Below, in pieces: positions 1 through 46,188 of a stretch of DNA of 46,188 nt. The stretch lies in NCBI RefSeq assembly GCF_005144475.1, contig NZ_SWJZ01000100.1, positions 1-46,188 of the forward strand, written 5' to 3'. Position 1 is the first letter of the stretch. Each line of letters opens with the position of its first letter. The position numbers were made by a program, and so were the translations under genes. This DNA comes from Rhodobacter capsulatus. Lineage in GTDB: Bacteria; Pseudomonadota; Alphaproteobacteria; Rhodobacterales; Rhodobacteraceae. The notes under the pieces were generated by a model. That model saw nothing but the letters and a program-made list of their open reading frames with translations, was not told where the DNA came from and ran no database searches.

Positions 1-1401
1 GGGCTTGGCGCGGGCAGGGCGGCCAGCTTCGCCTCGAGCCCCGCCTTCTGCGCCTCCAGCGCATCCATCTTCGCCTTCATGCTCGGATGGAACATCCCTT
101 CTGTGATCGCCGTGAGGATGTTCTCGATCTCTCTCGTGATCTTGACCAAGGCCCGTTCCGCCTCGACCCGGCCGGCCGCGCTCTCGCGCCGCTCTTTATC
201 CATCTCCCGATGAAACTCCGCGATGAACTCCCGGATCAAGTCAGGATGCATGAGCTATGAGCTGCGTCCTCAACCCGCCCAGAACCCGCGCCTCGACGTC
301 GGTGCGTTTGATCGTCTTGCGATTGGCGCAGGTCCCGGAGTTCCGTGCCGCAGCACAGCCCAGGCGGCTATCGCTGATCATGATATAGCCCGAGCCGCAG
401 CAGCCGCAGGTCAGAAGCCCCGACAGCAGATAGCGGGGGCGATGGCCACGTTCGATCTTGGGGCCGTCGGGATTGGCTACCCGTTCGGTCAGGATATCTT
501 CGCGGATTGCGCCCTGCCGATGTTTGACCCGTGTCCAGAGTTCCTCCTCGATGATGCGCAGGGCCGGGATGTCTTCGATGATCCAAGCATCGGGCGGGTT
601 CGGCCGTGCCTGACGTTTGCCGCTGTCCGGATCCTTCACGAAGTGCTGCCGGTTCCAGACCAGTTTGCCCACATACAGCTCGTTGTTGAGAATGCCCGTG
701 CCGCGCTTCCAGTTGCCCGATATCGTCGAAAAAGACCAAGTGCCCTTGCCGCCTGATCGCGGGGCGGGGATGCCATCGCGGTTCAAGCCGATCGCGATCG
801 CCCGCGCACTGCGCCCCCGGTCATATTCCGTGAAAATCCGCCGAATGATCGCGGCCTCCGCCTCGTCGATCACCCGGTCTCCTGTGGTGTAGGTCCCGTC
901 TGGCAGCGGCTGCCGGTCAAGCCGGTAGCCATAACTCAGCCCTCCCGCCGATTTGCCTGCCTTGACCCGCCCCTCAAGCCCGCGGTGCGTCTTCTCAGCC
1001 AAGTTGCGCAAGAAGAGCGCAGACATCGTGCCGCCAAGACCCACATGCATCTCGCTGATCGCGCCCTCGGCCTTCGTGACGATGTCCACGCCGAGAAACC
1101 GCATCCGCTTGTGCAGCCCAGCAATATGTTCCTGATCGCGCGAAAGCCGGTCGAGCGCCTCGGCGACCAGCACATCGAACTGCTCGGCCATCGCCGCCTG
1201 TTGCAGGCGCTGAAAGCCGGCCCGAAGCTGCGTGGCCCCGCTCATTGCCTCGTCCGCGAAAACCTCCACGACGGTCCAGCCACGCTCTTCGCACAAGCGT
1301 CGACACAGTCGAACCTGATCCGGGATCGAGGCCGCTGACTGAAGATCCGAGGAATACCGCGCCTAGATCGCCGCGCGCAGGGGGGCAGTCCGAGTCGTCA
1401 T
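1..1401 (-). pseudogene. Large serine recombinase, doubly disrupted, running off the left edge
   Basis: This is a site-specific DNA integrase/resolvase of the large serine recombinase family. The ATG at 1401 follows a strong ribosome site (GGAGGTG). Codon 13 is TAG (1363-1365), exactly where relatives carry the Tyr of the (I)YARYSSD catalytic motif; the next residues read ARYSSDLQSAAS, so the nucleophilic Ser codon survives just after the stop. The resolvase domain (ALDRLSRDQE), recombinase domain and zinc-ribbon Cys residues (CGCCG, GCAAARNSGTC) are intact down to about 260. At 250-263 a 7-bp tandem duplication (atgagct twice) shifts the frame and ends the protein at 241. Removing one copy restores an open frame to position 1 encoding the expected C-terminal helical coiled-coil. 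Reinitiation at the ATG at 1296 would give a protein without the catalytic Ser. It is most likely inactive. Confidence 0.9.
250..263. repeat. 7-bp tandem duplication that frameshifts the recombinase
   Basis: Two adjacent copies of atgagct (250-256 and 257-263). Deleting one copy joins the upstream recombinase frame (GGLRTQL) to the downstream frame (MHPDLIREFIAEF), which then stays open to the window edge. This looks like a slippage duplication. Confidence 0.85.
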
Positions 1402-2140
1402 GCTCACCTCCGTCAACTGCCATCAATATCGCACGCGCGCGCCTCGCGCGCAGCTTGTCTCGCCAAAAGCCGTGCCAGCGCGACAAGGCCGGGATGTGGG
1501 GGGCAACTCATGGACAAGGAATCCGGCGCGGTCGACACCGGCAGGGCAGGGGCCGCAGCTTCCACCGCGACCTTCTTCCCACCGACATGCCTGCTCCGGT
1601 CCCGTGCCACGACAGGTTGCTCCCGGCCAAGCCAGAATAAACCCGGCCAGCTCGCTGATTGATGATCCCTGACACCGGGTGGCCCCCGATGCCCTCGAGA
1701 TCAGTATACCAGAGATGCCGACCGCTTCGCCGTGGCCCGTCGAGTAACCCATTGCGATTATTGTGGAAAACCTCCCCGAAAATCCGGAGAACTCTCCACA
1801 GGAAATTCTTTGACCCATTGCGATCACTCCCAAACAGATAGACCGGCGCCCAGGCGCGCCCTGCTTGCGACATGAAAATCCGGATAATCCGGAGCATCGC
1901 TCGTCAGCCGGGCATGCCTGACGCGGTCGCGACAGCCCAGAAACTCCAAAAAAGAAGACAGCGGAAAAGACCGCCGCCGCAGGCGAGGCGCAAATCGCCA
2001 TGAAAAACCGAAAGAGGAAAAAGGTCTGAAAGCTAGGTGCAAAGGAAGACGAGAAAGGGAATAGGAAAGAAGGGGCATCGTGGCGCTGCTCGAAAAGGAG
2101 AAAAAAAGAGGAAAAGGGAAGCAGGGCCTGTGTCCCGCCG
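1402..2140. other. Non-coding stretch with direct repeats and a purine-rich tract
   Basis: I see no convincing gene here. Features: two 12-bp direct repeats acccattgcgat at 1747-1758 and 1813-1824, exactly 66 bp apart; a DnaA-box-like tgtggaaaa (TTTTCCACA on the minus strand) at 1762-1770; repeated aaaatccgga elements near 1783 and 1873; and a strongly A/G-rich plus strand from about 2000 to 2125. Open frames across it translate to low-complexity Ser/Phe or Arg-rich strings and look like noise. It could be a promoter/leader region or an origin-like remnant of the mobile module. Confidence 0.5.
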
Positions 2141-2520
2141 TCACTCCGGACCCTCGATGAGCAATGCGACCTTTTGCGCAAACGCCCGCACGCTATCGCG
2201 AACGTCGGCCCGGAGAGGATTGCGCGTGGCGCAGAGGGTGGAGTTGGCCGGATGGGGCCGTCGTCCTGCCTTCCGAGCCGATACCAGCCCTCTACCGCTC
2301 GAATTGTGCTCGAATCCCAAGCGATATGGACCACCGCGTCGGTCAGAAAGCCAGTCGGCGCGGTCTCGTTCGAGCGGCCCCAGACCCGGGGAACCTGGCC
2401 ATCTCTCAAGCAGATCCAGTCCTCCAGGATCGGTAACCTGTAAAGCTGTTCGGGGTCGATACCGAGGCTGACATCGCGCAACGCCCCGTCGAGGGCGGCG
2501 ATCAGATCGGTTACGGCCAT
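2141..2520 (-). pseudogene. Small conserved-looking protein partnered with the AAA protease, probably frameshifted
   Basis: The first ~85 residues from the ATG at 2520 (MAVTDLIAALDGALRDVSLG, then a GQVPRVWGR segment and WYRLG) look like a genuine globular protein. The reading frame then turns to Pro/Ser-rich noise. The -1 frame carries a credible C-terminus (NPLRADVRDSVRAFAQKV, ending EGPE) that stops at 2141. A single-base indel around 2235-2265, near the gacgacggcccc stretch, would join them into a protein of about 126 residues. The start overlaps the stop of the upstream AAA gene by 10 bp, so the two are translationally coupled. I do not recognise a function. The alternative is that only the N-terminal part is real. 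Confidence 0.55.
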
Positions 2521-4571
2521 TGCGCGTCCTCCTCACCTGCGGGAGCGATCGGCGGAACGCCCGATGGCGTCATCGGCAGAAAAAGGGACTGACGCAGGTC
2601 CTCGCCGGTCAACTCCCGCTCCACGACTAGGCGCGCGGCCAACGCCCGAACCGCTCCGACATGGGGCCGCAGCGTCTCAAGGGCCCGTACCTCCGCAGCC
2701 TCCACGCGCGCGCACACGCGCGGAAACAATTGTGGGGATCGGAGCAGTAGAAGATCGTCTCCGCTTTGCCAGACCGGGCCGGTCTCGCCCAAGCCGAGTT
2801 GCGCTTCGATCGCGGCGGCGAGCCGCGTCGCTTGTGCGAGATCCGAGCTCGCGTCGCCGCCCGCGCCGGCACTCACGTCGCCAAAGATCAAACGCTCGGC
2901 AGCGCGCCCCGCCATCATCGTCGCGAGTTCGCGTTCAAGATCAGCAAGCAGAGCTTGGCTGGGCGCCCGCGTCCGTTCCGTCAGCCCGCCCGCGCCCGCG
3001 ATCGCGATCCGCGTGACCCGCCCAACGCTGAGCGCCGTCGCTGCGAGCGCGTGGCCCGACTCATGCACCGCAACTCGCCAATCGACCGCAGGCTCGGGGG
3101 CGTCTCCGGGCGCATGTGCGAGCATATCGTCGATGGTCAGGTCTCGATCCGCGGCGCGCGCGCGGGACCGCGCGGCGCGGATCATCGCGTCGACCGCCGC
3201 GGCGCTAGCTCCAGTGCAGCGCCGCGCCAACGTCTCGATCTCGGCGGAAGACAGATACGATCCGAGTGCTGCCATCAGCATTGAGAAAATCGCATGCCGA
3301 TCAGGGAGAGGCACCTCGATAGTGCGATCGAACCGACCGGGCCGCCGGATCGCGGCGTCAAGCGCATCGGGATTGTTGCACGCCCCCACGAGGAGCACGC
3401 CCTCTGAGCGGTTGAGCAAGTCGAGCTGCTCGAGAAAACCGTTGACTACTTGCCTGCGATAGCTGGCATTTTGCGAGTCTACGTCATCGCGCGATCCCGC
3501 CGCGTCGATCTCGTCCACAAATAACACGCAGGGACGAGCGGCAACGGCTGCAGCTAAAGACTCCCGCATCGCGGCAAGCATCTGGCCGAGGTGACCGGCC
3601 GATTGCCATGCGGCAAACGACGCTTGAATGCAACGAATGCCCGGCTCGGCGCCCATGGCTTGTGCAAGCCAAGTTTTGCCAGTGCCGGGCGGGCCGAAAA
3701 ACAGGACAGAGTGTTCGATCTCGTTCCACTTCGCCGCGCCAGATTGCCATGCGCGCAACCCGTCAATGAGGCCTCGCGCAGCCTCGACGGCAGGGCACGG
3801 CGAAAGGTCCGAAAGGCAGGGGCCGCCCGGAGCCTGCGCGCAGGCCGCAGCAAGTCGATGCGCCGCGGCGACAGGATCGTCCGCCCGCAACGCGTGCAAA
3901 ATGACGGCTTCGGGCAGGCCCGCGAGATGGCCATCTGGGGGCAGGAATGCTGCCGCCTCGGCGAGGTGCTCAGCCGTGAGATCAGCCGCCGTCGCGCGCC
4001 AATAAGCGCAGAGGATCGCTGTCGAAATCGGTGCGATCTGGATCCGCAATGGCGCGCACGCCGAGAGCGAGGGATCGAGGCCGACGCCGCTCGGCAGCGC
4101 GCTGTTGAAGACGTTGTTGACGATCATCAGCGCGCCGAAAGTGGTCAGCTCGACGATCTGGGTCGGGTTGAACTCGGCCGACAGCCGCTCGAAGAGCGCA
4201 TCGGACACCCGGTTCGGATCCTTGGCGATCTGCGTGCCGTAATCCCAGATCACCTGCTCGCGTTCGTCGAGGTTCAGCTTTTCCGGGTTCTCGCCCCAGC
4301 CCGCGATGGCGCGGCGCATGAAGGTGGTGCACAGCTCGCAGGCATTGGCGCGCGAGATGGCAAAGCAGAACAGGATCGCCTCGCGCTGGCCCAGCCAGGG
4401 TTTGACCGCATCGAACAGCGCATACCATTCGAGCACGGCCTTGAGCGCCACGGGCGAGCGCAGAAGCGTCGCTTTCATGTTGGTCAGCGCATGGGTCTTG
4501 CTGATCTCGTCATGATAGGCGCGGATTTCGGGCGTGGCGGTGGCCAGATTGACCTTGGTGACGCGGGTCAT
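2511..4571 (-). CDS. Chimeric ORF: CMD/AhpD-like domain fused to FtsH-like AAA+ protease (peptidase M41)
   Basis: The 686 residues have two unrelated parts. Residues 1 to ~165 form a carboxymuconolactone-decarboxylase/AhpD-like protein with its CELC redox pair (C78, C81); this length is close to a complete stand-alone CMD protein. From ~170 onward it is an AAA+ ATPase: helical region 180-270, Walker A GPPGTGKT (293-300), Walker B FVDEID (351-356), RRPGRFDR arginine-finger region (409-416), then an M41 zinc protease domain with HESGH (503-507) and a later Asp in SDLAQAT (~577) as probable third ligand. No membrane segment is visible, unlike true FtsH. The start overlaps the aminotransferase stop (ATGA), as expected for the CMD gene. 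I infer that insertion or deletion at the island edge replaced the CMD stop and truncated the ATPase N-terminus. Activity of either half is unknown. Confidence 0.85.
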   Translation of the reverse strand: MTRVTKVNLATATPEIRAYHDEISKTHALTNMKATLLRSPVALKAVLEWYALFDAVKPWLGQREAILFCFAISRANACELCTTFMRRAIAGWGENPEKLNLDEREQVIWDYGTQIAKDPNRVSDALFERLSAEFNPTQIVELTTFGALMIVNNVFNSALPSGVGLDPSLSACAPLRIQIAPISTAILCAYWRATAADLTAEHLAEAAAFLPPDGHLAGLPEAVILHALRADDPVAAAHRLAAACAQAPGGPCLSDLSPCPAVEAARGLIDGLRAWQSGAAKWNEIEHSVLFFGPPGTGKTWLAQAMGAEPGIRCIQASFAAWQSAGHLGQMLAAMRESLAAAVAARPCVLFVDEIDAAGSRDDVDSQNASYRRQVVNGFLEQLDLLNRSEGVLLVGACNNPDALDAAIRRPGRFDRTIEVPLPDRHAIFSMLMAALGSYLSSAEIETLARRCTGASAAAVDAMIRAARSRARAADRDLTIDDMLAHAPGDAPEPAVDWRVAVHESGHALAATALSVGRVTRIAIAGAGGLTERTRAPSQALLADLERELATMMAGRAAERLIFGDVSAGAGGDASSDLAQATRLAAAIEAQLGLGETGPVWQSGDDLLLLRSPQLFPRVCARVEAAEVRALETLRPHVGAVRALAARLVVERELTGEDLRQSLFLPMTPSGVPPIAPAGEEDAQWP

Positions 4572-5956
4572 GGTTTTTTCCTTTGTGTGTTGGCGGGAAG
4601 GACGGCGTGGATGGCGCCGATGACGATGTCGGCGATGGCCTCTAGCTCCGCGTCTGGCGTGGTCAGCGGCGGCGCGAGGCAGATCACGTCGGTGAGCACC
4701 CGGGTCGAGAGGCCGCGGGCGAAGAGCTCGCGGCGCAGGCGTGGTGCCAGATCCGTCTCGGGGCCGAAGCGGCGTTTCGTGGTGCGGTCGGCGACCAGTT
4801 CGATGCCGAAAAGCAGGCCAAGGCCGCGGATGTCGCCCACGTTCGGATGATCGGCAAGCCCGGCGTGCAACCGGCCAAGCAGATGCTTGCCCTGTTGTGC
4901 CGCACGCTCTGCCAGCCCCTCCGCCTCAAGGATGCGGATGGTTTCCAGTGCCACCGCGCAGGCGACCGGATGGGCCGAGGCGGTGAAGCCGTGCCACCAG
5001 CGCTTGGCGGGGGGGGCCGCGTCGAGCGCGGCCTTGATCCGCCCGCTGACCCCGATCCCGCCCAAGGGGATATACCCCGAGGTGATGCCCTTGGCGAATT
5101 GCACGATGTCGGGGCGCACCCCCCACTGCTCGACCGCGAACCAGTGCCCGGTGCGGCCAAAGCCGGTGATCACCTCGTCGGCGATGAAAAGCACATCGTA
5201 GCGGTCGCAGATTTCGCGGATGCGGGGGAAATAGTCGTCTTGCGGCACGATCACCCCGCCGCCGCCGCCCTGCACCGGTTCGGCGATGAAGGCGGCAACG
5301 GTCTCCGGCCCCTCGCGCAGGATGGCCTGTTCCAGCAGATCAGCGGCCTCCTGTCCCGTGCCCTCGAAGCGGTAGGGGTAGGGCGACGGGATGTGCAGGA
5401 TGTCGGGTGCCGGTGGGCCGAAACCCTGCGAGAACTCGGTCACGCCGGTCACGCTCGCCGCCACCCCGGTCGAGCCGTGATAGGAATAATCGCGCGAGAT
5501 GATCTTGGTCTTGCGCGGCTGCCCGACGGATTGCCAGAACCAGCGCGCAGTGCGGACCGAGGTTTCGGTGGCCTCGCTGCCCGAGGTGGTGAAGAAGAAC
5601 GCCTCGATCCCCGGGGGGGCGATCTCGGAGAGTTTTTCGGCCAAGGCCACGCCCGGGCCGTGGCTGGCCCCGGCATAGGTGTTGGCAAAGGCGAGCCGTT
5701 CCAGCTGCGCGGTCGCTGCCGCGATCAGCTCCGGGCGGGCATGCCCGAGGTGAACGTTCCACATGCTGGACAGGCCGTCGATCAGCCGCCGCCCCTCGGC
5801 ATCGATCAGAAAGGCGCCCTCACCTCGCGCCCAAAGCACCGGGGCGGCGTGGTCGACGGGGTGATGTTGCGGATGGATGAGATGGGCGCGGTCAGCGTCG
5901 CGCCAGCCGGAGAGGGTCTCCGCCGCTGCGGAAGGGTTGAGAAAGGGATGGGTCAT
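4568..5956 (-). CDS. Class III (omega) aminotransferase, PLP-dependent
   Basis: A 462-residue cytosolic fold-type I transaminase that would move an amino group from an omega-amine or amino acid to a keto acid such as pyruvate. Visible features are SGSEA (125-129, phosphate binding), YHG (159-161), IADEVITGFGRTG (258-270, with D260 contacting the PLP ring nitrogen) and the Schiff-base Lys K289 in QFAKGITSGY. Length is normal for the family. It sits 6 bp after the APC permease and overlaps the CMD gene start, so the three form one operon, probably uptake then deamination of an amine. Taurine, beta-alanine or polyamines are possible substrates; the sequence does not decide. Confidence 0.9.
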   Translation of the reverse strand: MTHPFLNPSAAAETLSGWRDADRAHLIHPQHHPVDHAAPVLWARGEGAFLIDAEGRRLIDGLSSMWNVHLGHARPELIAAATAQLERLAFANTYAGASHGPGVALAEKLSEIAPPGIEAFFFTTSGSEATETSVRTARWFWQSVGQPRKTKIISRDYSYHGSTGVAASVTGVTEFSQGFGPPAPDILHIPSPYPYRFEGTGQEAADLLEQAILREGPETVAAFIAEPVQGGGGGVIVPQDDYFPRIREICDRYDVLFIADEVITGFGRTGHWFAVEQWGVRPDIVQFAKGITSGYIPLGGIGVSGRIKAALDAAPPAKRWWHGFTASAHPVACAVALETIRILEAEGLAERAAQQGKHLLGRLHAGLADHPNVGDIRGLGLLFGIELVADRTTKRRFGPETDLAPRLRRELFARGLSTRVLTDVICLAPPLTTPDAELEAIADIVIGAIHAVLPANTQRKKP

Positions 5957-5962
5957 GGCGGA

Positions 5963-7390
5963 TCACTCCGCCGGAACGGCTTGGGTGGCGGTTTCGAGAT
6001 CGTCCTCGATCAGCCGCAGCACGTCGGGGTTCGACCAGCGCAGCCAGAGGAAATGCCCGACCCCAAGGCCCAGAAGCCCGAGGAAGGCATAGGGCAGCAG
6101 GTTGAAGGGCGCGGGCGGCACCGGGTAAAGCAGCCCGATCAGCGGCAGCGACAGCAAGCCAACCGAGGCGACGGAAATTGCGACGTGATGCGGGCGCAGC
6201 TCGCCCCGCCGCGCCAGAAACACCGGTGCGCCGATCGCGACAAGGATATAGGCCGCAAGGAAGCCGAGCGTGGCGATGGTGCCGAGCCAGGCGAAGATGT
6301 CGAGCAACCCGTTGCCCGCAAGCGTCAGCGGCAGCGACAGCAGAGCCACGACAAGGGCCGAGATCGCCACCGCGACATGGGGCGTTTCATGCACGTCATG
6401 CGCATCGCCCGCACGGCCGTGGATGATGCCGTGCCGCGAGAGCAGATAGATCACCCGCGCCCCCGCATTGATCGAGGCGAGCGCCGAGGCGAAGAAACTG
6501 GCCGAGACCCCCGCCGCGATCACCGGACCCAGCACGCCAAGGCCAAGCCGCGCGGCGAGCGCCGACAGCGGCGCATCGATGCCGCCAAGGCCGGTCACCT
6601 CGCCCTGAAAGGCCGCGACGAGCACATAGGCCGAGACGGTGAAGAACAGCCCGGTCGCCAGCACCGTGGTGATCACGGACCGCGGGATCACCCGCAGCGG
6701 ATCTTTCGCCTCGTGGCCGAGCACGGTGGCGCTTTCAAAGCCCACGAAAGAGAAGAAGGCGAGCACAAGGCCAAGGCGCAGGTCCTCGCTTTCCACGCCC
6801 TGCAACGTCAGCTGCGCTGGATCAGCCCCCGCCGCGCCTTGCCAAAGCGCGACGCCCAGAACGATCAGCACCGCGCCCACGGTGATCGCCTCGAGCGTCA
6901 GCGACAGTCGGGTCGACAGCCGGATCGAGCGCCAGGCGATGGCGAAGGCTAGCCCGATCGCCAGCGCCGACAGCAGCACCGCGGGCAGGTGGGTGTCAAA
7001 ATCGCCAAAGGCCAGATGCAGCACTTCAAGCGCATAGCTCACCGAGCCCGCCACCACGGCCGCGGCGGTGAAGAGATAGGCGATGACGAGCGACCAGCCC
7101 GCGACCGTGCCCCAGAACGGCCCGAGGCCTTGCCCCGCAAAGGCGTAAAGCGCCCCGGGCGAGGCCGAGCGGCTGGAAAACGCGGTGATGGTGAAGGAAA
7201 GCACCAGAAGCGCCAGCGTGGCGAAGAGATAGGCCAGCCAGGTGCCGTTGCCTGCGGTGGCGAAGACGCCAAGGATCACGAAAGCCGGTGTGCCCGAAGG
7301 GGCGATGGTGCCGACGGCCTGCGCGACAACGTCGAGAAAGGAGAGATGGTCACGCTTCAGCGCGCCCGAAGAGCGTTCGAGAGAGGTCAT
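5963..7390 (-). CDS. APC-superfamily amino acid/amine permease
   Basis: A 475-residue inner-membrane transporter with about 12 hydrophobic segments. The N-terminal motif GTIAPSGTPAF resembles the substrate/ion-site region of TM1 in APC permeases. I chose the ATG at 7390 (MTSLERSSG) because the hydrophobic core begins about 25 residues later and the frame upstream (Pro-rich) does not look coding. It is the first gene of the operon with the class III aminotransferase, suggesting import of the substrate that the aminotransferase uses. A copy of the shared regulatory motif lies about 220 bp upstream on the same strand (7612-7630). Confidence 0.88.
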   Translation of the reverse strand: MTSLERSSGALKRDHLSFLDVVAQAVGTIAPSGTPAFVILGVFATAGNGTWLAYLFATLALLVLSFTITAFSSRSASPGALYAFAGQGLGPFWGTVAGWSLVIAYLFTAAAVVAGSVSYALEVLHLAFGDFDTHLPAVLLSALAIGLAFAIAWRSIRLSTRLSLTLEAITVGAVLIVLGVALWQGAAGADPAQLTLQGVESEDLRLGLVLAFFSFVGFESATVLGHEAKDPLRVIPRSVITTVLATGLFFTVSAYVLVAAFQGEVTGLGGIDAPLSALAARLGLGVLGPVIAAGVSASFFASALASINAGARVIYLLSRHGIIHGRAGDAHDVHETPHVAVAISALVVALLSLPLTLAGNGLLDIFAWLGTIATLGFLAAYILVAIGAPVFLARRGELRPHHVAISVASVGLLSLPLIGLLYPVPPAPFNLLPYAFLGLLGLGVGHFLWLRWSNPDVLRLIEDDLETATQAVPAE

Positions 7391-7611
7391 GGGTCCTGTC
7401 CATGCTGGGAATGTCGTTGGGGAAGGCGGGTGTTGCGGCGACAGCCTCAGGCTGCCGCCCATCTACACGGGTCCGCCGCGCCCTTGACCGAGGCAAGGAT
7501 GATCGCAAACCCGGCAAAACCGGTGACCTCCTTCCAGGGCTGGGGCACAAACGACATCTCGGCCTCTTTCGGCGCTACGGGTGACTTTTCGGATGCTGCA
7601 TCCTCGCCCGC

Positions 7612-7630
7612 AAATCACGACCGATTCAAT
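7612..7630 (-). promoter_or_regulatory. Shared 19-bp motif, copy upstream of the APC permease operon
   Basis: On the minus strand it reads ATTGAA-TCGGT-CGTGATTT. The same hexamer, 5-nt spacer and octamer occur at 24817 and 31261, and a degenerate form at 36330, each upstream of a transport operon. Probable operator for a common regulator. Confidence 0.6.
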
Positions 7631-7858
7631 GGATAATTCTTGGCCTTTCGCGGCGCCCGCGCAGAAGGAATGCGGTGCGCCGCCCGCGCCAGGCGCAAGG
7701 TTTCTTCCCGGCGACGAGTCGGGGGGGCTGCGAAGCCAAGGCGGGCGGATGGCACGGTGGCGGCAATGGCCGCGCGGCGGGGGAATAGCCTTCTCCTCCC
7801 GGCGGCGGGTTTGGAAGCGGGTGTTCGTTTCGCCGGTTTCTTCGCCTGGGCTGTTTTC

Positions 7859-7887
7859 TTGACCCAGTCTTGGGGGGGTGAGATAAA
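7859..7887 (+). promoter_or_regulatory. Candidate sigma70-like promoter of the first ABC importer
   Basis: TTGACC (7859-7864), a 17-bp spacer and GATAAA (7882-7887) lie just before the SBP start. Transcription would begin near 7894, leaving only a short leader. Confidence 0.4.
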
Positions 7888-7911
7888 AAGTTAAATGAAA
7901 TCATATATGTG

Positions 7912-8904
7912 ATGCGATTCATGCCGAGCTTGATACTGACCCGCCGCCGTCTTGGCGCCACTGTGACCGCCGCAGTCCTTGCGGCGGTTCTGGCGCTGCC
8001 CGCGCAGGCCGAAGAGCTGAAGAAGGTGCGCTTCGCCTATCTTCTGTCGGATACGCTGCTCTCGGTCTTTCGTGCGCAAGATCAGGGCTATTTCGCCGCC
8101 GAGGGGCTTGATGTCGATCTGATCCCGGTGCAGGGCGGCCCGGCGGTGATTGCGGCGCTGGCCTCGGGCGAGGCCGATATCGGCTATGCCGCCCCGGTGC
8201 CGCCGCTCAATGCCCGCGCGCAGGGCGTGCCGGTGAAGCTGTTCCTGACGCTCGGCCACGAGGCCGACCCGGATCGCAAATATGTCTGGCTTGTCGCCTC
8301 GAAAGCCTCGGGCGTGACCGCGCTTGCCGATGTGAAGGGCAAGAAGATCGCGATCAACGGCAATGGCACCGGCTGCGAATTGGCGTGGCGCGACCATCTG
8401 GCCGCGGCGGGCCTGTCCTATGACGCGGCAGAGGTGGTGGTGCTGCCCTTCCCGCAGCAGGAAGCCGCGCTTGAACAAGGCACGATCGACGTGGGCTGCG
8501 CGATCCAGCCCTTCTACGCCTCGATTTCGGCGAACCCCGAGATTGGCGCCAAGGTGATCGCGCGCGGTCTGCTCGCCGATGAAAAGGAGCCGGTGATTTC
8601 CGACAGCGTGATCGGCACCGATGCCTGGCTGGCCGAAAACGAGGACACCGCCAAGGCCTTCGCCCATGCGGTGGTGAAGGCGCGCGACGAGTTGCTGGCG
8701 AACCGGACGCTGGTCGAAGAGGCGGCGGTGAAATATCTCGACCTGACGCCGGAACTGGCGAAAACGCTCGATTATTCCGTGCTCAAGCCCGAGGTGGACG
8801 TGAAGCCCGGCGAGGTGCAGCGGATCCTCGATGCCTTGGTCAAGGCGGGCATCCTCAAGACGCCGCTTGCGGCCGCGGATGTTTCGATCGATCTGAAGCT
8901 CTGA
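7912..8904 (+). CDS. ABC transporter periplasmic substrate-binding protein, NitT/TauT type
   Basis: About 330 residues. An N-terminal export signal holds TRRRLG followed by a hydrophobic stretch and a probable cleavage after PAQA. It is a type II periplasmic binding protein (SsuA/TauA/THI5-like): KVRFAYLLSD, then GYFAAEGLDVDL and a segment matching DIGYAAP are typical of sulfonate/nitrate/taurine/pyrimidine-precursor binders. Three in-frame starts lie close together (GTG 7909, ATG 7912, ATG 7921) without a clear Shine-Dalgarno; 7912 is a compromise. It is the first gene of an SBP-ATPase-permease-permease-sulfatase operon. The substrate is probably an anionic organosulfur or organic compound, inferred from the sulfatase downstream. 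Confidence 0.88.
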   Translation: MRFMPSLILTRRRLGATVTAAVLAAVLALPAQAEELKKVRFAYLLSDTLLSVFRAQDQGYFAAEGLDVDLIPVQGGPAVIAALASGEADIGYAAPVPPLNARAQGVPVKLFLTLGHEADPDRKYVWLVASKASGVTALADVKGKKIAINGNGTGCELAWRDHLAAAGLSYDAAEVVVLPFPQQEAALEQGTIDVGCAIQPFYASISANPEIGAKVIARGLLADEKEPVISDSVIGTDAWLAENEDTAKAFAHAVVKARDELLANRTLVEEAAVKYLDLTPELAKTLDYSVLKPEVDVKPGEVQRILDALVKAGILKTPLAAADVSIDLKL

Positions 8905-8908
8905 GCCG

Positions 8909-9697
8909 ATGACGGCTTTGCTTGAGGCCGTGGGGCTGGCCAGGGTCTTCCCCGACCGACCCGATCCGGTCGAGATCCTGAAAGAGATCTCCTTTTCTGT
9001 CGCGCCCGAGGAATTCGTCTCCATCGTCGGCCCCTCGGGCTGCGGCAAGACCACGCTTTTGATGTGTCTGGCGGGGTTGTTGCCGCCGTCGTCGGGCACG
9101 GTGCGGTTTCGCGGTCAGCCCGTGACCGAGCCGCCGCGCGGGGTTTCGGTGGTGTTTCAGGATTATTCCCGCTCGCTTCTGCCGTGGAAATCGGCGCGCG
9201 AGAACGTCACTTTGGGGATGCGCCGGCTTGGCCTTGGGCGGGCCGCGGCGCGCGATCGCGCCGATGACCTGCTGGCCGAGGTGGGGCTCTCGGGGTTTGA
9301 AGGTCATTTCCCGTGGCAGCTTTCGGGCGGCATGCAGCAGCGCGTGGCGATCGCGCGGGCGCTGGCGGCGGAAAGCGCGCTTCTCTTGCTCGATGAACCG
9401 CTGGCCGCCGTCGACGCGCAGACCCGCGCCGATCTGCAGGATCTGCTGCGCAGGCTGGCGCGCAAGTTCCGGCAAGCCTGCCTTCTGGTCACGCATGACG
9501 TCGACGAGGCGGTTTACATGGCGGATCGGGTGCTGGTGCTCAGCCGCCGCCCGACGCGGATCCTGCGCGAAGTGCCGCTTGCGCTGGGGGGCGAGCGCGA
9601 CCAGATCGACACCCGTGAGCGGCCCGATTATCTGGCGGCGCGGCACGAGATCCTGACGCTGATCCGCGCCGCGCGACCCGAGGGGGCAGGGGCATGA
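8909..9697 (+). CDS. ABC transporter ATPase, NitT/TauT type
   Basis: A 262-residue nucleotide-binding subunit energising the importer. Walker A GPSGCGKT (41-48), Q-loop FQD (83-85), signature LSGGMQQR (138-145), Walker B with LDEP (161-164) and the H-loop in LVTHDVDEAV. The THDVDEAVY segment is typical of the nitrate/sulfonate/taurine branch. It starts 4 bp after the SBP stop, and its stop overlaps the next ATG by 4 bp (ATGA). Confidence 0.93.
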   Translation: MTALLEAVGLARVFPDRPDPVEILKEISFSVAPEEFVSIVGPSGCGKTTLLMCLAGLLPPSSGTVRFRGQPVTEPPRGVSVVFQDYSRSLLPWKSARENVTLGMRRLGLGRAAARDRADDLLAEVGLSGFEGHFPWQLSGGMQQRVAIARALAAESALLLLDEPLAAVDAQTRADLQDLLRRLARKFRQACLLVTHDVDEAVYMADRVLVLSRRPTRILREVPLALGGERDQIDTRERPDYLAARHEILTLIRAARPEGAGA

Positions 9698-10458
9698 TCG
9701 CGGTCCTGCGCCCGGCCCTTGCGCTTGCGCTTCTGGCGGCGCTTTGGCAGGCGGTGGTCTGGGCCGCTTTCGTGCCCGAACGCTATTTCCCGCCGATCGC
9801 CACGGTGGTGCAGGCGGGCCTGTCGATGATTGCCCGCGGCCAGATGCAGCAGACCCTGTTCGACACCGGATCGCGGGCGATCCTCGGGGCGGTGGCGGTC
9901 AATCTGATCGGCATCGGGCTGGGGCTTGCGGCCACGGGGGCGCCCAGCCTGCGCCGCATCCTTGATACGGTGGCGGCGATCTTGCAACCGGTTCCGCCTG
10001 CCGCCGTGGTGCCGATGGCGGTTTTCGCGCTGGGCCTTGGCTGGAAGCTTTACGCCTTCGTCGTGGTGCTGGTGACGATCTGGCCGCCCTATCTGGCCAC
10101 GGTCTCGGCGCTGGCTGCGACGCATCCGGTGCTGCTCTCGGTGGGGCGGATGGCGGGCTTTGGCCCGCTGGGCCTGCTTTGGCACATCCGCCTGCCCGCC
10201 GCGATGCCCGAGATCCTGGCGGGGGTGCGCTATGCCACCACCATCGCGCTGATTGCGGTGATCGTCTCCGAGATGATCACCGGCCGCGACGGCATCGGAT
10301 TTTTGTTGTTTCAAAAGGCCTTCGCCATCCGCATCCCCGAGGTTTTCGCGTTGATGTTCGCGGTCGGACTGCTGGGCAGTGCAATGGGGCTGGCCGTGAA
10401 CGCGGTCTACCGCAGTGTCGCGGGCTGGCATCTGGCGCAGCGGGGCAGGGCGGCATGA
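9694..10458 (+). CDS. ABC transporter permease, NitT/TauT type (first)
   Basis: A 254-residue membrane subunit with about six transmembrane helices of the BPD_transp_1 fold. The EAA-like cytoplasmic loop, which contacts the ATPase, lies around GRMAGFGPLGLLWHIRLPAA. It overlaps both neighbours by ATGA junctions, so it is co-translated. A second, different permease follows directly, so the channel is probably a heterodimer, whereas SsuC/TauC channels are usually homodimers. Confidence 0.9.
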   Translation: MIAVLRPALALALLAALWQAVVWAAFVPERYFPPIATVVQAGLSMIARGQMQQTLFDTGSRAILGAVAVNLIGIGLGLAATGAPSLRRILDTVAAILQPVPPAAVVPMAVFALGLGWKLYAFVVVLVTIWPPYLATVSALAATHPVLLSVGRMAGFGPLGLLWHIRLPAAMPEILAGVRYATTIALIAVIVSEMITGRDGIGFLLFQKAFAIRIPEVFALMFAVGLLGSAMGLAVNAVYRSVAGWHLAQRGRAA

Positions 10459-11216
10459 GGCGTCTTTTCCTCCATCCCGCCACTGTGCTGATCGCCGCGC
10501 TGCTGGCCTGGCAGATCGTGGCCCTGGTCAAGACGACGCCGCTGTTTCCCGGTCCGCTCGACGTGGTGGGGGCGCTTTGGGAAGATGGCCCGCGGCTCGT
10601 CCGCGAAATCGGCCACACCCTGCGCCGCGCCTTCGCGGGCTTTGCGCTGGCCGCGCTGACGATGATCCCGCTTGGGCTTGCGATGGGGCGCATCCGTGCG
10701 CTGGCCTTCGTGGGCGAGCCGCTGGTCGCCATGCTCGCCACCCTGCCGCCGCCCGCGACGGTGCCGGTGGTGATGCTGTTTGCGGGGACCGGCGATCTGG
10801 CAAAGATCCTTGTCATCGCCTATGCCGCCGCCGTTCCGCTGGTGATCAATGCCGCCGAGGCCGCGCGCAACCTGCATCCGATGCTGGGCCTCGTCGGGCG
10901 CTCTTTGAGGCTGACAAGGCTCGAAACCCTGCGGCTGATCGCGCTGCCCTCGGCGCTGCCGATGCTGGCCGTGGCCGCGCGCATGGCGGCTTCGGCGGCG
11001 CTTCTGGTCTCGATCACCTCGGAAATGCTGCTTTCGAGCAATGGCATCGGCAACTACCTGCAGCGCGAACAGGAAAACTTTCGCCTTGATGCGGGCCTTG
11101 CCGGGATCGTGCTGATCTCGGTCGTGGGCCTGATCCTGAACCGGCTCATCGCCGCGTCCGAACGGCGCTGGCTGGGCTGGCATTACCAATCCCGAACCGC
11201 GGAGACAGAGGCATGA
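10455..11216 (+). CDS. ABC transporter permease, NitT/TauT type (second)
   Basis: 253 residues with about six transmembrane helices and an EAA-like loop around GRSLRLTRLETLRLIALPSA. The start at 10455 is fixed by the ATGA overlap with the preceding permease. Its stop overlaps the sulfatase ATG in the same way, so the hydrolase belongs to the transporter operon. Confidence 0.9.
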   Translation: MRRLFLHPATVLIAALLAWQIVALVKTTPLFPGPLDVVGALWEDGPRLVREIGHTLRRAFAGFALAALTMIPLGLAMGRIRALAFVGEPLVAMLATLPPPATVPVVMLFAGTGDLAKILVIAYAAAVPLVINAAEAARNLHPMLGLVGRSLRLTRLETLRLIALPSALPMLAVAARMAASAALLVSITSEMLLSSNGIGNYLQREQENFRLDAGLAGIVLISVVGLILNRLIAASERRWLGWHYQSRTAETEA

Positions 11217-12880
11217 GCCCGACGCAGAACGTGCTTTTCATCATGTGCGACCAGTTGCGCTTCGATTATCTGTCCTGCGCCGGGCATCCGACGCTGCGCA
11301 CGCCCAATATCGACGCGCTGGCCGCGCAGGGCGTGCGGTTTGACCGTGCCTATGCGCAATCGCCCATTTGCGGCCCGTCGCGGATGAGCACCTACACCGG
11401 GCGCTACATGCGCTCGCATGGCTCGACGCAGAACGGTGTTCCCCTGCGGGCAGGCGAGCCGACGCTGGGCGATCATCTGGCCGAGATCGGCGTACGCAAC
11501 GTGCTGGTGGGCAAGACGCATATGGTGGCCGACCGCGCGGGGCTGGCGCGGCTGGGCATCGACCCGGCGTCAGAGATCGGCGTGCGGGCCGCGCAATGCG
11601 GTTTCGAGCCTTACGAGCGCGACGACGGGCTGCACCCCGATGGCGGATACGATCCGGCGCCCGCCTATGACACGTATCTGCGCGCGCAGGGCTTTGACGC
11701 CGAGAACCCGTGGGAATACTGGGCGAATTCTGCCGAAGGCGCGCAGGGCGAAACCTTGAACGGCTGGCTTCTGGTGCATGGCGACAAGCCCGCCCGCATT
11801 CCCGCCGAGCATTCCGAAACCGCTTACATGACCGCGCGCGCGATCGATTTCATCGAGGGCGCGGCGGCGGCGGGCCAGCCCTGGTGCCTGCATCTGTCCT
11901 TCATCAAGCCGCATTGGCCCTATATCGCGCCTGCGCCCTATCATGCGCTTTACGGGCCAACGGATGTGAAACCGGCGGTCCGTTCCGACGCCGAGCAGAC
12001 TGAGGCCGCGCATCCGATCTTCCGCGCCTTTCAACAGGAACGCTATGCGCAAAGCTTCGCGCGCGACGAGGTCCGCGAAAGGGTGATCCCGGCCTATATG
12101 GGTCTCATTGCGCAGATTGATGACGAGGTCGGCCGTCTGCTGCGGTTTCTGGACGACAAGGGCCTGCGCGACAGCACGCTGATCGTGTTCACCGCCGATC
12201 ATGGCGATTATCTGGGCGATCACTGGCTGGGCGAAAAGCAGCTCTTCCATGATGTGTCGGCGAAAGTGCCGCTGATCGTGGTCGATCCCGCGCCCGCCGC
12301 CGATGCGACGCGCGGCACGGTCAACCGCGATCTGGTCGAACTGATCGACCTCGCGCCCACCTTCCTCGACTGGTTCGGGGGCGCGCCGAAGCCGCATGTG
12401 CTGGAGGGTCATTCGCTTTTGTCCCTCACCCGCGCCAGTGCGCCGGGGCCTTTGCGCGCCCATGCGGTCAGCGAATATGATTACGCCGTCGATGGCGTGC
12501 GCCGCCGCCTTGGCACGAAGGTGCGCGATTGTCGGCTGGTGATGATCACCGATGGCCGCTTCAAGCTGATCACCGCACCGGGGTTCCGGCCGATCCTGTT
12601 CGATCTGGACACCGACCCGGGCGAGCTGACCGATCTGGGCGCCGATCCCGCGCAGGCCGAGACGATTGCACGGCTGACGGCGGCGCTGCTTGACTGGTAT
12701 CGCGGCGCGGCGAACCGCATCACCGTCAGTGACGGGTGGTTCAGTGATGGCGACGCGGCCGCCGAGGCCTTCGATCCGCTGCTCGATCCGGGGATTTTGA
12801 TCGGCTACTGGGACGAGGCCGAGCTGGAGGCCGAGAGCACCAAGCGGGCGGCATGGCGGGCGGCGCGGGCCGGGAGATGA
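11213..12880 (+). CDS. Sulfatase-family hydrolase (formylglycine type)
   Basis: A 555-residue hydrolase of the alkaline-phosphatase superfamily that cleaves sulfate (or phosphonate) esters. The nucleophile motif CGPSR (53-57) matches C-x-P-S-R, in which the Cys is converted to formylglycine by a maturase not present here. Metal and active-site residues include D13, KTHM (from K101), KPHW (H234) and the DHGDYLGDH segment (from D329). No signal peptide is visible, so it should act in the cytoplasm on an imported ester. It is translationally coupled to the ABC permease, so the importer probably delivers its substrate. An aryl or alkyl sulfatase is likeliest; a phosphonate monoester hydrolase is possible. 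Confidence 0.88.
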   Translation: MSPTQNVLFIMCDQLRFDYLSCAGHPTLRTPNIDALAAQGVRFDRAYAQSPICGPSRMSTYTGRYMRSHGSTQNGVPLRAGEPTLGDHLAEIGVRNVLVGKTHMVADRAGLARLGIDPASEIGVRAAQCGFEPYERDDGLHPDGGYDPAPAYDTYLRAQGFDAENPWEYWANSAEGAQGETLNGWLLVHGDKPARIPAEHSETAYMTARAIDFIEGAAAAGQPWCLHLSFIKPHWPYIAPAPYHALYGPTDVKPAVRSDAEQTEAAHPIFRAFQQERYAQSFARDEVRERVIPAYMGLIAQIDDEVGRLLRFLDDKGLRDSTLIVFTADHGDYLGDHWLGEKQLFHDVSAKVPLIVVDPAPAADATRGTVNRDLVELIDLAPTFLDWFGGAPKPHVLEGHSLLSLTRASAPGPLRAHAVSEYDYAVDGVRRRLGTKVRDCRLVMITDGRFKLITAPGFRPILFDLDTDPGELTDLGADPAQAETIARLTAALLDWYRGAANRITVSDGWFSDGDAAAEAFDPLLDPGILIGYWDEAELEAESTKRAAWRAARAGR

Positions 12881-12894
12881 GGCCGCCTCGCAAG

Positions 12895-12917
12895 CCTCGG
12901 AAAAAGCGAGGTTTATT
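12895..12917 (+). terminator. Probable rho-independent terminator after the sulfatase
   Basis: Stem CCTCG (12895-12899) / CGAGG (12907-12911) with a purine loop, followed by TTTATT. A second small hairpin (TTCCC/GGGAA, 12916-12933) with a T-run in its loop follows directly. Confidence 0.6.
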
Positions 12918-13013
12918 CCCTTTTTTGGGGGAACAAGGAAATGGACCCGACCGGAAAATCTTGACATCCTTTGTCGTGTATCTGGTGCCCTTGCCTGTCC
13001 CGAAAGGATCGTC

Positions 13014-13874
13014 ATGACCCGCAACACCCCGCCGCCGCAACCGACGGCTTTGACCGAAGCTCTGGCCGCGCGCTATGGCGCCGGGCTCGTGCCGAACCCG
13101 CCCGAAGATCTGCCCGCCGCTGCCGCACAGATCTTGCATCAGATCCTGTCGCACCGAACCTGGCGGGCCTTTCGCCCCGATCCGCTGCCTGAAGGCGCGC
13201 TGGAACTGGCGATTGCCGCGGCACAATCGGCGGCGACTTCGTCGAACCTGCAATCCTGGAGCGTGATTGCCGTGCGCGATGCTGCCCTGAAGGCGCGGCT
13301 GAATGCGATCGCGGGGGATCAGCCGCATGTCGCGCAAGCTCCGGTGCTGCTGGTGTTTCTGGCCGATCTGAACCGCCCGCGCCGGGTGACCGAGGCGGTG
13401 GGCGGCAAGGCGGAGGCGCTCGAGTATCTCGAAAGCCTTGTGGTCGGCATCGTCGATGCGGCGTTGGCCGCACAGAACGCCGTGCTCGCCTTCGAGGCGC
13501 AGGGGATCGGATCTTCCTATATCGGTAGTCTGCGCAACGATGCCCATCAGGTCGCCGAACTGCTCGGTCTGCCCCCCGAGGTGTCCCCGGTGTTCGGCCT
13601 TGCCGTCGGGCTGCCCGATGCCACGCATCCGGCGCAGGTGAAGCCGCGGTTGCCGCAAACGGCGGTCTTCTTCTCCGAGCGGTACGATCCCGCGGCGGCA
13701 CTTGCGCCGGTTGCAGAATATGACACAACGCTGCGCGCGTTTCAGGCCCGTGTCGGTCAGCTCGAACTGGGCTGGAGCCGGACGGTGGCCGAACGTCTGC
13801 GCGGCCCGGAAGCCCTGCACGGACGCGAAAACCTGCGCGATTTCCTGCGCAATCTAGGGTTTCGCCTGAAATGA
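13014..13874 (+). CDS. Nitroreductase-like FMN oxidoreductase (NfsA/Frp type)
   Basis: A 286-residue protein of the nitroreductase fold. Signature pieces are LSHRTWRAFRPDPLP (FMN phosphate-binding Arg near the N-terminus), TSSNLQSWS, and GIGSSYIGSLRNDAHQVAELLGLP in the C-terminal half, as in NADPH-dependent flavin reductases. Such proteins reduce FMN or nitro groups with NAD(P)H. In a sulfur-scavenging context it could supply reduced flavin to an FMNH2-dependent monooxygenase, but none is encoded in this window, so this is speculation. The gap from the sulfatase contains terminator-like hairpins and a -35-like TTGACA at 12961, so it may have its own promoter. A 2OG dioxygenase follows 43 bp later. 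Confidence 0.85.
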   Translation: MTRNTPPPQPTALTEALAARYGAGLVPNPPEDLPAAAAQILHQILSHRTWRAFRPDPLPEGALELAIAAAQSAATSSNLQSWSVIAVRDAALKARLNAIAGDQPHVAQAPVLLVFLADLNRPRRVTEAVGGKAEALEYLESLVVGIVDAALAAQNAVLAFEAQGIGSSYIGSLRNDAHQVAELLGLPPEVSPVFGLAVGLPDATHPAQVKPRLPQTAVFFSERYDPAAALAPVAEYDTTLRAFQARVGQLELGWSRTVAERLRGPEALHGRENLRDFLRNLGFRLK

Positions 13875-13917
13875 CCGGCGAGCCCCGCCCGATCCCGACC
13901 AAAGAAGGACTCTTCCG

Positions 13918-14955
13918 ATGACTGCCCCCCATGTTGCGCTTCCGATCCTCGATTTTTCCCTGTTTCGCGGCACGGCCGAGGATCGCGCGGCTTTTGTGGA
14001 CGATTTGCGCCGCGCTCTGCACGATGACGGCTTTTTCTACCTGTCCGGCCACGGCGTGCCGAAGGAACTGATCGCGGCGCTGGTTGCCGCCTCGAAGCGG
14101 TTTTTCGCCCTGCCCATGGCCGAGAAATTGCAGATCGAAATGGTGAAATCGCCGCATTTCCGCGGTTACAACCGCGCCGGTTTCGAACGCACCCGGGGCG
14201 AACAGGACTGGCGTGAGCAGATCGACTTCAACACCGAGGGTACGGCCCGGTCGATCAGCCCCGACAGCCCCGGCTGGGCGCGGCTTTTCGGCCCGAACCA
14301 GTGGCCCGAGGCGGTGCCGGAGCTGAAAGAGATCGTGCTTTCCTATCAGACGCAGGTGACCGCGATCGGCATCGATCTGCTGAAGGCGATCGCGCTGGCA
14401 CTGGGTCAGCCCGAAGACGCTTTCGCCGCCGTGTATGAGCCGCAGCCGACGCAGCTTCTGAAGCTGATCCGCTATCCCGGCCGCGATGTGGCGCAATCCG
14501 ATCAGGGGGTGGGCGCGCACAAGGATGGCGGGCTGATCACCATCTTGCTGCAACACGAGGTTCCGGGGTTGCGGGTGCAGACGGTGGATGGGCGCTGGAT
14601 CGACGCGCCGCCGGTGCCCGGAACCTTCGTCATCAACACCGGCGAGTTGCTGGAGCTGGCGACGAACGGCTTCGTGCGCGCCGATGTGCATGATGTGATC
14701 GCCCCGCCGCCGGGGGTGGAGCGCTTTTCTTTCGCCTTCTTCCTCGGGGCGCGCTACGATGCGACGATCCCGGTTCTGCCGCTGCCCGAGGACCTGCGCA
14801 GCCTTGAACGCGGCCTGAGCGTCGATCCGCTCAATCCGCTGTTTCGCAACGTCGGGCAAAACCATCTGAAAAGCCGGCTGCGCTCGCATCCCGATGTGGC
14901 GCTGGCCCATCACGTTGATCTGCTTGCCGAATTGGCCGAGGCAGACCCGGCCTGA
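13918..14955 (+). CDS. 2-oxoglutarate/Fe(II) dioxygenase, isopenicillin-N-synthase family
   Basis: A 345-residue oxygenase with an N-terminal DIOX_N-like segment (DDGFFYLSGHGVP) and a C-terminal double-stranded beta-helix. The iron ligands are visible as H201-x-D203 (GAHKDGG) and H258 (ADVHDV), with R269 in ERFSF placed to bind 2-oxoglutarate. Members hydroxylate or desaturate small molecules, and some release sulfite or amines from them. A good ribosome site (aaggac) precedes the ATG. It lies last in a rightward series with the sulfatase operon and nitroreductase-like gene. A role in breaking down an imported organosulfur compound is inferred only. Confidence 0.88.
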   Translation: MTAPHVALPILDFSLFRGTAEDRAAFVDDLRRALHDDGFFYLSGHGVPKELIAALVAASKRFFALPMAEKLQIEMVKSPHFRGYNRAGFERTRGEQDWREQIDFNTEGTARSISPDSPGWARLFGPNQWPEAVPELKEIVLSYQTQVTAIGIDLLKAIALALGQPEDAFAAVYEPQPTQLLKLIRYPGRDVAQSDQGVGAHKDGGLITILLQHEVPGLRVQTVDGRWIDAPPVPGTFVINTGELLELATNGFVRADVHDVIAPPPGVERFSFAFFLGARYDATIPVLPLPEDLRSLERGLSVDPLNPLFRNVGQNHLKSRLRSHPDVALAHHVDLLAELAEADPA

Positions 14956-15002
14956 GCCGACAAACGGTCTTCGGGGGCCGGAACTGGACCGCCGAAGATC
15001 CG

Positions 15003-15039
15003 CCACCTGCCGTCGCTTGTATCGCGCGGCGGCGGGTGG
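15003..15039. terminator. Possible terminator between convergent genes
   Basis: Inverted repeat CCACCTGCCG (15003-15012) / CGGCGGGTGG (15030-15039), with one G-T pair, lies between the dioxygenase and the gamma-lyase-like gene. The T-tract (ccttt) is weak. Confidence 0.35.
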
Positions 15040-15049
15040 GGCCTTTCGG

Positions 15050-16243
15050 TCAACGACCAAGGGCGGCGACAATATCGTCGAGAATGTCGTCGGTCGTCTC
15101 AAGCCCGATCGAGAGCCGCACAAGTCCATCGGGGATGCCATGCCGCGCCCGTTCTTCGGCGCCATAGGCGGCATGGGTCATCGAGGCGGGGTGCTGCACC
15201 AGCGTCTCGGCATCGCCAAGGCTCACCGCGCGGTGCGCGAGTTGCACCCGGTCCATGAAGCCCACCCCCGCCTCAAACCCGCCCTTCAGCTCGAAGGCGA
15301 CAAGCCCGCCGCCGCCCGACATCTGCCGCGCCGCAACCGCGTGCTGCGGATGGCTGGGCAGGCCGGGGTAATAAAGCCGCGCGACGGCCGGATGATCTTG
15401 CAGAAGCTGCGCCACGGCGGTTGCGGAGCGGACATGTTGCCCAAGGCGCAATTCGAGCGTTTTCAGCCCGCGCAGGATCAGGAAGGCGGTCAATGGCGAG
15501 ATCGTCGCCCCGGTCAGGAACCGCAGCCCGTGACCACGGATTTCGGCCACCAGCGCGGCCGGTCCAACCACCACACCGGCCAGCAGATCGCCATGCCCGC
15601 CCAGATATTTCGTCGCCGAATGCACGACGAGATCGGCGCCAAGGGCAATCGGCCGTTGCAGCACCGGCGTTGCGAAGGTGTTGTCGACCACTGTCAGCGC
15701 GCCCGCCGTCCGCGCGAGCGTCGAAATGCGCGCAATGTCGATCACCCGCAGGTTCGGGTTCGCCGGGGTTTCGAAATAGACCAGCTTTGCGGGCGTCGAG
15801 AGCGCCGTCTCGACCGCTGCGGCATCGGTGAAATCGACAAACTCGGTGGTGATCCCGAAGCGGCTCAGGCCTTTCGAGAGCAGGGCAAAGGTGTTGCCAT
15901 AAAGGATCCGGTCGGCCACGATCCGGTCGCCCGCCTGGCACAGGGTCTGCAGCGTGGCGCTGATCGCGGCCATACCGGAGGCGAGCGCCAGCCCCGCCTC
16001 GGCGCCTTCCAGATCGGCGAGCCGGGTTTCCAGAAGCGCCTGGGTCGGGTTTTTCGTGCGCCCGTAAATGTAGCCCTCGCGCTCGCCCCGAAACAGTGCC
16101 GCGCCCTCTTCGGTCGAGCCGAAGGCATAGGTCGAGGTCATGTAGATCGGCGGGGTGAGCGCGCCTTGCGCCGTTGCCGGGTCATAGCCGTGATGGATGG
16201 CGCGGGTGGCAAAACCGGGTTGATGGTTGCGTCTGTCACTCAT
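15050..16243 (-). CDS. Cys/Met-metabolism PLP enzyme, methionine-gamma-lyase-like
   Basis: A 397-residue fold-type I enzyme that eliminates or substitutes at the gamma carbon of sulfur amino acids. YGRTKNPT (60-67) and ASGMAA (88-93) mark the PLP phosphate site; K212 in HSATKYLGGHG forms the Schiff base. The start at 16243 is supported by GAAGGAG 7 nt upstream. It resembles methionine gamma-lyase overall (methionine to methanethiol, 2-oxobutyrate and ammonia). However, the Cys of the LYGCTF motif of known lyases is Asn here (LYGNTF), and the Lys-Asp pair of GLKD is Arg-Phe (GLRF). The substrate may therefore differ (cystathionine or another thioether). It is the last gene of the ten-gene operon that begins with metY. 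Confidence 0.85.
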   Translation of the reverse strand: MSDRRNHQPGFATRAIHHGYDPATAQGALTPPIYMTSTYAFGSTEEGAALFRGEREGYIYGRTKNPTQALLETRLADLEGAEAGLALASGMAAISATLQTLCQAGDRIVADRILYGNTFALLSKGLSRFGITTEFVDFTDAAAVETALSTPAKLVYFETPANPNLRVIDIARISTLARTAGALTVVDNTFATPVLQRPIALGADLVVHSATKYLGGHGDLLAGVVVGPAALVAEIRGHGLRFLTGATISPLTAFLILRGLKTLELRLGQHVRSATAVAQLLQDHPAVARLYYPGLPSHPQHAVAARQMSGGGGLVAFELKGGFEAGVGFMDRVQLAHRAVSLGDAETLVQHPASMTHAAYGAEERARHGIPDGLVRLSIGLETTDDILDDIVAALGR

Positions 16244-16265
16244 GGGACGGCTCCTTCGGGGGGGA

Positions 16266-17000
16266 TCAGCGGCGCGTTGATTTGCGGGGCAGGCGGGCGG
16301 ACTTGCGGGCCTTTTCCGGGCCCCAGAGCCGTGCATAATAGGTGTCGGCAAGCATCAGCGCGGCCAAGGGGTTGTGGCCCAGCACCCGGTCCTTGACCAC
16401 AAACACGGTCGCGGGCGCTTTCGAGGCGCGGAAAAACAGGCTGTCATGGCCGACACAAAGGCCCAGCACGATGTTGAACTCCGATCCATGCGCGTCGAGC
16501 AATTCGGCCTGCGCGATCGGGTTGCACATCGGCTCGAAGCCGCCCGGCACCACCTTTTGCGCATCGCGCACGCCGATTTCCTCTTTCGCCACATGGCCTG
16601 CCTTGCAGGCGACCGAGGCGACCTCGAAGCCGTGACTTTCCAGAATTCCGGTCAGGGTGCGGGAAAAATCGACGAACATGATGCAATTGGCGATGCCGAG
16701 CTTGCGGTAGCCCATGCGCTTGGCAAAGGCGACGATCTCCTCGACCCGGGTCCATTTGCCATAGCCCTCGCCCTCGACGATGGCGGCGTTCTGGGCGAAC
16801 TGGCGGGTTTCGGGGGCGTCGTAAAGGGGACGCGCCTCGCTCAAAGTCAGCGCATCGACCTGGGAAGGGCAGAAACCGGGGCCGCGCGTTGCGGATGTGC
16901 CCTGACGGCAGGCGCGCACCGTGGCGGGGCAATAGGCGCAGGAGGGGTCGTCGTAGCTCATCGGCGGCTCTCGGTCCCGGGGCGTGTCATCGGCGCTCAT
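16266..17000 (-). CDS. DUF1847 family Cys-rich protein
   Basis: A 244-residue cytosolic protein. An N-terminal cluster CAYC-x6-C (C21, C24, C31) plus C44 looks like a metal or Fe-S site, and further Cys residues occur in GIANCIMF, VACKAGH, MCNPIAQ and GLCVGHD. This is the DUF1847 pattern; its function is unknown to me. The start at 17000 is chosen because it overlaps the SDR stop (ATGA); MSYDD at 16961 is an alternative. Position between an SDR and a Cys/Met lyase suggests redox or sulfur chemistry, which is inference. Confidence 0.82.
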   Translation of the reverse strand: MSADDTPRDREPPMSYDDPSCAYCPATVRACRQGTSATRGPGFCPSQVDALTLSEARPLYDAPETRQFAQNAAIVEGEGYGKWTRVEEIVAFAKRMGYRKLGIANCIMFVDFSRTLTGILESHGFEVASVACKAGHVAKEEIGVRDAQKVVPGGFEPMCNPIAQAELLDAHGSEFNIVLGLCVGHDSLFFRASKAPATVFVVKDRVLGHNPLAALMLADTYYARLWGPEKARKSARLPRKSTRR

Positions 17001-17803
17001 CGCGTCAGAAGCCCGGCATCGACGACGAAGGAGCTGCCCGTGACATAACGGGCCTTGTCGGAGGCCAGAAACAGCACGGCATTGGCCACATCCTCGGCCT
17101 CGATCCACGGCACCGGCAGCAGGTTGCCCGCCGAGCGCTCGGCGATTTCGGTGGCCGTCGTGCCCTCAAGAAAGGCGAGGCCGTCGTTCATCGGCGAGTT
17201 CACCCCGGTCGGGTTGACGGTCAGCACGCGGATGCCATGCGGCGCCAGTTCGATCGCCTGCGAGCGCGCAAGCCCGATCAAGGCGTGTTTCGAGGCCGCG
17301 TAATGCGAGAGCCGGTTCATGCCGCGCAGCCCCGCGACCGAGGAATTGTAGACGATCACCCCGCCGCCGCGGGCGATCAGCTGCGGGATGACCTGCCTTG
17401 CCGTCAGCCAGGCGCCGGTCAGGTTGATGCCGATCATCGCGCCCCATTCCGCTTCGGTCAGCTCGTGCGAGAGGCCATAGGCGGCGATGCCCGCATTGAC
17501 GAAGAGAATGTCGATGCCGCCATGCGCGGCCACCGTCTCGGCCACGGCGCGCGACAGATCCTCGGCGCTGCGCACGTCGCCCGCATGGGTGCTGGCGCGG
17601 CCGCCAAGCGCCTCGATCTCGGATTTGAGGCTCGCAAGCGCCTCGGTGCTGGCGTCATTGTAGGCGGGATAGGCGATCGGTGCGGGCAGATCGAAGCCCG
17701 CCACGGCGGCGCCTGCACGGGCAAAGGCGAGCGCCGTGGCGCGGCCCTGTCCCTTGGCGGCGCCGGTGATGAAGACCACCTTGCCTTCGAACTCTTGGCT
17801 CAT
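16997..17803 (-). CDS. Short-chain dehydrogenase/reductase (SDR)
   Basis: A 268-residue classical SDR: nucleotide-binding TGAAKGQG (13-20), NAG (103-105), and the Ser-Tyr-Lys triad S154/S155, Y168, K172 (YAASK). The Asp at 38 after the second strand (AVAGFDLP) favours NAD+ over NADP+. The insertion after that strand resembles mycofactocin-type SDRs. The start at 17803 follows AAAGGA. It oxidises or reduces a carbonyl/hydroxyl; the substrate is unknown. It overlaps the DUF1847 gene and lies 22 bp after the HDAC-like gene. Confidence 0.88.
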   Translation of the reverse strand: MSQEFEGKVVFITGAAKGQGRATALAFARAGAAVAGFDLPAPIAYPAYNDASTEALASLKSEIEALGGRASTHAGDVRSAEDLSRAVAETVAAHGGIDILFVNAGIAAYGLSHELTEAEWGAMIGINLTGAWLTARQVIPQLIARGGGVIVYNSSVAGLRGMNRLSHYAASKHALIGLARSQAIELAPHGIRVLTVNPTGVNSPMNDGLAFLEGTTATEIAERSAGNLLPVPWIEAEDVANAVLFLASDKARYVTGSSFVVDAGLLTR

Positions 17804-17825
17804 TCGCTGTCCTTTCGGGTCTGCG

Positions 17826-18926
17826 TCATGCGAAAAACGGGGCTTCCAGAGCGCGGATGCGGTCCAGGACATGTGTCTGACCCTCCGGGCGCGGCTGGCG
17901 CGCGGCGACGATTTCCGCCATCGGATCGGGTGCTGTGCGGGGGCTGCCGGAAAGCGCCTCCAGCACCGCATGGCCGCAAAACGGCACATAGGCCTCGGAA
18001 TAGCCGCCCTCATGCGTCAGGATCAGCCGCCCGTCGCACAGCTCTTCGGCTGCGGATTTCAGCCGCGCCGTCATCTGACGAAATGTGTCGGCACTCGCCA
18101 GCATCCGCCCCAGCGGATCATAGGCCGAGGCGTCATAGCCACAGGCGACCACGATCGCCTCGGGCGCAAACCGGCGCAGCGCCGGGATCACCAGCCTTTC
18201 GATGGCGTCAAGGTAGCCCGCATGGCCGGTGCCAGCGGGCAGGGGGATATTCAGATTGAACCCCGTTCCCGGACCCTCGCCACGCGCCTCTGCTGCGCCG
18301 GTGTCATAGGGATAGTTGAATTCCTCGTGCAGCGAGATCGTCAGCACGTCGGGGTCGGTCCAGAACACCGCCTCGGTGCCGTTGCCGTGATGCACGTCCC
18401 AATCCACCACGGCGATGCGGCGGGCAAGGCCTGCCGCCTGCGCCGCACGGATCGCCACGGCGATGTTGTTCAGAAGGCAAAAGCCGTTCGGCCAGTCGGG
18501 CAGGCAGTGATGCCCCGGCGGGCGGGTCAGCGCATAGGCATTCGTCGCGCGCCCCTCGAGCACGGCGAACAGCGCCGCCTTGGCCAGACCCGCCGACAGC
18601 GCCGCAATCTCGTAGCCGCCGGGGCCGAAGGGGGTGCGCCGACCAAGCTCGCCCCCGCCCGCATCCGAGAGCGCCTTGAAGGCATCAAGATAAGCGGCAG
18701 GATGGACGCGCAAGAGATCCTCGCGCGTCGCTTCGGGGGCGGATTGCGCTGCCAGATCGTCGATCAGCCCGGTGACCCGCATCAGATTCACCAGCCGCCG
18801 CTTCGTTTCCGGGTTTTCGGGCAGGCCTGCGCCGGGCTGCACAAGACCGCCCACCGGCAGGGTGAAGGCGTAATTGCCCCCGCCATGCCAGAGGCTGCGT
18901 TCGTCATGGAAAAAGGCAGTGGTCAC
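17826..18926 (-). CDS. Histone-deacetylase-family amidohydrolase (class II HDAC / acetylpolyamine amidohydrolase-like)
   Basis: A 366-residue zinc amidohydrolase starting at GTG 18926 (VTTAFFHDE), preceded by GGAG; no ATG fits before the conserved N-terminus. The active-site His pair is in RPPGHHC (H139, H140). Zinc ligands are D177 and H179 (WDVHHGNG) and probably D265 (CGYDAS), with a catalytic-type Tyr in the EGGY segment. In bacteria such enzymes remove acetyl or other acyl groups from amines. Within an importer operon it probably deacylates an imported N-acyl compound rather than a histone. It is cytosolic, with no signal peptide. Confidence 0.88.
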   Translation of the reverse strand: MTTAFFHDERSLWHGGGNYAFTLPVGGLVQPGAGLPENPETKRRLVNLMRVTGLIDDLAAQSAPEATREDLLRVHPAAYLDAFKALSDAGGGELGRRTPFGPGGYEIAALSAGLAKAALFAVLEGRATNAYALTRPPGHHCLPDWPNGFCLLNNIAVAIRAAQAAGLARRIAVVDWDVHHGNGTEAVFWTDPDVLTISLHEEFNYPYDTGAAEARGEGPGTGFNLNIPLPAGTGHAGYLDAIERLVIPALRRFAPEAIVVACGYDASAYDPLGRMLASADTFRQMTARLKSAAEELCDGRLILTHEGGYSEAYVPFCGHAVLEALSGSPRTAPDPMAEIVAARQPRPEGQTHVLDRIRALEAPFFA

Positions 18927-18940
18927 AAGGGGCTCCAGGC

Positions 18941-19726
18941 TCAGGCGGGGCGACGCTCGCCCGCGCGGATGGCGAAGGGCAGGCGGTTTTCGGGCGGCGG
19001 CAGCGGGCAGGCGGCCAGATCGGTGAAGGCGCAGGGCGGGTTGAAGGCCTTGTTGAAATCCAGCACGACCCGGCCCTCGGGCCCGCCCTGTTCCAGCTCG
19101 CCGATCAGGAACCGCCCCGCCGCATAGGTTTCGCTGGCCGCGGTGGTATCGCGGATCACGAACATCGGCTTGCCCGCTTTCCAATGCGTCGGGATCAGCG
19201 TCACCTCGCGGCCGTCATGGGTAAAGCGCGCCCGATGGGTCAGCCGCACCTCGGTGGCGATGCCCACCACGGTGTCGATGGCCCGGGCTTCCGGCGTGTC
19301 GAGCACCTCCCATTGCGCCACGATCCGCCATGCCGGATCGACAGGAAAACGTTCGATCCCGGCAAACCGCGCCGGTTCGGGCGAGGCCAGATCGCGCACG
19401 CGCAGGGCGCGGCTTCCGGCAAGCTCGGTGATTTCCAGCAGCAGATCGCCCGTGCGCAGCCGGGGCGGCGCATCGGGCACCGGCACGAAGGGCCGCGGCC
19501 CCGCGCCGGTGTCAAGCGTCGCGCTGCCGTCTTCGGCCAGCTTCAGCACGCCAAGCCGTGCCGGGCCGACGGACAGCCGCAGATCGCAGTCTTTGGCTTG
19601 TCCGACGCGGTAAAAGCCGGGGGAAAGGTCGATCCGGTCAGTCAGGTTCAGCCAGCCATCGGCGGCTTGCAGCGCCACAAGCCGCGCGGCATGCCAGCGG
19701 GCGATGTCATCGGCGTGATCGGTCAT
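18941..19726 (-). CDS. DUF1684 family protein
   Basis: A 261-residue cytosolic protein recognised by its C-terminal signature FNKAFNPPCAFTD followed by CPLPPPENRLPF, characteristic of DUF1684. The N-terminal half is beta-rich and contains GDLLLEITELAG. Biochemical function is unknown. It overlaps the small membrane protein gene upstream by ATGA and ends 14 bp before the HDAC-like start, so it is firmly inside the metY operon. Confidence 0.85.
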   Translation of the reverse strand: MTDHADDIARWHAARLVALQAADGWLNLTDRIDLSPGFYRVGQAKDCDLRLSVGPARLGVLKLAEDGSATLDTGAGPRPFVPVPDAPPRLRTGDLLLEITELAGSRALRVRDLASPEPARFAGIERFPVDPAWRIVAQWEVLDTPEARAIDTVVGIATEVRLTHRARFTHDGREVTLIPTHWKAGKPMFVIRDTTAASETYAAGRFLIGELEQGGPEGRVVLDFNKAFNPPCAFTDLAACPLPPPENRLPFAIRAGERRPA

Positions 19727-20094
19727 GTCTTTTTCCTGTGTGGGGGCAGGCCCTCAAAAGCCCGCGACGGCGGCATCTGCCCACGAGAAACGGCCTGCGG
19801 TGCGAAAGCAAGCCGCAAGCCAGAGACGACGAGGCCAGCCGTGACGAGAGACACGGCGCCAAGAAAGAGCTTGGGCGTGTAGACCTGAATGCCGAACGGG
19901 TGCTCGGTGCCGCAGATCGACAGCGCGAATTGGCAGGCGTAGGAGGCGGCGGCAAGGCAACGGGTCGCTGCGGCCCCCGACATCAGTCCGGTTTCGATCA
20001 CCGGTCCATAGGCGAGACCCCACCAGAGGGCGGCGAGGCTGGCAAGGCCAAGGCCAAGCGCGGTCAGCCCGCGCGACAGGGCGACAAGGCTCAT
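19723..20094 (-). CDS. Small membrane protein, unknown function
   Basis: 123 residues with two clear hydrophobic helices (about 8-32 and 75-98) and a Cys-containing loop between them (TRCLAAASYACQFALSICGT). The positively charged tail suggests the C-terminus is cytoplasmic. ATGA overlaps on both sides (with the ATPase and DUF1684 genes) support that it is real and co-translated. I do not recognise the family. It could be an accessory subunit of the adjacent ABC importer or the partner of the DUF1684 protein. Confidence 0.75.
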   Translation of the reverse strand: MSLVALSRGLTALGLGLASLAALWWGLAYGPVIETGLMSGAAATRCLAAASYACQFALSICGTEHPFGIQVYTPKLFLGAVSLVTAGLVVSGLRLAFAPQAVSRGQMPPSRAFEGLPPHRKKT

Positions 20095-20882
20095 GCGATC
20101 ATCTCCGGGATGTCTGCGCCGAGCAGCGCCAGAACCTTTGCCCGCAGCGCCACCAGTTTCGGATCGTCGCGATGGCGCGGATGCGGCAGCGCGACCGGAA
20201 GTTCCGCCACAATCTGCGCCGGGCGGTCGGAGAGCACGATCACCCGATCCGACAGAAGCAGCGCCTCCTCGACGTCATGGGTGACGAGCACGGCGCTGAA
20301 GCCCACCTTGCGCCAGAGGTGCAGCAGTTCGCTCTGCATCGAGAGCCGGGTGAGCGCATCGAGCTTGCCCAAAGGTTCGTCGAGCAGCAAAAGCGGCGGA
20401 TGGTTGATCAGCGCGCGCGCCAAGGCCACCCGCTGCGCCATGCCGCCCGAAAGCTGATGCGGAAAGGCTTCGGCAAAGGCCTCAAGTTGCACGAGCCGCA
20501 GCGCCGCGTCGATCTCGTCGCCCCGCCGCGCCGCGCTGCCATCGGTTTCCAGCCCAAGCGCCACATTCCTCCGCACCGTGCGCCAGGGAAACAGCGTCGG
20601 ATCCTGAAACACCAGAATGCGCGACCGGTCGGGCGCGGTGACGTCGGTTTCGCCCGCAACAATCCGGCCCTCCAGTGGCGGTTCGAGCCCCGCGATCAGC
20701 CGCAGAAGCGTCGATTTTCCGCATCCCGAGGTGCCCAGAAGCGAGACGAATTCGCCCGGCTTCAGATCGAGCGAGATGTTTTCCAGCACCGGCAGGGCGC
20801 GTCCCTCGATCCGGTAGCTGTGCGAGAGGTTTTCGATGCGCAGCGCAATGCCATGCGGTTGAAACGTGCCTCCATCGGCCAT
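20091..20882 (-). CDS. ABC transporter ATPase, NitT/TauT type
   Basis: 263 residues. Walker A GTSGCGKS, Q-loop FQDPTLFPW, signature LSGGMAQR, Walker B LLLLDEPLGKLD, and H-loop LVTHDVEEAL, all typical of sulfonate/taurine/nitrate importers. The start at 20882 overlaps the permease stop (TGATG). It is the energising subunit for the permease and SBP encoded just upstream on the same strand. Confidence 0.92.
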   Translation of the reverse strand: MADGGTFQPHGIALRIENLSHSYRIEGRALPVLENISLDLKPGEFVSLLGTSGCGKSTLLRLIAGLEPPLEGRIVAGETDVTAPDRSRILVFQDPTLFPWRTVRRNVALGLETDGSAARRGDEIDAALRLVQLEAFAEAFPHQLSGGMAQRVALARALINHPPLLLLDEPLGKLDALTRLSMQSELLHLWRKVGFSAVLVTHDVEEALLLSDRVIVLSDRPAQIVAELPVALPHPRHRDDPKLVALRAKVLALLGADIPEMIA

Positions 20883-21877
20883 CAGAGGAATCCTTCCTGC
20901 CCGCGCAACAGGCGGTTTCGCGCGACGAAGAGCAGTTTGACCAGCCCCGCACAAAGCACCGCCATGATCAGCAACGTGGCGTAAACATTGGCATAAGCGG
21001 AATAGGCGGTCTGAAACTGGATATACCAGCCAAGCCCGTATTTCGCGCCGAGCATCTCGGCCACGACCATCACCGCGAAGGAATAGTAAAGCCCCATGAA
21101 GAGGCCGACGAAGACTTGGGGCAGGGCGGCAGGCACCGCGACGCGCGAGATCAGGAACAGCGTCGAGGCACCCAGATTGCGCGCGACGTCGAAATAGGCG
21201 CGGTTGACCGAGGCGACGCCCGCCGAGGTCAGGATCGCCACCGGAATGCCCGAGGCCAGCGCCACGATGAAGATCGAGGCGTCGAAGGTGCTGGGGAAGA
21301 AGTAGAAGGTGACGGGGATCCAGGCCGTGGCAGGCACCGGTCCGATCAGCTTCAGAAGCGGCATCCCCCAATAGGAAAAGCGCGGCGCCCAGCCAAGGCC
21401 GACCCCGGTCAGGAAGCCGACGATCACCCCGCTGAAATAGCCGAGCGCCCAAAGCCGCAACGTGTAAACGATGCACAGCCCAAGGCGCGCGCCATCCGAG
21501 ACATAGACCTGCAACAGCCCCTGCGGCGGCGAAAAGAAGGGTTTCGGCAGCCAGCCGGTTTTCGCGGTGCTCAGTTCCCAAAGCGCGAACCAGATCCCGA
21601 GCGCGATCAGCCACGGGCCAGCGGCTTTCACCGCCCGGCCAAACCGGCCAAAAATCTCGGCGGTGAAGGCGAGCGTGACAAGCGTCAGCGCCCCCGCCGC
21701 CATCAGCGCGGCGAAAAGATCGGTGCTGCCCCACGGAATGACATCGGGCAGGGCCAGCGTGATGCCCGCGGCAGCTGCCCAGACGAGGCTTGCCAGAAGT
21801 CCCGCGGGCCAGATCTTGGCCAGCCCTGCGGGAGCCTCCAGCCCGCGCCGGGCCGGAGAGGTGAGTGCATCTGTCAT
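20882..21877 (-). CDS. ABC transporter permease, NitT/TauT type, with extra N-terminal helices
   Basis: 331 residues, longer than the ~250 usual for this family. The extra ~80 N-terminal residues contain two to three hydrophobic segments (LLASLVWAAAAGITLALP, LMAAGALTLVTLAF) before the canonical six-helix core. The EAA-like loop is around VARNLGASTLFLISRVAVPAA. It has one permease gene, so the channel is probably a homodimer. It begins 7 bp after the SBP stop. Confidence 0.88.
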   Translation of the reverse strand: MTDALTSPARRGLEAPAGLAKIWPAGLLASLVWAAAAGITLALPDVIPWGSTDLFAALMAAGALTLVTLAFTAEIFGRFGRAVKAAGPWLIALGIWFALWELSTAKTGWLPKPFFSPPQGLLQVYVSDGARLGLCIVYTLRLWALGYFSGVIVGFLTGVGLGWAPRFSYWGMPLLKLIGPVPATAWIPVTFYFFPSTFDASIFIVALASGIPVAILTSAGVASVNRAYFDVARNLGASTLFLISRVAVPAALPQVFVGLFMGLYYSFAVMVVAEMLGAKYGLGWYIQFQTAYSAYANVYATLLIMAVLCAGLVKLLFVARNRLLRGQEGFL

Positions 21878-21884
21878 CGGTCCG

Positions 21885-22916
21885 TCACCCCAGCAGGTTC
21901 ACGGTGATGCGGCGGGCGAAGTCCTCCGGGTCGGTGCCTTCGTCGATCACCTTGATCAGCTTGAGATCCGAGGAGGCGCGGGCGATCTCGCGCACGAGCG
22001 GCGCGCCGACGGGGTGGTTGTGCAAAACGAAGCCCGCCAGAATTTCGGCCAGATCCTCGGTCGAGAGCCCGGCGGGGTTGAGCGCCTGCTTGTACCAGGC
22101 GGCGACCTCTTCGGGGTGGGCGGCGGCATATTCGTGGATCTCGATATTGGCCGCGGCCACCCGTTGCAGGGCATCGCGGTTTTGCTCGAGGAACGGGCCG
22201 TTTGCGCCCAGCACGCAGCAGACCGCATCTTGGAACACCCCGGTCTGGGTGTCGGCGATCAGCTTGAACTTGTGCTGTTTCTGGAGGCTCCAGGCCCAGG
22301 GGTCGAGCTGCGCCACCGCATCGGCGCCGCCGCGCGCCGCCACCTCGCCCAGAAGGTCGAAAGGCGCCACGGTCCAATTCACATCGCGTTCGGGGTCCAG
22401 CCCGGCCTTGGCCAGCGCCACCTGGAACGATTGCTTGGGCGGCGAGGCGACATCATAGCTGACGATGGTCTTGCCGCGCAGGCTTTGCAGATCGCTCACG
22501 CCCGAGGCTTCGGTGGCCAGAAGCCGGGTGCAACCGCCATGCGTGCCCGCGAACAGCTTGACGTCAAAGCCCTGTTCGAGCGGCTTGAGCCATTCGAAGG
22601 TCAGCCCCGAGCCGATATCGGCCTTGCCGGTGGCCAGCGCCTGAATGAGCGTCTGGCCCGAGGCGCCCTGATTGAACAGCTCGACATCGACGCCCTGCTT
22701 GGCAAAGAGGCCCTTCGCCACGCCAAAGCCGAGCGGCGAATGGCAGGCCGCGACCTCGGTCCAGGCCAGGCGCACCTTCGGCGCGGGACCGGCGATGGCC
22801 GGGGTGAAAAGCCGTGCGCCGCCAGCGGCAAGCGCGCCGGTGGTAACGACAGCGGCGGCTGCGCCCTTGATCAGGCTGCGACGGCTGAGGCGGGAAGGGG
22901 AAGGCGTCTGGGGCAT
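21885..22916 (-). CDS. ABC transporter substrate-binding protein, NitT/TauT type, Tat-exported
   Basis: 343 residues from the ATG at 22916, preceded by AAGGA. The N-terminus has a twin-arginine signal (LSRRSLIKG followed by an Ala-rich hydrophobic stretch), so it is probably exported folded to the periplasm. The mature part is an SsuA/TauA-like binding protein (FGVAKGLFAKQGVDVELF, GKADIGSGL). It is the second gene of the metY operon, separated from metY by a strong hairpin. Aliphatic sulfonates or a related organosulfur anion are plausible ligands, judged from metY and the lyase at the operon ends. Confidence 0.87.
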   Translation of the reverse strand: MPQTPSPSRLSRRSLIKGAAAAVVTTGALAAGGARLFTPAIAGPAPKVRLAWTEVAACHSPLGFGVAKGLFAKQGVDVELFNQGASGQTLIQALATGKADIGSGLTFEWLKPLEQGFDVKLFAGTHGGCTRLLATEASGVSDLQSLRGKTIVSYDVASPPKQSFQVALAKAGLDPERDVNWTVAPFDLLGEVAARGGADAVAQLDPWAWSLQKQHKFKLIADTQTGVFQDAVCCVLGANGPFLEQNRDALQRVAAANIEIHEYAAAHPEEVAAWYKQALNPAGLSTEDLAEILAGFVLHNHPVGAPLVREIARASSDLKLIKVIDEGTDPEDFARRITVNLLG

Positions 22917-22944
22917 CGGAAGTCCTTGCAGCACCATGGGGAGG

Positions 22945-22966
22945 CGGGCCGGGGTGTCCCGGCCCG
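22945..22966 (-). promoter_or_regulatory. Intra-operon hairpin between metY and the SBP gene
   Basis: A perfect 9-bp inverted repeat, CGGGCCGGG / CCCGGCCCG, with a 4-nt loop lies in the 72-bp gap. There is no T-run on the transcribed strand, so RNA processing or stability control is more likely than full termination. Confidence 0.55.
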
Positions 22967-22988
22967 TCGAGGCTCAGGCCGAGAAGGT

Positions 22989-24311
22989 TCAGGCGGAGCG
23001 GGCCAGCGGCAGCCTTGCGACGTGCGACAGCGCCTGATCGAGATCGGCGAGGATGTCCTCGGGATGCTCAAGCCCGATCGAGAGCCGCACATAGCCCGGT
23101 GTGACGCCTGCCGCGCGTTGCTCGGCCTCCGAAAGTTGCTGATGCGTCGTCGAGGCCGGGTGGATGGCCAGACTGCGCGCATCGCCGATATTGGCGACGT
23201 GGTGGAACAGCTTCAGCGCATCGATGAAATCGCGCCCCGCGCCCAGACCGCCCTTGAGCTCAAACCCCACAAGCGCGCCATAGCCGCCCGTCAGATAGGC
23301 CTCGGCGCGGCGGCGATGTTCGCCGGTTTGCAGGCCGGGAAAGATCACCCGCGCAACCTCGGGGCGGGTTTGCAACCACTCGGCCACCCGGATGGCATTC
23401 GCATTGTGCTGGCGGATCCGCAGCGGCAGGGTCTCAAGCCCCTGAATGAACAGGAACACGTTTTGCGGTGCCGCCGCCGCGCCGATGTCGCGCAGAAGCT
23501 TGACCCGGGCGCGCAGGATATAGGCGATCGGGCCCAGGGGCTTGGCCGCCTCGGTCCAGATCGCGCCGTGATAGGCCGGGTCGGGCTGGGTGAGCAGCGG
23601 GAAGCGCTCGGCATGGGCTTCCCAGTCGAAATTGCCGCCGTCAACAATGGCGCCGCCGATCGCCGTACCATGCCCGCCGATGTATTTCGTCGTCGAATAG
23701 ACCACCACCGCCGCGCCATGCGCCAAGGGCCGCGCCGTCAGCGGCGCCGCGGTGTTGTCAAGGATCAGCGGAATGCCAAGCTTGCGGCCCCGCTCGGCCA
23801 CTTCGGCGATCGGGAACACCTCCAGCTTCGGATTGGGCAGCGTTTCGCCGAACCAGGCCCGGGTGCGGGCGTCGCTGGCGCGGACGAAGTTTTCCGGGTC
23901 GTCATGGCTGACGAAGCGCACCTCGATGCCGAACTGCGCCAGCGTCTGCGACAGAAGCGTGACGGTGCCGCCGTAAAGATCGGTCGAGGCGACGATATTG
24001 TCGCCCGCCTGCGCGATGTTGGTCAGCGCAAAGAACGTGGCCGTCTGACCCGAGGCCAGCGCCAGCGCCGCCACCCCGCCTTCAAGCGCCGCGAGCCGTT
24101 CCTCGAAGGCGTCCTGCGTCGGGTTCTTCATCCGGGTGTAGACTTGCCCCACCTCTTCGAGCGCAAAGAGCCGCGCGGCATGGGCGGTGTCCTGAAACTG
24201 GAACGAGGTGTTTTGGTAGATCGGCACCGCGACCGCGCCGGTGGCCGGATCGGCACGCCAGCTGCCGCCATGGAGCGCCAGAGTTTCGGGGTGAAGGCTG
24301 TCGGTGGTCAT
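22989..24311 (-). CDS. metY: O-acetylhomoserine sulfhydrylase (aminocarboxypropyltransferase)
   Basis: A 440-residue PLP enzyme that joins O-acetylhomoserine to sulfide (giving homocysteine) or methanethiol (giving methionine). YTRMKNPT (58-65), ASGQTATFFA (87-96) and the Schiff-base K209 in YSTTKYIGGHG identify it. The length (~430-440) and the INSERT-like GGNFDWEAH region separate MetY from the shorter gamma-lyases such as the enzyme at 15050. It is the first gene of the ten-gene leftward operon; the last gene could release methanethiol that MetY reuses (inference). A weakly conserved copy of the shared motif lies about 180 bp upstream. Confidence 0.92.
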   Translation of the reverse strand: MTTDSLHPETLALHGGSWRADPATGAVAVPIYQNTSFQFQDTAHAARLFALEEVGQVYTRMKNPTQDAFEERLAALEGGVAALALASGQTATFFALTNIAQAGDNIVASTDLYGGTVTLLSQTLAQFGIEVRFVSHDDPENFVRASDARTRAWFGETLPNPKLEVFPIAEVAERGRKLGIPLILDNTAAPLTARPLAHGAAVVVYSTTKYIGGHGTAIGGAIVDGGNFDWEAHAERFPLLTQPDPAYHGAIWTEAAKPLGPIAYILRARVKLLRDIGAAAAPQNVFLFIQGLETLPLRIRQHNANAIRVAEWLQTRPEVARVIFPGLQTGEHRRRAEAYLTGGYGALVGFELKGGLGAGRDFIDALKLFHHVANIGDARSLAIHPASTTHQQLSEAEQRAAGVTPGYVRLSIGLEHPEDILADLDQALSHVARLPLARSA

Positions 24312-24491
24312 GTCGGTATGGTCCTGTTCTTAAGCCCTGTTCGGGCGGTTCTTGGGGGGCGCCGTTCGAGGCGTGCCGCGTAAGGGGGGATGACGGGGAG
24401 GGGGATGGTGCACTTTCGGGCGTGCAAGGCTTTGGCAGGAAGTCGTTTTTTGCTTCTCTTGGGGCGCGGACCTTTGGCTTGGAATCCTTTA

Positions 24492-24510
24492 AAATCTCGA
24501 TGGACTTGAT
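24492..24510 (-). promoter_or_regulatory. Degenerate copy of the shared motif upstream of metY
   Basis: On the minus strand it reads ATCAAG-TCCAT-CGAGATTT: 7 of 8 octamer positions and 3 of 6 hexamer positions match the exact copies. It lies in an AT-rich patch facing metY. Confidence 0.35.
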
Positions 24511-24816
24511 TGATTATTAATAGCCGAGATCGCGAAGCGCGTTGTTTCAAACTTGCGCCGCATGGCGCCGGATTTGTTTTCTCGCCGGGCGCGCAAAGGG
24601 AAGGAATGTTCCGCGCGTTGCCCATGGCCGGCGTCTCATTCAGACAGGGTGCGCCCAAGGGAATCGTCCCGCGCCGCACCCGCGACACCGCTTGCCCGAG
24701 ATGCTTGCGGGCGCCCGGCTCGACCCGCTCGGCCGTCCGCAAGGCCGCGAGAGAAGGAAACTCTTCCCGCGGCTTGTGCCGTGGAAGGTTCGCTCTGTTG
24801 CCTTCCATAAAAGACG

Positions 24817-24835
24817 ATTGAACTTGACGTGATTT
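24817..24835 (+). promoter_or_regulatory. Shared 19-bp motif upstream of the first peptide-type importer
   Basis: ATTGAA-CTTGA-CGTGATTT, followed by gTCCCG. Its hexamer, spacing and octamer are identical to the copies at 7612-7630 (minus) and 31261-31279. It lies about 260 bp before the SBP start. Confidence 0.6.
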
Positions 24836-25095
24836 GTCCCGAACCTGATCTGGCGCAATCGGCAGACCTGACACCTCAAGATTGCGCGCCTGGCGGCCGG
24901 GCCTCGGCCGTCGGATCAGGAAGGCCAGAACATGCCAAAATCCGATTTCATGCACGCGGTCGCTCTCGCTGTTTGCCGCAAACCCGCCTTGGCGGAAATT
25001 TCCCGTGGCATCGTTCTGGCCCTTCCCTCCTGCGAAATCCTTGCGGTCGGCCCGCGCGCCTGACCCGCCCCATTCCCCAACGATCAGGTTCCGAC

Positions 25096-26688
25096 ATGCC
25101 CCTTTCGCTCACCCGCCGCGCGCTGCTTTTGTCCTCCGCCGCGCTTCTTGCCGTGCAAGCCCTGCCGTCATCGGCGCATGCCGCGACATCGGGCCGGATC
25201 ACCATCGCGGCCGACAGCGAGCCCACCCAGCTCAACCCGGCCATCGCGGCTTCGAACGGCACCTTCTTCATCGCCTCGAAAGTGATCGAACCGCTGGCCG
25301 AAGCCGCCTATGACGGCACCGGGCTGAGGCCCCTGCTGGCGACGGGCTGGGAAGGTTCGGAGGATGGCCTCTCCGTCACTTTCCATCTGCGTGAGGGGGT
25401 GCGCTGGCACGATGGCACGCCCTTCACCTCGGCGGATGTGGCCTTCTCGGCCTTGCATGTCTGGAAGCCCCTGCAGAACATCGGCCGCACGCTTCTGGCC
25501 AATCTGACCGCCGTTGACACGCCCGATGCGAAAACGGCGATCTTCCGCTTCTCCAAACCGACGCCGTTGCAGCTGATTGAAAAGGCCCTGCCCGTGGTGT
25601 CGTCGGTGCTGCCCAGGCATGTCTACGAGGGCAGCGACATTGCCAAGAACCCGGCGAATTCGGCGCTGATTGGCACCGGGCCCTTCGTCTGGGGCGAGCA
25701 CAAACCGGGGCAATATTACCTGCTCAAGCGCAACCCGAGCTATTGGCAGCCGGATCTGCCCCGCGCCGAGGAGCTTGTCTTCACCGTCCTGCCGGACCGG
25801 GCCTCGGCGGCGAGCGCGCTTGAAGCGGGCGATGTGCAGCTTGCGGCCTTTTCGGCGGTGCCGCTCGTCGATCTGGCGCGGATCGGCGCGGTTCCGGGGC
25901 TGGCCGTCATCACCAAGGGCTACGAGGCGCTGACCTATCAACTGATCGTCGAGATCAACCACCGCAACGACCATCTGGCCAATCTGAAGGTGCGTCAGGC
26001 GATTGCCCATGCGATCGACAAGAAATTTGTCCGTGACACCATCTTCCTTGGTCATGCCACTGAGGCCACCGGCCCGGTGCCGGCGAATGATCCGACCTTC
26101 TACACCTCCGACGTGACGCCCCATGCCTTCGATCCGGAAAAGGCGAAGGCGCTTTTGGATGAGGCCGGCTATCCGGTGCGGGCCGACGGCAAGCGTTTTG
26201 ACCTGAAGCTTCTGCCCGCGCCCTATTTCACCGAAACCCGCCAGTTCGGCGATTATCTGCGGCAGGCGCTGGCCGCCGTGGGGATCGAGGCCACGATCGT
26301 CGCGCAGGATGCGCCCGGCCATCTGAAAGCGGTCTATACCGACCACGACTTCGACCTTGCCGTGGCGCCGCCGGTGTTCCGCGCCGATCCGGCGATCTCG
26401 ACCACCAACCTGGTGCGGTCGGGCCTGCCTGCCGGGGTGAATTTCTCCAATCAGGGCGGATATTTGAACCCCGAACTGGACAGGCTGATCGACACCGCGC
26501 TGACCACGCTCGATCCGGCGAAACGTGTGGCGCTTTATCACCGTTTCCAGCAACTGGTGACCGAGGAGCTGCCGCTGATCAACGTGGTGGACTGGACCTT
26601 CACCTCGGTCGCCGCGACGCAGCTTTCGGGCCTTGCCACCAATCCGCGTTGGGCGGTGTCGAACTGGGCGGAGCTTGCGCTTGCCTGA
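25096..26688 (+). CDS. ABC transporter substrate-binding protein, peptide/nickel/opine type (SBP_bac_5)
   Basis: 530 residues from the ATG at 25096; the upstream frame is open but does not look coding. The signal region TRRALLLSSAALL resembles a Tat signal, with cleavage probably after AHA. Mature features of the DppA/OppA/NikA class: WEGSEDGLSVTFHLREGVRWHDGTPFTSADV (about 80-110), the KVRQAIAHAIDK segment, and a C-terminal DPAISTTNLVRSG loop. It captures a peptide-like or chelate ligand in the periplasm and is the first gene of a five-subunit importer. Glutathione or another sulfur-containing peptide is possible but not shown. Confidence 0.88.
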   Translation: MPLSLTRRALLLSSAALLAVQALPSSAHAATSGRITIAADSEPTQLNPAIAASNGTFFIASKVIEPLAEAAYDGTGLRPLLATGWEGSEDGLSVTFHLREGVRWHDGTPFTSADVAFSALHVWKPLQNIGRTLLANLTAVDTPDAKTAIFRFSKPTPLQLIEKALPVVSSVLPRHVYEGSDIAKNPANSALIGTGPFVWGEHKPGQYYLLKRNPSYWQPDLPRAEELVFTVLPDRASAASALEAGDVQLAAFSAVPLVDLARIGAVPGLAVITKGYEALTYQLIVEINHRNDHLANLKVRQAIAHAIDKKFVRDTIFLGHATEATGPVPANDPTFYTSDVTPHAFDPEKAKALLDEAGYPVRADGKRFDLKLLPAPYFTETRQFGDYLRQALAAVGIEATIVAQDAPGHLKAVYTDHDFDLAVAPPVFRADPAISTTNLVRSGLPAGVNFSNQGGYLNPELDRLIDTALTTLDPAKRVALYHRFQQLVTEELPLINVVDWTFTSVAATQLSGLATNPRWAVSNWAELALA

Positions 26689-26697
26689 GGACGGTCG

Positions 26698-27693
26698 ATG
26701 ACAGCGGTGTTGCGCTTTGTTATCTCGCGGCTGATCGGCAGCATTCCGGTGCTGCTGATCGTGCTCGCGGGGGTGTTCGCGCTTCTCGAAGCGGCGGGGG
26801 GCGATGCGATTGACGCCTATCTCGCCAGTATCGGCGGCGGCGATGCGGCTCTGGCGGCACAGTTGCGCGCCGAGCATGGGCTCGATCACTCCGCGCTGCA
26901 GCGCTTCCTGTTCCTGCTCGGGCATCTGGCGCAGGGGGATCTGGGCTGGTCGGTGGCGCTCAATCGCCCCGTCGCCTCCCTGATCGCCGAGCGTCTGCCC
27001 GCAACGCTTGCGCTGATGGGGTCGGCGACGGCGTTTTCCTTCACGCTGGGCTCGGGGCTTGGCATTCTGGCCGGGCGGCGCCCCGGATCGGGGCTTGACC
27101 GGCTCCTGTCGGGGGGCGCGCTTCTTCTGCATGCCGTTCCAGGCTTCTGGCTCGGCCTCGTGCTCTCGGTCGTCTTCGCGGTCAAGCTGCGCTGGCTGCC
27201 GGTTTCCGGGATCGAGACCATCGCCTCGGGCAAGACCGGCCTTGCGCGGGCGGTCGACATTGCGACGCATCTGGTCTTGCCCGTTTCCACGCTCACCCTG
27301 ATTTATCTTGCGCTTTTCCTGCGGGTGATGCGCGGGGCCATGGCCGAGGTCTGGGCACAGGAGTTCGTTCTGGCTGCACGGGCGCGGGGCATCGCGCCCC
27401 GCCGCATCCTGCTCAACCATGTCGCGCGCAATGCGGTCTTGCCGCTGGTCACGCTGCTGGGCCTGCAATCGGCGGCGATGCTGGGCGGATCGGTGGTGAT
27501 CGAAAGCGTCTTCGGCATTGCCGGTTTCGGGCGGCTGGCCGCCGAGGCCGTGGCCGGGCGCGATCCGGCGCTGCTTCTGGCGGTGATCTTCGTTTCGGCC
27601 GTGCTGGTGGTGGGGTGCAATCTGCTGGTCGATCTGGCCTATGGTCTGCTCGATCCGCGCGTACGGCCCGCCGCGCACAGGCGCGAGGTCTGA
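26698..27693 (+). CDS. ABC transporter permease, DppB/NikB type
   Basis: 331 residues with six or so transmembrane helices. The N-terminal FVISRLIGSIPVLLIVLAG is the typical first helix, and the EAA loop is EFVLAARARGIAPRRILLNH. The C-terminal LVDLAYGLLDPRVR signature is shared by nearly all B-type permeases of this class. It follows the SBP by 9 bp and precedes the C-type permease by 1 bp. Confidence 0.92.
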   Translation: MTAVLRFVISRLIGSIPVLLIVLAGVFALLEAAGGDAIDAYLASIGGGDAALAAQLRAEHGLDHSALQRFLFLLGHLAQGDLGWSVALNRPVASLIAERLPATLALMGSATAFSFTLGSGLGILAGRRPGSGLDRLLSGGALLLHAVPGFWLGLVLSVVFAVKLRWLPVSGIETIASGKTGLARAVDIATHLVLPVSTLTLIYLALFLRVMRGAMAEVWAQEFVLAARARGIAPRRILLNHVARNAVLPLVTLLGLQSAAMLGGSVVIESVFGIAGFGRLAAEAVAGRDPALLLAVIFVSAVLVVGCNLLVDLAYGLLDPRVRPAAHRREV

Positions 27694-27694
27694 G

Positions 27695-28516
27695 ATGCCC
27701 GTCTCCGCCTTCCATCGCCCCGAGGCACGGATCGGTGCGGCCCTTCTTGCGGCGCTCGGCCTGATTGTGCTTTTCGCCCCTTTGCTCGCCCCGGGGGATC
27801 CGTTGGCGATCTCCGGTCCGCCGCTGGTGTTGCCCTTCACCGAGGCCGCCCATCCCCTCGGCACCGACCGGCTTGGCCGCGATCTGCTGGCCGGGTTGAT
27901 CCACGGCGCGCGCACTTCGATGACGGTGGGGCTTCTGGTCGCGCTCGTGGCGCTGACGGCGGGGATGCTGGTCGGAACGCTTGCAGGCCTGATCGGTGGC
28001 TGGACCGAGGTGATCCTGATGCGGATCGTCGAGGCGTTTCAGATCGTGCCCGGATTTTTGTTGGCACTGGCCTTCGTCTCGGTCACCGGGCCGCGCCTGT
28101 CCACCGTTGTCGTGGCAATTGCCCTTGGCGCCTGGACCGGGCCTGCGCGGTTGGCGCGCGCCCGGGTTCTGGTGCTGCGTGAAAGCGATTTCGTGGCGGC
28201 GGCGCGGGTTCTTGGCCATCATCCGCTTGAAATCGCCCTGCGGCAGGTGCTGCCGCTGGCCCTGCCGCCGGTGCTGTCGCTTACCGCGGTCATCGTTGCG
28301 GGCGCAATCCTGACCGAGGCGGCGCTCTCGTTTCTCGGTCTTGGCAATCCCAACGGGGTGACTTGGGGCGCGATGATCGCCGAGGGGCGCAACCAGATGC
28401 GCTCGGCCGCCTGGCTCTCGGTTCTGCCTGGCCTTGCGCTGTTGCTGACCGTGGTGGCCAGCTATCTTCTGGGCGAGGCTGTCGCCGACAGCCTTGCCGC
28501 GCGGGATCGCCGATGA
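27695..28516 (+). CDS. ABC transporter permease, DppC/NikC type
   Basis: 273 residues. The motif HPLGTDRLGRDLLAGLIHGARTS near residue 50 is diagnostic of C-type permeases, and the EAA loop is around DFVAAARVLGHHPLEIALRQ. The start at 27695 lies immediately after the B permease stop. Its stop overlaps the ATPase ATG (ATGA). Confidence 0.92.
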   Translation: MPVSAFHRPEARIGAALLAALGLIVLFAPLLAPGDPLAISGPPLVLPFTEAAHPLGTDRLGRDLLAGLIHGARTSMTVGLLVALVALTAGMLVGTLAGLIGGWTEVILMRIVEAFQIVPGFLLALAFVSVTGPRLSTVVVAIALGAWTGPARLARARVLVLRESDFVAAARVLGHHPLEIALRQVLPLALPPVLSLTAVIVAGAILTEAALSFLGLGNPNGVTWGAMIAEGRNQMRSAAWLSVLPGLALLLTVVASYLLGEAVADSLAARDRR

Positions 28517-29295
28517 CTGCGGCGCCGCTTTTTTACCTGCGCGGTTTTGGCCTGCGCTATCCGGGCCAAGGCCAGCCAGCGCTGACGGGGATCGACCTTG
28601 ATCTGGCGCAGGGCGAAAGGCTGGCGCTGATCGGGCCGTCCGGGTCTGGAAAATCCACCCTTGCGCGTGCGATTGCCGGGCTTTCGCCCTCCGGCAGCGC
28701 CCCTGAAGGCGGCATTCTCTGGTCCGGTGGCGCGATGCAGGCGGGGCGCGATATCGGCTTCGTGTTTCAGGATCCGGGCGGCAGTCTCAATCCGCTTTTG
28801 ACGATCGGCGCGCATCTGCTGGAGGTCTTGCATCGCCATGGCAAGCTCTCGCGCAAGGTCGCCCTGGCGCGGGCCGAGGCGCTTCTCGATCAGGTGCATC
28901 TGCCCGATCCTTCCGCGGCGCTGCGGGCCTATCCGCATCAGTTTTCGGGCGGCCAGCGCCAACGCATTGCTATCGCGCTGGCGATTGCCACCGGGCCGAG
29001 GCTTTTGATCGCCGACGAGGCCACCTCGGCGCTCGATACGTTGGTGCAGGCCGAAATCGTGGCGCTGCTGCGCGATCTGACCGGGGCAGGGGGCATGGCG
29101 CTGATCTTCGTCACCCATGACATCGCGCTTGCCGCGGGGCTTGCCGACCGGATCGCCGTGCTGGAGGCCGGGCGGCTGGTCGAGTGCGGACCTGCGGCGC
29201 GGGTGATTGCCTCGCCGCAAGTCGGCCAGACGAGGGCCTTGCTGGCCGCCCATCTCGATCTGGCAAGCCCGCGCCTTGTCGGAGACCGGCCATGA
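28513..29295 (+). CDS. ABC transporter ATPase, NikD type (short)
   Basis: 260 residues: Walker A GPSGSGKS (41-48), Q-loop FQDPGGSL, signature FSGGQRQR, Walker B LLIADEATSALD, H-loop VTHDIAL. It is clearly shorter than DppD/OppD (~325 residues) because the Opp C-terminal extension is missing; the length matches NikD-like subunits. ATGA overlaps on both ends couple it to the permease and the second ATPase. Confidence 0.92.
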   Translation: MTAAPLFYLRGFGLRYPGQGQPALTGIDLDLAQGERLALIGPSGSGKSTLARAIAGLSPSGSAPEGGILWSGGAMQAGRDIGFVFQDPGGSLNPLLTIGAHLLEVLHRHGKLSRKVALARAEALLDQVHLPDPSAALRAYPHQFSGGQRQRIAIALAIATGPRLLIADEATSALDTLVQAEIVALLRDLTGAGGMALIFVTHDIALAAGLADRIAVLEAGRLVECGPAARVIASPQVGQTRALLAAHLDLASPRLVGDRP

Positions 29296-30071
29296 GCCTT
29301 CTGACGGTGGAGGGGCTGCGCAAGACCCACCCCGGCGCCCGCGGGGGGATTGCGCTTGATGATCTGTCGCTGACGCTTGCCCCCGGCGAGACGCTGGGCC
29401 TTGTCGGGCCCTCGGGATGCGGGAAATCGAGCCTTGCGCGGGTGCTGTTGCGGCTCGACCGGCCCGATGCGGGGGCGATCCGCTTCGAAGGGCGGGACTG
29501 GCTCGCCCTGCAAGGCGGTGCGCTGCGCCGGGCCCGCGGGCGGATGCAGATGGTGTTTCAAGATCCCGGCGCTGCCTTTCATCCCCGCGCAACCGTTGCC
29601 GGTGCGCTGGCCGATGCGCTGCGTCTGCATGTGCCCGCCCCGCGCAAGGATTGGCCCGGGCTGATTGCGGCGCAGCTCGATCTGGTGGGGCTTGCCCCCG
29701 ATCTGGCACCGCATCCGATCGCTACGCTGTCTGGCGGGCAGCGCCAACGTCTTGCCATTGCCCGCGCGCTTGTCCCCAATCCGAAGCTGATCGTGCTCGA
29801 CGAGGCTGTTTCCGCGCTCGACACTGTCACCCGAGGGCAGATCCTCGCCCTTCTGGTGCGGTTGCAGCGCCAGCTTGGTCTTGCGCTTTTGTTCATCAGC
29901 CACGACCTTGCGGTGGTGCGCGCGGTCTCGCACCGGATCGCGGTGATGGCGGCGGGCCGGATCGTCGAGACCGGCCCCGCGGATCAGGTGCTTACCCGGC
30001 CGCAAAGCGAGATTGCCCGCCGCCTGATTGCCGCCGTGCCGACCCTGTCCCGAACCGGAGACCCGCCATGA
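29292..30071 (+). CDS. ABC transporter ATPase, NikE type (short)
   Basis: 259 residues: Walker A GPSGCGKS (39-46), Q-loop FQDPGAAFHP, signature LSGGQRQR, Walker B LIVLDEAVSALD, H-loop ISHDLAVVR. It forms the second nucleotide-binding half with the preceding subunit. It also lacks the Opp C-terminal extension. Its stop overlaps the aminotransferase ATG. Confidence 0.92.
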   Translation: MSLLTVEGLRKTHPGARGGIALDDLSLTLAPGETLGLVGPSGCGKSSLARVLLRLDRPDAGAIRFEGRDWLALQGGALRRARGRMQMVFQDPGAAFHPRATVAGALADALRLHVPAPRKDWPGLIAAQLDLVGLAPDLAPHPIATLSGGQRQRLAIARALVPNPKLIVLDEAVSALDTVTRGQILALLVRLQRQLGLALLFISHDLAVVRAVSHRIAVMAAGRIVETGPADQVLTRPQSEIARRLIAAVPTLSRTGDPP

Positions 30072-31153
30072 CCGATGCCCTCTGGACCCCGCTTGCCGAT
30101 GTGCCGCCGTTTCCGACCGAGGGCTTTGCACCGCTTGCCGATGCGTTTGCCCGGGTGCTGCGGACAAGAAACGATGTGGTGCTGGTGCAGGCCGAGGCAG
30201 CCGTGGCGCTTGAAGCGGTGGCGCACTCGCTCGGCCGGCCGGGGCTGCGGGCGCTGGTGCTGGTCAGCTCGCTTTACGGGCGCTGGTTTGCGGGCTGGCT
30301 GCGGCGCGCGGGCGCCGACGTGCGCGAACTGGCCGCGCCCCCCGGGCAGCCGATTGTGGCGCCCGAGGTGGCGAAGGTGCTGGCGGCAGAGCGCTTCGAT
30401 CTGGTTTTTGTCGTCCATGCCGAAAGCGCCTATGGCATCTTGAACCCGCTCGAAGACATCGCGGCCCTTGTGAAAGCGCAGGGTGCGCTTCTGGTGGTCG
30501 ATGCGGTGGCCTCTGTCGGCGGCCATGCGCTTGATGTGGATGCACTCGGCGCGGATCTTGTGGTGATCGGGCCGCAAAAGGCGCTGGGCGGGCAGGCGGG
30601 CGTTTCGGCGGTGGCGGTGTCTGAGGCCGCTTGGGAGCGGGTGGCGCCACCGGGCGAGGCGCCCTCGGTTTTGTCGCTCGCCGATCTGCGTGCGGATTGG
30701 CTTGAGACCGGGCGCAAGGCGCTGCCCGGAACGCCGTCGGCGCTCGAATTTCACGCTCTGGCGCAGACCTTGGCACAAGTCGAGCGCGAGGGGCTTTTGG
30801 TGCTTCGGGAGCGTCACGCCTCTGCCGCCCGGGCCGCGCGGGCGGGTGCGCTGGTCCTGACCGGCCGCGCGTGGGTTTCGCCCGATCGGGCTTCGACCCT
30901 TGTCACGGCGGTAGCACTGCCCGAGGGCATTGCCGCGGCGCAGGTGCTCGCCGTGGCCGAGGTGGGGCATGCGCTTTCGGGCGGGGTGGGGTCGGGGGGC
31001 GAGCGGTTGATCCGGCTCAACCATACCGGCGCTCGGGCGCATCGTGCCGTGGTTCTGGAAGATCTGACGGTGCTCACCCGCGCCTTGGGACGGCTTGGCC
31101 ATCGGGTCGACCCGGGCGCCGTCGTCTTCGCGGCAACGGGGGGCGGTGCCTAA
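30068..31153 (+). CDS. Class V aminotransferase (serine-glyoxylate/alanine-glyoxylate or lyase type)
   Basis: A 361-residue PLP enzyme: FVVHAESAYGILNP (from 114) fits the substrate/PLP site of class V enzymes, D145 in VVDAVASVGG binds the PLP nitrogen, and K171 in GPQKALGG is the Schiff-base Lys. Similar proteins interconvert serine, alanine and glyoxylate, or cleave C-S, C-N or C-P bonds, as 2-aminoethylphosphonate and cysteine-desulfurase relatives do. Translational coupling to the importer suggests it acts on the imported compound; a Cys-containing peptide or amino acid would suit the neighbourhood. This is inference. Confidence 0.85.
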   Translation: MTDALWTPLADVPPFPTEGFAPLADAFARVLRTRNDVVLVQAEAAVALEAVAHSLGRPGLRALVLVSSLYGRWFAGWLRRAGADVRELAAPPGQPIVAPEVAKVLAAERFDLVFVVHAESAYGILNPLEDIAALVKAQGALLVVDAVASVGGHALDVDALGADLVVIGPQKALGGQAGVSAVAVSEAAWERVAPPGEAPSVLSLADLRADWLETGRKALPGTPSALEFHALAQTLAQVEREGLLVLRERHASAARAARAGALVLTGRAWVSPDRASTLVTAVALPEGIAAAQVLAVAEVGHALSGGVGSGGERLIRLNHTGARAHRAVVLEDLTVLTRALGRLGHRVDPGAVVFAATGGGA

Positions 31154-31163
31154 GCCGCAGTCG

Positions 31164-31193
31164 CCACAACTTTAACGCGCAAGGCGGTTGTGG
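31164..31193 (+). terminator. Possible weak terminator or processing hairpin after the aminotransferase
   Basis: Inverted repeat CCACAAC (31164-31170) / GTTGTGG (31187-31193) with a 16-nt loop, just after the operon end. There is no T-run. Confidence 0.3.
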
Positions 31194-31260
31194 GCAGCAT
31201 TCCGTTCTGTTTCGGGGGCCTCCGGGAGAAGCCGCCACGCTTTGAATCTCAAAAAACGCG

Positions 31261-31279
31261 ATTGAATATATCGTGATTT
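31261..31279 (+). promoter_or_regulatory. Shared 19-bp motif upstream of the second peptide-type importer
   Basis: ATTGAA-TATAT-CGTGATTT followed by aTCGTG, about 80 bp before the SBP ATG. It is an exact hexamer/octamer match to the copies at 7612 (minus) and 24817. Confidence 0.6.
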
Positions 31280-31358
31280 ATCGTGTTCCTTGAGCCTTGA
31301 AACCGGTGGGGTTCAAACCTGTGCCGGAACGAAATTCGCAAATAAAGGAGTGCCTTGC

Positions 31359-32873
31359 ATGGCGTTCGCATCTCTGGCCGTCAGCGGTCGTCGTCTTTCC
31401 CTGTCGGCTGGCCTTGTGGCTCTTGCCCTTGGCGTCTCCCCTGCGGCCCTTCTGGCTGGCGAAGCGGATCCGGCAGCGATCCTGCGCATCGGTTCGCTTT
31501 ATGAGCCGCAGAACCTCGACAATACCGCGGGGGCGGGGCAGGGCATCAACGAGGCCTTCAACGACAACGTCTACGAGGCGCTTTACCGGCTTGCCGATGA
31601 CGGCACCGTCGAACCGGTTCTGGCAGCGGGTCACACGGTCAGTGCGGATGGGCTGACCCATACGTTCACGCTGAAAGACGGGGTGAAGTTCCATTCTGGC
31701 GATCCGCTCACCGCGAGGGACGTGAAATATTCGATCGAGCGGGTGATTGCGGAAGGCTCGAAAAGTTCGCGCAAGAAAAGCCTCGCTCCGATTGCGAAGA
31801 TCGACACCCCGGATGATCGGACCGTGGTCATCACGTTGAAATCAAAGTCGATCTCGCTGCCCTACAACCTGTCCTATGTCTGGGTGGTGAACGATGCGGC
31901 GGGCGACATCACCGGCAAGGAAGACGGCACCGGCCCCTATGCGCTGACGGGCTGGAAGCGTGGCTCGACGCTGTCGCTCAAGGCGTTCGATGGCTACTGG
32001 GGCGCGAAACCCGAAAACGGTGGCGCGGTGTTCACCTATTTCACCGAAGCGGCGGCGCTCAACAACGCGCTGCTGACCGATGCGGTCGATCTCATTACCT
32101 CGGTGCAAAGCCCCGATGCGCTGTCGCAATTCGCCGACACCTCGACCTTCACCATCGCCGAGGGCAAATCGACGACGAAGCAGCTTCTGGCGTGGAACGA
32201 CCGGGTGGCGCCTTTCGACAACGTCAAGGTACGCAAGGCGCTGGCACGGGCGATTGATGACAAGAAGCTGCTTGAGGCGATCTGGGGCAGTCGTGGCACG
32301 CTGATCGGCTCTTTCGTGCCGCCGACCGATCCGTGGTATGTCGATCTGACCGGGGTCGATGCCTATGATCCGGCAAGTGCCAAGGCGCTTCTGGCCGAGG
32401 CGGGCTATCCGAACGGCTTCAGCTTCACCCTCGATACGCCGAATTACGATCCGCATCCGATCACCGCGGAATTCGTCAAGGCGGAGCTGGCGAAGATTGG
32501 TGTCACGGTGACTATCAACATCATCACCGCCAATGAATGGTATGAGAAAATCTACCAGAAACACGATTTTCAGGCGACGCTGCAGGAACATGTGAACCAC
32601 CGCGACATCGTGTTTTATGGCAACCCGGATTTCTACTGGGGCTATGACAATCCGAAGGTGACCGGACTGATTGCCGAGGCCGAAGTCAGCGACACCGAGG
32701 CGGGGCAGACCGAACGCCTGACCGAGGCGAACCGGATCATCGCCGAGGACGCCGCCTCGGACTGGTTCTTCCTCTATCCGCAACTCGTCGTCTCGAAAGC
32801 GGGGGTGAGCGGCTATCCGGTCAACGGGCTCAACGCCCAGTTCTTCCTGCGCCACATCCGCAAGGAGGGCTGA
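31359..32873 (+). CDS. ABC transporter substrate-binding protein, peptide/nickel/opine type (SBP_bac_5)
   Basis: 504 residues from the ATG at 31359, supported by AAAGGAG 9 nt upstream. A Sec-type signal peptide with a hydrophobic core SLSAGLVALALGVSPAALLAG ends near residue 34. Family segments include the YEALYRL region, GLTHTFTLKDGVKFHSGDPLTARDV and the KVRKALARAIDDKKL segment. The sequence is clearly different from the 25096 SBP, so this is a separate importer and not a recent duplicate. The ligand is unknown. Confidence 0.9.
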   Translation: MAFASLAVSGRRLSLSAGLVALALGVSPAALLAGEADPAAILRIGSLYEPQNLDNTAGAGQGINEAFNDNVYEALYRLADDGTVEPVLAAGHTVSADGLTHTFTLKDGVKFHSGDPLTARDVKYSIERVIAEGSKSSRKKSLAPIAKIDTPDDRTVVITLKSKSISLPYNLSYVWVVNDAAGDITGKEDGTGPYALTGWKRGSTLSLKAFDGYWGAKPENGGAVFTYFTEAAALNNALLTDAVDLITSVQSPDALSQFADTSTFTIAEGKSTTKQLLAWNDRVAPFDNVKVRKALARAIDDKKLLEAIWGSRGTLIGSFVPPTDPWYVDLTGVDAYDPASAKALLAEAGYPNGFSFTLDTPNYDPHPITAEFVKAELAKIGVTVTINIITANEWYEKIYQKHDFQATLQEHVNHRDIVFYGNPDFYWGYDNPKVTGLIAEAEVSDTEAGQTERLTEANRIIAEDAASDWFFLYPQLVVSKAGVSGYPVNGLNAQFFLRHIRKEG

Positions 32874-32890
32874 GCGGAAAGATCCAGGTC

Positions 32891-33853
32891 ATGACGCGCT
32901 ATCTGATGCGTCGCACGCTGGTGCTGGTCCTGTCGCTGATCGCGGCGGGGCTGGTGCTGTTCGTGCTTTTGCGCCTTTTGCCGGGCGATCCGGCGGCGGC
33001 GTTGCTCTCGGTGGGGGCCGATGACGCCCAGATTGCCGCCGTGCGCGCCGAACTTGGCTCCGACCAGCCGATTGCCGTGCAACTTGGTCAGTTTCTGACG
33101 GATCTGGCGCGGTTCGATTTCGGTCGGTCCTTTGTGAGCAACGCCCCCGTCGCGCCCGAAATCCTGTCGCGGCTGACGGTGACGCTGCCGCTGACCCTCG
33201 CAGCCTTTGCGCTGGCGCTGGCCTTTGCCCTGCCACTTGGCATTCTGGCGGCGCTTCGGGCGGATCGCTGGACGGGGGCGGCGCTTTCGGCGCTCTCGCA
33301 GCTTGGGCTTGCCGTGCCGGTGTTCTGGATTGGTCTCATGCTGGTCTGGCTGGTTGCGGTGCGCGCGCGCCTGCTGCCCGCCAGCGGCTTTCCAACCGAG
33401 GGCTGGTCCGACCCCGTTGCGGCGGCGCGTGCGTTGGCGCTGCCGGTTCTGACCGTCGCGCTGGTGATGGGGGCCTCGCTCTTGCGCTACATCCGGTCGG
33501 CGACGCTGGATGTGCTCGGCGCCGACTATCTGCGCCATGCCCGGGCGCTGGGGGCAAGCTTTTCCGAGGCGCTGATCCGGCATGGCCTGCGCAATGGCGC
33601 CGCGCCGGTGATTTCGATCATCGGGATCGAACTCGCCTCGACGCTGCTTGGCGCGGTGGTGGTGGAGCGCGTCTTCGCCTTGCCGGGGCTGGGCTCGATG
33701 CTCGTGCTGGCGATTGCGCAGCGCGATTACCCCTCGGTGCAGGGGGTGCTGATGGTGACGACGCTGCTGGTTCTTCTCATCGGCTTTGCGGCCGATGTGG
33801 TGCAACGCCTGATCGATCCGCGGTTGCGCGGTGAAGAGCGGGGTGCAAGCTGA
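32891..33853 (+). CDS. ABC transporter permease, DppB/NikB type
   Basis: 320 residues. The first helix YLMRRTLVLVLSLIAAGLV is followed by FVLLRLLPGDPAAALL, the classic B-permease N-terminus. The EAA loop is DYLRHARALGASFSEALIRH, and the C-terminus ends VVQRLIDPRLR. Its stop overlaps the next ATG by one base (TGATG). Confidence 0.92.
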   Translation: MTRYLMRRTLVLVLSLIAAGLVLFVLLRLLPGDPAAALLSVGADDAQIAAVRAELGSDQPIAVQLGQFLTDLARFDFGRSFVSNAPVAPEILSRLTVTLPLTLAAFALALAFALPLGILAALRADRWTGAALSALSQLGLAVPVFWIGLMLVWLVAVRARLLPASGFPTEGWSDPVAAARALALPVLTVALVMGASLLRYIRSATLDVLGADYLRHARALGASFSEALIRHGLRNGAAPVISIIGIELASTLLGAVVVERVFALPGLGSMLVLAIAQRDYPSVQGVLMVTTLLVLLIGFAADVVQRLIDPRLRGEERGAS

Positions 33854-34665
33854 TGAAACGCTTGACCTGGCGGCTGGGCCTGCTGGTTCTTGGCCTGAAC
33901 CTTGCGGTGGCTTTGCTGACCCTATTCTGGACGCCCTGGCCGCTCGATGGCATGACCGGCGGCCGCCTTGCCGGGCCGTCTGTCGCGCATTGGGCCGGAA
34001 CCGACCGGCTGGGCCGTGACAGCCTCTCGCAGGTGATGGTTGGCGCCCGGATCGCGCTGACGGTCGGGGTGGGGGCGGCCTGCGTGGGCGGGCTGATCGG
34101 CACTCTCGTCGGGATCCTGGCGGCTTTCGCGCAGGCCTGGCTCGAGGATGCGCTTGCCGCCGCTTTCGACATTCTGATCGCCTTTCCAACCCTGCTTCTG
34201 GCGATGCTGATCGTTGCGGCGAGCAAGGATGCGAGCCTTGTGAGCGCCATTCTCGCCATCGGGATCGCAATGTCGGCGATCATCGCGCGGCTGGTGCGGG
34301 TTCTGGCGCGGCGGGTTCTGGCGCTCGATTTCATCACCGCCGCCCGGTGTTGCGGGGCCAGTTGGCCGCGCATCGTGCTCACCCATCTTCTGCCCAACAT
34401 CGCGCCGACGCTACTGGTGGCCCTCGCGCTGCAAGCCGGTCTGGCGGTGATCGCCGAGGCCTCGCTTTCCTATCTCGGGCTTGGCGCGCCGCCGCCGAAT
34501 GCCTCCTGGGGTCAGCTTCTCTATCAGGCGCAGGCGACGGTCTACACCGCACCGCTTGGGGTTCTGGTGCCGGGGGCGGCGCTTGTGGCGCTGGTTCTGG
34601 CGATCAATTTCGTGGCCGACGGGCTGCGCGACCGGCTCGATGCCGAGGCGGAGGCGCCAAGATGA
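33853..34665 (+). CDS. ABC transporter permease, DppC/NikC type
   Basis: 270 residues. The HWAGTDRLGRDSLSQVMVGARIA motif (about 50-75) is diagnostic of C-type permeases, and the EAA loop is DFITAARCCGASWPRIVLTH. About six transmembrane helices. It is coupled to both neighbours by overlapping start/stop codons. Confidence 0.92.
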   Translation: MKRLTWRLGLLVLGLNLAVALLTLFWTPWPLDGMTGGRLAGPSVAHWAGTDRLGRDSLSQVMVGARIALTVGVGAACVGGLIGTLVGILAAFAQAWLEDALAAAFDILIAFPTLLLAMLIVAASKDASLVSAILAIGIAMSAIIARLVRVLARRVLALDFITAARCCGASWPRIVLTHLLPNIAPTLLVALALQAGLAVIAEASLSYLGLGAPPPNASWGQLLYQAQATVYTAPLGVLVPGAALVALVLAINFVADGLRDRLDAEAEAPR

Positions 34666-35468
34666 GCCTGCTCTCCACCCTTGGGCTGAGCATTCGTGCC
34701 GGCACCCGGTGTCTGGTCGAGGATGTGGGTTTCAGCCTTGCGCCGGGGGAACGGCTGGGCCTCGTGGGCGAAAGCGGCTCGGGCAAGTCGCTCACCGCGC
34801 TCGCCCTTCTCGGGCTCCTGCCGCCGGGCCTTGTGGCCTCGGGCTCGGTCCGTCTGGCGGGCCAGCAGGTGATCGGCCGTCCCGATCGGCAGATTGCGCC
34901 GTTGCGGGGCAACGTGGCGGCGATGGTGTTTCAAGATCCGCGTGCGGCGCTCGACCCGCTGATGACGCTTGGCGCGCAGCTCGCGGTGCCGATCCGGCGT
35001 CGCGCGAAACACGACGGAGAGCGGCTCTCGCGTGACGATCTGCGCGCCCGGCAGATGGCCGCGCTGGAGCGGGTGGCCATCGACGCGCCCGAGCGGGTGC
35101 TGGCGGCCTTCCCGCATCAGGTCTCGGGCGGCCAGCGCCAGCGCGTGGCGATTGCCATGGCGCTGGCCTGCCGTCCGCAGCTTCTGATTGCCGACGAGCC
35201 GACGACGGCGCTCGATGTCTCGACGCAGGCCGAGGTTCTGGCGCTGCTCGACCGGCTCGTGCGCGAGGAGGGGCTTGCGCTGCTGTTCGTCAGCCACGAT
35301 CTGCCGGTGGTGGCGGGCATCGCGGAACGGGTGGCGGTGATGGCTGCGGGCCGGATGGTCGAGACCGGGCCGGTGGCGGAGATCTTCTCCACGCCACGCG
35401 CCCCTTACACGCAAGCCTTGATCGCCGCCGCGCGGCGACTGGATGATGCACTGGGACTGCGAAAATGA
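34662..35468 (+). CDS. ABC transporter ATPase, NikD type (short)
   Basis: 268 residues: Walker [10 protein letters not shown]-loop FQDPRAAL, signature VSGGQRQR, Walker [14 protein letters not shown]-loop VSHDLPVV. It lacks most of the Opp C-terminal extension, retaining only a short PYTQALI piece. The start at 34662 overlaps the permease stop. Confidence 0.92.
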
Positions 35469-36211
35469 GCTTGCTTGCCCTTGAAAAGGTTCACTTCGGC
35501 TATTCCCGAGGGACGACTGTGCTGCGTGGTGTTTCGCTCTGCGTGACGCAGGGCCAGAACCTTGGCATCGTTGGCGAAAGCGGGTCGGGAAAGTCGACAC
35601 TGCTTCGGCTCTTGCTCGGGCTGGCCGCGCCGCAGGCGGGGCGCGTGCTGAGTGCGGGGCACCCGCTTGACCGCGCCGATCGCAGCAATATGCAGGCGCA
35701 TCGGCGCTTCGTGCAGCCGGTGTTTCAGGATCCCTACACCTCGCTCGATCCGCGCATGACGGTGCGGCAGATCCTGACCGAGCCGCTGCGCGCCCTTGGC
35801 CTTGCGGCAGATCCCGAGGCGGAGGTGCTGCGCGCGCTTTCGGCGGTGCGGTTGCTGCCGGAAGCCGCCGACCGGCGCCCGCGTGACTTCTCGGGTGGGC
35901 AGCGCCAGCGCATCGCGATTGCGCGCGCGCTGATTGCCCGGCCAAAGGTGTTGCTGGCCGACGAGCCGGTGAGCGCGCTCGATCTCTCGACGCGGGCGAG
36001 CATCATCGACCTTTTTGCGGCCCTCTCGCATCAGCTGACGCTGGTGCTGGTCTCACATGATCTTGCCGTCATTGCGGCGCTCTGCCCAAGCCTTGTGGTG
36101 ATGGAGCAGGGCCGGATCGTCGAGGCGGGCCTGACCCGGCAGATTTTGGATGCCCCGGCGCATTCCTATACCCGGCGCCTGCTGGCAAGCCTGCCGCGGT
36201 TGCCGCGCTAG
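35465..36211 (+). CDS. ABC transporter ATPase, NikE type (short)
   Basis: 248 residues: Walker [10 protein letters not shown]-loop FQDPYTSLDPRM, signature FSGGQRQR, Walker B LLADEPVSALD, H-loop VSHDLAVI, and a terminal HSYTRRLLASLP stub of the Opp extension. It pairs with the preceding ATPase. Last gene of the second peptide-type importer. Confidence 0.92.
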   Translation: MSLLALEKVHFGYSRGTTVLRGVSLCVTQGQNLGIVGESGSGKSTLLRLLLGLAAPQAGRVLSAGHPLDRADRSNMQAHRRFVQPVFQDPYTSLDPRMTVRQILTEPLRALGLAADPEAEVLRALSAVRLLPEAADRRPRDFSGGQRQRIAIARALIARPKVLLADEPVSALDLSTRASIIDLFAALSHQLTLVLVSHDLAVIAALCPSLVVMEQGRIVEAGLTRQILDAPAHSYTRRLLASLPRLPR

Positions 36212-36329
36212 CACCGCGCCAGAATCGTTCGGGCACCACCGGAGGAAGATCAGCGCCAGTTTTCTTCGCGCAACCCTGCGGAGAAATCGGTGTGTCCAAA
36301 ACCGCGGCCAAGATCGCTGAATATATTCT

Positions 36330-36348
36330 ACTGATCTTGTCGTGATTT
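36330..36348 (+). promoter_or_regulatory. Shared 19-bp motif, variant copy upstream of the SsuA-like importer
   Basis: ACTGAT-CTTGT-CGTGATTT followed by ttTCG. The octamer is exact; the hexamer matches 4 of 6. Compared directly with the 24817 copy, the stretch around TGAnCTTGnCGTGATTT matches at nearly every position. It is preceded by the palindrome GAATATATTC. Confidence 0.5.
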
Positions 36349-36471
36349 TTCGTATTCTGACATCGGAACGGCGTTGAGCCGCCCTGCCGCACCGGGCTTG
36401 TCCGGTCACGGCAAGGCTGTCCCGACGCGGGGCTTGCCCGGCTGCAGGGCCTGCGCCGCTCCACGAAATTC

Positions 36472-36580
36472 CCCCCGCGGCCGAATGGCCGCAAACCTGT
36501 GCCCCCGCGGCCGAATGGTCGCAAACCCGTGCCCCCCGCGGCCGAATGGCCGCAGATCCTTTCCCGCGGCCTGTCCGCAG
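36472..36580 (+). repeat. Three tandem ~30-bp hairpin repeats plus a degenerate fourth
   Basis: Each unit contains GCGGCC-GAAT-GGCCGC, a 6-bp perfect stem with a GAAT loop: 36477-36492, 36507-36522 (one G-T pair: GGTCGC) and 36538-36553, at 30- and 31-bp spacing. A shorter relative, GCGGCCTGTCCGC, follows near 36566. They sit between the motif at 36330 and the SBP start, so they would lie in the 5' leader of the mRNA. Confidence 0.85.
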
Positions 36581-36599
36581 CCCCTTTCAAGGACCGACC

Positions 36600-37697
36600 A
36601 TGAGCCTTTTCAAACTTCTGGCCACGCTTGCCCTGGCCGTGCTGACCACCACGGCCGCCCAGGCCGAAGACGAGGCCAAGGTGATCCGCTTCGGCTTCCC
36701 CGGTGTGGGCGCCGACAACCGGCCCTACAGCCATTCCACCGCCATCGCCTATGCCCGCACCCGCGAGACGCTGGAAAAGGATTTCGCCGCCGACGGCATC
36801 AAGATCGAATGGACCTTTTTCCGCGGCGCCGGCCCGGCGCTGAACGAGGCGGTGGCGGCGGGGCAGCTGGATTTCTTCCTGCTCGGCGATCTGCCCGCCA
36901 TCGTCGGGCGGGCGAACGGGCTCAGGCACAAGTTCCTGTTTGCCACCGGCCGCAACGACCCGATCTATCTGGCGGTCGCGCCGGACAGCGACATCAGGAC
37001 CGTCGAGGATGTGAAGGGGCGTAAGGTGGCGCTGTTCAAAGGCACCAACCTGCAAAACGCCACCGACCGCATCCTGGAACGCCACGGCCTGCGCGAGAAG
37101 GACGTGAAATTCATCAACCTTGACGCCAATTCCGCGGTGGCGGCGCTCACCTCGGGCAATGTCGATGCGGTTTTTGGCGGGCAGGAATATCTGGCGCTGG
37201 CGCAAAAGGGCGTGGTGGCGATCCCCTACACGACGAAGGGCGATGATCCGACGCTGGGGCGCAACACCTCGTTTCTGGTGACCGAGGCTTTCGCGACGGA
37301 AAACCCGAAGCTGACGCAAAAGGTGGTGACCTCGCTGATCGCCACCACGGCCTTTGCGAGCCGGGAGGAAAACCGCGCCGAGGTTTTCGACGCCTGGACC
37401 GCCGCGGGCTTCCCCGTCGCGACCTTCGAGGCGAATTTCGACGGCGTGCGGCTGTCGCAGATCCTCAACCCGCTGATCGACGATTATGTGCTCGCCCGCT
37501 ACACCGAACAGGCCGAGGCGGCGAAAGCCTATGGGCTCTTGCGCGGCGATCCGCAGATCGCGACCTGGTTCGACCGCAGCTATCTCGACCGGGCGCTCGA
37601 AGACCTCAAGCTCGAGCATTTCTGGTCGAGACGCGGCGCCGATGGCGAGCCGGTCGAGATCGGCACGAACGACACGCCCACCGCGACCGGCGGCTGA
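36600..37697 (+). CDS. ABC transporter substrate-binding protein, aliphatic-sulfonate (SsuA-like) type
   Basis: 365 residues from the ATG at 36600, preceded by AAGGA. A Sec signal peptide (LLATLALAVLTTTAAQA) is cleaved after AQA, about residue 22. The mature protein has the SsuA/NMT1 pattern: VIRFGFPGVG, FFRGAGPALNEAVAAGQLDF with FFLLGDLPA, and DVKGRKVALFKGTNLQN. It binds an anionic ligand, most likely an alkanesulfonate or relative, in the periplasm. It is followed by tandem hairpins and then two permeases and an ATPase, completing the importer. No SsuD/SsuE-type monooxygenase genes are adjacent. Confidence 0.88.
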   Translation: MSLFKLLATLALAVLTTTAAQAEDEAKVIRFGFPGVGADNRPYSHSTAIAYARTRETLEKDFAADGIKIEWTFFRGAGPALNEAVAAGQLDFFLLGDLPAIVGRANGLRHKFLFATGRNDPIYLAVAPDSDIRTVEDVKGRKVALFKGTNLQNATDRILERHGLREKDVKFINLDANSAVAALTSGNVDAVFGGQEYLALAQKGVVAIPYTTKGDDPTLGRNTSFLVTEAFATENPKLTQKVVTSLIATTAFASREENRAEVFDAWTAAGFPVATFEANFDGVRLSQILNPLIDDYVLARYTEQAEAAKAYGLLRGDPQIATWFDRSYLDRALEDLKLEHFWSRRGADGEPVEIGTNDTPTATGG

Positions 37698-37704
37698 TCC
37701 GGCG

Positions 37705-37756
37705 CCGGTCCGGCCCCCGGACCGGCCTTTCCCGCCCCGGTCCGGCCCCGGACCGG
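37705..37756 (+). terminator. Two tandem strong hairpins between SBP and permease genes
   Basis: CCGGTCCGG / CCGGACCGG perfect 9-bp stems occur twice, 37705-37725 (3-nt loop; a G-C pair extends the stem, then CTTT) and 37737-37756 (2-nt loop). In this position they probably cause partial termination or protect the SBP mRNA 3' end, giving more SBP than membrane subunits. Confidence 0.7.
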
Positions 37757-37777
37757 CCCATTCCGATGAGGCCGACC

Positions 37778-38632
37778 ATGACCCTGATCCACATCCAATC
37801 CGTCTCTCCCCCCGTCCTGCCGCGGTTGTTGCGCAGGGCCGCCAGCGCCGCCGAGGCGCTGCGCGCGGCGCTGGTGCCGATCCTGCTGGGCCTGTCCTTT
37901 CCGCTTGCGCTTCTGGGCCTGTGGGCGCTGGGCGCCGCGCAGGGCTGGGTGCCGCCGCAGATCCTGCCCGCGCCCGCCCTGGTCTGGCAAAGCTTCCGCG
38001 ACCTCTGCGCCGATGGCAGCCTGGCGCAGCACCTGACCGACAGCCTGATCCGCGTCGCCGAGGGCTTCGCGCTGGGCGCCACGGCCGATCTGGCCTTCGG
38101 CGCGGCGGTGGCGCTGGTTCCGGCGGTCCGCGCCTGGATCTGGCCGCCGGTGCAGGCGGCGACGCGGGTGAACGCGCTGGCCTGGATGCCGCTTCTGACG
38201 CTGTTTCTGGGCATCGACGAGGCGTTGAAAGTGGTGGTGATCGGCTGGTCGGTGTCGATCCCGGTGATCCTTTCGACGGCGCGGGCGCTGGGCGAGCTGC
38301 CCGCCGCGCTGCGCGAGTTGGGGGCGGTTCTGCACCTGACGCGGCGCCAGCGGCTGCGGCTGATCGTGCTGCCGCATGCGGCGCCCTCGATCGCCACGGG
38401 GCTGCGCGAGGGCCTGGCGAACGCCTGGCAAAGCCTTGTGATCGTGGAGCTTTTCGCCTCGTTCGAGGGGCTTGGCTATCTGATGACCTGGGGGCGGCAA
38501 CTCTTCCAGCTGGATCTTGTGCTGGTCGCGATGGCGGTGATCGCCACGCTCGGCTTCAGCCTTGATGCGGGGCTGCGCGCGCTCGAGCGGGCGCTGCACC
38601 CCTGGCAGAGGGAGGCCGGGCATGACCGCTGA
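37778..38632 (+). CDS. ABC transporter permease, sulfonate/nitrate type (first)
   Basis: 284 residues; the start at 37778 is preceded by GAGG, and ATG 37766 is an alternative adding four residues. About six transmembrane helices, with FPLALLGLWALGAAQGWVPPQILPAP as the typical N-terminal part and an EAA loop around RELGAVLHLTRRQRLRLIVL. It overlaps the second permease by 11 bp. Two non-identical permeases imply a heterodimeric channel. Confidence 0.9.
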   Translation: MTLIHIQSVSPPVLPRLLRRAASAAEALRAALVPILLGLSFPLALLGLWALGAAQGWVPPQILPAPALVWQSFRDLCADGSLAQHLTDSLIRVAEGFALGATADLAFGAAVALVPAVRAWIWPPVQAATRVNALAWMPLLTLFLGIDEALKVVVIGWSVSIPVILSTARALGELPAALRELGAVLHLTRRQRLRLIVLPHAAPSIATGLREGLANAWQSLVIVELFASFEGLGYLMTWGRQLFQLDLVLVAMAVIATLGFSLDAGLRALERALHPWQREAGHDR

Positions 38633-39395
38633 GCTTGCCGCGCCGCGGCGCCGCGATCTGCGGCCGCTTCTCTCCTTCGCGCTCGTGCTGATCCTGTGGG
38701 ATCTGGCGCATCGCTTCGCGCTTGTCGATCCGCGGTTCCTGCCCGCGCCGCTCGACATCCTGACCCGGTTCGTCAGCGAGTTGCGCGACGGCACGATCCT
38801 TGCCGATCTGGCCGCCACCTTGCGGCGCAACCTGATCGGCCTTGCGATCGGCGCGGCGGCGGGGGTCAGCCTTGGCGCGGTTCTGGGGGCCTCGCCTCTT
38901 GTCGGGCGGATCATCGGGCCGACCGTGGTGGCACAGCGGCAGACCGCGCTTTTCGCCTGGGTGCCGCTCATCGCGATGTGGTTTGGCGGCGGCGACGGCG
39001 GCAAGATCGCCTTCATCGCCATAGCCGCCTTTCAGCCGACCGTCATCAACACCTGGCGCGGCATCGCGCTCGTGCCCGAAGGTTACCGCGAACTGGCGGC
39101 CAGCCTGCGGTTTTCCCGCCTGCAATATCTGCGCCATGTCGCGCTGCCCGCCGCTGCCCCGCAGATCTTCACCGGGCTGCAGGCGGCGCTGATCTACGCC
39201 TGGCTCGCCACCGTGGGCTCCGAGCTGTTCATGAACATCACCCCCGGCCTTGGCGGGCGTCTGAGCGAGGGCAGCCAGCTGTTCAAGATGGACCTGCTGT
39301 TCCTTGCCATCGCGATCTTCGGCGCGGTCGGGCTTCTCTACACCCGCCTCGCCGAAGCGCTCGAGGCCAAGCTTCGGAAAGGAAATCGGCCATGA
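38622..39395 (+). CDS. ABC transporter permease, sulfonate/nitrate type (second)
   Basis: 257 residues; the start at 38622 is preceded by GGGAGG. About six transmembrane helices; DPRFLPAPLDILTRFVSEL is typical of SsuC-like proteins, and the EAA loop is YRELAASLRFSRLQYLRHVA. Its stop overlaps the ATPase ATG. It forms the second half of the channel with the preceding gene product. Confidence 0.9.
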   Translation: MTAELAAPRRRDLRPLLSFALVLILWDLAHRFALVDPRFLPAPLDILTRFVSELRDGTILADLAATLRRNLIGLAIGAAAGVSLGAVLGASPLVGRIIGPTVVAQRQTALFAWVPLIAMWFGGGDGGKIAFIAIAAFQPTVINTWRGIALVPEGYRELAASLRFSRLQYLRHVALPAAAPQIFTGLQAALIYAWLATVGSELFMNITPGLGGRLSEGSQLFKMDLLFLAIAIFGAVGLLYTRLAEALEAKLRKGNRP

Positions 39396-40168
39396 CCGAC
39401 CCGACACCCGCCTTGCAGATCCGCGCCCTGAGCAAGACCTTTGCCCTGCGCGACGGCGCGCTTGAAGTGTTGCGCGACATCACCCTGACCGTCGATCCGG
39501 GGGAATTCGTCACCATCGTCGGCGCCTCGGGTTGCGGCAAGTCCACGCTGTTGCGCCTCATCCTCGGGCTTGACCGCGACTTTCGCGGCGAGATCCTGGT
39601 CGATGGCGCGCCCGTCACCGGCCCGGCGCCCGACCGCGCGATCGTGTTTCAGGATCACCGGCTTTTGCCCTGGCTCACCGCCGAGGCGAATGTCGCGGCG
39701 GCGCTTTTGAACAGCCCGCTTGATGCCGGGACCCGGGCACGGGCGGTACGGGAACACCTTGATCTGGTGGGGCTTTCGAAATTCGCCAAAGCCTGGCCGC
39801 GGCAGCTGTCGGGCGGCATGGCGCAGCGGGTGGCGATTGCCCGCGCGCTGGTCGGGCGGCCGCGGTTTTTGCTCCTTGACGAGCCTTTGGGCGCCTTGGA
39901 CGCGCTGACCCGGCTGCGGATGCAGGAGGAGTTGAAGCGCATCGTCGCGCATGAGGGGGCGACGGCGCTTCTGGTCACGCATGACGTCGACGAGGCGGTG
40001 TATCTCGGTCATCGGGTGGTGGTGATGCAGCCGCATCCGGGCCGGATCGCCACGCTCCTTGCGGTGCCGCCCGAGGCGCGGGCGGATCGCTCAAGCCCCG
40101 CCTTTGTCGCGCTGCGCGACCGGATCCTGGGGCTTCTGGGCGTCGGGGTGGAAGCACTGGCGGGTTGA
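39392..40168 (+). CDS. ABC transporter ATPase, sulfonate (SsuB-like) type
   Basis: 258 residues: Walker A GASGCGKS, Q-loop FQDHRLLPW, signature LSGGMAQR, Walker B LLLDEPLGALDALTR, H-loop VTHDVDEAV. FQDHRLLPW and the ALDALTR stretch are close to SsuB-type proteins. It is the last gene of the importer, followed by a strong terminator. Confidence 0.93.
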   Translation: MTDPTPALQIRALSKTFALRDGALEVLRDITLTVDPGEFVTIVGASGCGKSTLLRLILGLDRDFRGEILVDGAPVTGPAPDRAIVFQDHRLLPWLTAEANVAAALLNSPLDAGTRARAVREHLDLVGLSKFAKAWPRQLSGGMAQRVAIARALVGRPRFLLLDEPLGALDALTRLRMQEELKRIVAHEGATALLVTHDVDEAVYLGHRVVVMQPHPGRIATLLAVPPEARADRSSPAFVALRDRILGLLGVGVEALAG

Positions 40169-40187
40169 TCTCAGCTTTTAGACGGTG

Positions 40188-40215
40188 AAGCCCCGCTCCA
40201 CGGCGGGGCTTTTTT
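40188..40215 (+). terminator. Rho-independent terminator of the SsuA-like importer operon
   Basis: AAGCCCCGC (40188-40196) / GCGGGGCTT (40203-40211), a perfect 9-bp stem with a 6-nt loop, runs into a T-tract. It abuts the stop codon of the convergent ureohydrolase. Confidence 0.9.
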
Positions 40216-41192
40216 CATCGCTCGATCCCGGCGGCGGCGATCCGCTCGGCCATCACGCACAGCATCTCGAACATCAGGCTGACGCCGAGCCAGGCGGTGC
40301 TGCCCGAGGGATCGAAGGGCGGCGAGACCTCGACCAGATCGGCGCCGACGAGATCAAGCCCGCGCAGCCCGCGCGCCACTTCAAGCGCCGTCCAGGAGGT
40401 CGGCCCGCCCACCTCGGGCGTGCCGGTGCCCGGCGCGAAGGCGGGATCGACGAAATCGATGTCATAGGTGACATAGGTCGGCCCGCTGCCCGCGATCGCG
40501 CGCGCTTCGGCCATCACATCGGCGGCGCCGCGGGCGTGCAGCTCGCCCGCCGGGATGATGCGGATGCCGTTCGCGGCGGCGAAATCCCGATCCTCGCGGC
40601 CAAAGGCGGTGCCGCGGATGCCGATCAGGCAATAGCGTTTCGGATCGATCAGCCCCTCCTCGACGGCGCGGCGGAAGGGCGTGCCGTGGGTGTAGCGGGC
40701 GGTGCCGAAATAGACGTCGTTCAGGTCGGTGTGGCTGTCGAACTGAATGAGCCCGACCGGCCGCGCCTTGGCCAGCGCCCGCAGGATCGGCAGCGTGCAC
40801 AGATGATCGCCCCCGGCGGTCAGCGGCCGGATCCCCGCCGCCGCGACGCGATGATAAAACGCCTCGATCCGCGCCAGGCTGTCCATCAGATCGCCCGGAT
40901 TGGGCGCCACATCGCCCAGATCGGCGCAACGGGCCAGCTCGAACGGCGCCACCCAGGTTTCGCCGTTCATCGCCCGGATCATCGTCGAGGCATCGCGCAG
41001 CTGTCGCGGCCCGTGCCGCGGTCCGGGGCGGTTCGTCGTGCCGCCATCCCAGGGCACGCCGATGAGGCCGATCTGCACCTCGGCCAGGCGCGGATGATCG
41101 AAAGGCACATGCGGCAGCCGCATGAAGCTGGGTACGCCGGCAAAGCGCGGCAGATCGAGGCCGGAAACCGGGGTGAAAAAGCCGTCCGTCAA
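40215..41192 (-). CDS. Agmatinase/ureohydrolase family (arginase fold)
   Basis: A 325-residue binuclear Mn amidinohydrolase releasing urea from a guanidino compound. Metal motifs: AGGDHL, FDSHTD and YDIDFVDPAFAPGTGTPE. GTTNRPGPRHGPRQLRDAS near residue 50-70 is typical of agmatinase-like rather than arginase proteins. Agmatine (to putrescine) or guanidinobutyrate is the likely substrate. The start at 41192 follows an AGGAG ribosome site. It stands alone, divergent from the pyruvyl transferase gene, but could feed amines to the class III aminotransferase operon (speculative). Confidence 0.88.
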   Translation of the reverse strand: MTDGFFTPVSGLDLPRFAGVPSFMRLPHVPFDHPRLAEVQIGLIGVPWDGGTTNRPGPRHGPRQLRDASTMIRAMNGETWVAPFELARCADLGDVAPNPGDLMDSLARIEAFYHRVAAAGIRPLTAGGDHLCTLPILRALAKARPVGLIQFDSHTDLNDVYFGTARYTHGTPFRRAVEEGLIDPKRYCLIGIRGTAFGREDRDFAAANGIRIIPAGELHARGAADVMAEARAIAGSGPTYVTYDIDFVDPAFAPGTGTPEVGGPTSWTALEVARGLRGLDLVGADLVEVSPPFDPSGSTAWLGVSLMFEMLCVMAERIAAAGIER

Positions 41193-41579
41193 GCTGATCT
41201 CCTGTCGTGGGAAAGGGCTGGCCCAGCCTAGCCCGCCATGCCGGAGAATTTCTTTCTGAAATCAACCGCCCCTGCATGTCCTTGGCCGCGCGACAGGCTC
41301 TGTCGCCCAGGGATCGCGGCCCCGGGCAAGCGTCCTTGCGCATCCGCGGAAGGCGGGTTGTCCGGCGCGCCGCTTCGGGGCATCGCGCCAATCGTTGCCG
41401 CAGAAAAGGGGACGAAACCGCCCCTGCGCAGGCGCCGGTTCGGAAAGCGGCTCTCCGCAAAGGCGATCTCGTGCAGCTTGCCTGCCGTCTTGCCTAAAGC
41501 CGCATTCTGAGGCAGGTTTCGGCCACGCCCGATCATCTGCCGGTTGAAACGCCGGCGTTCGAGACCCGAGGCCCGTCAC
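41193..41579. other. Intergenic region upstream of ureohydrolase and pyruvyl transferase genes
   Basis: 387 bp between divergent genes. Open frames run through on both strands, but none has family features or a ribosome site. I see no strong promoter or repeat. Confidence 0.5.
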
Positions 41580-43313
41580 ATGCATCCCTTCGTGGAAGAC
41601 TTCATTTCTCCGGACGAACCCGATTTCGAGACCATGCGCCATTCCGTTCTGACCGGGGCGCCCTTTCAGCGCGCCGTCGGCTGCCGGAGCGACCTGGAGG
41701 AGCATCTTGCGATGCTGCATCGCGAATTTGTCGGCCAGCCCCGGATCAAGTTTGCCCATGCCGCGATGACCGTCCTGCTGCGCCGCAAGATTGCCACCGA
41801 AACGGTCCACAGGCATTATCGCGCCCTCTGGTCCGAACATGCGGACATCCTGCTGGAGACCCTCGACAGCCGCTGGCTTGTCTCGGCCTGCGACACGCTG
41901 AGCGACCTGAGCGAGGATCCCGACGAGGCACGGACGGCGACACTGATCACCCTGTTCGTCAGTACGGTGAAGCTGTTCGAGACGGAACGTCTCATGGACG
42001 GGCCGCCGCCGCCGGGGACGCCCTTGACGCAGCGCTGCCTGCTGCATGACGGGCTGACCAACTTCATGGTCGGGGGCGGGGACATGGTCGCCAACCTGCT
42101 GCACAGGCTTGACCGGACGCTTCGGCACGGCGTGCTTGTCGACCGCATCGCCCGCCAGATCATCAGCCGTGCCCTGGCCTGCGACACGGTGTTCGCGCGG
42201 TTTGGCAGGCACCAGTCGCGGAACACATGGCCGCCGCACCTGCCGATGCCGCCGATCCTGCCCCGACCGGTCCGACCGGCCAGGGCCGTCCGCGCTGCGC
42301 CGCCCGGGCGACCGCGGTATGTCCTGCTCAATGACACCGCGCGGCTTGGCGGCGGGTTCCATCTTGGCACGCTTTGCGCCTGTCATGCGATTCGCAGCCA
42401 TCTTGCCGACCGCGGGCTGCAGGACGTCGGCTGGGCCAATGATCTTGCGGGCTTTCGCGCGCTGCTGGACGGCTGTGAAACGCCCCCGGAGCTTCTGGTC
42501 CTGAACGGAGAGGGCACGCTGCATCACGGTGCGCCGCGCGCCCGCGCCCTGCTGGAGACCTGCAGGATCGCCGGCACGCTTGGCATGAAAGTTGCGGTCA
42601 TCAACACCGTCTGGGAGGCCAATGACCCCGAGATGGCCGCGATCCTGAAAGGTGTCGATGTCGTCCATGTCCGCGACACGCGTTCCCGCGCGGCGCTGCC
42701 GCCGGATGTGCCGGCATGCGTGACGCCGGATGCCTCCATCCCGATCTTCCGGGAAATCACCCGGTCGGCGGGGTTTCCGCCCCCCGGGCATGCGGTTGCG
42801 GTCATGGACAATGTCGTGCCGAAGGCCGCAGAGGCGTTGCTGCGGTTCGCCGAAGCCGGTGCGCTGCCGTTCTTCGCCATGCCCGGGGTGGCGCTTGGCC
42901 AGATGCGGCAGACCGTTTCCGCAAGATCAGGTCCGGTCTGGCCGCGCCTGCTGCAAGTGACCGATCTGATGTCGGCCGAGGCCTGGGTCACCGGGCGGTT
43001 TCATGGGCTGATCGGCGCGCTTTGCGCCGGGCGGCCGGTTTGCGCCACCCGGTCGAACACCGCAAAGATCGAGGGGCTGCTGGCGGACCTCGGGCTGACC
43101 GAGGCGTGTCTGCTGGGCGAAGACTGGGGGTCGAAACCGCGACCGGAGCAAGTCCTCGAGGTGCACAGCTGTCTGGACCGGCAGAAGGATCCGGCTTTCA
43201 TGGCCCGCCGTGACCAGCAGCTGCTGTCCGCCTGCGACCGGATTGGCCAGATGTTCGATCAGGTCGCGGCGCTGGTCGTCGACACGCCGCCAAAGGCGGC
43301 CGCGCGGGGCTGA
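41580..43313 (+). CDS. Polysaccharide pyruvyl transferase family protein with unrecognised N-terminal half
   Basis: 577 residues from the ATG at 41580 (GAGG upstream). The C-terminal ~330 residues match the polysaccharide pyruvyl transferase fold: GGGFHLGTLCACHAI, LLVLNGEGTLHH, VVHVRDTRSRAAL and VTGRFHGLIGALCAGRP. Such enzymes add ketal-linked pyruvate, or act like glycosyltransferases, in capsule or exopolysaccharide synthesis. The first ~240 residues (HREFVGQPRIKFAHAAMTVL, LLETLDSRWLVSACDTLSDL) are helical and I do not recognise them; a Pro/Arg linker at ~230-255 separates the halves. No other polysaccharide genes are nearby. No signal peptide. Confidence 0.75.
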   Translation: MHPFVEDFISPDEPDFETMRHSVLTGAPFQRAVGCRSDLEEHLAMLHREFVGQPRIKFAHAAMTVLLRRKIATETVHRHYRALWSEHADILLETLDSRWLVSACDTLSDLSEDPDEARTATLITLFVSTVKLFETERLMDGPPPPGTPLTQRCLLHDGLTNFMVGGGDMVANLLHRLDRTLRHGVLVDRIARQIISRALACDTVFARFGRHQSRNTWPPHLPMPPILPRPVRPARAVRAAPPGRPRYVLLNDTARLGGGFHLGTLCACHAIRSHLADRGLQDVGWANDLAGFRALLDGCETPPELLVLNGEGTLHHGAPRARALLETCRIAGTLGMKVAVINTVWEANDPEMAAILKGVDVVHVRDTRSRAALPPDVPACVTPDASIPIFREITRSAGFPPPGHAVAVMDNVVPKAAEALLRFAEAGALPFFAMPGVALGQMRQTVSARSGPVWPRLLQVTDLMSAEAWVTGRFHGLIGALCAGRPVCATRSNTAKIEGLLADLGLTEACLLGEDWGSKPRPEQVLEVHSCLDRQKDPAFMARRDQQLLSACDRIGQMFDQVAALVVDTPPKAAARG

Positions 43314-43452
43314 ACGGGCGCCGCCCGCTGCGACAGGGCCGGGTTGCATCCGCGCAACTCCGCCCCACCGGCGGTCGTTGCGGGCTGATGCAGGTCAATG
43401 CGGGCGCGGTCGGTCGGTCGCAGACTGACGGACCGGTGAAAGGGTTCCACCC

Positions 43453-46032
43453 ATGCGCAAGCCTTCCTCTGACGCGCCGCCCGAAGACCTGCCGCAAGAC
43501 CGGCGGGGGGATCTGTCGCCCCGCGGTCCCGGGCTGACGGGGGCCAGACTGACGGGGGCCGGGTTGACGGGGACCGGGTTGACGGGGGCCGAGGCCGCCC
43601 GGCGGCTGCGGGCCGAAGGGCCGAATGCCCTGCCGCGCCCGAAGCCGCGCGGCGCGGTGCGTCTGGTTCTGGACGTGCTGCAAGAGCCGATGCTGAGCCT
43701 GCTTCTGGCGGGCGGGGCGATCTATCTGCTGCTGGGCGATCGCGCCGAAGGGGCGATCCTGCTGGTGTTTGCCGGGCTTTCGGTCGGCCTGACCGTGGTG
43801 CAGGAGGCGCGGACCGAACGCGTGCTGGAGGCGCTGCGCGATCTGACCAGCCCGCGGGCGCTGGTGATCCGCGACGGGCAGCGGCGGCGCATCGCCGGGC
43901 AGGATCTGGTCCGGGGCGACCTGATCGTGCTGGCCGAGGGCGACCGGGTGCCCGCCGATGCGCAGCTGCAGCCGGGGGCGGAGCTGACCCTCGACGAGTC
44001 GCTTCTGACCGGCGAGGCGGTGCCGGTGCGCAAGACCGCCGCCCGCGCGACGGCGCGGGTGTTCTCGGGCACGCTGGTCGTCGGCGGCAGCGCCGAGGCG
44101 CGGGTGACCGCTACCGGCCCGGCCAGCGAGATCGGCCGGATCGGCACCTCGCTGGCGCTTCTCGATCCCGAAACCCCGCATCTGCAGCGCCAGATGCGCG
44201 GGCTGGTGCTGGGCTTCGCGCTGATCGGCGGGGCGGTCAGTCTGGGGGTGGTGGCGCTTTACGGCCTGACCCGGGGCGGCGACTGGCTGCAGGCGCTGCT
44301 GGCCGGGATTGCCGTCGGCATGTCGATGCTGCCCGAGGAATTCCCGATGGTTCTGGCGGTCTTCATGGCGATGGGGGCGTGGCGGATCTCGAAGGCGGGG
44401 GTTCTGACCCGCCGCGCCAGCGCCATCGAGACCCTGGGCGCGGCCAGCGTGCTGTGCACCGACAAGACCGGCACGCTGACGGAAAACCGGATGACCATCG
44501 CCAGCCTGCAGCTGGCCGATGGCCGCGCATGGGACGCCGATGCCGCGCTTGCGCCCGCCTTTCAGGGGCTGGCGCAGGCGGGCACGCGGGCCTCGGCGCC
44601 TGCGCCCTTCGACCCGATGGAGGCGGCCTTTCACCGCCTCTCGCCGCTGGGCGCGGGCAAGCTGATCCGCTCCTATCCGCTCGGGCCGGAGCTTCTGGCG
44701 ATGACGCAGGTCTGGCGGCAGGGCGATGCGGTCACCGCCTATGCCAAGGGCGCCCCCGAGGCGATCGCGGCGCTCTGCGGTCTCGCCCCCGAGACCCTGC
44801 GCGCGCAGGTGGACCGGCTTGCCGCGACCGGGCAGCGGGTGCTGGCGGTGGCGCAGGCCGAGACCGGGGCGGCGGCTTTGCCCGCGCGGCAAAGCGGCTT
44901 TGCGTTCCGATTCCTGGGGCTGGTCGGGCTGATCGATCCGCTGCGCGCCAGCGTGCCGCAGGCGATGGCCACCTGCAAGACGGCCGGGATCCGGGTGATC
45001 ATGATCACCGGCGACCACCCCGCCACCGCCGAGGCGATCGCCCGTCTTGCGGGGCTGGGCGATCACCGGGCGATCACCGGCGACGATCTGGACGGGATGA
45101 CCGATCCCGCGCTGCGCCAGGCGCTGGCGGGCGCCGCCGTCTTTGCCCGCATCCGGCCCGAGCAGAAGCTGCGCATCGTGCAGGCGCTGAAAGCCGGGGG
45201 CGCGATCGTGGCGATGACCGGCGACGGGGTGAACGATGCGCCCTCGCTCAAGGCGGCGCATATCGGCGTGGCGATGGGCGGGCGCGGCACCGATGTCGCG
45301 CGCGAGGCCGCCGCGATCGTGCTTTTGACCGACGATTTCGGCGCGATCGTCCGCACCATCGCGCTGGGGCGGCGGATTTACGACAATCTGCGCAAGGCGA
45401 TGAGCTTCATTCTGGCGGTGCATGTGCCGATTGCCGGTCTGGCGCTTCTGCCGCTGATCCTTGGCACGCCGCTGCTGTTCGGGCCGCTGCATATCGCGCT
45501 TTTGGAAATGATCATCGACCCGGTCTGCGCGCTGGTCTTCGAGGCCGAGGAAGAGGAGGCGGGCCTGATGGCGCGTCCGCCCCGCCCGGTGGCCGAGCCG
45601 CTGTTTTCCGGGCCGACGATCCTGTGGAGCCTGACCCAGGGCGTCGTGGCCTTTGCCGCGGTGGCCGCGATCTATCTGGCCGCGCCGCAGTTCGGCATGG
45701 CCGAGGCGCAGACCCGGGCGCTGAGCTTTGCCGCGCTCGTGATGACGATCCTGGCGCTGATCCTGGTGAACCGGGTGCGCGCGGCCTCGTTGCTGAGCGC
45801 GCTTTCACGGCGCAACCGCGCGCTTGGCGTGATCCTCGCGGCGGTGACGACGGTTCTGGCGCTGGTGCTGGGGGGGGCGCAGATCCGCGCCCTGTTCGGC
45901 TTCGAGCTGCCGCCGCCCGTGGCGCTGGCGGTGCCTTTGGCGGCGGGGGCGGCGGTGCTGGTGCTGCTCGAGGCGCTCAAGGCGCTGTGGGCGCGGTTCG
46001 GCCCCGCAAGACCCGCCCCGGCGGCAGGCTGA
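43453..46032 (+). CDS. P-type cation-transporting ATPase
   Basis: 859 residues, an integral membrane cation pump. The phosphorylated Asp is D337 in CTDKTGTL; TGDGVNDAP (from ~589) and MITGDHPAT complete the P domain. The actuator loop reads TGEA (186-189) in place of the usual TGES. The TM4 ion-site motif is PEEFP (294-298), where Ca2+/Mn2+ pumps have PEGLP, so ion specificity is uncertain. About eight to ten transmembrane helices; no N-terminal metal-binding Cys domain, so it is not a Cu/Zn-type pump. Residues ~27-46 are four GLTGA-like pentapeptides encoded by a 15-bp tandem repeat. Confidence 0.9.
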   Translation: MRKPSSDAPPEDLPQDRRGDLSPRGPGLTGARLTGAGLTGTGLTGAEAARRLRAEGPNALPRPKPRGAVRLVLDVLQEPMLSLLLAGGAIYLLLGDRAEGAILLVFAGLSVGLTVVQEARTERVLEALRDLTSPRALVIRDGQRRRIAGQDLVRGDLIVLAEGDRVPADAQLQPGAELTLDESLLTGEAVPVRKTAARATARVFSGTLVVGGSAEARVTATGPASEIGRIGTSLALLDPETPHLQRQMRGLVLGFALIGGAVSLGVVALYGLTRGGDWLQALLAGIAVGMSMLPEEFPMVLAVFMAMGAWRISKAGVLTRRASAIETLGAASVLCTDKTGTLTENRMTIASLQLADGRAWDADAALAPAFQGLAQAGTRASAPAPFDPMEAAFHRLSPLGAGKLIRSYPLGPELLAMTQVWRQGDAVTAYAKGAPEAIAALCGLAPETLRAQVDRLAATGQRVLAVAQAETGAAALPARQSGFAFRFLGLVGLIDPLRASVPQAMATCKTAGIRVIMITGDHPATAEAIARLAGLGDHRAITGDDLDGMTDPALRQALAGAAVFARIRPEQKLRIVQALKAGGAIVAMTGDGVNDAPSLKAAHIGVAMGGRGTDVAREAAAIVLLTDDFGAIVRTIALGRRIYDNLRKAMSFILAVHVPIAGLALLPLILGTPLLFGPLHIALLEMIIDPVCALVFEAEEEEAGLMARPPRPVAEPLFSGPTILWSLTQGVVAFAAVAAIYLAAPQFGMAEAQTRALSFAALVMTILALILVNRVRAASLLSALSRRNRALGVILAAVTTVLALVLGGAQIRALFGFELPPPVALAVPLAAGAAVLVLLEALKALWARFGPARPAPAAG
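43530..43589 (+). repeat. Four tandem 15-bp repeats in the 5' part of the P-type ATPase gene
   Basis: Units of the form cgggctgacgggggc at 43530-43544, 43545-43559, 43560-43574 and 43575-43589, differing at a few positions. They encode consecutive LTG-containing pentapeptides. The unit length is a multiple of three, so copy-number change keeps the frame. Confidence 0.9.
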
Positions 46033-46065
46033 CCCGGAGCGGCGGCCGCCCGTTCCCGCCTGACG

Positions 46066-46093
46066 CATGACGCTTGGCACATGACGCTTGGCG
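46066..46093. repeat. 14-bp tandem repeat after the P-type ATPase
   Basis: catgacgcttggc(a/g) twice in tandem (46066-46079 and 46080-46093), just before the terminator. Confidence 0.7.
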
Positions 46094-46102
46094 CGCATGG
46101 AG

Positions 46103-46127
46103 AGGCCCCCCTTTCGGGGGGCCTTTT
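46103..46127 (+). terminator. Rho-independent terminator of the P-type ATPase gene
   Basis: GGCCCCCC (46104-46111) / GGGGGGCC (46116-46123) with a TTTC loop, followed by TTTT. Strong hairpin about 70 bp after the stop codon. Confidence 0.9.
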
Positions 46128-46135
46128 GGTCTGTC

Positions 46136-46188
46136 TCAGGAGCCGAAGGTGAAATTCGGCAGGGCCTTGAGGGATTCCTTGGTGGCGC
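46136..46188 (-). CDS. C-terminal end of a convergent gene (partial)
   Basis: The minus strand reads ATKESLKALPNFTFGS and stop in the last 53 bp of the window. The ending resembles the C-terminus of PRC-barrel proteins (LPxF), but 16 residues are too few to be sure. The rest lies outside the window. Confidence 0.4.
   Translation of the reverse strand, partial: ATKESLKALPNFTFGS

Follow-up and report, generated by a model that had tools for sequence, protein, structure and literature searches.

Why a single open reading frame of Rhodobacter capsulatus should join a CMD/AhpD-like protein to an FtsH-like protease is the question raised by this locus, which lies in a window of 46,188 nucleotides (the whole stretch of DNA that was analysed). 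The first-pass annotation had described an unbroken frame at 2511-4571 with a CELC motif, a Walker A motif, HESGH, an ATGA overlap with the stop of an aminotransferase gene and a product of about 72 kDa, all of which we find as described (Table 1). CELC occupies residues 78-81, GPPGTGKT residues 293-300 (Walker A), VLFVDEID residues 349-356, HESGH residues 503-507 and SDLAQAT residues 576-582, and the predicted mass is 72.9 kDa. The AAA+/M41 superfamily features (Walker A, Walker B, HExxH and the third zinc ligand region) are present, and we take the residues concerned to have their assigned catalytic roles; Pfam detects AAA (1e-29) and Peptidase_M41 (9.8e-14). Judged by sequence comparison, the frame is a true fusion of an AhpD/CMD-like front and an accessory AAA+/M41 protease back. 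We claim no role in defence, the PADLOC match being confined to the AAA region (best IetA, residues 284-477).

Table 1. Coordinates of the fusion frame, its parts and its neighbours in the window.
Feature	Position	Strand	Remarks
Fusion ORF	2511-4571	minus (4571→2511)	686 codons/aa, ATG start
CMD/AhpD-like head, fusion residues 1-159	4095..4571	(-)	95-96% identity to intact G009 gene; model-structure match
AAA+/M41 protease, C-terminal ~525 residues	2514..4094	(-)	78% identity to C71 paralogue; Pfam AAA, M41
Breakpoint, 5-bp overlap GCTGC common to CMD and ATPase sides	4094-4098	(-)	C71 and G009 DNA comparisons
Class III aminotransferase, upstream operon gene	4568-5956	(-)	ATGA overlap with CMD start
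Small partner ORF region	2200..2520	(-)	Matches 129-aa C71 ORF, 60% identity over 109 aligned positions
Large serine recombinase remnant	3..1407	(-)	Pfam Resolvase, Recombinase, Zn_ribbon_recom; cut by contig end

The head, which had been described as near-complete but drawn out to about residue 165, is indeed near-complete and ends at residue 159. It closely resembles an intact 179-aa gene in a genome of the same genus (G009), the final 20 residues of which are absent from the fusion. Pfam finds no family in the head at E<=0.1, and of the 16 relatives aligned with it only one reaches CMD, at 0.059. The TIGR01926 model of peroxidase-related enzymes matches at 2.8e-10 (40 bits, under the model cutoff of 82), and profile comparison linked the head to four PDB sequences of peroxidase-related or AhpD-type proteins (best E 1.5e-4). 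An AlphaFold model of residues 1-165 (mean pLDDT 87) matches crystal structures of CMD/AhpD proteins, namely 3lvy_B and 6e8l_B (query TM 0.72 and 0.71, respectively; probability 1.00; E 3-4e-4). According to this model, the head has a CxxC motif within an all-helical AhpD-type fold, as do the AhpD/CMD-like peroxidase-related proteins (TIGR01926; PDB 3lvy, 6e8l, 2prr), from which it differs in its weak sequence similarity, which stays under the TIGR01926 cutoff and gives no Pfam CMD (PF02627) match, and in having its C-terminal tail swapped for protease sequence. The last core helix of the model spans residues 136-157, just before the CMD part ends, and the CMD core of the chimera may still fold. 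Modelling of the entire fusion gave a poor result (mean pLDDT 54) because the alignment contained CMD relatives only, and we draw nothing from the protease part of that model.

From residue ~160 on, the fusion corresponds to the C-terminal portion of an unfused 726-aa paralogue on contig C71 of the same genome (G000:C71), with 78% identity over the common part and ~195 N-terminal protease residues absent. Since several homologues in other genomes align to the N-terminal part of the C71 protein, from residue 38 or about 93, that part is native. The AAA-then-M41 order and the HExxH motif are common to the fusion and FtsH itself (an AAA+ M41 zinc metalloprotease; PDB 2ce7), but the fusion scores 151.7 bits against the FtsH equivalog TIGR01241, far under the cutoff of 600, and the intact C71 paralogue has no strong membrane segment (its best 19-residue hydropathy window is 1.94, whereas the host FtsH reaches 2.69 close to its N-terminus). 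It is thus not clear that fusion is what makes the protease soluble, as had been proposed, since the paralogue already seems to be so. The same AAA-M41 core is found in accessory proteins annotated 'AAA family ATPase' on alphaproteobacterial plasmids and islands (Paracoccus, Sulfitobacter, Rhizobium and others). Among the 30 matches listed of 47 in plasmids, identity to the fusion is 37-53%, and 29 of the 30 match only from residue 159 or later; a Tritonibacter plasmid match starting at residue 114 is an unfused protease whose N-terminus aligns with that of the C71 protein rather than with CMD. In this accessory family the N-terminal region is poorly conserved, with 22 conserved columns (same residue in >=70% of >=12 sequences) before C71 residue 196 and 167 after it. 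Some family members lie in other surroundings: a relative on Thioclava plasmid p5 (L101) is near a SAVED-domain gene and a nucleotidyltransferase, and two plasmid-borne relatives (L098, L103) directly follow a GIY-YIG nuclease gene. Decay is not unusual in the family, because two other copies look broken (L095 in two frames, L037 with two internal stops).

How the two parts came together can be read from their parents. The C71 paralogue begins to align, as DNA, at 4098 and CMD identity with G009 runs to 4094, where synteny with G009 stops; over positions 4084-12117, which take in the G009 stretch compared up to its end, the window and G009 are collinear at 92%. A junction had been predicted near 4060-4090, and it exists, slightly outside that range. 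Overlaps of at least 5 bp arise in 0.9% of random cut pairs (200,000 trials). The overlap at the breakpoint is itself a reconstruction, because the true parent copy of the fused ATPase was not found in our searches and the comparison rests on the 78% C71 paralogue and on the CMD gene of another species. The whole ATPase that the first-pass annotation suggested looking for elsewhere was thus recovered only as a paralogue. The expected assignment of the front to the aminotransferase operon and of the back to a recombinase module agrees with the G009 synteny and the C71 gene order, and the postulated deletion of the CMD stop and the ATPase N-terminus is borne out by comparison with G009 (20 CMD residues gone) and C71 (~195 protease residues gone).

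The losses extend beyond the frame. In G009, the intact CMD gene has the same aminotransferase upstream (dS 0.31, dN 0.018 relative to that of the window) and, 12 bases downstream, a gene for O-acetylhomoserine sulfhydrylase (OAHS) that passes the TIGR01326 cutoff (616 vs 495 bits). A scan of genome contigs for CMD gave 17 loci, namely 15 full-length CMD genes, one fragment (L067) and one match to AAA only (L068). All 15 full-length relatives stop at 179-195 aa, unfused, and have a conserved tail that is cut off in the fusion. An OAHS-like gene, 73-88% identical to that of G009, adjoins CMD in all 15, directly downstream in 14 and directly upstream in one (L054). Since the genes adjoin at these 15 loci and in G009, the CMD/AhpD-like gene and OAHS may well form a functional pair, as the recurring arrangement suggests. 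This rare pairing occurs in Chlorobiaceae, Omnitrophota, Magnetospirillum and others (L010:136-1992; L052-L066). No OAHS orthologue was found in the window's genome assembly (best 50% for protein, 66% for DNA), nor was a loose protease N-terminus, as residues 1-195 of the C71 protein match C71 alone in the same genome (23 of 23 candidates scored). A wider scan on the protease, with at most 7 candidates scored per genome, gave at least 7 of 394 genomes. With OAHS and a loose protease N-terminus both missing from the window's genome, the event was a truncation or replacement rather than a tidy insertion, as far as the assembly shows. As the contig breaks off some 4 kb beyond the junction, the remainder may survive in an unassembled stretch.

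Next to the protease part lie the small partner region, whose open frame extends to 1423, and a large serine recombinase. The order protease, small ORF, large serine recombinase is common to the window and C71, and a recombinase match lies downstream on the same strand at 9 of 20 protease loci (several of these loci share a genome and several are truncated by contig ends; two of the nine matches, L037 at a contig edge and L086, are partial and one, L035, is the query's own locus), versus none of 35 control loci, which total 334 kb and include 19 short ones (3-4 kb). The recombinase-linked loci are window 3-4098, L035, L037, L044, L082, L085-L088 and L094. Taken at the level of predicted genes, a soluble-looking FtsH-like AAA+/M41 protease and a large serine recombinase, sometimes with a small ORF, constitute a recurrent module. 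In the window it is a remnant, since two lesions break the recombinase beside the fusion: a frameshift near 250-270, and a stop in frame within the early part of the catalytic domain. The presence of a large serine recombinase gene on the same strand, at a distance of 2.7 kb from the junction, and the recurrence of recombinase matches downstream of the ATPase at the nine loci, could indicate that the recombinase inserted its element into CMD by site-specific integration, with crossover inside the ATPase and a circular form carrying the intact ATPase gene. However, the other halves of both genes would then be expected at the far end, and the assembly holds neither an OAHS orthologue nor a second ATPase N-terminus; moreover, ATPase homology in several relatives runs straight through the join point, which is thus not a general attachment site. 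We regard such integration as unlikely. The original description of an island/chromosome junction therefore stands as far as a junction fusion is concerned, but not as a tidy insertion, as sequence is lost on both sides and the module is a remnant.

A more trivial scenario is that the two pieces lie apart in the cell and were brought together only in the assembly. The genome is a draft of 170 contigs, and the first 86 bases of the contig (window 1-86) are identical to the end of C71 (L035:8424-8509), inside the recombinase gene. Two contigs (C4 and C71) ending in the same 86 bases look like a typical assembly break at a repeat. However, this repeat is 4 kb away from the junction, where only about 5 bp are common to both sides, presumably too short for the usual graph misjoin, and the protease part differs from C71 at 22% of residues and so is not that copy misplaced. 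An assembly chimera would therefore come as a considerable surprise.

If the fusion were an established protein, it should recur. The first-pass annotation had reasoned that widespread fusions of this kind in unrelated genomes would mark an established architecture, and no other fusion turned up among the 15 CMD relatives, the 47 matching plasmid records, 60 relatives (in which the head is matched by G009 only) or the other 393 and 384 genomes of the family and class sets. The CMD head occurs in two of 18 genus genomes, that of the window included, and the other copy is unfused. At E<=1e-20 the head is found in the window's genome alone, both among 394 family genomes (no match in the other 393) and among 385 class genomes (no match in the other 384). 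Of 72,556 plasmid records, none of the 47 matching the fusion covers 80% of it, nor do any of 13 phage records with FtsH-like partial matches, and viral contigs gave no match to the fusion; kin very near the window's genome may be absent from these plasmid, phage and viral-contig searches and from the contig scan for CMD. The listings returned by literature searches contained nothing on a CMD-AAA-M41 fusion or on the module. With a single genome to its name, CMD-AAA-M41 does not appear to be an established architecture.

Could the chimera nevertheless be a selected, working AhpD-headed protease? Its frame is open, the AAA and M41 motifs are intact, the CMD core is modelled up to its last helix, and the poorly conserved N-terminal region may mean that a head swap is tolerated. 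By its position it would be translationally coupled to the aminotransferase, and expression is predicted. No decay is visible, so a functional fusion is still conceivable: the motifs are kept, conserved columns are changed at 6 of 95 in the fusion and 8 of 95 in the C71 paralogue, and the protease part gives dN 0.137 and dS 0.641 against C71, a ratio of 0.21 that mostly reflects time before fusion (compare 0.10 for the recombinase and 0.095 for CMD versus G009). In relative-rate tests with 16 mutually non-independent outgroups, chi-square exceeds 3.84 in two (L082, L085), the fusion being faster in both; unique changes are more numerous in the fusion than in the paralogue with 11 outgroups, fewer with three and equal with two. 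The rates lean slightly towards a faster fusion, and decay is not called. Since the protease part is not clearly faster-evolving than its paralogue, the fusion is probably recent. Against a selected protein stand its occurrence in a single genome, the loss of both the conserved CMD tail and part of the protease N-terminal region, the decaying recombinase beside it, and the ease with which chance yields such frames: 190 of 601 simulated joins, about one third, keep a frame of 600 or more codons, so that an open frame gives no indication of selection. The proposal of a redox-active, adaptor-like head is unsupported on the same two counts, a single genome and the simulated joins. We therefore consider a selected, working protease very doubtful. 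By the same token, there is little chance that the metabolic operon yields the chimera as a soluble AAA+ protease in which an AhpD-type head replaces the variable N-terminal region, a very recent natural head swap; were this true, the new head could change which proteins the chimera degrades.

A much more likely scenario is an illegitimate, microhomology-assisted rearrangement that cut a metabolic operon short by setting it against a mobile module in decay. The chromosomal aminotransferase-CMD operon would have become connected to an internal point of an accessory AAA+/M41 protease gene in a serine-recombinase module, removing the 20-residue CMD tail and what followed, the OAHS gene included, along with the first ~195 codons of the protease gene, and the join would have fallen in frame by chance, yielding the 686-codon chimera. 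We infer the mechanism and the recency of this rearrangement; the two parent families, the breakpoint, the losses within the assembly and the broken recombinase are apparent from the sequences compared. Function is unlikely, and the chimera is most likely a neutral or mildly harmful by-product whose AAA-M41 part is without its N-terminal region.

The locus thus offers a clean and readily traced case of a rearrangement at a mobile module giving rise to a chimeric ORF and a cut operon, with relatives of both parents identified, and it would gain further significance only if the hybrid protein proved to be produced and active. Annotators should also be aware that a protein labelled 'AAA family ATPase' of the accessory AAA-M41 type can turn out to be a truncated hybrid. 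The recurrent module of predicted protease and recombinase genes is perhaps of greater interest than the fusion.
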